From: Deltaproteobacteria bacterium RIFOXYA12_FULL_61_11
GTDB taxonomy: Bacteria; Bdellovibrionota_F; JAHFAK01; YA12-FULL-61-11
NCBI GenBank assembly: GCA_001799195.1
Contig: MGSU01000118.1
Span: 1 to 46,488, forward strand
Direction of reading: 5' to 3'
Length of the DNA: 46,488 bases
Shown: in pieces, positions 1 to 46,488 of the stretch
Layout of the letters: each line of letters starts with the position of its first letter
Numbering within the stretch: the stretch's first letter is position 1
Position numbers and translations under genes: made by a program
The notes under the pieces: generated by a model
What the model was told of the DNA's origin: nothing
What the model saw: the letters and a program-made list of their open reading frames with translations, nothing else
The model's database searches: none

Positions 1-70
1 GATGGTACCCTTGCCCGCATAGAGAGGGTTGTGGTGAGGGATGCGTGTGGATATCGAGTCCGGCTCTTGG
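1..70 (+). repeat. Left arm of inverted repeat flanking the hydrolase gene (promoter -10, RBS and start codon copy)
   Basis: Positions 1-64 match the reverse complement of 1552-1615 at 57 of 64 bases, the first 20 being identical; similarity fades by about 70. The repeat contains a copy of the hydrolase -10 (TACCCT, 6-11), a GAGGG ribosome-binding site (36-40) and a GTG start (47-49). The short reading frame that follows (41-181, 46 codons) loses resemblance to the hydrolase after about 8 codons and overlaps the hydrolase 3' end. The arm may continue to the left of the window, where a matching -35 would lie. It could be one arm of an invertible segment or the decayed start of a second gene copy. 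Confidence 0.85.
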
Positions 71-114
71 AGTCCGGCTCGCATACTCTGCCTGACCTTC
101 TCCGGTCTCAGCTC

Positions 115-1569
115 TCAGTTCCCGGAGCCGTTGTCGGGTGGGGGCGTGGGGGCTAGCATGGAGAGAGGCGCCTTGGGGTGAAATTTCGAGTCGAGCCAGT
201 CGAAGACGATGGTGTGATAGCGTGGCGGAAAAGCGTGGTGTTCAGGCATCAGTTCGTGGTGTAAGGCTTCTGTTGCCTGCAGTAGGCGGTAGGTTTGCTC
301 GGTAGCTGTCATCGTACGTTGGAATCCGTTCAGCGGTACGGTGCGGTCCCACTTGCCGTTGAGTACGAAGAGTGGCCTTGGGGCGATGAGAGCAAGCAGG
401 TCGCTCATCTCGGCGTACCGAAAAACACCGAGCAACCTCGTTGTGGGAGGTGGGTCGATTCGTTCTCGTCGATAGCTGTCGAAATCCGAGATGTAACAGA
501 GGATCGCCACGGCCGCGATGCGTGGCTCCATGGCTGCCAGGTAGGTGGAACGGGTGCCGCCCAGAGAGTGGCCGATGCAAGCGATGCGCCGGGGATCGAC
601 CTCAGGGCGTTCCAGCAGGTACTGAACGGAACGTAGATCGTCCCATATGATGCGACCCAAGGGTTGTCGACCGATGATCAACATCTTGTCCTCTAGAGCG
701 TTTTCGTTGATGTCGATCCGTTGTCCGAAGGTCAGGGCATCGAGGGCCAGGACCACGTACCCTCGCGAGACCAGCTCACTTCCATAGGTCTGAGCTTGTG
801 GCTGGTTACCGGCCAGTCCAATGATCTCGTCTGCTCCGAATCGGTGCTCCCCAGCGTGCTGATGCAGAGCGATGACTGCAGGAGCCGGCAAGGGTACCTT
901 TTTCGGAAGCAGCAGGTAGCCTGGGACTCGCTCCCCGGGCAGGGTCTCGATGGTGAGATGTTCCCTCCAGTGGTTGCCACAATCGACCCGCTTACTGATG
1001 ACCGGGTTCAGGGGACGATGTGGTTCGTTGTCGTAGCCGATCAGGTGGTGCAACGCCCGACGCAGGAGTTTGTCCTGTTGCTGCTTGGCTTTCTTCGTTT
1101 TGATGGAGGCATAGCTGTACAGGGGTTTCCAGGTGGCAAGCTGTTTTTCGACTATAGTTGCAGGCAGATAGGCGGCCCGATCCGTGGCACTGTATGTCTT
1201 GCTCCGGTAATGGTAGTAGAACAGGTCGAGCCAGCGGTCGATGGGGAGATTGAGGCCTGCCCCCGGGATGTTCTGGAGGTGATCGCGCAGGGTCTGGAAC
1301 TCATCGATGGCTTTCTTGAGCACCTGGACCTCCGCTGGGACCTTGCTCTGGTCCATGCTCTGGCCCAGGTCGAACTTGTTGACCAGTCTGACCATTTCAG
1401 CCCGAGCGTCCGCTGGGGTACGGATGTGTCCAAGGGTGGGGTGAGTTGAGGGATCCTTGGCCGCCGCGGTCGGGGTGACCGCGAGTACAAAGATCATCAT
1501 CCCCACCAGGGTTCCCAGAAAAGATCTGCGGGGATGCAAACAAATCCCAAGGCCGGACTCGTCATCCAC
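115..1569 (-). CDS. Exported alpha/beta hydrolase (dienelactone hydrolase / acetyl-xylan-esterase-like)
   Basis: About 484 aa. The N-terminus has a twin-arginine-like motif (PRRSFLG, near residue 13) followed by a hydrophobic stretch ending in A-A-A, so a Tat-type signal peptide is likely. The catalytic domain is C-terminal: nucleophile elbow GHSLGG (Ser near 335), acid in the NGKWD segment (Asp near 408) and a His in the PEHHAF segment (near 444-445). This order fits the large secreted esterases grouped with dienelactone hydrolases and acetyl xylan esterases; the substrate cannot be told. The roughly 200 residues before the hydrolase core are not recognised. I chose GTG 1569 because GAGGG lies 6 nt upstream; a TTG at 1575 is in frame but has no spacing. 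The gene is framed by an inverted repeat that includes its start. Confidence 0.85.
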   Translation of the reverse strand: MDDESGLGICLHPRRSFLGTLVGMMIFVLAVTPTAAAKDPSTHPTLGHIRTPADARAEMVRLVNKFDLGQSMDQSKVPAEVQVLKKAIDEFQTLRDHLQNIPGAGLNLPIDRWLDLFYYHYRSKTYSATDRAAYLPATIVEKQLATWKPLYSYASIKTKKAKQQQDKLLRRALHHLIGYDNEPHRPLNPVISKRVDCGNHWREHLTIETLPGERVPGYLLLPKKVPLPAPAVIALHQHAGEHRFGADEIIGLAGNQPQAQTYGSELVSRGYVVLALDALTFGQRIDINENALEDKMLIIGRQPLGRIIWDDLRSVQYLLERPEVDPRRIACIGHSLGGTRSTYLAAMEPRIAAVAILCYISDFDSYRRERIDPPPTTRLLGVFRYAEMSDLLALIAPRPLFVLNGKWDRTVPLNGFQRTMTATEQTYRLLQATEALHHELMPEHHAFPPRYHTIVFDWLDSKFHPKAPLSMLAPTPPPDNGSGN

Positions 1570-1615
1570 ACGCAACCCTCATCACAACCATTTCCATGCG
1601 GGCAAGGGTACCATC
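1547..1615 (-). repeat. Right arm of inverted repeat flanking the hydrolase gene
   Basis: Reverse-complement partner of positions 1-70. It carries the working hydrolase -10, leader, RBS and first codons. The distance between the two arms is about 1.48 kb, almost exactly the hydrolase gene body. Confidence 0.85.
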
Positions 1616-1633
1616 GGCTCAATTTCACGGCAA
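1605..1633 (-). promoter_or_regulatory. Promoter of the hydrolase
   Basis: On the minus strand: -35 TTGCCG (1628-1633), 17-bp spacer, -10 TACCCT (1605-1610) preceded by TGG (extended -10). The expected start is near 1598, giving a leader of about 29 nt. Only the -10 half is inside the inverted repeat. Confidence 0.45.
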
Positions 1634-1695
1634 GCAAGGTAGGACTAGACCAGAAAGCAGACGCACCAAGGCCTTCCTCGCGCATCAACAAAGAG

Positions 1696-1724
1696 CTGAC
1701 CGGGAAAAGGGGTCAGTCTTTTTT
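1696..1724 (+). terminator. Intrinsic terminator-like hairpin facing right
   Basis: CTGACC (1696-1701), 9-nt loop, GGTCAG (1711-1716), then TCTTTTTT (1717-1724). The T-run is on the plus strand, yet no plus-strand gene ends here: both flanking genes are on the minus strand. On the minus strand the hairpin is followed by a weaker CTCTTTGTT, so it could act weakly for the epimerase transcript. The stem is only 6 bp. Confidence 0.45.
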
Positions 1725-1845
1725 CGACGCGTCGGGACTATCAAGGCTCAGAGCCCGGGCAGCGGCAAGAGCCCGGTTGTGTTCCCGGAACGATACGAGG
1801 AGTCGCTCGGTCTGCGTCCGGCAATAGTCTGGGGCGCTGAATCCC

Positions 1846-1893
1846 AGGACTAGGTGGCCCAGGGAGGTCACCCTCCCCGGGCCACCTAGTCCT
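1846..1893 (-). terminator. Long near-perfect hairpin downstream of the epimerase gene
   Basis: Perfect 15-bp arms at 1846-1860 and 1879-1893. After one A/C mismatch the stem continues for 6 bp (GGGAGG/CCTCCC) to a 4-nt loop. It starts 34 nt after the epimerase stop. No T-run follows on either strand, so this is a strong transcript-end or stabilising structure rather than a classical terminator. The rest of 1570-1927 holds no credible gene. Confidence 0.5.
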
Positions 1894-1927
1894 CTTCGGC
1901 TCTACACCGACCAGCCGCATGAAGGGT

Positions 1928-3082
1928 TCAGGCCAAATGCCGCAGGTAGTACTCGGCGCAGGCGGGGAGGTGATCGGGCAGGTACGGGGCTTTGAGACCG
2001 ACCTGCTCGCAATGCTCTTCGGTATTCGAAGCATCGTAGCGCAGGGTCTGGTCGAGGTACGCGAAAGCCTCGGGTGGGACCCCGCCGAGGTCGAGCAGGG
2101 CGCGAAGTATGGTCCTGGGCTTGGCCCTCCTCGCCAGCGCGGTCAGGCGGCCGGGATGGTAGAAGAAGGTGGGAACCGGCAAATCGAACAGCGGCAACAG
2201 GAGGTTCAGAATTTCGACCAGGTTCATGGCTTGGTGACTGTTGCCGAGGCAGTAGGTCTTGCCGCGCGTGGAGTAAGCTTGACCGATGCTCGCCGCCAGT
2301 GTGGCGGCATAGTTCACGGGCACGAGGTCGAGGTAATGATCCTGCGAGCCAGGCATGACCTGAGCGAGATGGCGCAGGGGAGGGTAACGCCGGGTCAAGG
2401 TCCTGAGGCCGGCTAGGAGATCGAACAGGTGATAGATCAGCGCCTTGAACGGCAGATAGCCGGTCACCGTTTCACCGATCAGGAAGACCGGACGGAGAAC
2501 GGTTAGGGGCAGGTCGCGGCGGGCCGAGATGGCGAGTTTCTCGGCGACGAGCTTGGTCCGTTCGTAGGAATTCCTCCATCCCTGGCCGAGGTCGACATCG
2601 TCTTCGTAGAAGTAATCGTGCTGGTGGTGGGCCGTTCCGGAAATGGCGGAGCAGCTCAGATGATTGACCTTGCGCAGGTTCCGGCATTCACGGGCAAAAG
2701 CGAGGACGTTGGCTGTACCGTTCACGTTGAAGCGGGTCAGCACCTCTTCATCGACGAGGTCGAGGCTGGTCAGGGCAGCCAGGTGGTACAGGTGGGTCAC
2801 CTCTTTGCAGAGGCGTTGGCGTTGCCGGCCGGGAGGAACGACCCCTCGCTCACAGATGTCTCCCTGCACGAAGATCAAGCGACGTTCCAGGTCCTTGCGC
2901 CCGGAGGTGAGGAAGGCCGTCAATTCCTCGCGCAGTTTCTGAGAGGGGTGTCGCAGGAGTAACTGGAGTCGTTCGACCTGGGGTAAGAGTTCTCGGGCAA
3001 GATAGCGTCCGAGTAGGCCACTACCCCCGGTCATGAGCACCGAGGCTGGTGGACCGAGCGGGGTAGGCTGCTGCGCGCTCAT
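1928..3082 (-). CDS. NAD(P)-dependent epimerase / thioester-reductase-type SDR protein
   Basis: 384 aa, an extended short-chain dehydrogenase with N-terminal Rossmann motif TGGSGLLG (residues 18-25) and catalytic YERTK (YxxxK, near 170). A conserved H-L-A-A segment and a proline-rich substrate half follow. The arrangement resembles the NAD_binding_4 (male sterility / thioester reductase) group, which reduces acyl thioesters or modifies isoprenoid- or sugar-linked substrates; this gene alone does not settle which. The C-terminal third has no recognisable domain. Translation starts at ATG 3082 with GAGG 8 nt upstream. It is monocistronic, and its promoter overlaps that of the divergent pentapeptide gene. 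Confidence 0.8.
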   Translation of the reverse strand: MSAQQPTPLGPPASVLMTGGSGLLGRYLARELLPQVERLQLLLRHPSQKLREELTAFLTSGRKDLERRLIFVQGDICERGVVPPGRQRQRLCKEVTHLYHLAALTSLDLVDEEVLTRFNVNGTANVLAFARECRNLRKVNHLSCSAISGTAHHQHDYFYEDDVDLGQGWRNSYERTKLVAEKLAISARRDLPLTVLRPVFLIGETVTGYLPFKALIYHLFDLLAGLRTLTRRYPPLRHLAQVMPGSQDHYLDLVPVNYAATLAASIGQAYSTRGKTYCLGNSHQAMNLVEILNLLLPLFDLPVPTFFYHPGRLTALARRAKPRTILRALLDLGGVPPEAFAYLDQTLRYDASNTEEHCEQVGLKAPYLPDHLPACAEYYLRHLA

Positions 3083-3097
3083 GGGTGTGTCCTCAAC

Positions 3098-3127
3098 TTG
3101 CTTCTCTCGTTCGACCTAGGTTATACG
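3098..3127 (+). promoter_or_regulatory. Promoter of the pentapeptide-repeat gene
   Basis: -35 TTGCTT (3098-3103), 18-bp spacer, -10 TATACG (3122-3127). Its -10 overlaps the -10 of the divergent epimerase promoter. Confidence 0.4.
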
Positions 3128-3148
3128 GAGCGAGGGGGATCTTCGCAA
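3120..3148 (-). promoter_or_regulatory. Promoter of the epimerase gene
   Basis: On the minus strand: -35 TTGCGA (3143-3148), 17-bp spacer, -10 TATAAC (3120-3125, five of six consensus). It would give a leader of about 30 nt. Confidence 0.5.
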
Positions 3149-3192
3149 GCACTTTGGATCCTCCCGCCGGCCCGAGAGTCAGGAGATGGGTG

Positions 3193-3906
3193 ATGAAGCA
3201 GGACCTTTCCAGGCGATGGCTCAGCGATACCGGCAAACAGCTCTTGAAGATGCTCCTCGAGGAGGGGTCGCTGCGCGAGCATCTGGACCTCCTGCGGAGC
3301 TTAAACGACTACCAGGAATTGGAGGAACGCTTCGATCTGCGCCGCCTGGAACTGCTTTCTCTCGACCTCCCGAATCTCGACCTCTCGGAGTGCAACCTCG
3401 AAGGGGGGGTGTTGCACGGTTGCCGCTTGCCCTGGATCAACCTGGCAGGAGCCTCTCTCAGCAAGGGCAAGCTCGTCGAGTGCGAGCTCGGGCATGCCAT
3501 TGTCATTGGTGGGAATCTCCGGGGAGCTTCGCTCACCTCGTGTACTCTCACCGGTGCCGACCTCAATGGGGTCGAGGCCGGCGGCGCGACCTTCACCAAG
3601 GTGCACTTCTCCGAATGCACCATGTCCTTCGCTCGTTTCGACGGGTGTGTCTTCGAAGCCTGTACCTTCGAGCGCCTGCGCCTCACCGACCTCGACCTCT
3701 CGGGGTCCCGCATCGCACATTCCAGTTTTCGCAACGTGCACTTGGCCGGTGCGATACTCTCCGGGCTGGTCCTCGAAGGGTGCGAACTCGCTTCTCTCCA
3801 ACTCGAGAAACCCGTGCTCGCCGAGCCGGGCTCCTTCGATAAAGGCTGTGTTCTGACCGCGGAACAGCAAGAAGTTCTGGTGCGGGCCGGTTTTCGCGCT
3901 GCCTGA
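3193..3906 (+). CDS. Pentapeptide-repeat protein
   Basis: 237 aa. From about residue 55 to 210 the protein is built of A(D/N)LxX-type pentapeptides (for example D-L-S-E-C, A-S-L-S-K, A-D-L-N-G, A-R-F-D-G, G-S-R-I-A), predicting a right-handed quadrilateral beta-helix. The N-terminal 50 residues are helical and charged. Some pentapeptide proteins mimic DNA and protect gyrase, but most have no known role and nothing here identifies a target. Cysteines recur at one face of the coil. I start at ATG 3193, preceded by AGGAG with 7-nt spacing, rather than at the in-frame ATG 3085, which abuts the divergent gene and lies upstream of the predicted promoter. Confidence 0.85.
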   Translation: MKQDLSRRWLSDTGKQLLKMLLEEGSLREHLDLLRSLNDYQELEERFDLRRLELLSLDLPNLDLSECNLEGGVLHGCRLPWINLAGASLSKGKLVECELGHAIVIGGNLRGASLTSCTLTGADLNGVEAGGATFTKVHFSECTMSFARFDGCVFEACTFERLRLTDLDLSGSRIAHSSFRNVHLAGAILSGLVLEGCELASLQLEKPVLAEPGSFDKGCVLTAEQQEVLVRAGFRAA

Positions 3907-3929
3907 GTGCGATTCATGAGTCGAGAGGA

Positions 3930-4484
3930 TCATCGGATACGGCTTTTCCCGGACATAATGGCGTCGAGCAAGAGGAGCTCGGGGGCCGCGGGTAATACCG
4001 TCCGCAAGTGAGCAGCCACGGCTTCAGCATCTTTTCGCCGGCCGAGGTTCAGGAGCGCCTTCGCCAATTCCAGACACGTACGCGCCCGCAGGTGATCATC
4101 GGGTGCGGCGGCCAAGGCCAGGTAGAAATCGGCCACGGCCTCGGAAGGATGGCCGAGGCGCAGGTCGAAGGTGGCGCGAAAGAAGGCTGCGCGAGCCGTC
4201 GCCGCAGGGCTGTCGAACGTTTCCTCGGCAAGAGTGCGACCCTCGGTATAACGGCCAGCCGCGAGCAAGGCCGCCCAGAGTTCCGGCAGGACCTCGTGTC
4301 GCAACGGGACGATCGGCGAGGACTTCAGGAAGGTTAGGATACAATTGGCTCCCCCGTGATGGTCTCCTCGATCGAGCAGGCGGGTACAATGTTCTTGGGT
4401 GCTGAGTTGGAGGAGCAAGACCTCGGGAGGGGGAGACAGGAAAAGGTACAGGAAACCGAGCGGGAGCAGGACCAACGGACCCAT
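3930..4484 (-). CDS. Membrane-anchored TPR-like protein
   Basis: 184 aa. A hydrophobic N-terminus (residues 1-18) should act as a signal anchor. The rest reads as two or three TPR-like helical hairpins, including A-D-F-Y-L-A-L-A-A-A-P and L-E-L-A-K-A-L-L-N-L-G-R-R segments. The gene follows lapB by 7 nt and its start at 4484 has a perfect AGGAGGTGA site inside the lapB 3' end, so it is the last gene of the rpsA-sppA-HIT-lapA-lapB run. A helper role in envelope assembly is inferred only from context. A longer frame extends upstream on the same strand, but that part is out of register with lapB and is not supported. Confidence 0.7.
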   Translation of the reverse strand: MGPLVLLPLGFLYLFLSPPPEVLLLQLSTQEHCTRLLDRGDHHGGANCILTFLKSSPIVPLRHEVLPELWAALLAAGRYTEGRTLAEETFDSPAATARAAFFRATFDLRLGHPSEAVADFYLALAAAPDDHLRARTCLELAKALLNLGRRKDAEAVAAHLRTVLPAAPELLLLDAIMSGKSRIR

Positions 4485-4491
4485 GAGCGCC

Positions 4492-5643
4492 TCACCTCCT
4501 ACCGAAGAGGTGAACCAGAGTATTGCTTCCGTTACAGGACGCGCAGTGAGGGGCGAGCTCTTCCTGCGAAGCGCCGCAAGCCGTGCAACGATACCCGCGA
4601 AGACCTCCGGGAGGGGTCTGGAGCAAGCGGCTGAGTTCTTCGTTCGGACCGATCCCCCGGTCCTGGGCCACGAGGTAGACCAAGTCCAACCAGGCCTCGA
4701 GGAAATCGGGGGCTCGTCGGAGGGCGGCTCGGAGGTGTTCCAGGGCTTCGGAACGGTGGTCCTTCCCCCGTGCGATCCGCGCCAGGACGAGTTCGAGGAA
4801 GGCATCCTCGGGTCGCCCGGTGCGAGCGGCCGAGAAGAGCTCGGTGAGGTCCTGCGAAGGGGCGGCCCGGAAGGATGCGTTCTCCAACCTCGGCAGGAGC
4901 GCGTCGGCCCAGTCCGGCCGACGGTGCAGTAATCGGGAAAGGGCGTCCAGGGCTTCCGAGGGCCGGGAAAGCTCCAGAGAACAATCGGCCAGGGCCAAGG
5001 CCGCCGAGTCATTGTCCGGATCGAGCTTCACGGCTTCGCGCAGGGAACGCACGGCCTCCTTGGGGCGACCCTCGCGTTGCTGGTTCTCGGCGAGGTGGGT
5101 GTGCAGTCGGGACAGCACCTGCCGATGATCGGCACGGGGTTTCCCGACCTTGGCCATGGTGGCGAGGGCGGTCTCGGGCAGATCTGACCGTTCCAGGAGC
5201 GCGGCCAGTTTCCTGGTCACGTCGCCGTCGCTGTCCTCGCGGACCTGGCGCTCGTACCACTCTCGGGCTTGGGCAACCCGGCCGGCCGCGGCGTGGAGAT
5301 CCCCGAGCAATTCCTCGACCAAGCCTCGCAGCCGGGTCGGGAGCATCGGATTGTGGGCGAGGTTGTTGGCGATGGCCAGGGCTCGCTCGTGACGGCCCAA
5401 CCGCAGGAGCAGGAGAGCGGATAGGTAATAGAGTGGTTCGTCGTTGGGTTGCCCGGGTAGGATGCGTTTGAGCAAGGTGAGTGCTTCGTGGTCCTTGCCG
5501 CGGAGGACCAGGAGGGTGACCTCGAGGAGATCGGGAGGGTTCGCGGAAGAGGCGCGGTGACGTCGGTGCCTGAACACCAGCATCCCGCCACCCAGTAGAA
5601 CGGCGGCAAGGAGCAGAATCAGGCTTGCCGCTCCCACGTTCAC
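4492..5643 (-). CDS. lapB: LapB/YciM-type lipopolysaccharide assembly TPR protein
   Basis: 383 aa, the usual LapB length. An N-terminal membrane anchor (about 5-24) is followed by tandem TPR hairpins up to about residue 340, then a rubredoxin-like C-terminal metal site with C353, C356, C367 and C370 (two CxxC pairs). In enterobacteria LapB docks FtsH to LpxC and so limits lipid A synthesis; the same role is likely here. It starts at GTG 5643, whose last bases overlap the lapA stop (GTGA), with AGGAG just upstream. Lying directly after lapA in an operon headed by rpsA matches the proteobacterial arrangement and strengthens the call. Confidence 0.92.
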   Translation of the reverse strand: MNVGAASLILLLAAVLLGGGMLVFRHRRHRASSANPPDLLEVTLLVLRGKDHEALTLLKRILPGQPNDEPLYYLSALLLLRLGRHERALAIANNLAHNPMLPTRLRGLVEELLGDLHAAAGRVAQAREWYERQVREDSDGDVTRKLAALLERSDLPETALATMAKVGKPRADHRQVLSRLHTHLAENQQREGRPKEAVRSLREAVKLDPDNDSAALALADCSLELSRPSEALDALSRLLHRRPDWADALLPRLENASFRAAPSQDLTELFSAARTGRPEDAFLELVLARIARGKDHRSEALEHLRAALRRAPDFLEAWLDLVYLVAQDRGIGPNEELSRLLQTPPGGLRGYRCTACGASQEELAPHCASCNGSNTLVHLFGRR

Positions 5644-5954
5644 TGCTCCTCGTCCTGTTCGACGAGGGGGATGGTTTTGAGGGAGTCGAGCTGTTGTTTG
5701 AGCCCCGCGAGCTGTTTGCGGAGCCCTCGATTGCGGCGTTCCGAACGCAGGACCTCGAGCAGACCCAGGCAGAGAACGGTGAACCCTCCGGCCGCGAAGG
5801 AGAGGAGCAGGACGAGATAGAGCGGTAACTCCTCGCGATGGAAGGACAAGAAGGTCAGCGACACGCGGGTCGCGTTCTCGTTGACGAACTCGGCGATGAG
5901 GACCACCGCCCCGATCAGGATTCCGATCAGGACGACCTTTTTGAACAAACTCAT
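5640..5954 (-). CDS. lapA: LapA-domain inner-membrane protein
   Basis: 104 aa. Two transmembrane segments (about 5-25 and 42-65) with the typical N-E-N-A-T-R-V-S-L-T-F hinge of the LapA (DUF1049) family between them, then a charged coiled-coil tail (about 70-100). LapA works with LapB in lipopolysaccharide assembly control. The start is ATG 5954, overlapping the HIT stop as ATGA. An in-frame ATG upstream would add 75 residues of non-LapA sequence lying inside the HIT gene and is rejected. Confidence 0.9.
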   Translation of the reverse strand: MSLFKKVVLIGILIGAVVLIAEFVNENATRVSLTFLSFHREELPLYLVLLLSFAAGGFTVLCLGLLEVLRSERRNRGLRKQLAGLKQQLDSLKTIPLVEQDEEQ

Positions 5955-6439
5955 GCTTGGGCCTCCAGGGCGAGAGAGAGCTTCTGCATCGTAGCCGTCA
6001 GGTGCTCGGAGATCACCCGGGTGTCGGCCAGTACAGCCATGAAATTGGTATCGCCATTCCAGCGCGGTACGATGTGAAAATGGAGGTGTTCGTCGATGCC
6101 AGCCCCCGCGGCCGAGCCGAGATTGTACCCGAGGTTGAACCCCTCGGGTCTCATACAGGCTCGTAGAGCCGAGAGGCATCGCCGGCTCACCCGGCCCATG
6201 TCGAGCAAGGTCTCATCGTCCACGCCGACGAGATCGTCACAATGGGCGTTGGGGACGACCATGAGGTGGCCGTTGGTATAGGGATACTTGTTCAGGATCA
6301 CGAAACAGCGTTCGTACCGCCGGAGCACCAGCTTGGACGTCTCCGGTTCGCCGTCCCTGGCGAGGCAGAAAACGCACCCCTCAGGTTTTGGTGCGAGCAG
6401 GTATTCCAGGCGCCATGGGGCCCACAAACGCTCGACCAT
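5951..6439 (-). CDS. HIT-family nucleotide hydrolase/transferase
   Basis: 162 aa. The HIT signature H-L-H-F-H (118-122) is complete, with the middle or last His as nucleophile for nucleoside phosphoramidate or dinucleotide polyphosphate substrates. A CVFC pair (C22, C25) near the N-terminus may bind zinc with downstream histidines. The W-A-P-W-R-L-E-Y start is typical of the Ap4A phosphorylase-like HIT subfamily seen in many deltaproteobacteria and actinobacteria. It sits 1 nt after sppA and overlaps lapA, so it is translationally coupled on both sides. Confidence 0.9.
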   Translation of the reverse strand: MVERLWAPWRLEYLLAPKPEGCVFCLARDGEPETSKLVLRRYERCFVILNKYPYTNGHLMVVPNAHCDDLVGVDDETLLDMGRVSRRCLSALRACMRPEGFNLGYNLGSAAGAGIDEHLHFHIVPRWNGDTNFMAVLADTRVISEHLTATMQKLSLALEAQA

Positions 6440-6440
6440 G

Positions 6441-7340
6441 CTACTCCCCCATGAGGAGCAAGAGCGGTGCGGTCAGGCGTCCACGAAAACCCTGCAGGCG
6501 CTGAGCTAGGTCCTCGACACTGCCGTTGACCATGAGGTCGAACAGCGAGGGCTCATCCTCCTTGGGATAGACCAACTCGGGCTCGTCCTGTAGCCCGGTC
6601 AACTCGACCAGGAGGTCGACGGCGGCGTAGAGGTTCCCAAGCTCGTCGATCAGACCGAGTTCTTTGGCCATGGAGCCGGAGAGGACCCGTCCGTCGGCGA
6701 TGGTCGCCAACTTCTCCGGGGTGAGGTTCGGCCTCCCGCGCAGGATATCGGCCTTGAAACGCTCATGGGTATCTTGTAGCAAGTCTTCCAAGAGCTTGCG
6801 TTCCTCGGGGGTCATGTCGCGGGTGCTGCTGCCGATGTCTTTGTAACGACCGCTCTTGATGGTCTGCGGTTTGAGCTTGGCCCAACGGTACAATTCCTCG
6901 AGATTGACCATCTCCATGATCACCCCGATGCTCCCCGTCAAGGTGCCGGCATTGGCCACGATCTTGTCCGCGGAGCAGGCGACGTAATAGCCGCCCGAGG
7001 CCGCGACCGAGACCATCGAGGCCACGACCTTCTTCTTCTTCCGGACCTCGAGTACCTGCTCGTAGATCTCCTGCGAGGGACCGACCGACCCGCCGGGGGA
7101 ATCGACGCGCAGGATGATGCCCTTGATGTTGTCATCCTCGGCAAAGGTCTCGAGTTGCTCGAGGACGATCTTGGGATCCATGATCACTCCCTTGACCTCG
7201 ACGACGCCGATATTGCCGTTGCTGGTCAGGGAGAGTTTGTCGTGCCCGAGGAGGACGAGCACGAAGGAGAAGGTGAAGAGGAACAGAAACACGGATCCGA
7301 AAATGAACAGCAACCAGAACAGGACGGTCTTGTTCTTCAT
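6441..7340 (-). CDS. sppA: Signal peptide peptidase SppA (short form)
   Basis: 299 aa, a single-domain SppA like those of Bacillus and deltaproteobacteria rather than the double-length Escherichia form. N-terminal membrane anchor about residues 6-31. Nucleophile Ser115 lies in A-S-G-G-Y-Y and the general base Lys167 in the G-R-Y-K-D-I-G segment. The R-V-D-S-P-G-G motif forms the oxyanion region. The active site is extracytoplasmic; the enzyme degrades cleaved signal peptides and other membrane peptides. It is the second gene after rpsA in this operon. Confidence 0.93.
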   Translation of the reverse strand: MKNKTVLFWLLFIFGSVFLFLFTFSFVLVLLGHDKLSLTSNGNIGVVEVKGVIMDPKIVLEQLETFAEDDNIKGIILRVDSPGGSVGPSQEIYEQVLEVRKKKKVVASMVSVAASGGYYVACSADKIVANAGTLTGSIGVIMEMVNLEELYRWAKLKPQTIKSGRYKDIGSSTRDMTPEERKLLEDLLQDTHERFKADILRGRPNLTPEKLATIADGRVLSGSMAKELGLIDELGNLYAAVDLLVELTGLQDEPELVYPKEDEPSLFDLMVNGSVEDLAQRLQGFRGRLTAPLLLLMGE

Positions 7341-7422
7341 GACTCCGGCTCGTCAGGGCGACTGCGCCCGGGCCCGGTGAGGCTGAGCCCGGTAGCGGTC
7401 GGGCCGGGGCGGTCGCGGTACA

Positions 7423-9222
7423 TTACTCCGCTGGCGGGGTCTCGGGCTGGGCGTTCTCTTCGGCGACTTCGACCGCTGGAGCGGTTTGCGGTGTTTCGAG
7501 GATCACGGCCTTCGGCTCTTCGACCGCTGCTGCGGTTTCTTCACTCTTGGCCGATTCTTCCCCCTTGGCACCCTTGGGTTTGGGCAGGGAGAAGGAGAGC
7601 GCGACGCGGCGATCTTTCTCGTCGACCTTGCGCACGTAGAGCTTGATCTTCTCGCCCTGCTTGAACTCGGGGTGCTTGGGTTGGTTCTCGTCGTCCCACA
7701 ATTCGCGTCCGGGGACCAGCCCCTCGATGTCGTTCTCGAGCAGGACGATGCCCTCGGCCTCGGAGACCTGATCGACCATACCCTCGACCATCTGGCTGGG
7801 TTCGAACATTTTATGCACGTCGATCCAGGGGTCGCGGGAGAGCTGTTTGATGCCCAGGGCGAAGCGTTCGTGCTCGATGTCGACGTTGAGTACCTTGGCC
7901 TCGATGTCCTGGCCCCTCCCCTTGGGGAAGAGTTCGGAGGGATGCTTGACCTTGCGGGTCCAGGACAGATCGGAGATATGGACCAACCCGTCGACGCCCT
8001 CCTCGAGACCGATGAACAGACCGAACTCGGTCATGTTCTTGATCTTCCCGGAGACCACGGAGCCGATGGGGTACTTTTGGGCGATGCGCTCCCAGGGATT
8101 GGGTTCGAGTTGCTTCATGCCCAGGGAGATCCGCCGTTTCTCGGGGATGACATCGAGGATCATCACTTCGACAGCGTCACCCAAGGCGACCATCTTGGAC
8201 GGGTGTTTGACCCGCTTGATCCAGGACATCTCGGAGATGTGGATAAGACCCTCGATGCCTTGTTCGAGTTCGACGAAGGCGCCGTAATCGGTGATGCTGA
8301 CGATCTTCCCGTTGACCTTGTCACCGATCTTGTACTTCGCGGCGGCCAATTCCCAGGGATCCGGGGTGGTCTGCTTCAGGCCGAGGGAGACGCGCTCGGT
8401 CTCGCGGTCGAACTTGAGGATCTTGACCTTGATCTCGTCGCCGATGGAGAACACGTCGCTGGGGTGGTTGACCCGGCCCCAGGAGATATCGGTGATGTGC
8501 AGGAGCCCGTCAATGCCGCCGAGATCGACGAAGGCGCCGTACTCGGTGATGTTCTTGACGATACCGCGCAGGATGACACCCTCTTCGAGGATCTTGAGGG
8601 TTTCTTTCTTGAGTTGCTCGCGTTCCTTCTCGAGGAGCGCCCGGCGCGAGAGCACGATGTTGGCGCGTTTCTTGTTGAATTTAATGATTTTGAACTTGTA
8701 GACATTGCCGAGCAGGGCATCGAGGTTGCGCACTGGGGTGAGGTCGATCTGCGAGCCGGGCAGGAAGGCCTTGACGCCGATGCTCACCGAGAGGCCGCCC
8801 TTGACCCGTTCCACGATCCGCCCTTCGACCAGTTGGTCGTTCTCGAAGGCGATCGCGATCTCGTCCCAAATCTTCATGCTCTCGGCCTTCTCCTTGGAGA
8901 GGACGAGGTTTCCGCTGCGGTTCTCGGTATTCTCGAGGTAGACGTCGATCTCGTCGCCTTCTTTGATGGTGAGCGTGCCGTCGGGGTTGGCGAACTCCTG
9001 GAGGGGGATGAGCCCCTCGGACTTGTAGCCGATGTCGACCAGGGCCGTATCCTTGAGCATCTTCACGATGCGCCCGTGCACGACTTCACCGGAGCGGAAC
9101 TTCTGGGTCGCGCGCTCCTTCTCCTCGAGCAGGGCGGCGAAATTGTCCCCTCCCTGGTACACGACGTCGGGGTACTTCTCGTTGAGCTTCTTCTCGAACT
9201 GCATCGTCATACGTTTCTCCAC
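7423..9222 (-). CDS. rpsA: 30S ribosomal protein S1
   Basis: About 599 aa with six S1/OB-fold RNA-binding repeats beginning near residues 38, 124, 210, 295, 382 and 470. The third to fifth carry the canonical G-x-F-V/I-x-L-x(4-6)-G-L-(I/L/V)-H-I-S/T signature; the sixth is more divergent. An Ala/Glu/Pro-rich tail ends the protein. S1 brings mRNAs to the 30S subunit. Start choice is uncertain: GTG 9222 has GGAGG at 4 nt, while ATG 9210 (protein starting M-T-M-Q) has GGAG at about 6 nt. It heads the sppA-HIT-lapA-lapB operon and has a clear promoter with a leader of about 78 nt. Confidence 0.96.
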   Translation of the reverse strand: MEKRMTMQFEKKLNEKYPDVVYQGGDNFAALLEEKERATQKFRSGEVVHGRIVKMLKDTALVDIGYKSEGLIPLQEFANPDGTLTIKEGDEIDVYLENTENRSGNLVLSKEKAESMKIWDEIAIAFENDQLVEGRIVERVKGGLSVSIGVKAFLPGSQIDLTPVRNLDALLGNVYKFKIIKFNKKRANIVLSRRALLEKEREQLKKETLKILEEGVILRGIVKNITEYGAFVDLGGIDGLLHITDISWGRVNHPSDVFSIGDEIKVKILKFDRETERVSLGLKQTTPDPWELAAAKYKIGDKVNGKIVSITDYGAFVELEQGIEGLIHISEMSWIKRVKHPSKMVALGDAVEVMILDVIPEKRRISLGMKQLEPNPWERIAQKYPIGSVVSGKIKNMTEFGLFIGLEEGVDGLVHISDLSWTRKVKHPSELFPKGRGQDIEAKVLNVDIEHERFALGIKQLSRDPWIDVHKMFEPSQMVEGMVDQVSEAEGIVLLENDIEGLVPGRELWDDENQPKHPEFKQGEKIKLYVRKVDEKDRRVALSFSLPKPKGAKGEESAKSEETAAAVEEPKAVILETPQTAPAVEVAEENAQPETPPAE

Positions 9223-9306
9223 ATCGCCTCCGCAGTTGTTGGAGCCGCGGACGGGAAAGGGTTATTACCGTGCGTCCGGGAATACGACGCACCCTGGAAT
9301 CTCATT

Positions 9307-9335
9307 GAGCTAGCCCCAATGACAGGGATTGTCAA
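9307..9335 (-). promoter_or_regulatory. Promoter of the rpsA operon
   Basis: On the minus strand: -35 TTGACA (9330-9335), 17-bp spacer, -10 TAGCTC (9307-9312). Predicted start near 9300, leaving a leader of about 78 nt, long enough for the translational feedback known for S1 mRNAs. Confidence 0.6.
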
Positions 9336-9378
9336 TCGGGATTTTCCACCAAGGCCCGGCCCTTCCCCCACCCGCGGC

Positions 9379-9407
9379 TTGCCAGCGCGGTGTGACCGTG
9401 ATAGTTC
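9379..9407 (+). promoter_or_regulatory. Promoter of the thioredoxin-fold gene
   Basis: -35 TTGCCA (9379-9384), 17-bp spacer, -10 TAGTTC (9402-9407), leader about 25 nt. Confidence 0.45.
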
Positions 9408-9438
9408 CTGCGGCCAGTCGATCAGGCCTGGTGACGGC

Positions 9439-9990
9439 ATGTCCGAGACCCGAAAATTGATGTTACTGCTCCTGTTGGGGGTGGGACTGTACCTGGGCCT
9501 GGATTTCCTGCAAGAGCGTTTCTCCGGTGTGGGGAGCGGCCTCGACGAGGGAGCCAAGGCGCCGGACTTCACCGCGAGGGATCTCTCGGGGCGAACGATC
9601 ACCTTGTCGGCCTTGGCCGGTAAGGTGGTGCTACTCAACTTCTGGTCCGTGTCCTGCCCGCCGTGCCTCTACGAGTTGCCCGAACTCCTGGCCCTCTCCC
9701 AGCGCTACCGCGATAGGCCCCTGACCGTCGTGACCGTCAACACCGATGAGCTCGGCGACGAAGAAGTCCAGCGGGTCATCGAACAGCAACGACTCGACCT
9801 GCCGGTCATCCGGGATCGCTCGCATGATTTTACCCTGTCCGCAAAATACGGCATCGAGGCCTTGCCCACGGCCTATCTCCTCGATCACCGGGGGGTGATC
9901 GCCCGCCGCTTCCTCGGGTATGTCGCATGGGATGGTCCCGAGGTCGGCGAGTTGCTCGAGCGCTTGCTGGCCGAAGCCACGGGAGCCTGA
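9439..9990 (+). CDS. Membrane-anchored TlpA/ResA-like thiol-disulfide oxidoreductase
   Basis: 183 aa. One transmembrane anchor (about 6-24), then a redoxin/AhpC-TSA thioredoxin fold with active-site C73-P-P-C76 in N-F-W-S-V-S-C-P-P-C and the cis-Pro motif A-L-P-T. The anchor places the domain in the periplasm, where such proteins reduce or form disulfides, for example in cytochrome c maturation. No cytochrome gene is nearby, so the client is unknown; the many Cys-rich secreted proteins in this region are plausible ones (inference). A very long open frame running antisense to rpsA reads into this gene but is a GC artefact; the real start is ATG 9439. Confidence 0.88.
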   Translation: MSETRKLMLLLLLGVGLYLGLDFLQERFSGVGSGLDEGAKAPDFTARDLSGRTITLSALAGKVVLLNFWSVSCPPCLYELPELLALSQRYRDRPLTVVTVNTDELGDEEVQRVIEQQRLDLPVIRDRSHDFTLSAKYGIEALPTAYLLDHRGVIARRFLGYVAWDGPEVGELLERLLAEATGA

Positions 9991-9997
9991 GGCTCTT

Positions 9998-11317
9998 GTG
10001 AGCGCGACGAGCAACTCCGTTGGGAAACCGGGCAATCCCCTGCTCCGTTTGAAAGCGTATTACCAGCTCGATGGGCCCCAAACCCTTACCTTGGGCTTCC
10101 TCGCAGGCAACTATTTCCTCTGCCTCCTCGGCTACGAGATCGTCCGGGCCTCGAGCAACTCCCTGTTCATCCACCATCTCGGCGCCACGTCCTTGCCCGC
10201 GGTTTGGGCGGTGAGCACGGTCGCGGTGACGCTGACGGTCTTCCTCTACAACTCTTTAGTGCGCCACCTCATCTTCATCAATCTGCTCCTCGCCTCGACG
10301 GTGTTTTTCCTCCTCGACTTGATCGTATTCTACGGGTTCCTCGTATCCCGGCCCGACGCCTTCACGGTGCTGGCCTTCTATGTCTGGAAGGACATCCACG
10401 TGGTCGTGCTGGTCGAACAGGTCTGGAGTCTCGCCAACACGTTGTTCCGCACCACGAAAGCAAAGGGCGTCTATGGGCTCATTTCAGCCGGTGGCTGTCT
10501 CGGCGCCCTGACCGGCAACCTGCTGACGGGAACCCTCACCTCCGCGTTCGGCACCGTGGGACTCCTCGCGGCAAGCCTGGCCGCTCTTGCGGCCATGGTC
10601 GGTTTACAGCTCGCCTACCGGCGGCGCCTGCACCTGTTCGACGTAACCGAGGTACAGGCCAGAGCCTACACGGACTCGTGCTCTCCCGCAGATGGATTGA
10701 AACTGGTCTGGAACTCGAACTACTTGCGCTTGTTAGCGATGATGCTGGTGCTGTCCCAGCTCGTCACCGTGTTGCTCGACCTGTGGTTCAACCTCGAACT
10801 TGAGCGCCAGGTCACAGGTCTGGACGAGCGGACCAGAGTCATCGGTCTGGTTTTCGCCGTGATCAATGCCCTGGCCATCGTCGGACAGCTCGGCCTGGGA
10901 CCCTGGTTGTTGCGGAGGTTCGACGTTTTGCCCTGTCTCTTCGCGTATCCCCTCGGTATCGTGCTCGGTCTTGTCGGCCTGCTCCTCGTCCCGGGGTTCG
11001 CGGCGATCATCGCGCTCAAGGTCTTCAATAAGAGCATGGACTATTCCCTGTATCGAGCCTCGAAAGAATTGCTCTACATTCCGCTGAGTTATGAAGTGAA
11101 GTACAAAGCAAAAGCGACCATCGACATGTTCCTCTACCGGTTGGTCAAAGGTATTGCCTCGGGCCTGATGCAGCTCCTGGTCTGGGCCTCGGCGGCGACC
11201 CTCGGTCCGCTCATCATCCTGCTTGCCATCCTGTGTGCGGCCTGGAGCTTTGTCCTCGTGCGACTGCATGCCGGATATCGCCGGCTGGAGCCTCGGGTCC
11301 GAGGAGGGATCGAGTAA
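9998..11317 (+). CDS. Polytopic transporter resembling the ATP/ADP (NTT) translocase / MFS group
   Basis: 439 aa with about 12 hydrophobic helices. N-terminal features such as G-Y-E-I-V-R-A-S-S-N-S-L-F and F-Y-V-W-K-D, followed by L-F-R-T-T-K-A-K-G-V-Y-G-L-I-S-A-G-G, resemble the Npt1/Npt2 nucleotide translocase family found in intracellular bacteria and also in free-living deltaproteobacteria. Substrate cannot be inferred; nucleotide exchange is possible but unproven. I start at GTG 9998, 7 nt after the previous stop. The in-frame ATG 9920 lies inside the upstream gene. The pair is probably co-transcribed. Confidence 0.7.
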   Translation: MSATSNSVGKPGNPLLRLKAYYQLDGPQTLTLGFLAGNYFLCLLGYEIVRASSNSLFIHHLGATSLPAVWAVSTVAVTLTVFLYNSLVRHLIFINLLLASTVFFLLDLIVFYGFLVSRPDAFTVLAFYVWKDIHVVVLVEQVWSLANTLFRTTKAKGVYGLISAGGCLGALTGNLLTGTLTSAFGTVGLLAASLAALAAMVGLQLAYRRRLHLFDVTEVQARAYTDSCSPADGLKLVWNSNYLRLLAMMLVLSQLVTVLLDLWFNLELERQVTGLDERTRVIGLVFAVINALAIVGQLGLGPWLLRRFDVLPCLFAYPLGIVLGLVGLLLVPGFAAIIALKVFNKSMDYSLYRASKELLYIPLSYEVKYKAKATIDMFLYRLVKGIASGLMQLLVWASAATLGPLIILLAILCAAWSFVLVRLHAGYRRLEPRVRGGIE

Positions 11318-11358
11318 CGCCGGTCAGGGGGTATTTCGCGGATCAGCGGAGATAACCC

Positions 11359-11883
11359 TCAGCTCTCGGACGGTGCGAGTCGGAGGAGACAGGCGCCGGC
11401 GTCGACGTCGGCACCCGGGCTGACGCAGACCTCGGCCACGACCCCGGGCCGCGGGGCGACGATTTTGTTCTCCATCTTCATCGCTTCGAGCACCACGAGG
11501 CCTTGGTCACGCTCGACCCTTTCCCCGGGGTGGACGAGGAGCTCGATCACCCGACCAGGCATACGTGTGACCACGTCGGTCTCGTCCTTGTCCGCGGCCT
11601 TGAGCGAACGGCGTTGCCGGCGGATTTCGCTCTGACAGACGAACTCCAGAGGTGCGCCGTCGAGGAGACAGGTGACGGTATCGTCGCGGAACCACAGGTC
11701 GACGAGGTACGAAACCCCGTCGAGCAGCAGCGAGTACCTGTCTCCGGCCACGGTCAGGGACACCTCGCGGGAACGGGTCGTGCCATCGGGTCCATGGATG
11801 AGGACCCGGTACTGATCCGGTCCACAGGCCTCGAGGTCGAGGCCGACCTCGGTCGCTCCGTCTTCGAGGACGTACCGTATCAT
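11359..11883 (-). CDS. Biotin carboxyl carrier subunit of an acyl-CoA carboxylase
   Basis: 174 aa. The C-terminal biotinyl domain (about 98-170) has the E-A-M-K-M-E-N motif with biotinylated Lys136. The N-terminal 80 residues form the beta-rich BT-like linker typical of carriers that are separate genes in propionyl/acyl-CoA carboxylases. Start ATG 11883 overlaps the biotin carboxylase stop (ATGA), so it is the third gene of the operon. It carries CO2 from the biotin carboxylase to the carboxyltransferase. A longer upstream frame exists only because of GC-rich shadowing of the biotin carboxylase gene. Confidence 0.92.
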   Translation of the reverse strand: MIRYVLEDGATEVGLDLEACGPDQYRVLIHGPDGTTRSREVSLTVAGDRYSLLLDGVSYLVDLWFRDDTVTCLLDGAPLEFVCQSEIRRQRRSLKAADKDETDVVTRMPGRVIELLVHPGERVERDQGLVVLEAMKMENKIVAPRPGVVAEVCVSPGADVDAGACLLRLAPSES

Positions 11884-13391
11884 CGCAACCTCTCGTAGAA
11901 ACCGTACCCCTTCCAACCCGGGTGGGAGTTCCCGGTGGGTACCGAGGTCATGGGGGGTGGGGCAGCGTGGTCCTGCCGGAACACGGCCAACGCCGCGGCG
12001 AGGTGGGCGGCCTCGCGAGCATCTCCGCTCGGAACCGGCTGGTGGTCCAGCGGTTGGTATCGGGCCAGGAAGTTGGTGTCGTAGTCCCCGCCTTTGAAGG
12101 CCTCGTGCGCCAGTACGGCCCGGTGGAGCGGCAGGTTGGTGCTGATGCCGGTGAGCACATACTCGCCCAGGGCCCGCTGCATGCGGCCGATCGCCTCGGC
12201 CCTGGTGCGACCCCAGACCGCCAGCTTGGAGATCAGCGGATCGTAGTGCCGGGGGACCTCGGTGCCGGAGGAAGCGTAACTGTCGTTGCGGACGAAGGGG
12301 CCGTCGGGCACGCGCAAACAACGGATGCGTCCGGGACAGGGCAGATAGGTCCGCGGGTCCTCGGCGTAGATACGGCACTCCAGAGCGTGTCCATACTGTC
12401 GCGGCGGATCGGGAAAGACTTCCTCGAGCCTGCGACCCTCGCACAGGAGGATCTGAGCCTTGACCAGGTCGTACCCGGTGGTCAACTCGGTGATCGGATG
12501 TTCGACCTGCAGGCGGGTGTTCATTTCGAGGAAGTGGAAGTCGCCCCGCTCGAACAGGAACTCGACCGTGCCCACACCTTTGTAGTTGCTGGCCTTCGCG
12601 ATGCGGAGAGCGGCCTCGCCCATGCGTTCGCGCAGCTCCGGGTCCAGGGCACAGGAGGGCGTTTCCTCGATGACCTTCTGGTGGCGACGCTGGATCGAAC
12701 ACTCGCGTTCGAAGAGGTGGAGGAAGGAGCCGTGATGGTCTGCCACGATCTGGAACTCGATGTGCCGCGGGGTTGGGAAGAAGCGTTCGAGGTAGACCGA
12801 GCCGTCTCCGAAGGCGGTGCGGGCTTCGGAGGAGGCCCGGGTACAGGCTTCCGAGAAATCGGCGAGGCAATCGACCCGCCGCATACCTTTGCCCCCGCCC
12901 CCGGCCGCGGCCTTGATCATGATCGGGAAGCCGATGCGCCGGGCCTCGGCGAGAGCCTCGTTCGGATCATCGAGGGGGTGGTCGGAACCGGGGACGACGG
13001 GCACTCCGTGGGCCGTGGCCAAGGTCCTCGCGTTGAGCTTGTTGCCCATCAGGTCGATGGTCTCTGGATCGGGCCCAATAAAACGCAGCCCGGCTTCACG
13101 GCAGGCCGTGGCGAAGGAGGCATTCTCGGAGAGGAAGCCGTACCCGGGATGGACCGCGTCGGCACCGGAACGGCGAGCGACTTCCAGGATGGCTGGTTGG
13201 TTGAGATAGCTCTTGGCCGGTTCCGGAGGACCGATGCAATAGGCTTCGTCGGCCAAGGCGACCGCTTCGCTGCCCCGATCACAGGTCGAGTACACGGCCA
13301 CCGCGGCTCGGCCCAGCTCGCGCAAGGCGCGGATGATCCTCACCGCGATCTCGCCCCGGTTGGCGACCAACACTTTCTCGATCCGGTCCAT
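11880..13391 (-). CDS. Biotin carboxylase subunit of an acyl-CoA carboxylase
   Basis: 503 aa. N-terminal K-V-L-V-A-N-R-G-E-I-A-V-R motif, ATP-grasp glycine loop A-A-A-G-G-G-G-K-G-M, E-R-E-C-S-I-Q-R-R-H-Q-K, and the catalytic F-L-E-M-N-T-R-L-Q-V-E-H segment are all intact. It carboxylates biotin on the carrier protein using ATP and bicarbonate. The last 50 residues after the biotin-carboxylase C-domain are variable. I start at ATG 13391, which has AAGGAG 4 nt upstream; a GTG at 13418 overlapping the carboxyltransferase stop is possible. Could be named accC or pccA-like; the neighbours favour the latter. Confidence 0.93.
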   Translation of the reverse strand: MDRIEKVLVANRGEIAVRIIRALRELGRAAVAVYSTCDRGSEAVALADEAYCIGPPEPAKSYLNQPAILEVARRSGADAVHPGYGFLSENASFATACREAGLRFIGPDPETIDLMGNKLNARTLATAHGVPVVPGSDHPLDDPNEALAEARRIGFPIMIKAAAGGGGKGMRRVDCLADFSEACTRASSEARTAFGDGSVYLERFFPTPRHIEFQIVADHHGSFLHLFERECSIQRRHQKVIEETPSCALDPELRERMGEAALRIAKASNYKGVGTVEFLFERGDFHFLEMNTRLQVEHPITELTTGYDLVKAQILLCEGRRLEEVFPDPPRQYGHALECRIYAEDPRTYLPCPGRIRCLRVPDGPFVRNDSYASSGTEVPRHYDPLISKLAVWGRTRAEAIGRMQRALGEYVLTGISTNLPLHRAVLAHEAFKGGDYDTNFLARYQPLDHQPVPSGDAREAAHLAAALAVFRQDHAAPPPMTSVPTGNSHPGWKGYGFYERLR

Positions 13392-13414
13392 GGCACTCCT
13401 TACCGAAGCGGAGG

Positions 13415-14965
<1,551 letters not shown>

Positions 14966-14998
14966 GAAGACTCCAGGTAGGGACTACAAGATTCGCTC

Positions 14999-15027
14999 TG
15001 CCTACCGGGTATGGCGCGGAATGTCAA
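14999..15027 (-). promoter_or_regulatory. Promoter of the acyl-CoA carboxylase operon
   Basis: On the minus strand: -35 TTGACA (15022-15027), 17-bp spacer, -10 TAGGCA (14999-15004). Lies in the 74-nt gap after the ALDH-like gene, so the carboxylase genes can be made independently of it. Confidence 0.55.
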
Positions 15028-15039
15028 AAGGTTTCCCAT

Positions 15040-16542
15040 TCAGCGGGAGGTGGTTTCGAGACGCGTGCGGCGGAGGAAGTGGGATAGGGCGGTGGGGCCA
15101 TCGTGGCCGAGATTGCTGTTGGCGGAGGTCAGCAGGTAGTCGCGTTGCGGTCTGTCGGAGGAACGAAGTTCGAGGCCGGGTTGGTGCAGCACCACACGGG
15201 GATTGGTCAACGTGGCCGCGAGGTCCCGGCAGACCTCGTCATCGGCTCCACGAATGATCGCCAGACCGTCGCGAAACCGGGTGTTGACGAGGTCTGCGTA
15301 GTCGCGATGATCTTCGACCGGGTGGAGGAAGAGGGCGGGACCTGCGAGGCCGGTGGAGACCGACGACGGGAGCGAACCCGTGACGAGTTGCGGTGCCAGA
15401 AACCAACCGCTCGGGGGTTGGAGCGGCGCCTTCGGAAACTGGGCCGCGAAGTTCTCGAAGGCCTCACGTCCTGGCAGGGGACCGAGGTCGGACTCGCCCG
15501 AGGCCGGCGGGTTCAGGCGAAGCCGACGCAGCGTTTCGGCCACCCAAGCCTCGACCTCGCCCAGGAGTCGGCGTGGAGTGAAGAGGTGGACCGTCTGGTC
15601 GAGTCCGGTTCCGTTGTTGTGCAAGGCTTGGCCAACCGCGTTCCCGATCGTCACGGACAGGTCGCCCCGGAGCTCGAGGAGCAGTTGCGTTCCCACGGTC
15701 GGGTGGTGATAGAGATAGCGAGGGCGGGCCAGAGGGTCGAGGGCGAGTCCGTGGAAACGGGTTGCGCGGTCGCGTTCGCCCGTGAAGAATATGGCCTCGG
15801 CTGAGGAGCAAACCTCGCCGACCGTCCCGAGGTCAGCCGATAAGCAGGAAACGAGAGGATCAGGGTTGGAGGAGAGGCGGCGTACCATCGAAACGAACTC
15901 GGCGGTCAGCGCGCGACCTTCCGGAGCGGGGATGACGCAAACGGTATTCCCGGCCACCAGGGTGAGAGCGAGCATGTGGGCCAGGGAGGCGAGGGGGTCG
16001 CGCCACGATGGGAGCAGGAGGACGACTCCGAGGGGATGGTGTCGGAGTTCGCTCTCGTCCAGGTGGGAGTCGGCAGCCCTGGTGCTCGAGGCAACCGCTG
16101 CCCGGCCGTGGAAGTCGACCAGGTCGATGGCCGCGGCGACTTCCGCCAGGGCGTGCTGCCACGTCAGACCCTGTTCGGTGATGAGCAGGGCGGCCAGGAC
16201 GAAGCGTTGGGTGCGCATTTCGCCGGCAAGTCGCAGGAGCAAGCGACTTCGGCGCTCTGGGGGAAGGGTGGCCCAGGGGAGCATAGCTGCACGCCCGAGC
16301 CCGATTGCTCTCTCGAGCAGTTCGGCGGTGCATTGTTGGAAAATGGCCAGGGGCTCTCCGGGCCGGGTGGGGTCATGGGCGAGGGCTTTCTCCGCAAGGA
16401 GAATCGGTTCATTGTCGTGAAGGAGGATCGGGTATTCTCTCCCTCGGCGCTCTTCGAGCAGTCCGAGCGCTTGCCGCAAGGCAGCCCCCGTGTCGGAGAG
16501 GGTCGGGTCCGAAACCGGCTCGTGACGGAAGGATCCCAGCAT
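15040..16542 (-). CDS. Degenerate aldehyde-dehydrogenase-fold protein (probably catalytically inactive)
   Basis: 500 aa with the overall ALDH layout closest to the proline/glutamate-semialdehyde branch: P-W-A-T-L-P-P-E-R-R start, P-S-W-R-D-P-L-A segment, A-G-N-T-V, F-F-T-G-E-R and L-L-L-E-L-R-G (Glu290). Two key residues are missing. The cofactor Lys of the usual V-V-L-K-P-A-E is replaced (C-V-I-P-A-P-E), and where active enzymes have G-Q-x-C the sequence reads N-N-G-T-G-L-D-Q (309-316), with no Cys nearby. The reading frame is intact, so this looks like a pseudoenzyme, not a pseudogene. It precedes the carboxylase operon by 74 nt. AGGGGG precedes ATG 16542; a weak extended -10 (TGGTATGAA) lies at 16581-16586. 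Confidence 0.75.
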   Translation of the reverse strand: MLGSFRHEPVSDPTLSDTGAALRQALGLLEERRGREYPILLHDNEPILLAEKALAHDPTRPGEPLAIFQQCTAELLERAIGLGRAAMLPWATLPPERRSRLLLRLAGEMRTQRFVLAALLITEQGLTWQHALAEVAAAIDLVDFHGRAAVASSTRAADSHLDESELRHHPLGVVLLLPSWRDPLASLAHMLALTLVAGNTVCVIPAPEGRALTAEFVSMVRRLSSNPDPLVSCLSADLGTVGEVCSSAEAIFFTGERDRATRFHGLALDPLARPRYLYHHPTVGTQLLLELRGDLSVTIGNAVGQALHNNGTGLDQTVHLFTPRRLLGEVEAWVAETLRRLRLNPPASGESDLGPLPGREAFENFAAQFPKAPLQPPSGWFLAPQLVTGSLPSSVSTGLAGPALFLHPVEDHRDYADLVNTRFRDGLAIIRGADDEVCRDLAATLTNPRVVLHQPGLELRSSDRPQRDYLLTSANSNLGHDGPTALSHFLRRTRLETTSR

Positions 16543-16649
16543 GGCAACCCCCTGTCGGGAAGGTGGAAGAACGATTCCCGTTCATACCAGAGCCATGGAA
16601 AAAGGTAAGGGAAAAGCACGGGTTGAGGTTGAACATATTGAAACCGCAA

Positions 16650-16685
16650 AGAGCGGTGCATGGTTTGTAAATTGCAGACCGCTCT
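16650..16685. promoter_or_regulatory. Inverted repeat (candidate operator) across a lipoprotein promoter
   Basis: AGAGCGGT (16650-16657) and ACCGCTCT (16678-16685) are perfect 8-bp arms 20 bp apart. The centre falls on the -35 of the plus-strand promoter; the right arm lies inside the spacer. Could bind a repressor dimer or form a hairpin in a minus-strand transcript. Confidence 0.4.
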
Positions 16686-16693
16686 GGTACATT
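16665..16693 (+). promoter_or_regulatory. Promoter of the Asp/Thr-rich lipoprotein
   Basis: -35 TTGTAA (16665-16670), 17-bp spacer ending TGG, -10 TACATT (16688-16693), leader about 25 nt. Confidence 0.5.
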
Positions 16694-16724
16694 CTGGGAG
16701 ACGTCGTAGAGGTTTGGGGGAATC

Positions 16725-17711
16725 ATGCACAGACTCGCGCTCTTGATCGTGCTGCTATCCTTCGTGGCGTGCGACAATTACACCTTCGCTCCTGATAAAG
16801 ACCGGAAGACCGAAGATACCAATCCCCAAGAGACCACGGCAGCTGGGGTGCAGGGGGACCAAGATCCCGATGCCCTGCTCATCGAAGAACCCGAGTACCG
16901 GGAGCTCGACCCGACCGTGACCGCGTTGTTGGCCGACGATTCCATCACCGATTGCATCTGTCCTCCGGGGCCGGTCTGCGACTGCCGCAACGCCGAGGAC
17001 AGGCAAGTTCCCAACATCTGCTCCGAGATCAAAGGCAATCGGGTTTGTACCCGCATCACCTCTGCGCGGCTCGGCAATACCGGGGTCGATGGGGCTCTCG
17101 ACACGGGTAGCGATGGGCAGGCGGGAACCAGCGGCGGGGTGGATGGTGCAACGAACCCGGGGACCGATCCCGACGGGACCACTCCGGATGGGGATGACCC
17201 CACGAACCCCGTTGACGGCGATCCAACCACTAACGGAGAGAATCCCACGGGTACCAATCCGGACGGAACCGTTCCCGGCGCAGATGGGATTACCCCGGAT
17301 GGGGCTACTCCGAACGGCACCGATCCCGACGGTAGTACCTCAGGGGTTACCGATGGACCGAAGGCAGGAACCCCTCCCCCCGCGGAGTTGGTAGAGTACC
17401 TCTTCGATGTCCGGGCAGAGATCCCGACGATCGTCGAAGAGCATCTGCTGACCCCGACTACCTCCTATCTGAACCATGCCGATGACTCACCGCTCTTCAC
17501 CATGGACCTCGCCCTCGATTGCGAGATCGCCCTCGGTACGGCTACGGCCGAGTTGCCCGGCGAGGTCGTGCAACTCGAGGCGCGAACCGAATTCCACGAC
17601 GCCGACGGAAACGTGACCTACACCTCCTCGAAGATCATCACCCTGGGTACCTCCCGGCGGGTCAACCTGGAGTACGAAAAAGAAGAGTTCGACGACGAAC
17701 TCGAGGAGTGA
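16725..17711 (+). CDS. Lipoprotein with Asp/Pro/Thr-rich low-complexity region
   Basis: 328 aa. Lipoprotein signal peptide with lipobox ending V-A-C16. A short Cys-rich segment (about 76-110, C-I-C-P-P-G-P-V-C-D-C) is followed by a low-complexity stretch (about 130-220) of repeated D-P-D-G-T, T-P-D-G and T-N-P-D-G units that resembles calcium-binding thrombospondin-type or dockerin-like D-x-D-G loops. The C-terminal 100 residues are acidic and predicted beta-rich; their family is unknown. Start ATG 16725 has GGGGGAA just upstream. Such extended linker lipoproteins are common on the surface of myxobacterial-type organisms. Function unknown. Confidence 0.8.
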   Translation: MHRLALLIVLLSFVACDNYTFAPDKDRKTEDTNPQETTAAGVQGDQDPDALLIEEPEYRELDPTVTALLADDSITDCICPPGPVCDCRNAEDRQVPNICSEIKGNRVCTRITSARLGNTGVDGALDTGSDGQAGTSGGVDGATNPGTDPDGTTPDGDDPTNPVDGDPTTNGENPTGTNPDGTVPGADGITPDGATPNGTDPDGSTSGVTDGPKAGTPPPAELVEYLFDVRAEIPTIVEEHLLTPTTSYLNHADDSPLFTMDLALDCEIALGTATAELPGEVVQLEARTEFHDADGNVTYTSSKIITLGTSRRVNLEYEKEEFDDELEE

Positions 17712-17758
17712 GGTCCCTCCACGACCTAGTACCCTTCCACGATCTACTCGAGTCGACT

Positions 17759-19039
17759 ATGCAACAGCACCTCCAATTTCGATCCTTGCCAACCGGAATT
17801 CGTGCCCGATCCTTTGCTCTGCTCTCGGGCCTTCTCGGATTCTTTCTATTGGCCAGTTGTGCCGCTCCACCTCCACGGCGAGTCCTCCCCGATACCAGTG
17901 CCGATACGGCGACGACCGACCCGGTGGAACCCGATCCCGGTGGCGAACCCTCGCTCCCTTCCGGCGATTTACCAGTAGAACCGGGCCCGCTGCCGTGCAC
18001 CGGAGCGCTCGATGCCCAGTTGTGTGCCTTGGCCGGGGCAGAATGCGGCACCCTTAGCACGGTGGATGCGTGCGGCAACCCCAGGGTTGCGGAGTGTGGG
18101 AGGTGCACAGACCCGAGCGGCGTCTGTGAAGCCAATACTTGTACCTGTAGTCCTGAGGAGACTCCTGCACTGTGCTCCCGCCTGCAGCGGGGGTGTGGCA
18201 ATATCGAGGTGAAGGACAATTGCGGTGAGGTCCGGGCCGCGAATTGCGGGGTGTGTACCTGTAATGCTGCGGTCCAGAGCGGAGAGTTCTCGCTCCCCGC
18301 CCATGTCTCCTACCTGCGGTGGCGCTTCAAGAGCACCGCGGTCGATAAAATGCAGGCAGAACTGAGACTCCACGATGATCCCGGTACGACCAGCGGTTTG
18401 TATCTCGCACCGTTCGATGGGACCATCGACGGCATCCGTTTCTATGCGGGTCTTCAGACCGAGGTGCTCGAACCCGGCGTGGGGGGGAGGCGAGGTAAGG
18501 GCATTGTTTTCTCTCGCTGGGAATCCCAGGACGAAGCCGATACCAGGCCGCCGCGGGAGGGTTGGAAGGAACTCGGCTCTCACGAAGGACGCTTCGTCGG
18601 CGTGCGCTTGCTCTACGACTGGGGAGTCGGGCAATTCAACTTGCGCTTGCAACGAGCGGATCAGGGCGGGGACGGCGATTGGTTCCATCTGTACCTGGAA
18701 CCCTCGGAGGGAAGTCCTATCTTCGCAGGGGGGTTGCGGTTTCCCCGTCGAGTGTCCACCTCACAACCCGCCTCGATCAACCCCAACCTGACCAGTTTTC
18801 TCGAAATCTACAGCAAAACGAAGGAATACAACACAGTAGCCCGCTGGCATTTCTCCCTGTGGCTCCGTGCCGCGGAAGAAACACCGCTCAGTATTCGCAG
18901 CGAATATCCGGCCTTCCCCACCGCCGAGTTCCCCAATGTCGATACTTTTTGGAACCCGGAAGACCGCAGACCGCATATGCTTCTCGGTGCCACAGCGCGG
19001 CGCTGCCATGCGGCGGGGGTGTTGTTCTCGGTCGAATGA
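17759..19039 (+). CDS. Cys-rich lipoprotein with C-terminal beta domain
   Basis: 426 aa. Lipobox L-L-A-S-C (Cys near 36), Pro/Asp-rich spacer, then a disulfide-rich segment (about 80-175) with two units of the form C-x-L-x-x-x-C-G-x(6)-D-x-C-G-x(6)-C-G-x-C that I know from secreted proteins of myxobacteria and Bradymonadales. The remainder, with R-W-R-F-K-S, F-Y-A-G-L-Q-T-E and I-V-F-S-R-W-E segments, looks like a sugar- or lectin-type beta sandwich, possibly DUF3472-like, but this is uncertain. It starts 47 nt after the previous lipoprotein, so the two are probably co-transcribed. It converges with the Nudix gene, only 13 nt apart. Confidence 0.78.
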   Translation: MQQHLQFRSLPTGIRARSFALLSGLLGFFLLASCAAPPPRRVLPDTSADTATTDPVEPDPGGEPSLPSGDLPVEPGPLPCTGALDAQLCALAGAECGTLSTVDACGNPRVAECGRCTDPSGVCEANTCTCSPEETPALCSRLQRGCGNIEVKDNCGEVRAANCGVCTCNAAVQSGEFSLPAHVSYLRWRFKSTAVDKMQAELRLHDDPGTTSGLYLAPFDGTIDGIRFYAGLQTEVLEPGVGGRRGKGIVFSRWESQDEADTRPPREGWKELGSHEGRFVGVRLLYDWGVGQFNLRLQRADQGGDGDWFHLYLEPSEGSPIFAGGLRFPRRVSTSQPASINPNLTSFLEIYSKTKEYNTVARWHFSLWLRAAEETPLSIRSEYPAFPTAEFPNVDTFWNPEDRRPHMLLGATARRCHAAGVLFSVE

Positions 19040-19052
19040 AGGAGTGGAACGG

Positions 19053-19745
19053 TCAGCGGCGCAAAAGTCTCGGACGTGCCCGGTGCATGGCCACGATGGA
19101 GAAGGAATCCGTGATCTCACCGCTCTGGATCATGGCCTCGAAATTCTTGAACGAGATATACCGCACGTTGCGGACCGTCCCGGTATCCCGTTCCCGTTCG
19201 ACCTTGCCGCGTTGACATCCGGTGGCCAGGAACAATTTGACCTCGTAGGTCAAGATGCCGCTGTCCGGAGTGATCACGCCCATTTTGCTCAAGGTGCAAT
19301 CGTGGACTCCGACCTCCTCCTTGAGCTCTTGGCGCGCGAGAGCCTCGAGGTCGTTGTCGTCTCCCATGCCGCGGGGTATTTCCCAGATCCACCGGCGCAG
19401 GGGATGGCGATAATGCTCGATGAGAACGACCTCTCCGCTGCTGAGGACCGGTAGGACGCCGATGAGGTTCGGTTTGTTCCAGGAGAACCGGAGATAGGTA
19501 CCCGAAATATTGCCAGGGAAGAGGACCTCGTCATCGTAGAGGGTGCCGAAGGGGTTGCTGTAGACGGGCCGCTGCTGCTTGATCTGGACTTCCCCGCGGA
19601 CTGCAGAACCGGGGGCCACGTCTTTCACCGCCAACGGAGCAGGAGACGGCAAGGGCGGTGGCTCCTTCGCCGGAGGTGTCTTGGTATCGACCGCAACGGC
19701 CGGGAGCGCGAGGAACAGGGTGAGCACGAAGACGACGTGGAGCAT
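19053..19745 (-). CDS. Exported Nudix-fold hydrolase
   Basis: 230 aa. The N-terminus (residues 1-18) is a signal peptide ending A-V-A, followed by a Pro-rich spacer to about 45. The Nudix domain (about 75-215) has E-I-P-R-G-M-G and the box core Q-E-L-K-E-E-V-G-V; the usual R of R-E-x-x-E-E is Q and the upstream Glu is replaced by N/D, so the metal-binding E-E is kept but the box is slightly degenerate. The layout resembles ADP-ribose pyrophosphatases, normally cytoplasmic; export is unusual. I start at ATG 19745 (AGAGG upstream) instead of the longer 19820 frame because the signal peptide begins there. It follows the subtilase by 71 nt. Confidence 0.78.
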   Translation of the reverse strand: MLHVVFVLTLFLALPAVAVDTKTPPAKEPPPLPSPAPLAVKDVAPGSAVRGEVQIKQQRPVYSNPFGTLYDDEVLFPGNISGTYLRFSWNKPNLIGVLPVLSSGEVVLIEHYRHPLRRWIWEIPRGMGDDNDLEALARQELKEEVGVHDCTLSKMGVITPDSGILTYEVKLFLATGCQRGKVERERDTGTVRNVRYISFKNFEAMIQSGEITDSFSIVAMHRARPRLLRR

Positions 19746-19816
19746 ACAGGACCTCTCGGTCTGTTGAAAGGCAGGTGGGGTTGGTGGTTGCCCAGGCACG
19801 ATGGGGGGAAGGGAAG

Positions 19817-21907
19817 TCACTGGGCGCCGGTAATCACACGCACGTCATCCAGGAACCATCCGTCCTTGTTGATCGAGCGGTCTGCGAGGACGGTAAAGCG
19901 AAGCACCAGTTGGGCCTCGGCCTGGAGCATTTGGGTAAGATCAGCGATGGAACGCTCCCATCCCTTCGACATACCCGTGAAACGAGAGATGGTACTGAAC
20001 GTCTTGCCGCCGTCGATCGAGACTTCGAAGATCGCCCAGTCGTACCGCGGTTCGAGGTCGTACTGGTGTAGGAAATCGACGACCACGGTACGGCCGGCGG
20101 TCACGGTCAAGGGTTTGGAGGTGATGGAGAAGGTGGAACTATTCTTGTAGAACGTTCCCGGGCTGTCGGACATGGCTTTCTGGCCGTTCGCGGCCTTTTC
20201 ATCGGAGATCGCCCAGGTACCGGAAAGGTTCCAGGCTTCGGCAGAACCCTCCATGGTGTCGAGGAAGACGAGATTGACCTTCTTGGTCGTGCCCGAGGTC
20301 GGATTGGACAGGGCTGAGAGGTTGTTGGCATTGTCGAAGACCCTCACCGCAACGTGATAGGCGGTGTCGAAATTCAAGCCGGTCAAGGTATAGGTTTCCT
20401 TCTGTCCCGGTTGGACGGGAGTGAGGGAGATCTGCACGGCGGTCGCCTCGGCCCAGTCCTTTTCGGAGGTGATCGGACGCGTGGAATAACGGAGTTGGTA
20501 GCCGGAAGCAACGCCGGAGGTGCCATCGTCCCCGGTCGCCGTCCAGGAGAGGGTCAAGGAGGTGAGATCCGCGGTGATCACCGTCAGGTCCTCGAGGGCG
20601 TCGGGCGGAACGTTGTCGGTCTCGAGCGCGCTCAGGAGGTTCAGCCGTCCCCCGGTGGCAACCTTGCCGTTGAGGGCGGGCAGACGATCGACCCCGGCGA
20701 GCAACCTGCTCTTGAGCCCCATCGCGTCGATGGTCGGGAATGCGGCTTTGACCAAGGCGGCGGCTCCGGCGACATGGGGAGTCGCCATGGAGGTACCGCT
20801 GAGTTTCGCATACCCACCACCGGGAACCGTGCTGAGAATATTTGCGCCGGGGGCTGCGAGGTCGACGCTCATTGCACCGAAACAACTGAAACCGGCAAGA
20901 GCGTCGGCGTGGTCGGTAGCCGCCACGGCGATGACGTTGGGAAGCTCGTAATTCGAGGGGTACTGAGGCTTCTGGTCATTGTCCGAACCCGAATTGCCGG
21001 CCGCGGCGACGAAGAGCCTGCCGGCGGCATTGGCTTGGTTGATGGCGTCGTACATGCCCTGACTGAAGCCGCCCCCACCCCAACTGTTGTTGGTGAGATG
21101 CGCCCCGATGAGGGTGGTGTACTCGATGGCCTTGATGGCGTTCGCCAGCGTGCCGCTTCCGGTGTCGGTGAGGAACTTCGCTCCGACAAGACTGACCTGC
21201 CAGTTGACCCCGACCACGCCTTCTTTGTTGTTGCCCACTCCACCGATCGTTCCGGCGACGTGGGTGCCGTGTTTATTGTCGTCGAAGGGGTCGTTGTCGT
21301 TGTTGGCGAAATCCCATCCTTGGAAGTCGTCGATGAAGCCGTTCTTGTCGTCATCCACGCCGTTGGAGGTCTTGTCCTTGCCCTGAGAGTCCTTGCCGGT
21401 CTCTCCCGGGTTACGCCAGCAATTTGCCTTGAGATCGGGATGAGTGCAGTCGATGCCGGTGTCGATGATGGCCACGAGGACGGCGCGTGAGCCTGTCGTC
21501 ACGCCCCAGGCCTCCGGCGCATCGATGTCGGCGTCGGCCTTGCCCCCGGTCTGTCCGGAATTGTGCAAGCCGAAGAGCTGGGAGAATTCAGGGTCATTGG
21601 GAGTGGCCCCGATGCTCAGGATGTAGTTGGGCTCGATGTACTCGAACACGCCGCTCAGGCCGAGGGTGGAGAGGGTTGAAAGGGTATCAACCTCACCATT
21701 AGCACGGAGATGCACAGCCCCGATACCGTCGAAGGTGTCGACGACCTCCAGGCCCTGGTCGGCGAGAAGCGTGCGCAGGATGCCGACCTCGCCCCCCTGC
21801 TTGAACTTGGCGATGAACTCACCCGGTACGAAGCGATCCCCGGCATAGCCGGTGATGGTGCTGAGGCCCAGGACCAGGACAATGATGAAGAACCACGTGT
21901 TGCGCAT
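19817..21907 (-). CDS. Secreted subtilisin-family (S8) serine protease with FN3 and C-terminal jelly-roll domain
   Basis: 696 aa. Signal peptide about 1-22, inhibitor-I9-like prodomain (about 25-100), and S8 catalytic domain (about 140-425) with Asp149 (I-I-D-T-G), His213 (K-H-G-T-H-V-A-G), oxyanion Asn305 (A-A-G-N-S-G) and Ser373 (S-G-T-S-M-A-T-P-H). An acidic D-x-D-x-D/N loop (about 182-210) suggests calcium binding. A fibronectin type III domain (about 436-545) and a C-terminal beta domain (about 550-696) ending G-W-F-L-D-D-V-R, as in immune-inhibitor-A-like proteases, follow. All catalytic residues are present. Start ATG 21907 has GGAGG upstream. Confidence 0.93.
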   Translation of the reverse strand: MRNTWFFIIVLVLGLSTITGYAGDRFVPGEFIAKFKQGGEVGILRTLLADQGLEVVDTFDGIGAVHLRANGEVDTLSTLSTLGLSGVFEYIEPNYILSIGATPNDPEFSQLFGLHNSGQTGGKADADIDAPEAWGVTTGSRAVLVAIIDTGIDCTHPDLKANCWRNPGETGKDSQGKDKTSNGVDDDKNGFIDDFQGWDFANNDNDPFDDNKHGTHVAGTIGGVGNNKEGVVGVNWQVSLVGAKFLTDTGSGTLANAIKAIEYTTLIGAHLTNNSWGGGGFSQGMYDAINQANAAGRLFVAAAGNSGSDNDQKPQYPSNYELPNVIAVAATDHADALAGFSCFGAMSVDLAAPGANILSTVPGGGYAKLSGTSMATPHVAGAAALVKAAFPTIDAMGLKSRLLAGVDRLPALNGKVATGGRLNLLSALETDNVPPDALEDLTVITADLTSLTLSWTATGDDGTSGVASGYQLRYSTRPITSEKDWAEATAVQISLTPVQPGQKETYTLTGLNFDTAYHVAVRVFDNANNLSALSNPTSGTTKKVNLVFLDTMEGSAEAWNLSGTWAISDEKAANGQKAMSDSPGTFYKNSSTFSITSKPLTVTAGRTVVVDFLHQYDLEPRYDWAIFEVSIDGGKTFSTISRFTGMSKGWERSIADLTQMLQAEAQLVLRFTVLADRSINKDGWFLDDVRVITGAQ

Positions 21908-21953
21908 GCCCCCCTCCTGCTGTTCGACGACGTGACCGCTCACGAAGCGGCCC

Positions 21954-21982
21954 ATACTTGCACGAATCGGCGAAGCTGTCAA
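21954..21982 (-). promoter_or_regulatory. Promoter of the subtilase gene
   Basis: On the minus strand: -35 TTGACA (21977-21982), 17-bp spacer, -10 AAGTAT (21954-21959). Leader about 40 nt to ATG 21907. The AT-rich 22015-22045 stretch upstream is unusual for this genome but has no hairpin. Confidence 0.5.
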
Positions 21983-22046
21983 ACCGAGGCGCAAAGAATC
22001 CCAGAGAGTCCCAGAAATGTTGTATTACAATGATAAAATTAGATAA

Positions 22047-23972
22047 TTACCGGTCACCAAACCTGAGAGTTGGTACCTCGGGGGGCCTGATGAGCCCACA
22101 ACCGCCCATGGACTGATCGTATTCCGAAGGGTCGGCGGGGAGGCTCGTCGGTGGGGGAGGCCCGAACCCCGCCTCGAGGGTCACGTGGACCGGGGGGCTG
22201 ATCCCATAGAAATTATAGGCTTCGACATACTCCAACACATATCTGCCGGGCAGGTCGGGGGTGAACCGGATTTCTCGTTGGAGGGGTTGACCGATCAGAG
22301 CGTTGCTGCCCTGGGGACGGGAGAGTATCCGCCAGGCGTAAGCGATGGTGGTGAACTGGGCAGAGAGTGGACTCTCACCGCGAATGGGCAAGGGGTAACC
22401 GACCGAGGCCTCCATGGTCTGGGCATTGAGTGGGTTGAGGTTGGTGGGGTAGGAAGCCTCGTACCCGGGAAGGGTGAAATGACGGCGGTAGAAGGTGTGC
22501 AGGATCACTGCCAGGTGCAAGCCCTTCCAGAGGTTCTTGTCGAGGTCGACGAAGGCCCAGAAGAAGACCCTCGGATCGATGGTACCGCGATTGAAGTACT
22601 GCAGGGTTTTGTAGACCAGACTGTCGACCACGAAGGTCACCTCGTCATAGGGCCGGGCGGGAAGGAGTTCGAGCAGGGTCTTGCGCACCTCCCACATCGT
22701 TTGCCCGAACAACTCGCCGAACACATGGGGGTCGCGATAGGTCGCAGGCAGCGGGTCGCTGTACTGGCGGTTGGTGTCGTCGAGGTTGCGCAGGAAGTCT
22801 TTGTTCTCCAACTTTTGCACGAAGTATTCGCCAATATGGGGATCGCTGGTCGTGGCCGCGGCGAAGTAATCGGCAAAACCTTCGTGCAGGGCGTTCTGGG
22901 TAACCTCGTTGCCCATGCCGGTGAGGCTGTCGATGACATAGTGGCAGAACTCGTGGAGGATGATGTCGGCGCTGAGCATGACGCTGTTGTAGAGCCCCGT
23001 GGATTCCGAGAAGATGATGATAGGGTAATTGCCCCCGAGCGCGGGGACGTCGAAGACCCCAAGGTAGGCCGCGTTGTTCTCCACGATTTGATCGCGGTAC
23101 TGGGTCACATTGGCATAGCCGAGCAGGGTCGGACTGGGTGGTTTGAAGGTGAAGACCTGCTCGAACCAGGCTTTTATTCGATCAACATAATAATAGATCA
23201 TCACCATCTCGATCCGCTTGTCCCCCTCGGGGAAGACGAACTGACCGTTGAAACCGGCGGCCGTCGGCTTGGACTGGTCGTCGTTGAAGACGATGATATT
23301 GCTCCCTCGCAGATCGACGAGGCTGGTGAGGTTGCTGAGCGTGTCCTGGACCGGGGGGCCATCGAGGGGGCTGAAACGATAGATGGAGCCCAGTCCATCG
23401 TACCAGCGCAAGGCAGAGGGCGGAGGCGGGGGTAGGTCCTCAAGGGCGCCGGTCGAGGCCTCGATCCGCACCCGCACGAGTTGGCGTTCGAACTCGATGT
23501 TGCGCAGGGCGGTGACCACATACCAGGGACGGGCTCCGGTTGGCGTGAGTTCGAGAGTCTGCGAGAGGGCGCGGGGGTCGTCCGGTGTGAGGCCGAGGTG
23601 GTCTTCGGCGATGTTGGAGGCTTGCTTGGGGTCGAGGCGTGGGGCCGGCGGGACCGGCAGTCCGGCCGGGAGTTCTCCGACCAGGGTGCAGTGGGCGGTG
23701 CGACGGAAGCACAACAAGCGCTGTTCTTTCTCCTGGAGAACGAACCCCCGGGGGGCGTGGCGTAGGGTATAGACGGTGAGGTCCTTGTCGCCGAAGCTCC
23801 TGGTAGTCCTGGTCTCGTGAGCGCCGAAAGCGGGCAGGGAGAAGAGGGCCTCGGCGTGGGTGCGCTCGTCCTGGCGCGCCCCCTCGACCGGGACGAGCAT
23901 GAGCAGAGAGGTCAGGAGGAGTCCGGATCCTCCTAGGTAACCCGGCCTTCGCCGCAAGGGGGTTGGGTGCAT
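22047..23972 (-). CDS. Secreted gluzincin metallopeptidase (M4/M36-like)
   Basis: 641 aa. An N-terminal hydrophobic segment (about 10-30) acts as signal peptide. Residues about 110-185 look like the PepSY/FTP propeptide found in thermolysin- and fungalysin-type proteases (A-E-D-H-L-G-L). The zinc site is H340-E-F-C-H344 with the third ligand Glu364 in A-L-H-E-G-F-A-D-Y-F, the gluzincin pattern. The C-terminal 200 residues include P-x-Y-V-L-E-Y-V-E-A-Y-N-F-Y-G, a beta-sandwich. The spacing of H-E-x-x-H to Glu resembles M36 more than M4, but family assignment is uncertain. Start ATG 23972 is used; a TTG 15 nt upstream is possible. Confidence 0.8.
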   Translation of the reverse strand: MHPTPLRRRPGYLGGSGLLLTSLLMLVPVEGARQDERTHAEALFSLPAFGAHETRTTRSFGDKDLTVYTLRHAPRGFVLQEKEQRLLCFRRTAHCTLVGELPAGLPVPPAPRLDPKQASNIAEDHLGLTPDDPRALSQTLELTPTGARPWYVVTALRNIEFERQLVRVRIEASTGALEDLPPPPPSALRWYDGLGSIYRFSPLDGPPVQDTLSNLTSLVDLRGSNIIVFNDDQSKPTAAGFNGQFVFPEGDKRIEMVMIYYYVDRIKAWFEQVFTFKPPSPTLLGYANVTQYRDQIVENNAAYLGVFDVPALGGNYPIIIFSESTGLYNSVMLSADIILHEFCHYVIDSLTGMGNEVTQNALHEGFADYFAAATTSDPHIGEYFVQKLENKDFLRNLDDTNRQYSDPLPATYRDPHVFGELFGQTMWEVRKTLLELLPARPYDEVTFVVDSLVYKTLQYFNRGTIDPRVFFWAFVDLDKNLWKGLHLAVILHTFYRRHFTLPGYEASYPTNLNPLNAQTMEASVGYPLPIRGESPLSAQFTTIAYAWRILSRPQGSNALIGQPLQREIRFTPDLPGRYVLEYVEAYNFYGISPPVHVTLEAGFGPPPPTSLPADPSEYDQSMGGCGLIRPPEVPTLRFGDR

Positions 23973-24016
23973 GGTCAAAGTGGTCAATCCGCCGGTCTCA
24001 TCTTCCTATCTTGGGG

Positions 24017-24025
24017 ATTATACCA
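24017..24025 (-). promoter_or_regulatory. Extended -10 promoter of the metallopeptidase
   Basis: On the minus strand TGG-TATAAT (-10 at 24017-24022), a perfect -10 with TGn extension; the -35 region is poor. Leader about 38 nt. Confidence 0.55.
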
Positions 24026-24083
24026 GAGGATGGCAAGGGTCCAGTACCGGAGATGGGAATAGCGTATCCCTACCGATCACATT

Positions 24084-24272
24084 CCTTCAGTCTTGGGGTG
24101 GATTGCAGTTTGTTTGTCACCACCTTAGGGTGGCGCCGACGGGGGACCCCCGCCACGCGCAAGCATGAGCATGGTAGGGGCGGCCGCAAGGATGCGGACC
24201 TCCAGCGCCGCGCAGGATGCAGCGGCGTCGGTGTGAGAGGCGACAGGACCCCTTACCTTCCAAGACTGAAGG
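24084..24272 (+). repeat. Structured repeat element, long copy (13-bp terminal inverted repeats)
   Basis: Bounded by CCTTCAGTCTTGG (24084-24096) and its perfect complement CCAAGACTGAAGG (24260-24272). It matches the reverse complement of 34206-34343, with long identical tracts (about 46 nt spanning 24129-24174, and 23 nt near 24235-24257). Internal stems: CCACC/GGTGG (24120-24133), or alternatively GTGGC/GCCAC (24130-24134 with 24152-24156) around GGGGG-A-CCCCC. An extra 53 nt (24183-24235), absent from the other copy, holds two hairpins: CCGCA-AGGA-TGCGG (24184-24197) and CGCCGC...GCGGCG (24206-24227, also an AGGA loop). No target-site duplication is evident. It lies between two divergent promoters. 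It could be a MITE-like element or a structured RNA. Confidence 0.85.
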
Positions 24273-24296
24273 TTTACACCACGATGAGTCTTTTGC

Positions 24297-24325
24297 TTGT
24301 CTTGCCGCAAGGCGACGGCTAGGAT
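24297..24325 (+). promoter_or_regulatory. Promoter of the 24.4-kb lipoprotein / rmlA unit
   Basis: -35 TTGTCT (24297-24302), 17-bp spacer, -10 TAGGAT (24320-24325), leader about 31 nt. It lies downstream of the repeat element, so the element is outside the predicted transcript. Both hexamers are identical to those of the thioesterase promoter at 39167. Confidence 0.55.
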
Positions 24326-24362
24326 GCCTCGGTATGGTTCGAAGATGGCGGGGAGGCTACGG

Positions 24363-25145
24363 ATGCGCGCGATGAGGTGGTGGTCGGGTTGTGGGATAGT
24401 CGTGCTGAGCACGGTATTGGGCTGCGGTGGGTCCTCGGATTCGAAGGATCCGACGCTGGTCGATGTCTGGTTCGTGCAGAAGATCAAGGTTGGTGGCGCC
24501 GAGCTCGCAGGCGTGGATGGCTTTTTCCAGGTGCGGCAGAATCGTTCGGTGCGAGGTTTCTTGGCCTACGAGACCACGGTGGGGACAGCCACGGTGGCGC
24601 GCAGCGCCGACTTCACCGGTTCGCTCAAGGCCTCTGACGGCAACCTCGAGCTCAACCTGAAGGCCGATCGCACCCAGGACGAGGTGGTCCTCTCGGATCT
24701 CCAACTCACCACCGAGGGCGCCACGAGGACCTATCAGGTCTCGGAGGTAGGTAAGACGTTGTCTTTCAAGATCGAGGCCGGATCTGTCAGTGTGGAACTG
24801 GAGTTCCTGGGTCTGCTCGGAACCTGGACCCTGAGCGCCCTGGTCGAAGACGGTGCGACGGTACCCACGGCGAGCGGTTCTCTGGAATTGGCCGACAGTG
24901 GCACCTATTCCATGATCAGAACCAAGCCCACGACCGCCGGCACCAACACCGTGCAGGCCAGTGGATCCTATGAAGTGCAACGTTCCGCCCAGGGTGAGAT
25001 CGGTCTGGAACTCAAGCAGCGTCAACCCGCGGTCATCTCCATCCCCTGCACCTTTGCCCTTGCCCTGCACAGCCTGGACCTGACCTGCACCACCACCCTG
25101 GGAGCTGTGTCCGTGGTCACCGAAGAACGTTATTCGCGTCCGTGA
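24363..25145 (+). CDS. Lipoprotein, lipocalin-like
   Basis: 260 aa. Signal peptide with lipobox V-L-G-C (Cys near 21), then G-G-S-S-D-S-K. The mature part is made of short alternating strands and two halves that each begin with an aromatic turn (L-V-D-V-W-F-V-Q and L-L-G-T-W-T-L-S), the pattern of lipocalin-like domains annotated in many lipoproteins; no specific family is claimed. Start ATG 24363 has GGGAGG 6 nt upstream. The gene ends 7 nt before rmlA, suggesting co-transcription. Function unknown. Confidence 0.78.
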   Translation: MRAMRWWSGCGIVVLSTVLGCGGSSDSKDPTLVDVWFVQKIKVGGAELAGVDGFFQVRQNRSVRGFLAYETTVGTATVARSADFTGSLKASDGNLELNLKADRTQDEVVLSDLQLTTEGATRTYQVSEVGKTLSFKIEAGSVSVELEFLGLLGTWTLSALVEDGATVPTASGSLELADSGTYSMIRTKPTTAGTNTVQASGSYEVQRSAQGEIGLELKQRQPAVISIPCTFALALHSLDLTCTTTLGAVSVVTEERYSRP

Positions 25146-25152
25146 GTTCACC

Positions 25153-26046
25153 ATGAAAGGTATTGTCCTCGCCGGTGGTGCCGGTTCCCGGCTCTATCCC
25201 GTCACCCGGGTCCTCAGCAAGCAGCTCCTGCCCGTCTACGACAAACCGATGATCTATTATCCGCTCTCGGTCTTGATGCTGGCTGGTCTGCGCGAGGTAC
25301 TGATCATCTCGACCCCCCACGATCTACCGCGTTTCGAGGAATTGCTCGGCAGCGGGGAACGTCTGGGGATGCGTTTCGCTTATCTGGCCCAGCCGGAACC
25401 CAAGGGAATAGCCCAGGCTTTCCTCTTGGGAGCCGAGTTCCTCGGAACCTCTCCGGTCTGCCTCGTGCTCGGGGACAACGTACTCCACGGCAGCGGCCTG
25501 ACCGGCCTCCTGGCCCGTTGCGTGACCACGGTCGAGCACCAGGGTGGGGCCGTCATCGCCACCTACGTGGTCAAGGATCCCGAGCGTTACGGCGTGGTGA
25601 CCTTCGGCCGGGGCGGTGCCGTGGTCGGACTCGAAGAGAAACCTGCGCGGCCCCGTTCGAATCATGCCGTCGTCGGTCTGTATTTCTATGATAACGAGGT
25701 CATCTCCATCGCCGCCGGGCTCACTCCTTCCGGCCGGGGCGAGTTGGAGATCACCGACGTCAATCGGGCCTACCTCCAGAGGGGAACCCTACGCGTGGAG
25801 CATCTCGGCCGGGGCGTTGCTTGGCTGGATACCGGCACCCACGAGACCTTGCTCGATGCCTCCAACTTCGTCCAGACTATCGAGCAGCGGCAAGGTCTCA
25901 AGATCGGTTGTCTGGAAGAGATCGCCTTCCAACGGGGATATATCGATCGCAACCGCCTGATCGAACTCGGGAAGGCCATGCACGCCAATGACTATGGCAG
26001 GTATCTGCTCGAGTTGGCCCGAACCGACGGAGAATCTGCTCTCTGA
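25153..26046 (+). CDS. rmlA: Glucose-1-phosphate thymidylyltransferase
   Basis: 297 aa, normal RmlA/RfbA length. N-terminal nucleotide-binding G-I-V-L-A-G-G-A-G-S-R-L-Y-P with V-L-S-K-Q-L-L-P-V-Y-D-K-P-M-I-Y-Y, L-G-D-N-V-L-H-G (usually L-G-D-N-I-F-Y-G), E-E-K-P, and W-L-D-T-G-T near the end are all present. It makes dTDP-glucose from dTTP and glucose-1-phosphate, the first step to dTDP-rhamnose for lipopolysaccharide or capsule. The rmlBCD genes are not in the window. It follows a lipoprotein by 7 nt and has only a weak ribosome-binding site, so coupling is likely. Confidence 0.93.
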   Translation: MKGIVLAGGAGSRLYPVTRVLSKQLLPVYDKPMIYYPLSVLMLAGLREVLIISTPHDLPRFEELLGSGERLGMRFAYLAQPEPKGIAQAFLLGAEFLGTSPVCLVLGDNVLHGSGLTGLLARCVTTVEHQGGAVIATYVVKDPERYGVVTFGRGGAVVGLEEKPARPRSNHAVVGLYFYDNEVISIAAGLTPSGRGELEITDVNRAYLQRGTLRVEHLGRGVAWLDTGTHETLLDASNFVQTIEQRQGLKIGCLEEIAFQRGYIDRNRLIELGKAMHANDYGRYLLELARTDGESAL

Positions 26047-26066
26047 GGCTGGACCGCGGTCCGTGG

Positions 26067-26810
26067 TTACAGCTCGGCCAGGAGGTGGAGCCGGCGATTG
26101 CGTTCGAGGATCACTCCGTAACGCTCAGGTGCCTCGAGTAGTAAGGCCATGGCGCGAGCCCGATGCACCAAGCCCAGGCCGTCGAGCTCTCGGGGAACCC
26201 GAGGATCAGTTCTGGACGACGGCAGTCCTGGTAGGTGGTCGAGGACCTGTTCGAAGCGGAAGTTGCCGGTCAGGACCAGTCGACAGCCTGCGGTACCATC
26301 GTCGCGAGGAGGGGGAGGCTTTCCGGCCAGCCCTTCCGCCAGCAGGAGCACGAAAGCGCGAAGCCGAGAGGTCGGCACCGTGCAGCGATCTCCACAACCG
26401 AACTTCAAGCACTCGAAGCGACAGTGGAAACCCCAGGTTCCCAGGAAACTCGACAGCACGACCACCTCGTCCTTGTCCGAGGAGGTCGGGGGGTGAGATG
26501 CCCCGTGGGTCTCTCGGGATGGAGGATGGACGAGGGGGGTGAGGAGGGAAAGAGGTCCCGGAAAGGTCTGCTGCTCGGGGAGGTCCGGTCGCTGATCGGT
26601 CGGGAGGGCAAGATAGGCACCGACCTCGACGCTCGGAGGGCCGTCGTCGACGAGGAGCAGGATGTCGACACGAGGCGAGACACCTTCGTAGAGCACCAGA
26701 CGCTGTTCGAGGAATTGTTCGACCGGAGGTCCGGCGAGGGCGATAGGGCAGAGGAACCCCTGGCCGAGCAGGAAGAGTACGGCTGAGAGGGAGGCTGAGA
26801 ACGAGCTCAC
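26067..26810 (-). CDS. Unknown secreted Cys-containing protein coupled to rpoZ
   Basis: 247 aa. GTG start at 26810 overlaps the rpoZ stop (GTGA). Residues 1-26 look like a signal peptide (ending A-L-A). An early V-D-I-L-L-L-V-D-D segment recalls the start of von Willebrand A domains in myxobacterial lipoproteins, but the metal-site D-x-S-x-S is not intact. A compact C-x3-C-x4-C-x3-C cluster lies near residue 129-142. The rest is unrecognised. Other open frames overlap this region on both strands, so the coding call rests on the signal peptide, the coupled start and the gene position; moderate confidence only. Confidence 0.55.
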
Positions 26811-27031
26811 GGCAGATCGAGTGGGGGACCTTCCGTACCCTTGGGTTTACGCTTGTAGCTGATCTTTCCTTCGGCGATCTCGCGCAGGGCCGAGACGATT
26901 TCCTTGTTCTTGCCCTTGAACAGGGGTACGGCGCCCTTGCGGAGTTGGCGAACCCTGGTCGCGGCGACATGGACGAGCATGAACCGGTTCTCGACCTTCT
27001 CGAGGCAATCCTCAACTGTGACTCTGGCCAT
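26807..27031 (-). CDS. rpoZ: RNA polymerase omega subunit
   Basis: 74 aa, typical for omega. It begins [10 protein letters not shown] and contains [15 protein letters not shown] and the conserved [10 protein letters not shown] segment. Omega wraps the beta-prime C-terminus and helps assembly; in proteobacteria it also contributes to the ppGpp site. A strong GGAGG site precedes ATG 27031, which lies 20 nt inside the gmk 3' end. The gmk-rpoZ order is conserved across bacteria. Confidence 0.95.
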
Positions 27032-27653
27032 GGCTTCCTCCGAACAGCAACCGCACGGTGGGCGTCGGCTCTACCAGGTGGGACACTGCCTGTCGCTCGG
27101 CCGAGACGATAGCCCCGACCTCCTGGAGGGCGCGCGCGAACTCGTCATTCTCGACGAAGTAGTCGAACTTGTCAAGGGCCTCGAGTTCGACGAGGGCCTT
27201 GGAGAGCCGGTGGTCGATCTCGGTTCCTGGATCGGTTCGCCGACCGCGCAGGCGTTCTTCGAGCACGGTCCGGGAGGGAGGCAGGACGAAGAGAAGGCGC
27301 GTGTGCGGGTATGCGGCACGAAGCGCGAGAGACCCTTGTATATCCAAGTCCAGGATGACGTCGCGGCCTGCCTGGAGCAGCGAGAGGACGGTCGCTCGGG
27401 CGGTACCGTAGCGGTGGCGGTAGACCTCGGCCCACTCGAGGAGCTCGCCTGCTGCTATCATGGCCTCGAAACGCTCCTCATCGACGAAATGGTAGTGCTC
27501 GCCGTCTACTTCTCCGGGACGGGGCGAGCGCGTGGTGTGAGAGACCGAGTAAGTCAGACCCGGGAGCTGATCCCGGGCGGCTCGGCACAAGGAAGTTTTG
27601 CCGCTGCCGGAAGGGCCGGAAAGGACGAAAGCGAGGCCGTGGCGTTGCAACAT
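27012..27653 (-). CDS. gmk: Guanylate kinase
   Basis: 213 aa. P-loop S-G-P-S-G-S-G-K-T (12-20), GMP-binding [11 protein letters not shown], and D-L-D-I-Q-G are complete. It converts GMP to GDP with ATP. I start at ATG 27653, with GGAG 5 nt upstream, not at the longer frame from 27713, which would begin within the -35 region of the predicted promoter. It overlaps rpoZ by 20 nt, so the two are translated together. Confidence 0.95.
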
Positions 27654-27684
27654 GAAAGCTCCGCTCGAGAGGTCACCGTCGGTG

Positions 27685-27713
27685 ATCCTAGACCACCCTC
27701 GGCCACCGTGCAA
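27685..27713 (-). promoter_or_regulatory. Promoter of gmk-rpoZ
   Basis: On the minus strand: -35 TTGCAC (27708-27713), 17-bp spacer, -10 TAGGAT (27685-27690). Leader about 26 nt. Confidence 0.5.
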
Positions 27714-27743
27714 CCAGTTCGAACGTCGAGGGGAGGGACCGGG

Positions 27744-28004
27744 TCAGCTCGCGGCGAGGAGTCCCACGATCAGGGCTTCGAGGACTTGCAGGAGGATCAG
27801 GGCGATGATCGGGCTGAGATCGACCATGCCGCCCAGCGGCGGGATGAGCTTTGAGATGGGTCGCAACAGCGGATCGGTCGAGTTGATGACGAACTCCACC
27901 AGCGGATTGTCGCGTTTGACCGGCAACCAAGAGAGGAACACCCGCACCACCAACACGGTCGTGTAGAGAGAAAAGAGGATTCTCACCAGCGGTATGAGTT
28001 GCAT
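27744..28004 (-). CDS. YggT-family membrane protein
   Basis: 86 aa with two hydrophobic helices (about 5-28 and 62-84) and the family loop F-L-S-W-L-P...N-P-L-V-E-F-V-I-N-S-T-D-P-L-L-R-P-I. YggT proteins are linked to osmotic tolerance and to thylakoid/cell-division factors in plastids and cyanobacteria; the mechanism is unclear. GAGG lies 7 nt before ATG 28004. Confidence 0.9.
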   Translation of the reverse strand: MQLIPLVRILFSLYTTVLVVRVFLSWLPVKRDNPLVEFVINSTDPLLRPISKLIPPLGGMVDLSPIIALILLQVLEALIVGLLAAS

Positions 28005-28034
28005 CCGACATCCTCAGCCTAGGACCCGATCCGC

Positions 28035-28063
28035 TTCATACCTCGGCGAAGGAGCGAGGGCAA
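28035..28063 (-). promoter_or_regulatory. Promoter of yggT
   Basis: On the minus strand: -35 TTGCCC (28058-28063), 17-bp spacer, -10 TATGAA (28035-28040). Leader about 24 nt. Confidence 0.45.
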
Positions 28064-28091
28064 GTCTCGCGGAGGCTTTCGTCGCAAGGTG

Positions 28092-29936
28092 TTATTTCGC
28101 CAATAACCCCAAGAGACCGTAAAGGCCGGTGAAGAGCGCGAAGAGGGCGTCGCCTGCGATCAGACCACCGCCGACCAGAAAGGTCGTACCGATCTCCTCG
28201 GGCATTTCCTCGCCTTCCTTGAGGGATCGCTGGGCCGCGAAATTGATCGATGAACAGAGCACGCCGCCCACCGCAAACCAGAGCACGGTCGGTACATCGA
28301 CGAAACCGCCGAAGGAGAAGGCGTAGGGACTGGAGAGGATAAAAGCGTCGATCCCGAGATCGAGGCTCAGCCCCAGCCGCCGTTTCATGGGGTCCTTGCT
28401 CTTGAGCAGACCTTCAAGATAGGTCTTGTAGGCGTGATTGCCCTTCCAGAGCTTACGCAACACCTGGATCCCCACACCGTAGAAGAGTCCGATCAGCAAG
28501 GCCCAGACCTGGTGCGACTTGAGGTTGCCGATGTCCTCGAGGATGCCCACGATCTTGTAGGTCATGGCCGATTGCCATTTTGGTACTTCGGTGTGTACCG
28601 CGTTGATGGTCAAATCGGGATAGGCCTGGAAGAAGATATTGGCCAGGAGCAGGGAGACGACCGTACCGATCAAGACGCCTCCCCACTGGAAGTGGAATTG
28701 CACGGTTCGGTTCGTGCCGAGCCTCCGCCCGGTGGCCAGGGCCTGCTGCATGTCAACGCCGACCGAACAACAGATGAGCAGGATGCTGGCAGCGAAGAGG
28801 CCGACCAGAGGATCGCGCAAACCCAGGAGGGACATCAACAGCACGCTGAGGACGAAGGCCGAGGAGATGGGATTGGAGTCCGAGATACCGGTGGAGATGC
28901 CGTTCACGATCAAGAAGAGCAGCACGAGGCCCAGGGCCAGGAGGATGAAGCCGACCGGCTGGTGGAGGATGGTCGAGGCCAGCACCGTGGTGACCGTCCC
29001 CCAGAACAAGACCCACAGTACGAAGAGTTTGAGGTTGACGCGTTGGTTCGGCGGCACCTCCTGGGGTGCTTCTTTCATTGCGCCGCGGATGCGTTGTACC
29101 GCCTCCCAGGCAATTTGGCTCATGTCCACCAATGAGGCGCCAAGGATCATGGCCAGCGCGATGAGGAAGCCGATCTTGCGGAAGGGTTCCTCGGGAGCGA
29201 TCCAACCCCACTCCCGCAGCGAGGGTGTTAGGGCCCATCCAATCACGCCCATGACCAGACCAGGGATGGCGATGCGCTGGCTGACGATCATACCCGCGCC
29301 GAGAGTCGAGGCGGTAAAACTGCCGAACAGGGTCAACGTACCGCTGGTCAGACCGCCGAGAATTCCGGTCAAGCCCGCCGTCTTGGTCGCCAGGACGGGC
29401 CAGACCAAGGTCGAAGCGCCGCCAACGATACCGCCGCCGATGCCGCCACCCAGCTTGATGATCGAGGCTTTGAGCAGCCGAGGGTCGGTCAGGGCGCGGA
29501 TGATCGTGGCCACGGCCGCACCCGAGGGATACGTGAGCTGCAACCGATCTACCAGGAGGGGGGTGTAGAGTACACCAAGGCCGATGCCGAACATCCCCGC
29601 CGAAGCGAAGAAAACACCCATTTGCCACATGGGAGGTATCGTCATGCCCAACCAATGCATGGCTTGGATCAACACCGCCATACCGCACATCGACGAGAGG
29701 ACCCCGGCCATGGTCTGCATGTAGTTAGCCCCGTGGCGGCCTTCCGCACCGTAATGGAAGGTGATGACGCTGCCCAGGATGCCGACCAGGACCTGGCCTC
29801 CGACGAAGAAACCCAAACTGAAATTCATGTACGCCGCGGCGAGGCCGCCCAGAGGACCGAGGAATAGACCCGTGACCAGGACCAAGAGCAGGTAATAACG
29901 CCAGGTTCCGACCTCGGGAAGCCAACGGTGTTGCAT
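28092..29936 (-). CDS. OPT-family oligopeptide (or metal-chelate) transporter
   Basis: 614 aa with roughly 14-16 transmembrane segments. Features of the bacterial OPT branch include an early G-L-A-A-A-Y-M-N-F motif, the L-T-Y-P-S-G-A-A-V-A-T-I-I-R segment, Gly-rich helices (G-G-G-I-G-G-G-I-V-G-G), and N-P-I-S-S-A. OPT proteins import peptides or iron chelates by proton coupling; substrate unknown here. I start at ATG 29936, preceded by GGGGG, because the extra 174 residues of the longest frame have no OPT similarity and lie upstream of a good promoter. It is separate from yggT, which has its own promoter. Confidence 0.9.
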   Translation of the reverse strand: MQHRWLPEVGTWRYYLLLVLVTGLFLGPLGGLAAAYMNFSLGFFVGGQVLVGILGSVITFHYGAEGRHGANYMQTMAGVLSSMCGMAVLIQAMHWLGMTIPPMWQMGVFFASAGMFGIGLGVLYTPLLVDRLQLTYPSGAAVATIIRALTDPRLLKASIIKLGGGIGGGIVGGASTLVWPVLATKTAGLTGILGGLTSGTLTLFGSFTASTLGAGMIVSQRIAIPGLVMGVIGWALTPSLREWGWIAPEEPFRKIGFLIALAMILGASLVDMSQIAWEAVQRIRGAMKEAPQEVPPNQRVNLKLFVLWVLFWGTVTTVLASTILHQPVGFILLALGLVLLFLIVNGISTGISDSNPISSAFVLSVLLMSLLGLRDPLVGLFAASILLICCSVGVDMQQALATGRRLGTNRTVQFHFQWGGVLIGTVVSLLLANIFFQAYPDLTINAVHTEVPKWQSAMTYKIVGILEDIGNLKSHQVWALLIGLFYGVGIQVLRKLWKGNHAYKTYLEGLLKSKDPMKRRLGLSLDLGIDAFILSSPYAFSFGGFVDVPTVLWFAVGGVLCSSINFAAQRSLKEGEEMPEEIGTTFLVGGGLIAGDALFALFTGLYGLLGLLAK

Positions 29937-29979
29937 GGGGACCCCCTTTCGTGCAGATGGCTCGGCCATTGAGGGGGGC

Positions 29980-30008
29980 ATCCTACTCCGGGACTTCAGT
30001 CGCTGCAA
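29980..30008 (-). promoter_or_regulatory. Promoter of the OPT transporter
   Basis: On the minus strand: -35 TTGCAG (30003-30008), 17-bp spacer, -10 TAGGAT (29980-29985). Leader about 37 nt. Confidence 0.5.
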
Positions 30009-30021
30009 CCGATCCTTGGAA

Positions 30022-30050
30022 TTGCATCTCGGAGACAGTGCTGGTACCGT
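30022..30050 (+). promoter_or_regulatory. Promoter of the Cys-repeat lipoprotein
   Basis: -35 TTGCAT (30022-30027), 17-bp spacer ending TGG, -10 TACCGT (30045-30050). Leader about 48 nt. Confidence 0.4.
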
Positions 30051-30104
30051 TCTCGTGAGCGAGGATCCAACACCTGCAGTACGAGGTCGCCCAGGGATAT
30101 GCAC

Positions 30105-31376
30105 ATGCGCATTCTCTCCTTCCTCTCCCTCTTGCTCTCCCTGGCTTGCTCCGGGGATCCCGACAACTCTCTCGAACCCCGATCCCAAGGTGAGCTCAGC
30201 ACGGTCTGTCTGGCTCAGCCGCAGCAGGCCAATGAGCAAGTGAAGTGCAGCGCTTGCGAAGCAACCGGGGGTGTCTGGCAGACAGTGCCATCCCCCTTCT
30301 GCGCCTGCCCTCACAATTTCGAGTGGCGCGAGAACATTGGGGTCGGCACCTTGTTGGGTTGTACTCGCACGGCGCAGCCCTTGCCTGCTACCGATGAAAC
30401 CGGCGATCACTTTCTCCGAGAGCTCACCGACTGCGCAACCGTCTTTGCTGAGCCCCATCTTCTCGATGTGGCAGAACTATGTCGGAACTGCGTGCAGGAA
30501 GGGGGGCTCTACCAGGTCCTGCATGACGAGGATCCGGTCTGCGTTCCCTCTGCCGGAGGTACGATTGATACGATCGAGGACCCGAACGGCGATGGTGGAG
30601 GGTCCCCCGATCCAACCCCGCCGCCCCAGACGGTCGATCCCTCTCCTCCTGTCGATGCCGACCTTGCCCAATGCCGCACCGACCTGTCCGCGCTCGTCAC
30701 CAAGGACCATTGCCGCTTTTATGCCACGGCTGCATGCATGGTTGCGCTGGACCTGGACGAGACCCATTCGGTGGTCTTGAAAGAGGCTTGCGTAACCTGC
30801 TTCGAGGAGGAAGGGACCTGGTTCACCGACCCGGCAATCCAGAGCGGTAACCGCTGTGTATCTGCTGTGGAAGATCCACCGGCAGTGCAGCCCCAAGATC
30901 CACCCCCACCGCAAGAACCTATCGAACCTACTGCCAAGGAAGTGTGTGCGACCTTATTCGGACTGGACACTGCGCCCCCGGCAGCGATGACCAAGGAGAA
31001 GTGCGAGCATTACGCGCGTACCGAGTGTGCCGAGGGCATGGCCACGACCGGACCTCAACGCGCAGATTTTCATATGTTTTGTGATCAATGCCTGGACATG
31101 GGGAAAACCTGGACCGTCGATCTCGACGACCTCACGGCCAACCGTTGTTCAATCGATGTGACCTGCGCTGCCCTGCTCAATACTGCAGGGAGCGCGAAAT
31201 GCGCTTTCTATGACGATCTTGTCTGCTATTACAAATACTTCGACAGTACACTGGTCATAGGTAACCAACTTCGTCAGAGCTGTGAAACCTGTCATGAGGA
31301 TTTCGACACCTGGTATCACACAGGCGCTGAACGCAGTGGTCATTACTGTAAATATAATCCGGTCAAGCCGCTATAA
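30105..31376 (+). CDS. Lipoprotein with five CxxC-W/Y-C repeats
   Basis: 423 aa. Lipobox L-S-L-A-C15. The protein contains five copies of a Cys module of the form C-x-x-C-x(3-5)-[GFD]-x-[WY]-x(8-11)-C: starting C-S-A-C, C-R-N-C, C-V-T-C, C-D-Q-C and C-E-T-C. The last three sit in larger 70-90-residue units that also begin with C-x(10-20)-C-x-[FH]-[Y]-A/D. A Pro/Asp-rich linker separates the second and third modules. I do not recognise the family; disulfide-stabilised surface repeats are the likely reading, and metal binding by the CxxC pairs is an alternative. I start at ATG 30105, AGGG lying 8 nt upstream; ATG 30099 is also in frame. Confidence 0.8.
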   Translation: MRILSFLSLLLSLACSGDPDNSLEPRSQGELSTVCLAQPQQANEQVKCSACEATGGVWQTVPSPFCACPHNFEWRENIGVGTLLGCTRTAQPLPATDETGDHFLRELTDCATVFAEPHLLDVAELCRNCVQEGGLYQVLHDEDPVCVPSAGGTIDTIEDPNGDGGGSPDPTPPPQTVDPSPPVDADLAQCRTDLSALVTKDHCRFYATAACMVALDLDETHSVVLKEACVTCFEEEGTWFTDPAIQSGNRCVSAVEDPPAVQPQDPPPPQEPIEPTAKEVCATLFGLDTAPPAAMTKEKCEHYARTECAEGMATTGPQRADFHMFCDQCLDMGKTWTVDLDDLTANRCSIDVTCAALLNTAGSAKCAFYDDLVCYYKYFDSTLVIGNQLRQSCETCHEDFDTWYHTGAERSGHYCKYNPVKPL

Positions 31377-31443
31377 AGGAAGACCGGCAGGTCCTCACGG
31401 CACAATACCCCGACGTGTGGCTAGAGCGAGGGTCGTGCCCGGC

Positions 31444-31472
31444 TTGCCTTGGCCGGCTCCGCTTGCTAGGTT
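31444..31472 (+). promoter_or_regulatory. Promoter of hutI
   Basis: -35 TTGCCT (31444-31449), 17-bp spacer, -10 TAGGTT (31467-31472). Leader about 30 nt. Confidence 0.5.
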
Positions 31473-31509
31473 GCCCGAGACTATTCGAATGGGATCGGAG
31501 GTTGCAGCG

Positions 31510-32745
31510 ATGGAGGTCTTCGCGGGGATCGAGAGACTCGTCACCATGAACGGGAGCGGTCCTCAGGGCCTGGGGGTACTCGAGCACGTCGATCTGTTGG
31601 TCGAAGGAGGCCGAGTTCACGCCATGCTCCCGCAGGGCAGCCAGGTCTATGGCCCCGAGGTCAGGGTCCATCCCTTCGGTCCGGGCGCGGTGATCCCTGG
31701 GTTGGTCGATTGTCACACCCATACTGTGTTCGGTGGAGACCGCAGCGCCGAGTTCGAACTCAAGCTCCGGGGAGTAGGGTACGAGGAGATAGCCCGCGGT
31801 GGTGGCGGCATCCTGCACACCGTCACCGCAACCAGAGCCGCTGCCCCTGAGACGCTCTTCCGGCGTGGCCGCGATTATCTTCTCGAGATGCTGGCTCACG
31901 GTGTCACCACGGTCGAGCTCAAGTCCGGCTATGGCCTCGACACTGAGGACGAATTGAAGATGCTCGAGGTTGCCGCTCGCCTTGGGAAAGAGACCCCGCT
32001 CACCGTGGTGCCGACCTTCCTCGGCGCTCACGAGTTCCCACAAGAGTACCGGCAGAATCATGAGGGTTACGTGCGTCTTCTCCTGGAGGACACCTTGCCG
32101 GCGGTGGCCGCGCAAGGGGTGGCTCGTTTCTGCGATGTGTTCTGCGAGAGGGGGGTGTTCGATGTCCAGCAGAGCCGACGTATCCTGACCACTGCCAGGG
32201 AGTTGGGATTGGGCCTCAAGGTCCACGCCGAGGAGTTCGCCTCGATCGGCGCCGCGGCTCTCGGGATCGAACTGGACGCAATATCCGTGGACCATCTCGA
32301 ACACCTCGACGAGCCGACCATGGAGGCGCTCGCCGAGAGCTCGACCGTCCCGGTGATCCTGCCCGGTACAGCGTTCTTCCTGGACCTGACCACACTGCCG
32401 CCGGCCAGGGCCATGTTGCAACGTGGGCTCGGGGTTGCCGTAGCCACGGACTTCAATCCGGGTTCGAACATGTGTTCCAATCTACCCTTGTGTGGCACCA
32501 TCGCTTGCGTGCGTTGCCGCATGCTCCCGCACGAGGTACTTCGCGGAATGACCGTCCATGCGGCCCGGGCTCTCGGCTTGGCCGGGCAGGTCGGCGAGCT
32601 ACGCCCCGGTGCTGCGGCCGACTTCGTGTTGCTCGATCATCCCGACGAGCGGAACCTGTTCTACCATTATGGCACCATGCATGCCCGAGCCGTGGTCAAG
32701 GCCGGCGAGCTGGTGCTCGATCGTCGCGGCCTTAGGATCGACTGA
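31510..32745 (+). CDS. hutI: Imidazolonepropionase
   Basis: 411 aa, the normal length. Amidohydrolase fold with metal-binding D-C-H69-T-H71, F-L-G-A-H-E, H-A-E-E-F, V-D-H-L-E-H, and T-D-F-N-P-G-S motifs, all diagnostic of HutI. It opens imidazolone propionate to N-formimino-glutamate in histidine degradation. The other hut genes are not in the window, so this is a lone member. I start at ATG 31510 (GGAGG 8 nt upstream); ATG 31489 and farther upstream starts give non-homologous tails and overlap the promoter or the previous gene. Confidence 0.95.
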   Translation: MEVFAGIERLVTMNGSGPQGLGVLEHVDLLVEGGRVHAMLPQGSQVYGPEVRVHPFGPGAVIPGLVDCHTHTVFGGDRSAEFELKLRGVGYEEIARGGGGILHTVTATRAAAPETLFRRGRDYLLEMLAHGVTTVELKSGYGLDTEDELKMLEVAARLGKETPLTVVPTFLGAHEFPQEYRQNHEGYVRLLLEDTLPAVAAQGVARFCDVFCERGVFDVQQSRRILTTARELGLGLKVHAEEFASIGAAALGIELDAISVDHLEHLDEPTMEALAESSTVPVILPGTAFFLDLTTLPPARAMLQRGLGVAVATDFNPGSNMCSNLPLCGTIACVRCRMLPHEVLRGMTVHAARALGLAGQVGELRPGAAADFVLLDHPDERNLFYHYGTMHARAVVKAGELVLDRRGLRID

Positions 32746-32839
32746 GCGTACGATGGAGGCTCCGTGGCGGGAAGAAGGCTCGGAAACGGGTTGTGCCATC
32801 GCGGAAGCGCGGCTGGAGAGGGAAAAGGCGTCGAGACAC

Positions 32840-33061
32840 TCAGTAGATCGAAATGCTCGGGTATTGGAAATCGAAGCCGAAAGCTTCCTTTTCTTCTTCG
32901 AGTTGGTAAATGTTCTGGACCGTTTCCTTGAACAATTTTGTCATTTTCGGGGTCGGCATAGTCTTGCACTTGGGGCATTTCAATGTGACGAAATCGCCGA
33001 GGTTGATTTCAAAAGACTTTCTGCAATTCAAACACTTGAACAACAAATTTCTCTCTTCCAT
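32840..33061 (-). CDS. Small zinc-ribbon protein
   Basis: 73 aa. Two zinc-binding pairs, C-L-N-C and C-P-K-C, lie 15 residues apart near the N-terminus (about 10-31), followed by a basic stretch and an acidic/aromatic tail. Start ATG 33061 with GGAG 8 nt upstream; the in-frame 33100 start is less likely. Its composition is more AT-rich than its neighbours. Possibly a FmdB-like or RNA/DNA-binding regulator, but no specific family is claimed. A GC-rich inverted repeat (33098-33104 with 33116-33122) lies just upstream. Confidence 0.75.
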   Translation of the reverse strand: MEERNLLFKCLNCRKSFEINLGDFVTLKCPKCKTMPTPKMTKLFKETVQNIYQLEEEKEAFGFDFQYPSISIY

Positions 33062-33243
33062 GCCGGACACTCCGTCGCGTAAAGTGATCGCGCACCTCAC
33101 CCCCTAATAGCCTCGGGGGGTGGTGAAAGCACCGGTTGAGGAAGAGGCGGATCAGGGCAGTCGAGCGCATTCCTGTCGCGTTCTGCATATAGGAAGACGG
33201 GGGCGGAAGTAAAGGAAATTATCCCATTCCGATCCTTTGTTGT

Positions 33244-34086
33244 TCAACCGAGGTATTCGGCGAGGAGACCCAGTTCTTCCCGCAGGTTGTGCCGGGGGAC
33301 GATTCGATCGAGGATGCCGTGGGCGAGCAGGTATTCCGCGCGTTGGAAACCTTCCGGTAATTCTTGACCGACCGTTTGGGCGATGACTCGCGGCCCTGCA
33401 AAGCCGATCAAGGCCCCGGGTTCGGCCAGGATCACGTCACCGAGCACCGCGAAACTGGCGGCGACTCCTCCGGTCGTCGGATGGGCGAGAACAGAGATGA
33501 AAAAGCCTCGGGCTTCCCGAAACCGATCGAGGGCCGCACAGGTCTTGGCCATCTGCATGAGCGAGAGCACGCCCTCCTGCATCCTCGCTCCGCCCGAGAC
33601 CGTGACGATAATGGCCGGCCGATGCAGGGCTCCGGCGAGTTCGAAGGTGCGCGCGATCTTCTCTCCGACCACGCACCCCATCGAACCACCGAGAAAGGAG
33701 AAGTCGAAGGCCCCGAGGATCACGGGTCTCCCGCCGAGGGTGGCTTCTCCGTATAGATAGGCCTCCTGTTCCCCCGAGGTCTCGCGGGCTGCCCGGAGGC
33801 GCTCGGGATAGCCACTGCGGTCGCGGAAACCGAGGGGATCACCGGATTGGAGGTCGGCGTCGTGTTCGAGAAAACTGCCTCCGTCGGCCAAGGAGGCTAT
33901 CCTCTTTCTGGCGCTGAGTTGGAAATGGTAGTGGCAGTGGGGACAGACCATGAGATTGGTCTCGAGTTCGGGACGATAGTGGAGCGTGGCGCAACCCGAG
34001 CACTTGAGCCACAGATCGGTCGGGAAATTGCCGCGCCGGTTGGGGTCGCGCACTCTCGGTGGTCTGAAGCGATCGAGGAAGGCCAT
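33244..34086 (-). CDS. accD: Acetyl-CoA carboxylase carboxyltransferase beta subunit
   Basis: 280 aa. N-terminal zinc finger C-S-G-C...C-P-H-C, then the crotonase-like domain with G-G-S-M-G-C-V-V-G-E-K, S-G-G-A-R-M-Q-E-G and H-P-T-T-G-G-V-A-A-S-F. With AccA (not in the window) it transfers the carboxyl group from biotin to acetyl-CoA for fatty-acid synthesis. It is distinct from the PccB-type enzyme at 13415-14965, so the cell has two carboxylase systems. Start ATG 34086 with GGAG upstream. Confidence 0.95.
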   Translation of the reverse strand: MAFLDRFRPPRVRDPNRRGNFPTDLWLKCSGCATLHYRPELETNLMVCPHCHYHFQLSARKRIASLADGGSFLEHDADLQSGDPLGFRDRSGYPERLRAARETSGEQEAYLYGEATLGGRPVILGAFDFSFLGGSMGCVVGEKIARTFELAGALHRPAIIVTVSGGARMQEGVLSLMQMAKTCAALDRFREARGFFISVLAHPTTGGVAASFAVLGDVILAEPGALIGFAGPRVIAQTVGQELPEGFQRAEYLLAHGILDRIVPRHNLREELGLLAEYLG

Positions 34087-34110
34087 GGTTCTCCCCTGCA
34101 AACCGACGGA

Positions 34111-34139
34111 ACCCTAGGCGGGAAGCCCTGAACTGTCAA
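34111..34139 (-). promoter_or_regulatory. Promoter of accD
   Basis: On the minus strand: -35 TTGACA (34134-34139), 17-bp spacer, -10 TAGGGT (34111-34116). Leader about 20 nt. The repeat element at 34206 lies upstream of it. Confidence 0.6.
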
Positions 34140-34205
34140 GATGCTCCCCTGAAGGCGGGCTGACCTCTCTCCGAAGGAAAACCCTGCTACCCGCCGAAAA
34201 GTAAC

Positions 34206-34343
34206 CCTTCAGTCTTGGTTTGGGTAAGGGGTCCTGTCGCCTCTCGCCCCCACCATGCTCATGCTTGCGCGTGGCGGGGGTCCCCCGTCGGCGCCACCCC
34301 AGTGTGGTGAAAAACAACCTGCAATACACCCCAAGACTGAAGG
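34206..34343 (-). repeat. Structured repeat element, short copy (13-bp terminal inverted repeats)
   Basis: Same perfect 13-bp termini (34206-34218 and 34331-34343) and core as 24084-24272, in opposite orientation, but without the 53-nt double-hairpin module. The terminal stem can extend by GGGT/ACCC with a 3-nt bulge. It sits between the accD promoter and the start of the response-regulator gene. Confidence 0.85.
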
Positions 34344-34469
34344 TATACGCCGAGAACCGCTTTGCTCTTTTCAAAAGACCCGGGTTGGGCTATGCGTAGC
34401 GAAGTTCCCCGGGAGGCCGTTCGACCTCGATCCCGCGAACGAGGCCACCCTGAACCGGGAGGTATGCCA

Positions 34470-34871
34470 ATGACGCCGCTCCGCCTCCTCTTCGCCGAGG
34501 ATAACGAGGACATCCGCGAGATCGTAAAGTTGTTCCTCCAAACCATTTTACCCGCTGATAGCTATACCTTGACCCTGGTCGAAGACGGCGGCGCGGCCTT
34601 GACCCATCTTCGCGCCCATCCCACGGATGTGGCCTTCCTCGACTTGAGCATGCCGGTGCTCGATGGTTGGACCCTTGCCGCGACGATCAAGGCAGACCCG
34701 GCCCTGGCAAAAACCATCCTCATCGCCGTGACCGCGCATGTCATGGAGAAGGACCGCAAGCGGGCCGTCGAGGTAGGTTTCGACGATTTCCTCAAGAAGC
34801 CGATCTACCCCGAAACCTTGCAAGAGGTCCTCGAGCGGCATGTCGGTTCAAGGGGACAAGGAGCAGCATGA
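34470..34871 (+). CDS. Single-domain (CheY-like) response regulator
   Basis: 133 aa, receiver domain only. Acidic pair E10-D11, phospho-acceptor Asp58 (F-L-D-L-S-M-P), T in I-A-V-T-A-H and Lys in F-L-K-K-P-I complete the set. With no output domain it must act by protein contact. No histidine kinase is nearby. I start at ATG 34470 (GGGAGG 7 nt upstream); ATG 34464 is too close to that site. Its stop overlaps the ROK kinase start (ATGA), so the two proteins are made together. Confidence 0.9.
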   Translation: MTPLRLLFAEDNEDIREIVKLFLQTILPADSYTLTLVEDGGAALTHLRAHPTDVAFLDLSMPVLDGWTLAATIKADPALAKTILIAVTAHVMEKDRKRAVEVGFDDFLKKPIYPETLQEVLERHVGSRGQGAA

Positions 34872-35779
34872 CGAACTTTGTGGTCGGTCTGGATCTCGGG
34901 GCCACCAAGGTCGAGGCTTGTGTGCTTGATGATGAGCGGAACATCCTGCAACGGCAGAGGGTTCCGGCTCGGGCCGAGAAAGGTGCCGCCGCGGTGATCG
35001 AGGTTATCGTCGAGTTGGTCGCCGGCATCGGCAAGGGACGGGCTCTCTCGGCGATCGGCATTGGTACCCCGGGATCCTACCTGGCCTCGCAGGATCGGAT
35101 CTACGGTGCTCCCAACTCGGTCGCCTATGAAGCACCAGGTTTCATCACCTCGCTCGCCGCAGCCCTCGGAAAACCTCTCCTGGTGGAGAACGACGCCAAC
35201 TGTCTGGCCCTAGGAGAATATTTCAGCGGACTGCACCTTCAGCACCGCAATGTCCTGGCGGTTATTATGGGGACGGGGTTCGGGGGAGGTATGATCCTCG
35301 ACGGCCATCTCTACCGCGGGGCGCTCGGCATGGCGGCCGAGATCGGCCACATGAGCATCGACTACCGGGGTCGGCGTTGCGGTTGCGGTAAACTGGGCTG
35401 CGCCGAGGCCTACCTCTCGGGTACCAGCATCACCGCTCGGTATTCCGAACGCAGCGGCCAAGCTGCCGATCCGGGCGAAATCCATCGCAGGGCTCTTGCG
35501 GGCGAGCCCCTGGCCTCGGAAATCCTGAACGAGACCATGGAACTGCTGGGAGTGACCCTGGGCAATCTGATCACCCTGCTCGATCTCGATGCCATCGTAC
35601 TCGGCGGAGGGGTTTCCAACCTCCCGATCTGGTACCACGAGCTCGCCCCGATCTTGGCTCGCCAGGTCTTCGGCTATCCCCGGCACGTACCCATCTATCA
35701 GGCACGCTTAGGGGATTCGGCCGGGGTCGTCGGAGCCGCCTATCTGGCCCTTCGCCATCTCGGGGTCATGGAGTTCTGA
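34868..35779 (+). CDS. ROK-family sugar kinase
   Basis: 303 aa. ATP-binding D-L-G-A-T-K, E-N-D-A-N-C, G-T-G-F-G-G-G, and the ROK zinc motif G-H-M-S-I...C-G-C-G-K-L-G-C-A-E-A-Y-L-S-G are intact. Such proteins phosphorylate glucose or N-acetylhexosamines; there is no DNA-binding domain, so it is a kinase, not a repressor. AAGGAG lies just upstream of ATG 34868, which overlaps the response regulator stop. Coupling to a receiver protein suggests a regulatory link (inference). Confidence 0.92.
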   Translation: MTNFVVGLDLGATKVEACVLDDERNILQRQRVPARAEKGAAAVIEVIVELVAGIGKGRALSAIGIGTPGSYLASQDRIYGAPNSVAYEAPGFITSLAAALGKPLLVENDANCLALGEYFSGLHLQHRNVLAVIMGTGFGGGMILDGHLYRGALGMAAEIGHMSIDYRGRRCGCGKLGCAEAYLSGTSITARYSERSGQAADPGEIHRRALAGEPLASEILNETMELLGVTLGNLITLLDLDAIVLGGGVSNLPIWYHELAPILARQVFGYPRHVPIYQARLGDSAGVVGAAYLALRHLGVMEF

Positions 35780-35800
35780 AGTGCTACCCTGCTCCGGGGG

Positions 35801-35829
35801 TTGACCCCGAGGTTGTGTTCTGGAATAGT
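35801..35829 (+). promoter_or_regulatory. Candidate promoter of the carbamoyltransferase
   Basis: -35 TTGACC (35801-35806), 17-bp spacer ending TGG, -10 AATAGT (35824-35829). Leader about 53 nt. Confidence 0.35.
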
Positions 35830-35887
35830 CCTTCCTGGTGCCCCGCGGGGCCCTTGGAGAACCCGAAAATCTATGGAGGATTTCGCC

Positions 35888-37114
35888 ATGACCCAAGCTC
35901 TGGAACGGCTGCTCGACGACCTCGAACCTCACCTCGATGGCCGTTACGGACACGACTTCCTGCAGACCTGGGACATGAACGACCATGCCCTTGCCGCCAC
36001 CGTGCTGGTAACCCAGACTCTCAAGTGGATGACCGCCAACAATATTTCTCCGCGCATCTACGATACCGGCCTGGGAGTGAGCATCTTCAAGGACCAGTCC
36101 ACCAGGACCCGTTACAGCTTCAACAGCTCCATGGACCTCCTGGGACTCGACCCGGTCGAGTTGGACATGGGAAAATCCCAGATCGCCCACGGTGAGACGG
36201 TCCTCGAAACCGCCAACATGATCGCCTTTCTGACTCGGGTGATCGGTATCCGGGACGACGTCTATCTCGGTGTGGGGCACCGTTTCATCTCCGAGGTCGC
36301 TCGCTCCCTGGAACGAGGGGTAGCCGATCGTGTCCTGGGACACCGGCCCAGCGTGATCAATCTCCAGAGCGACACCGACCATCCGACCCAGAGCATGGCG
36401 GACCTGTGCCACGTGGTCGAGTACGCCGGCGGTTTCGAGCAACTCCGCGGTAAGAAGTTCACCATGAGCTGGGCCTATTCTCCCAGTTATGGAAAACCGC
36501 TGTCCGTACCCCAAGGGGTGGGGGCTCTGTTCACCCGTTTCGGCATGGATGTGACCTTGGCCTATCCCGAGGGCTACTCGCTGATTCCCGAGACCGAGGA
36601 ACTCATGCGCCGCAACGCCGCGGCCTCGGGCGGGAGTTTTCGCCTCACCCACGACATGCACGAGGCCTTCGAAGGTGCCGATTTCGTGTATCCCAAATCC
36701 TGGGCCTCGTATGCGATCATGGAGCAGCGCACCAAGTTGCTGCTGGAAGGCAACAAGAACGCCTATGAACAGCTCGAGAAAGAGGCCCTGGCAGAAAATG
36801 CCCGGCACACCGATTGGGAATGCACCGAAGACCTCATGCGAAAGACCCGCAACGGTTCGGCGCTCTACCTGCACTGCCTGCCGGCCGAGATCAGCGAGGT
36901 GAGCGAGATCCGCGGCAAGGTCTGCGAGGTCGGCGAGGTTGCGGCCACGGTCTTCGATCGGTATAGAGCCGATCTCTACCGCCAGGCCCGTAACAAGCCC
37001 TTCTCTATCGCCGCGATGACCCTGCTCGGTCAACTCGCCGACCCGGTAGGGGTGTTGCACGATCTGGTGCGCAACCCACGTCCGCTCTCGCCCGTGCTCA
37101 AAGCTTTCACCTGA
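35888..37114 (+). CDS. YgeW-type knotted carbamoyltransferase
   Basis: 408 aa. Carbamoyl-phosphate site S-T-R-T (71-74), D-H-P-T-Q-S (near 172), and H-C-L-P-A-E define the aspartate/ornithine carbamoyltransferase fold. The long inserts (Y-P-K-S-W-A-S-Y) match the knotted YgeW / N-acyl-ornithine transcarbamylase branch. YgeW itself has no settled substrate; the related AOTCase and SOTCase make N-acylcitrulline in arginine synthesis. No other purine-catabolic or arginine gene is next to it. Start ATG 35888 has GGAGG 8 nt upstream. Confidence 0.85.
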   Translation: MTQALERLLDDLEPHLDGRYGHDFLQTWDMNDHALAATVLVTQTLKWMTANNISPRIYDTGLGVSIFKDQSTRTRYSFNSSMDLLGLDPVELDMGKSQIAHGETVLETANMIAFLTRVIGIRDDVYLGVGHRFISEVARSLERGVADRVLGHRPSVINLQSDTDHPTQSMADLCHVVEYAGGFEQLRGKKFTMSWAYSPSYGKPLSVPQGVGALFTRFGMDVTLAYPEGYSLIPETEELMRRNAAASGGSFRLTHDMHEAFEGADFVYPKSWASYAIMEQRTKLLLEGNKNAYEQLEKEALAENARHTDWECTEDLMRKTRNGSALYLHCLPAEISEVSEIRGKVCEVGEVAATVFDRYRADLYRQARNKPFSIAAMTLLGQLADPVGVLHDLVRNPRPLSPVLKAFT

Positions 37115-37134
37115 ACCGCCCCGAGCCGCTCGCC

Positions 37135-38058
37135 ATGCTGTTCCCCGAGCGCGCCATCGCAGGGTTCACCCTTCTCCTCCTCCTGAACAGTACTGGCTGT
37201 TCCATGCCCATCCTGGTCCAATCCGAAGAGCGCGGGGACGAACAGGAAGTCCTCGACCCTTCGGAGCGCCCCCCTCTGGTCCTCGGGGATGAACCGGTAG
37301 AAGACGTTCCCGTCGAACCCGAGGTGCCGGTCCAACCCACGCCGGTACAGCCGGAACTGCCCGTGGAACCGGAGCCGGTCGCCATCACCTGCGCGGCCAC
37401 CGGGGAAACCTACGGCACGGTGCCGATCCCCGGGCCACACCTCACCCCGGAACGCGACCCGGACGTGAACATTCGCCTGCGCGGCCGCAAGGAAATCGAA
37501 GGGTTGAAAGAACTCATCGACTATCCGGGCGAGACCGACCCCCAGGCCATGCCCCCCAACTTGTCCACCATCTTCAACCCGAGCCGGGAGCCGACCATCG
37601 TCGGATTGTTCCAGATCGGGGTCTACCAGGGCCTCTCTCACGGGCTCGAGGGTGGACCGGCCGGGTTGCCCGAGGCCTGGGGCACCGTCCACCTGATCGC
37701 CTTCGCCACCACTCCGGGCGAGGTGCTGCACGCTCCTCGATCGGGCTACACCCTGGCTCCGGACACCGGGACCATTGTCGTCTACGCGGATAAGGATTTC
37801 CTGACCCTGCACTATACCCCCGAGGACAGCATCGTCAGGGGCTATGTCTTCCACCTCTTCGAGGTCTGCGTGGACGAGAACCTCCTGGCCTCCTACCACG
37901 AGTTGGACCGTTCGGGCCGGGAGCTTCTCCCGGGGCTGGGTCACAATCAGCCTCTGGGCCGAGCCGCGGGCAACCGCATCATCGTTGGCATCCGCGACAG
38001 CGGCTCGTTCATGGACCCGAGGGCCATCCGCGGCTGGTGGCGTTGGCCGAACGGCTGA
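37135..38058 (+). CDS. Lipoprotein with acidic Pro-rich spacer
   Basis: 307 aa. Lipobox S-T-G-C (Cys near 22). A spacer (about 50-82) of repeated V-E-P/V-Q-P units places the rest away from the membrane. The C-terminal domain (about 85-307) has two Cys and a beta-rich pattern and is not recognised. It lies 20 nt after the carbamoyltransferase, without a good RBS, so coupled expression is likely. Confidence 0.75.
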   Translation: MLFPERAIAGFTLLLLLNSTGCSMPILVQSEERGDEQEVLDPSERPPLVLGDEPVEDVPVEPEVPVQPTPVQPELPVEPEPVAITCAATGETYGTVPIPGPHLTPERDPDVNIRLRGRKEIEGLKELIDYPGETDPQAMPPNLSTIFNPSREPTIVGLFQIGVYQGLSHGLEGGPAGLPEAWGTVHLIAFATTPGEVLHAPRSGYTLAPDTGTIVVYADKDFLTLHYTPEDSIVRGYVFHLFEVCVDENLLASYHELDRSGRELLPGLGHNQPLGRAAGNRIIVGIRDSGSFMDPRAIRGWWRWPNG

Positions 38059-38073
38059 GAACTCTTGGCGTGG

Positions 38074-39027
38074 TCAGGCCAGCAGCGTTTTCTGACCCTC
38101 CAGTTTCTGGATCCAACCGACCTCCTGGGTCACCTCGAGGACGCCGAGGTAGGTGCCCGCGGCGTTGTGGACCGGGAAGTAGCGGATGAGGACCTTGCCG
38201 CCCTTGAAGTCGATCCAGAAGTCGGCCGAGGCAAGTGTCCCGGCGCGGAAGCCCTCGACAATCTGACGGACCTTGTCCACGCTCTTCTGGGGGTGGCATT
38301 TGTCAACCTTGCGCCCGACCACGGAGCGGGTCCGCACGAAGATCTTTTCTTTATCCAAACGGTTGAAGTACGCCACCGTATCCTCGGCGTCGACGAAGGT
38401 GAGCTCGAAGGGGACGGTTTCGAGGATGGCCTCGAGTTGCTCCGAGGTGAGGTTCTCGATCAGGCGGGTTCTCGCTTCGCCGCGTTCGCACTCCTCGACC
38501 ATGGTTTGGAAGTGGGCTCTCGCCTTCTCGCCGTAGGTCTCCCGGTCGACCCGCTCGAAACCGGCGAGCAGCGTGAGGTTGTCGTCCTCGGAGAGGACGT
38601 TGCGGCCCATGGTGTAGAGCACGTCGTTCTCCTTCCAGATGTGCTCGGCGCGGACCTGGAGATAGTCGTGGCCTTCTTGCTTGAAGGTGCCAAGCGCTGC
38701 CGGGGTGGCGGTGGCCAGGGAATGAAGAGCGAGGAGCATGCGACCGAGGAGGCCTCGCTCGGCTTCGTGCTCGCGGAGCATCACCGCGATCGGTCCCCCC
38801 TGGGTGGGTATGCCGCGACGCTCCAGGAGCGGGAAGAGGAAACGCTCTTCCTTGACGTTGTGCACCTTGTCGCCGAACTGGAGCAGGAAATCGATGGCCC
38901 GGCCGAGCTTCTTCGAGGTGACCGCACCGGGGGTGAGGGCCTCGAGTTCTTTGCCCAGGACCGCCATGGCCCGTTCGATCAGCTCGTGTTCGGCCACCAG
39001 GAAATCGTCCCATCGCGTCGCGTTCAT
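38074..39027 (-). CDS. Hemerythrin-HHE plus PAS protein (DUF438-like)
   Basis: 317 aa. N-terminal hemerythrin domain with His14, His56, E60/E61, R-E-H87-E and A-E-H129-I-W-K-E-N (di-iron ligands). A C-terminal PAS domain (about 200-310) resembles those of DUF438 proteins. Such proteins sense or scavenge oxygen or nitric oxide. GGGAGG is 7 nt before ATG 39027. Upstream is a perfect FNR/HcpR-like palindrome at class II activator spacing, which fits a role in O2/NO response. Confidence 0.9.
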   Translation of the reverse strand: MNATRWDDFLVAEHELIERAMAVLGKELEALTPGAVTSKKLGRAIDFLLQFGDKVHNVKEERFLFPLLERRGIPTQGGPIAVMLREHEAERGLLGRMLLALHSLATATPAALGTFKQEGHDYLQVRAEHIWKENDVLYTMGRNVLSEDDNLTLLAGFERVDRETYGEKARAHFQTMVEECERGEARTRLIENLTSEQLEAILETVPFELTFVDAEDTVAYFNRLDKEKIFVRTRSVVGRKVDKCHPQKSVDKVRQIVEGFRAGTLASADFWIDFKGGKVLIRYFPVHNAAGTYLGVLEVTQEVGWIQKLEGQKTLLA

Positions 39028-39089
39028 CGTCGTACCTCCCTTGGCTTCGAAGTCACAGATCCCGGATGCGGGTCTCGGGTTCCCACGAC

Positions 39090-39129
39090 GGTATCGTGTT
39101 CGGGGAACCGCCGCCTTGACCTAGGTCAA
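39090..39129 (-). promoter_or_regulatory. FNR/HcpR-like operator and -10 of the hemerythrin gene
   Basis: Perfect 14-bp palindrome TTGACCTAGGTCAA at 39116-39129, of the TTGAC-N4-GTCAA type bound by CRP/FNR-family regulators such as HcpR and DNR. A weak -10 (GATACC on the minus strand, 39090-39095) lies 20 bp away, putting the palindrome centre near -40, the geometry of class II activation. Confidence 0.55.
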
Positions 39130-39166
39130 CTTCCGAGGTGTCGTAGGGTGGACTATACACTCCTGC

Positions 39167-39195
39167 TTGTCTCTCTCTTTGTGCCTCGTTAGGAT
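39167..39195 (+). promoter_or_regulatory. Promoter of the thioesterase
   Basis: -35 TTGTCT (39167-39172), 17-bp spacer, -10 TAGGAT (39190-39195). Leader about 24 nt. Confidence 0.55.
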
Positions 39196-39225
39196 AGCGC
39201 CACGACCCCTGCCGGAGATCACGTC

Positions 39226-39720
39226 ATGCGTCCGACCCGAGCCGCGGAAACCATCACCAGTTGGGAGCTGGTCTTTCCCAACGACGCCAACACCAACGGC
39301 TCCATGTTCGGCGGCCGCTTGATGGCGTTGATGGACAAGGCCGGAGGTATCGCCGCCTCGCGTTTCACGGGGAGACCGGTGGTCACTGCCTCGACCGAGG
39401 CCTTGCACTTCCTGGCCCCGGTGAAGATCGGGGATCGCATCGAGGTCCGCGCTCGCGTGGTCTGGACCGGCACGACCTCGCTCATCGTCCTGGTCGAGGT
39501 CGTGGCCGAGACTCCCGGTGACGAGTCCCGGAGGCCCTGCACCACGGGGCATTTCACCTTCGTCGCCCTCGGGACCGAGGGTCGGCCGGTCGAGATCCCG
39601 AGCCTGCTCCTCGACAGTCCCGCGGCGCGAGCCGAGCATCGGGTGGCCGAGATCGTCAAGCGCAAGGCGCTGGAGCGTCGGGAAGGCATTGCCGCTCCTG
39701 ATAGCTCGGGAGGAAGGTAG
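39226..39720 (+). CDS. Hotdog-fold acyl-CoA thioesterase (YciA/BACH-like)
   Basis: 164 aa. The family signature N-D-A-N-T-N-G-S-M-F-G-G-R-L-M-A-L-M-D (about 19-37) holds the catalytic Asn/Asp region, followed by H-F-L-A-P-V-K-I-G-D. These hexameric enzymes cleave acyl-CoAs to recycle CoA. Its own promoter is present. It converges with the glutamine amidotransferase gene, 19 nt apart. Confidence 0.92.
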   Translation: MRPTRAAETITSWELVFPNDANTNGSMFGGRLMALMDKAGGIAASRFTGRPVVTASTEALHFLAPVKIGDRIEVRARVVWTGTTSLIVLVEVVAETPGDESRRPCTTGHFTFVALGTEGRPVEIPSLLLDSPAARAEHRVAEIVKRKALERREGIAAPDSSGGR

Positions 39721-39739
39721 CCGGACGCTTTCCCGAGGC

Positions 39740-40507
39740 TCAGTTCCCGAGCTGCCGGGCGGCCAGGGCCAGGAAGTCGGCGATGAGCGGCATGGGGGTG
39801 CCCTCGGGTCGGATCGCGGCGAAGAGACGGTCGCGTTCTCCCGTGCCGTCGCCGGTCTTGTACTTCTCGTAGTACGTGGTGATGCGCAACCGCATGCCGT
39901 GGTAGTCGAGTTCGGGGTGGAACTGGGTGGCGTAGACCAGGCCCCGGTCGAGGCGCAGGGCCTGGACCGGGCAGCGCTCGGAACGTGCCAGGACCACGCC
40001 GCCCCGCGGCAGGCGCTCGACCCGGCACTTGTGGCCGAGGTTGGCCAGGAACGGTGAGGGCAGGTTCGAGAGCAGGGGATCGGTGCGGCCGGCCTCGGTC
40101 AGGTTGACCTCGAAAGTGCCGATCTCCTGCCTTGTCGGGTCGCAGACGACGCTGCCGCCCAAGGCTCTCGCCAGGACCTGAATCCCCATGCAGGTGCCGA
40201 AGAAGGGGAGGCCGCGTTCGAGCGAGGCGAGCACGAGCTCGGCCATCGGAGGGAACCACGAAAGGTCTCCCGCCTCTTCGTCCACCGAATAGTCCCCACT
40301 GCCCCCGAGCATCACGACGTCGGTGGTGTCGAGCAGCGAGAGAGGAGGGGGGGCCGTGATGACATTGAACGGGCGCAAGCGATCGGGATCGATAGCCCCA
40401 TGGCGCAGGAAACACTCCTGTTCGTGGAGCAGCATCGGGTCCTCGTGGTCCCGGACCTGGAGCAGGGTGACGCGGAGCCTGGAAAGCGGCGGGTGCGGGG
40501 GGACCAT
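39740..40507 (-). CDS. Class I glutamine amidotransferase-like protein
   Basis: 255 aa. Nucleophile Cys106 (G-T-C-M-G-I-Q), His197 and Glu199 (Q-F-H-P-E) form the full triad. It is a stand-alone domain like those annotated as GMP-synthase-type amidotransferases; the acceptor is not known. ATG 40507 lies 1 nt after the enolase stop and lacks a strong RBS, so it is translationally coupled to eno. Confidence 0.88.
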   Translation of the reverse strand: MVPPHPPLSRLRVTLLQVRDHEDPMLLHEQECFLRHGAIDPDRLRPFNVITAPPPLSLLDTTDVVMLGGSGDYSVDEEAGDLSWFPPMAELVLASLERGLPFFGTCMGIQVLARALGGSVVCDPTRQEIGTFEVNLTEAGRTDPLLSNLPSPFLANLGHKCRVERLPRGGVVLARSERCPVQALRLDRGLVYATQFHPELDYHGMRLRITTYYEKYKTGDGTGERDRLFAAIRPEGTPMPLIADFLALAARQLGN

Positions 40508-40508
40508 C

Positions 40509-41905
<1,397 letters not shown>

Positions 41906-41975
41906 TCGAAACCGTCGCTGTAACGTATCCTTCAAGTGGGATAGGGATCAAACCAGTCTTGGGTGAAGACCTCTC

Positions 41976-42004
41976 TTGACGCGACGCAACAAACATGCTA
42001 CAAG
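41976..42004 (+). promoter_or_regulatory. Promoter of the small secreted protein
   Basis: -35 TTGACG (41976-41981), 17-bp spacer, extended -10 TGC-TACAAG (-10 at 41999-42004). Leader about 27 nt. One of the strongest promoters in the window. Confidence 0.6.
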
Positions 42005-42037
42005 CCCTCAGCCTGAAACAACTACTTGGAGGCCGTC

Positions 42038-42463
42038 ATGAAGTCCCTTTATTTGGTCCTGCTCCTCCTCGGCGGTAGCGCTCTGGCCGATTACCTCGGT
42101 CTGGATTGCGCCAAGGTCCTGCCCGAGGATCCCGAAGAATTCGAAACCGAACAAGCCCTGGTTTCCTTCACCGCCACCTGCCTCACTCCCGACCTCCTCG
42201 AGGAGGACGAGCAGTGCGAATGGACCTTGCAGCACGGCACCGTGATCAGCGACAAGGCCTTTGCGGTGCGCAGCCTCATCGAGGGTAAAGACCTGGTCGG
42301 GTACGAGGTGCTCGAGCGGCTCGAGACCGGGGTGCTGGCCTACACCTTCAAGGGCATCACCTCCTGCGACGGAGCCGATTACAAAGCGATCAAACTCACC
42401 CGCACCGACGAACAGGGTACGCTCCAGGGCGACGTGCTCGAGTGCTCGTGCTATACGTTTTAA
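42038..42463 (+). CDS. Small secreted acidic protein
   Basis: 141 aa. Signal peptide 1-17 (ending A-L-A), mature protein about 124 aa, acidic, with five Cys (C-A-K, T-C-L, Q-C-E, S-C-D and C-S-C near the end) that could form disulfides. GGAGG lies 5 nt before ATG 42038. Family not recognised. The 133 nt after it hold only a short weak hairpin (42483-42495). Confidence 0.8.
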   Translation: MKSLYLVLLLLGGSALADYLGLDCAKVLPEDPEEFETEQALVSFTATCLTPDLLEEDEQCEWTLQHGTVISDKAFAVRSLIEGKDLVGYEVLERLETGVLAYTFKGITSCDGADYKAIKLTRTDEQGTLQGDVLECSCYTF

Positions 42464-42596
42464 TCGATGGTCCGGTCGGCCAAGACCCCAGGTCTCTGGT
42501 ATACCTCCAGTAAACCTACCCGAGTCCCACAACCAGGGAAAGATGCGTTAGGTTACGCGCTTACTGATAATCGTGCAACAATTCCGAGCGGGGGTA

Positions 42597-44543
42597 CTAC
42601 TCCGCTATTTCAGGAATAAGCTGTTTGGGATAAGAGTGACTTGTTTTATACAGTATGCAAAATGGTGGTTTATCAGCAGCAACTTTAAAGTCGTTTTTAA
42701 GTACTTGCCATTGACGTCGCACGTAGACTTGGAACATAGCGAGGAAGGTTCTAGCGTGTGATTCAACACAACGTAAAGCATGGGTTTTTTCTTGCATAAG
42801 ATCATGTTCGATTATACGTGTCGGCATGGCTTGTTCCATACATTGTAGAAATTCTGTTGGATTTTCGGCATGCGAACTTATTGTCTGGTAGTTCGTTCGA
42901 AACGATCTGAATAAAGCAAGATTTAGCAATACATACTCTTCAAAGCTCTCTTCATCTTTGATCATGTTACAAACTGTATTGCTAGTTGCATGACTTGAAA
43001 ACCATAATACGTCATAATCTTGAAACTCATCATATGGTAGTCGAGTACCAGGAAATGCTACGTTTTTTTCACCATAACTTGCAAGGATAAATGGGAAAAT
43101 CGAACTCACCATGAAGTCGCCAGAATGAGTCATTTCTTCGATGAGAAGATGTCTATCGTGTTTATCTTTCGCGGCATCGAACCGGGATTTAATACTAGCT
43201 ACAGAATGTTGCAATGTTTTAATAGAGTTCGAACCATAGATATGAATTGAGTTACATTGACTGCCGTCCCACTCTTTTGAGGAAACAGGCATCTTGGGTT
43301 GTGCCCAAATCGCAGCAACAATCAACAGAATAAACATTAACCCTTGCACCCAATGTGTATTTACAGCAAGTATGCCCGCCGTGATTACGATAATGAGCAT
43401 TGGCAATACAGGATAGAGGTATTCAGGAAATAGCAACCCGATCTGATGTAGAAATACTCCATGTAATATTACTAGTGAAAGAAGTGGCACAACAAAGTCT
43501 GGTCTTAACCGACTCCGATAGTCTGCGAAAATACAAAAAGCAATAATACAACAACCTAATATAACTAGATGTATAGGCCCAATTGCATCCCAGTACCACA
43601 TGAAGAAGTCGTTTGATGTACCCAAACTTTTCTCCTGGTACTCATTGCCCACTCTGCCAATAAAATACTGTAGCCATTCAGACAATACCACGCGCTTCTG
43701 ATTTGGATAATCGTGGTATGGCGCCCAGTTCCAAAGAACTATTAAAGGAGCGAGACCCATAGTAAGTAACCAACCAAAACACACCAATTTGTTGTGAGAA
43801 GCTTTATGAAAATGAAAATAATCGAATAACCAATATATGAGATACAATAATAACATGAGATATAGACCACCAACTAACTCAGTTATTCTTTCGCACCAGA
43901 GGCAGAATAAAGAGATAGTAGCAAGTAATATGATATTTACTTTTGTTGTAATAATTGGTGATTTAACAGAAAGCACCTTGGGAACAAGAACCCATAAATA
44001 GAAGAGTATTATTACTAACTGACCTGTAACAACACAATAGGAACGGAGAAGTTGAGCCATTCCTGCGCAACTAAGAATTGCCAGTAACACATTGAGCCAT
44101 GATAAAGAAAACCTTATCCGATGACCTGACAACTTGGTCATAAATAATACATATTGAAAAAGGAAAATAAATGCTAATAAATAGATTGCGATATTCAAGC
44201 TTGAAAAGGAAATCCCGAATATCCTAAGTGGTAATGAATACCAAAGTGGGTAGAGGTTGTATGTAGCATCATCATGCGAGTAGAAATCATAGATTCGTAT
44301 ATCGATATTTCCACCAAGCTCATATGTTTGTTTTAATAACGTATTAAGACGAGGGTGCCAACCAATAGAACCAAGTGAATCAATCGGGCAATAGTAATGG
44401 GATGTGACAATGAATATCCACAGCATGGAGACCGTAAATACTGCAAAAAAAATATTATTCCGGTGCCTATGAAAAACGGGAACAAGAGATAGCAACCATG
44501 AACATGAACTATTTACAGAATATTTAAAATTCCTACTGAGCAT
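42597..44543 (-). CDS. Polytopic membrane protein in AT-rich island
   Basis: 648 aa with about 10-12 transmembrane helices in residues 20-420 and a soluble C-terminal part. The start layout (a helix, then an extracytoplasmic loop with D-I-R-I-Y-D-F-Y-S-H-D-D) resembles GT-C glycosyltransferases (PMT/ArnT-like), which carry an acidic pair in the first loop; this is only a suggestion. The gene is clearly AT-rich compared with the rest of the window and uses A/T-ending codons, so it was probably acquired. No good RBS; an extended -10 (TGTGATAAT, minus strand, around 44579) lies about 35 nt upstream. Confidence 0.75.
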   Translation of the reverse strand: MLSRNFKYSVNSSCSWLLSLVPVFHRHRNNIFFAVFTVSMLWIFIVTSHYYCPIDSLGSIGWHPRLNTLLKQTYELGGNIDIRIYDFYSHDDATYNLYPLWYSLPLRIFGISFSSLNIAIYLLAFIFLFQYVLFMTKLSGHRIRFSLSWLNVLLAILSCAGMAQLLRSYCVVTGQLVIILFYLWVLVPKVLSVKSPIITTKVNIILLATISLFCLWCERITELVGGLYLMLLLYLIYWLFDYFHFHKASHNKLVCFGWLLTMGLAPLIVLWNWAPYHDYPNQKRVVLSEWLQYFIGRVGNEYQEKSLGTSNDFFMWYWDAIGPIHLVILGCCIIAFCIFADYRSRLRPDFVVPLLSLVILHGVFLHQIGLLFPEYLYPVLPMLIIVITAGILAVNTHWVQGLMFILLIVAAIWAQPKMPVSSKEWDGSQCNSIHIYGSNSIKTLQHSVASIKSRFDAAKDKHDRHLLIEEMTHSGDFMVSSIFPFILASYGEKNVAFPGTRLPYDEFQDYDVLWFSSHATSNTVCNMIKDEESFEEYVLLNLALFRSFRTNYQTISSHAENPTEFLQCMEQAMPTRIIEHDLMQEKTHALRCVESHARTFLAMFQVYVRRQWQVLKNDFKVAADKPPFCILYKTSHSYPKQLIPEIAE

Positions 44544-44941
44544 ATATGCTCACTGAGATAAACAAACAGTTCTTGGACATTATCACAATCTACAGAAAAA
44601 GCCATCATTTATTATCAAGTGTAATGTTGCAAAAAATATCCTAACAAATAAAGGAATTATGGTATTTGTTTGGCATCTGGGAACCATGTGATCCATTACA
44701 GATGATACCGTCGGAAAGTATTGTATTGCGTTGCTGACTTGATTGCAGCAATCGATGAATACATAAAACTCCGCAACGAAGAACCTTGACCCATTACTTT
44801 GACCAAAAAACAGTACAAAAAATTGAGAAGGTAAATCGTTTTAATTCTGTTATGGAAAAAGTACACTAGTATCCCTTGTACAGCATCTGAGAACAGCATG
44901 GATATGGATAGGGTTCGGTCTCTTGTTTTCCGGAGGATTCG
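44544..44941. other. AT-rich spacer with no supported gene
   Basis: About 400 nt of low GC content. A minus-strand frame (44696-45064) crosses it but lacks an RBS, has no recognisable domain and overlaps the end of the SGNH gene; I do not call it. Only the upstream region of the membrane-protein gene is recognisable. Confidence 0.5.
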
Positions 44942-45094
44942 ATGCGCAAGTTCGAGAATATTGCAGCAGTCGTCGATACCTTGAAAATGTTCCAGCTTCT
45001 TAGGGCAACCCATGTCCCGGGAGCGCATCGCACGATGTATCTCCTCGGTTTGCCCGCGGGCCACGGACTACCTCGGCAGCAGACCGGTTCCTAG
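44942..45094 (+). CDS. Possible small ORF
   Basis: 50 codons (starts M-R-K-F-E-N-I-A-A-V-V-D). It has a textbook GGAGG site 5 nt upstream, but overlaps the 3' end of the SGNH gene on the opposite strand and has no known relative. Could be the remnant of a gene cut when the AT-rich stretch was inserted. Weak call. Confidence 0.25.
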   Translation: MRKFENIAAVVDTLKMFQLLRATHVPGAHRTMYLLGLPAGHGLPRQQTGS

Positions 45095-46370
45095 TCAAAG
45101 CCTGGAAAATCTGCTGGCCTATTGCCCGGCTGAGTAAATCTAATCCAATCTCGTTGAAGTGACAGCATTTATCGTAATACAGGGTGCGCCGCTCCTCAGC
45201 GAAGAGCTTGGTCAGGTCATAGACTTGGAGTTCTGTTGCGCGAAGGTCCGCGGCTGCTCCGAGCAGGTGCCGCCACCGTTCAGCCCAGATCGGCTTAGCA
45301 TTGGGGTCGATGGCCTCGGTATCTTCTTCCGGACTGAGCGGTTTACTTCCTTCAACATACTGATTCGGTTGCAGGAAGGTGAAAATGGGGATTCCCTTGT
45401 GCTGCGCGATGAGATGGCTCAAGATCGTGTATTTTCGCCAAACCTCGACAGCACGCGAGGTGATGGCCCGTTCATCGTGTTCAGTGCGGCCGGGCAGGAC
45501 AAGCTCACGCTTCAGCGTGTCTCTCTCCGTATACATGGCAAGCTCCTTCCTCTGTGTAGTGAGGGCGTGAGCAAGTCGCCCGAGGACCAGCCGCACGGTG
45601 AAGGACGGCCACGTTTCAGCGCGTAGGGCCAGCGCAGCGACTCTGTGTTCCAGCTCCAGCACCATCGCCAAGGTGCCGAGTTCGAGCATCTGTTCTTTAT
45701 CGAAGTAATGTTTGAAGAAGGAGTACAGCGCGATGAAACTCGGGTATTCGATCGGGCTGTCATCGCGCATCGCACTCGTGAGCTCGTTGTGCCCGTCAAC
45801 GACCACGACAAGGTCCAACATTTCCAAGAAATAGCTCAACACTATGAATTGTTGTGGTTCTTTATAGCCGCCCTGACAGAATTGCAGGATGCGGACCTTG
45901 CGATCACCAACCAGGGGAAGTAGCTCGAGCTGGGCCTTGAGCGGGGCACCATCGAGGCGGTGGAGATAATTGGCCAGGTGCATGCCGACCGATCCGCCGA
46001 GCAACCCAACCACGAATTCGTCAGGAGCTTTTTGATAAGGATAGTCGACCTGCTCCTCGAAACCATAATTGTTCACGTTCGCCCCTGGTGCTTCCACATA
46101 TCCGAAATAGGGATGAGGGAGAATATCAGACCAAGCATGGAGGTCGATCCTCGTCTGTTGTCGCACTACCCGCTTCTCGACGGCGCCGGTAACAAGTTCT
46201 TGTAACAACTCTCCATCCGCTTGGGGGACAGAGTGAGGCAACACGTACCAGATTATTGCCGAGAACCCCTCGATCAAGACCAGACCTACGATGACAGTGG
46301 TCAGGGCGAAGATCATCATTCTTTTCTTGGTGGTAGCAATACCGTGACCTACCGCCATAACCGATCTCAT
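45000..46370 (-). CDS. Membrane-anchored SGNH/GDSL-type hydrolase
   Basis: 456 aa. A transmembrane anchor (about 18-42) and then an SGNH-like fold: G-G-S-V-G (Ser block), V-D-G-H-N-E-L (Asn block) and a D-x(3)-H-F-N-E-I-G block near 415 holding the Asp-His pair. Such envelope hydrolases act on acyl or acetyl groups of polysaccharides. The last ~30 residues after Q-A-L-T-R-N look like read-through into unrelated sequence. The exact start is uncertain (ATG 46370 or 46358). Confidence 0.75.
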   Translation of the reverse strand: MRSVMAVGHGIATTKKRMMIFALTTVIVGLVLIEGFSAIIWYVLPHSVPQADGELLQELVTGAVEKRVVRQQTRIDLHAWSDILPHPYFGYVEAPGANVNNYGFEEQVDYPYQKAPDEFVVGLLGGSVGMHLANYLHRLDGAPLKAQLELLPLVGDRKVRILQFCQGGYKEPQQFIVLSYFLEMLDLVVVVDGHNELTSAMRDDSPIEYPSFIALYSFFKHYFDKEQMLELGTLAMVLELEHRVAALALRAETWPSFTVRLVLGRLAHALTTQRKELAMYTERDTLKRELVLPGRTEHDERAITSRAVEVWRKYTILSHLIAQHKGIPIFTFLQPNQYVEGSKPLSPEEDTEAIDPNAKPIWAERWRHLLGAAADLRATELQVYDLTKLFAEERRTLYYDKCCHFNEIGLDLLSRAIGQQIFQALTRNRSAAEVVRGPRANRGDTSCDALPGHGLP

Positions 46371-46388
46371 CTCCTCGAGGGTTGCTCG

Positions 46389-46417
46389 AGTATAGTGCCG
46401 CCACGCTCTTCGCTCAA
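46389..46417 (-). promoter_or_regulatory. Promoter of the SGNH hydrolase
   Basis: On the minus strand: -35 TTGAGC (46412-46417), 17-bp spacer, -10 TATACT (46389-46394, five of six). Start near 46382. Confidence 0.55.
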
Positions 46418-46440
46418 CAAGTTCCTTTTCGATGTGTTAG

Positions 46441-46488
46441 TAGCAAATGAATTGTCCGGTTTTCTTAGCACATGAATTGTCCGCTTTT
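46441..46488. repeat. Two 23-bp direct repeats at the right edge (mobile-element end?)
   Basis: 46441-46463 and 46466-46488 are 21/23 identical and repeat with a 25-bp period; shared core ATGAATTGTCCG followed by TTTT. Closely spaced direct repeats of this size are typical of transposase-binding sites at the ends of some insertion sequences (as in IS21-like elements). The window ends inside or at the repeat, so no transposase is seen. Confidence 0.6.

Follow-up and report, generated by a model that had tools for sequence, protein, structure and literature searches.

A probable lineage-specific MITE family with insertion locked to promoters and REP-like modules at fixed internal sites

Two copies of a short repeat lie in opposite orientation in the 46,488-nt stretch of DNA analysed here (the window), both bounded by perfect 13-nt inverted termini (CCTTCAGTCTTGG / CCAAGACTGAAGG), and they raise the question of what kind of element this is, how it came to occupy its sites and why its copies differ in length. 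A first-pass annotation had described the pair in these terms, and the sequence confirmed the description: matching of the 13-mer places the termini of copy A at 24084..24096 (+) and 24260..24272 (-) and those of copy B at 34206..34218 (+) and 34331..34343 (-). The two copies show 92% complementarity across 102 nt, and copy A exceeds copy B by 51 nt. This difference in length, a point missed in the earlier reading, is a separate REP-like module inside copy A, at approximately 24181-24233.

Concerning the size of the family, BLAST against the genome of origin (a 4.64 Mb draft of 342 contigs, 87% complete) at E<=1e-4 returned 47 matching places, while the whole-genome covariance-model search that had been proposed earlier, with a model trained on 26 copies, returned 87 copies. 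A single segment duplication with no further copies, the outcome that the first-pass annotation had named as fatal to its proposal, is clearly at odds with this number. The 13-nt end, with at most one mismatch, occurs 99 times in the genome against three occurrences of a reversed-pattern control. Alignment of the flanks of 74 copies revealed that conserved bases run 5 nt past the 13-mer, giving GTA(A/T)N-CCTTCAGTCTTGG ... CCAAGACTGAAGG-N(A/T)TAC, and the termini as previously delimited are 5 nt too short, since an 8-bp direct duplication sits 5 nt further out. The basic form of the element is consequently 148 bp in length with 18-bp ends, and is devoid of an ORF. On the combined basis of family ends, BLAST and covariance model, copy A spans 24079..24277 (+), with outer ends ACATT-...-TTTAC, and copy B, which is free of modules, spans 34201..34348 (-), with outer ends GTAAC-...-TATAC.

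Target duplications, which were also among the checks suggested at the outset, were found directly beyond the 18-bp ends: a match of at least seven of eight positions was observed in 24 of the 74 copies and a perfect one in 15, compared to a mean of 0.34 and a maximum of 5 copies when flanks were re-paired by shuffling. Copy B is flanked by GCCGAAAA at 34193..34200 (+) and GCCGAGAA at 34349..34356 (+), matching at seven of eight positions; no 8-bp target duplication is present in the flanks of copy A. Truncated copies of the element are also present in the genome. The suggestion of a MITE-like element is thus borne out by the numerous additional copies, some of them truncated, by the target duplications and by the lack of coding capacity; the family is short, noncoding and dispersed, and carries terminal inverted repeats, as MITEs do. 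A derivative of approximately 93 bp, in which the central hairpin has been lost and both ends kept, was noted at locus L157 (G000:C161), positions 2615-2707.

The search for a matching transposase, likewise proposed earlier, produced none. Among the matches listed for the 87% complete draft, no pair of ends lies 0.3-3 kb apart as would be expected of an autonomous element, and models for Transposase_mut/IS256 and ISKra4 found no match in this genome. Orphan ends, at contig ends and in contig interiors, were considered as remnants of such a partner and turned out to be MITE copies that were truncated or broken by a contig boundary, or else unrelated intragenic matches. Descent from an IS66 element was set aside, as the sole IS66 transposase of the genome, on contig C91, is accompanied by no matching element ends within two mismatches, although it lies near a contig end. 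The partner transposon may be missing from a draft that is 87% complete. The covariance model detected no copies in 58 other genomes (one from the same phylum and 57 more distant), and exact core and module patterns were absent from GTDB r220 and from viral contigs, collections in which records near the genome of origin may be left out.

The interior of the element is organised around a conserved core, which in copy A is palindromic and split by the module (24127..24252, +) and in copy B forms a continuous stretch of 73 nt (34228..34300, -), both as defined by alignment. Strong conservation of this core, as originally claimed, proved correct: in the 50 copies without module M2, entropy per column is 0.14 bits in the 73-nt core as compared to 0.86-0.92 in the arms and 0.58-0.72 in the ends, and pairs of copies whose left arms are less than 55% identical still share 94% of the core. 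Three types of module were found within the family, each at a single site: M2 in 24 copies, M1 (54 nt) in 12 and M3 in a few, while the M1 site is empty in 69 copies with identical junctions. Each module consists of two hairpins and a GGAG or GTAG tag. Module comparison assigned the insert of copy A to M2, with a length of approximately 53 nt (24181..24233, -), two hairpins and a GGAG tag whose motif occupies 24186-24203 (-).

Read in reverse orientation, a module has the tag-plus-palindrome layout of GTAG-type REPs. The single-hairpin tag pattern occurs at 84 places in the genome against none for the control, GGAG being the more frequent tag among these REP-like units, and the stems of the modules comprise six complementary variants. 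The genome contains 12 Y1_Tnp matches, several of which represent full RAYT genes, and the same REP-like units are found at the 3' end of, or inside, RAYT genes; tandem arrays of such units, with a period of 54 nt, occur outside the MITE. The modules therefore combine the attributes of GTAG-type REPs, namely tag and palindrome, many copies and RAYT genes linked to the repeats. At locus L146, on the short contig G000:C287, 54-nt REP-like tandem arrays occupy several of the gaps between genes (101-1026 and 2669-2723), and units beside a CCGACG motif lie within coding sequence, RAYT genes included, at L147 (617-757), L153 (approximately 69-86) and L151 (810). A second repeat, of approximately 190 nt and ending in GGGGTCAGTCTTTTTTCGACGCGTCGG, brackets an alpha/beta hydrolase gene at 1-71 and 1545-1740; its sequence also follows RAYT genes at L115, L120, L133, L134 and L136, so that the repeat could represent the decayed 3' end of a RAYT gene.

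Comparison of the modules with the arms of the copies that carry them speaks to how the modules spread. The left and right arms are correlated in their divergence (Mantel r=0.42, p=0.0004), whereas the sequence of M2 (r=0.10, p=0.18) and that of M1 (r=0.02, p=0.39) are uncorrelated with the arms. Identical M2 sequences occur in copies whose arms differ by 33-40%, and module presence shows no association with the nearest relative by arm (0.486 vs 0.455, p=0.38). As neither sequence nor presence is linked to the arms, modules would appear to pass between copies, be it through RAYT action or through gene conversion. Movement of the REP-like units as such is deduced from these patterns, which copy-to-copy gene conversion could also produce: the modules would then be immobile and spread by central gene conversion among copies, for which the near-identical inner core offers some homology on each side. 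We regard this as a serious possibility, yet one that we are inclined to doubt, given that the inner homology amounts to only some 30 bp per side and that the same units are also found beyond the MITE, in association with RAYT genes and as arrays.

As regards the sites occupied by the element, gene calling at all loci relied on a codon-usage finder for which the window served as training sequence, and none of 91 MITE copies overlaps a gene call. The gaps around 65 copies are divergent in 36 cases, co-directional in 28 and convergent in a single case, compared to 14 convergent gaps among 82 controls. In 59% of copies, as against 12% of random intergenic points, the distance to the closest gene start is 76-110 bp, and no gene start lies within 60 bp of a copy in the set analysed for context. 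When 81 flanks were aligned on the element end, TTG emerged at positions 24-26 and TA at positions 47-48, a pattern that reads as the -35 and -10 hexamers of a predicted promoter with a spacing of 17 bp. Twelve flanks have a TTGACA-like hexamer (at least five of six matches) at position 24 and four have one at position 25, compared to approximately one at other positions. Strong promoter-like pairs number 22 at positions 23-25 (16 at position 24, two at 23 and four at 25), where 1.0 is expected per three positions (Poisson p ~4e-22). A pair in this register, the -35 element of which begins 19 bp outside the MITE, accompanies 47 of 89 copies against the 7.7 expected from shifted registers; for the remaining half or so, no in-register promoter was detected when scored against an E. 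coli-type consensus.

Both copies in the window fit the register of the family: copy A is followed by the promoter-like TTGTCT-17 nt-TAGGAT (24297..24325, +), which precedes a gene called at 24402-25145, and copy B by TTTTCA-17 nt-TATGCG (34368..34396, +), which precedes a response-regulator gene at 34470. The earlier statement that the copies lie upstream of predicted promoters was correct and turns out to describe the key property of the family; what had escaped notice is that the distance between element and promoter is fixed to approximately 1 bp. The distance to the start codon is variable (s.d. 23 bp), indicating that the lock is on the promoter and not on the start codon, and the orientation of the element relative to the promoter is balanced (23 vs 20). 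By standard promoter geometry, the duplicated 8 bp at approximately -54 to -47 would coincide with the upstream edge of promoter-bound RNA polymerase.

A fixed distance of this kind might also be the product of selection, with random insertion followed by survival only between upstream genes and promoters and with some copies kept as promoter-upstream regulatory cassettes whose end repeat is centred at about -64. In agreement with such a scenario, genes are free of copies, as are the 60 bp next to a start, and the conservation of the core above that of the ends suggests a function. Selection is nonetheless unlikely to have imposed a lock of approximately 1 bp across dozens of copies, and the share in register among copies with clear duplications (17 of 24, 2.3 being expected) is no lower than among those without (26 of 52). 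Moreover, convergent regions should tolerate insertions and yet hold only one of the 65 copies. We consequently consider a distance that was selected rather than targeted to be an unlikely origin of the pattern, and retain insertion directed to the promoter.

The conserved core equally invites the view, advanced as one option in the first-pass annotation, that the element is a mobile structured RNA or riboswitch-like element in which the fold is the unit of function. Its near-invariant core does form a stable fold, and the check for covariation was partly positive: one stem pair is GC in 46 copies, AT in 27 and GT in one, with no mismatches, so that pairing is preserved in 74 of 74 copies with G.U tolerated on one strand, although this could reflect few events. 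The two mutually exclusive folds described earlier can be drawn for the consensus, yet the copies do not maintain both. At the central hairpin, where the pair is G.T in 64 copies, A-T in 16 and G-C in one, the A variant (G.U to A-U) strengthens the hairpin and breaks the downstream GGTGG/GCCAC alternative in 16 of 84 copies, while the upstream alternative is impossible in 16 of 84. A two-state switch is hence unsupported as a maintained feature and was dropped. Either strand of the element folds with about equal stability, and a riboswitch or other known structured RNA was rejected in the absence of an Rfam match at gathering or relaxed thresholds. Furthermore, most copies are positioned upstream of promoters and over half lie between divergent genes, so that no host transcript would be expected to read through them. 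The RNA interpretation is thus improbable; the structure of the core could equally act as DNA, and the position upstream of promoters speaks for DNA. A cobalamin riboswitch (74 bits) was recorded near one MITE copy, at L026 1795-1916.

That the modules are CsrA-binding hairpins and the element a CsrA decoy, as the loops GC-A(A/U/G)GGAU-GC and GCAGGAUGC on its + strand (ANGGAU loops) and a CsrA gene in the genome (69 bits) might suggest, is highly improbable and was set aside in favour of the REP explanation once RAYT-linked units and tandem arrays had been found, since that explanation directly accounts for units that combine a GTAG/GGAG tag with a palindrome and lie both at RAYT genes and in arrays, and since the modules are absent from most copies, which should not be transcribed in any case. 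The CsrA gene is located at L132 (G000:C112:33503-33658), and a link between it and the ANGGAU loops of the REP hairpins of this genome is possible.

Based on these findings, the family is probably a lineage-specific, non-autonomous DNA transposon (MITE) with insertion locked to promoters of the sigma70 type and with internal REP-like modules at fixed sites. We infer that a DDE transposase recognising the GTA(A/T)N-CCTTCAGTCTTGG ends would insert the element where promoter-bound RNA polymerase has its upstream edge; since both ends are nearly identical, either orientation would be possible, and insertion just upstream of the promoter would spare genes and core promoters. The palindromic core would serve as a landing and loss site for REP-like repeats of the RAYT system of the genome, such that modules could enter, leave or be exchanged among copies independently of the descent of their carrier. 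The constancy of the core might stem from homogenisation, from protein binding or from a role as a cis signal in transposition. More tentatively, and with considerable doubt, it may be proposed that the transposase lies outside the known promoter-targeting Mutator-like families and docks on promoter-bound RNA polymerase, while RAYT-driven gain and loss of REPs takes place at two fixed core sites.

Should this hold, a single genome would contain REP sites in both the filled and the empty state, as a natural set. The filled and empty module sites within one repeat family make it possible to address directly if REPs move, and by what means, a process described as poorly understood (PMC8266576). 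The dozens of promoter-locked copies in an under-sampled phylum suggest that the promoter-locking strategy is wider, and the copies mark promoters in a genome for which there are no transcript data. The family matters mainly as a natural record of the choice of landing sites by two kinds of mobile DNA.

Among known systems, bacterial MITEs with structured interiors include ERIC, NEMIS/Correia, RUP, Bcr1 and Nezha (PMC3733652). The present family resembles them in size, terminal inverted repeats, lack of coding sequence, intergenic position and strong hairpins, and differs from them in its promoter-locked site, a core conserved above the ends and REP-like modules at fixed sites. The BOX elements of Streptococcus pneumoniae are modular small repeats in which the number of internal units varies; our family is similarly modular, whereas its units are REP-like and are found outside the element at RAYT genes too. 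The IS66 family is characterised by GTAA ends and 8-bp duplications, which the GTAA-like ends and 8-bp duplication of the MITE resemble, and this likeness may be taken as a lead, while we know of no promoter targeting by IS66. GTAG-type REPs carry a GTAG or GGAG tag followed by a palindrome, form arrays and are associated with Y1 transposase genes, and REP dimers have been noted inside other palindromes in Anabaena variabilis (PMC2817692, PMC3733652). The modules differ from GTAG-type REPs in their 54-nt double-hairpin unit, the predominance of GGAG over GTAG and their recurrent sites inside a MITE.

The closest parallel in behaviour is provided by TnGBS ICEs, ISLre2 (p-MULT 3) and ISKra4-group ISs (p-MULT 4), whose insertions lie upstream of sigmaA promoters, at a constant distance from the -35 (PMC3942029). 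Promoter-targeting p-MULT elements generate target duplications of 8 or 9 bp and have inverted repeats of at least 18 bp and a spacing of 13-17 bp, and in ISKra4-type ISs whose inverted repeats are near-perfect, promoters are located on both sides (PMC3942029). Our family shares with these elements the 8-bp duplication, the 18-bp ends, the fixed promoter distance and promoters on either side; unlike them, it encodes no transposase and its spacing is 19 bp rather than 13-17, and no transposase was found in the draft genome with the ISKra4 and Transposase_mut/IS256 models. In the literature, which was covered in part, no MITE with such promoter-locked insertion was encountered. Promoter-targeted insertion as such has precedents in TnGBS, ISLre2 and ISKra4 elements, by analogy with which the MITE family would work like a promoter-targeting element and may be viewed, from its behaviour, as a p-MULT candidate.
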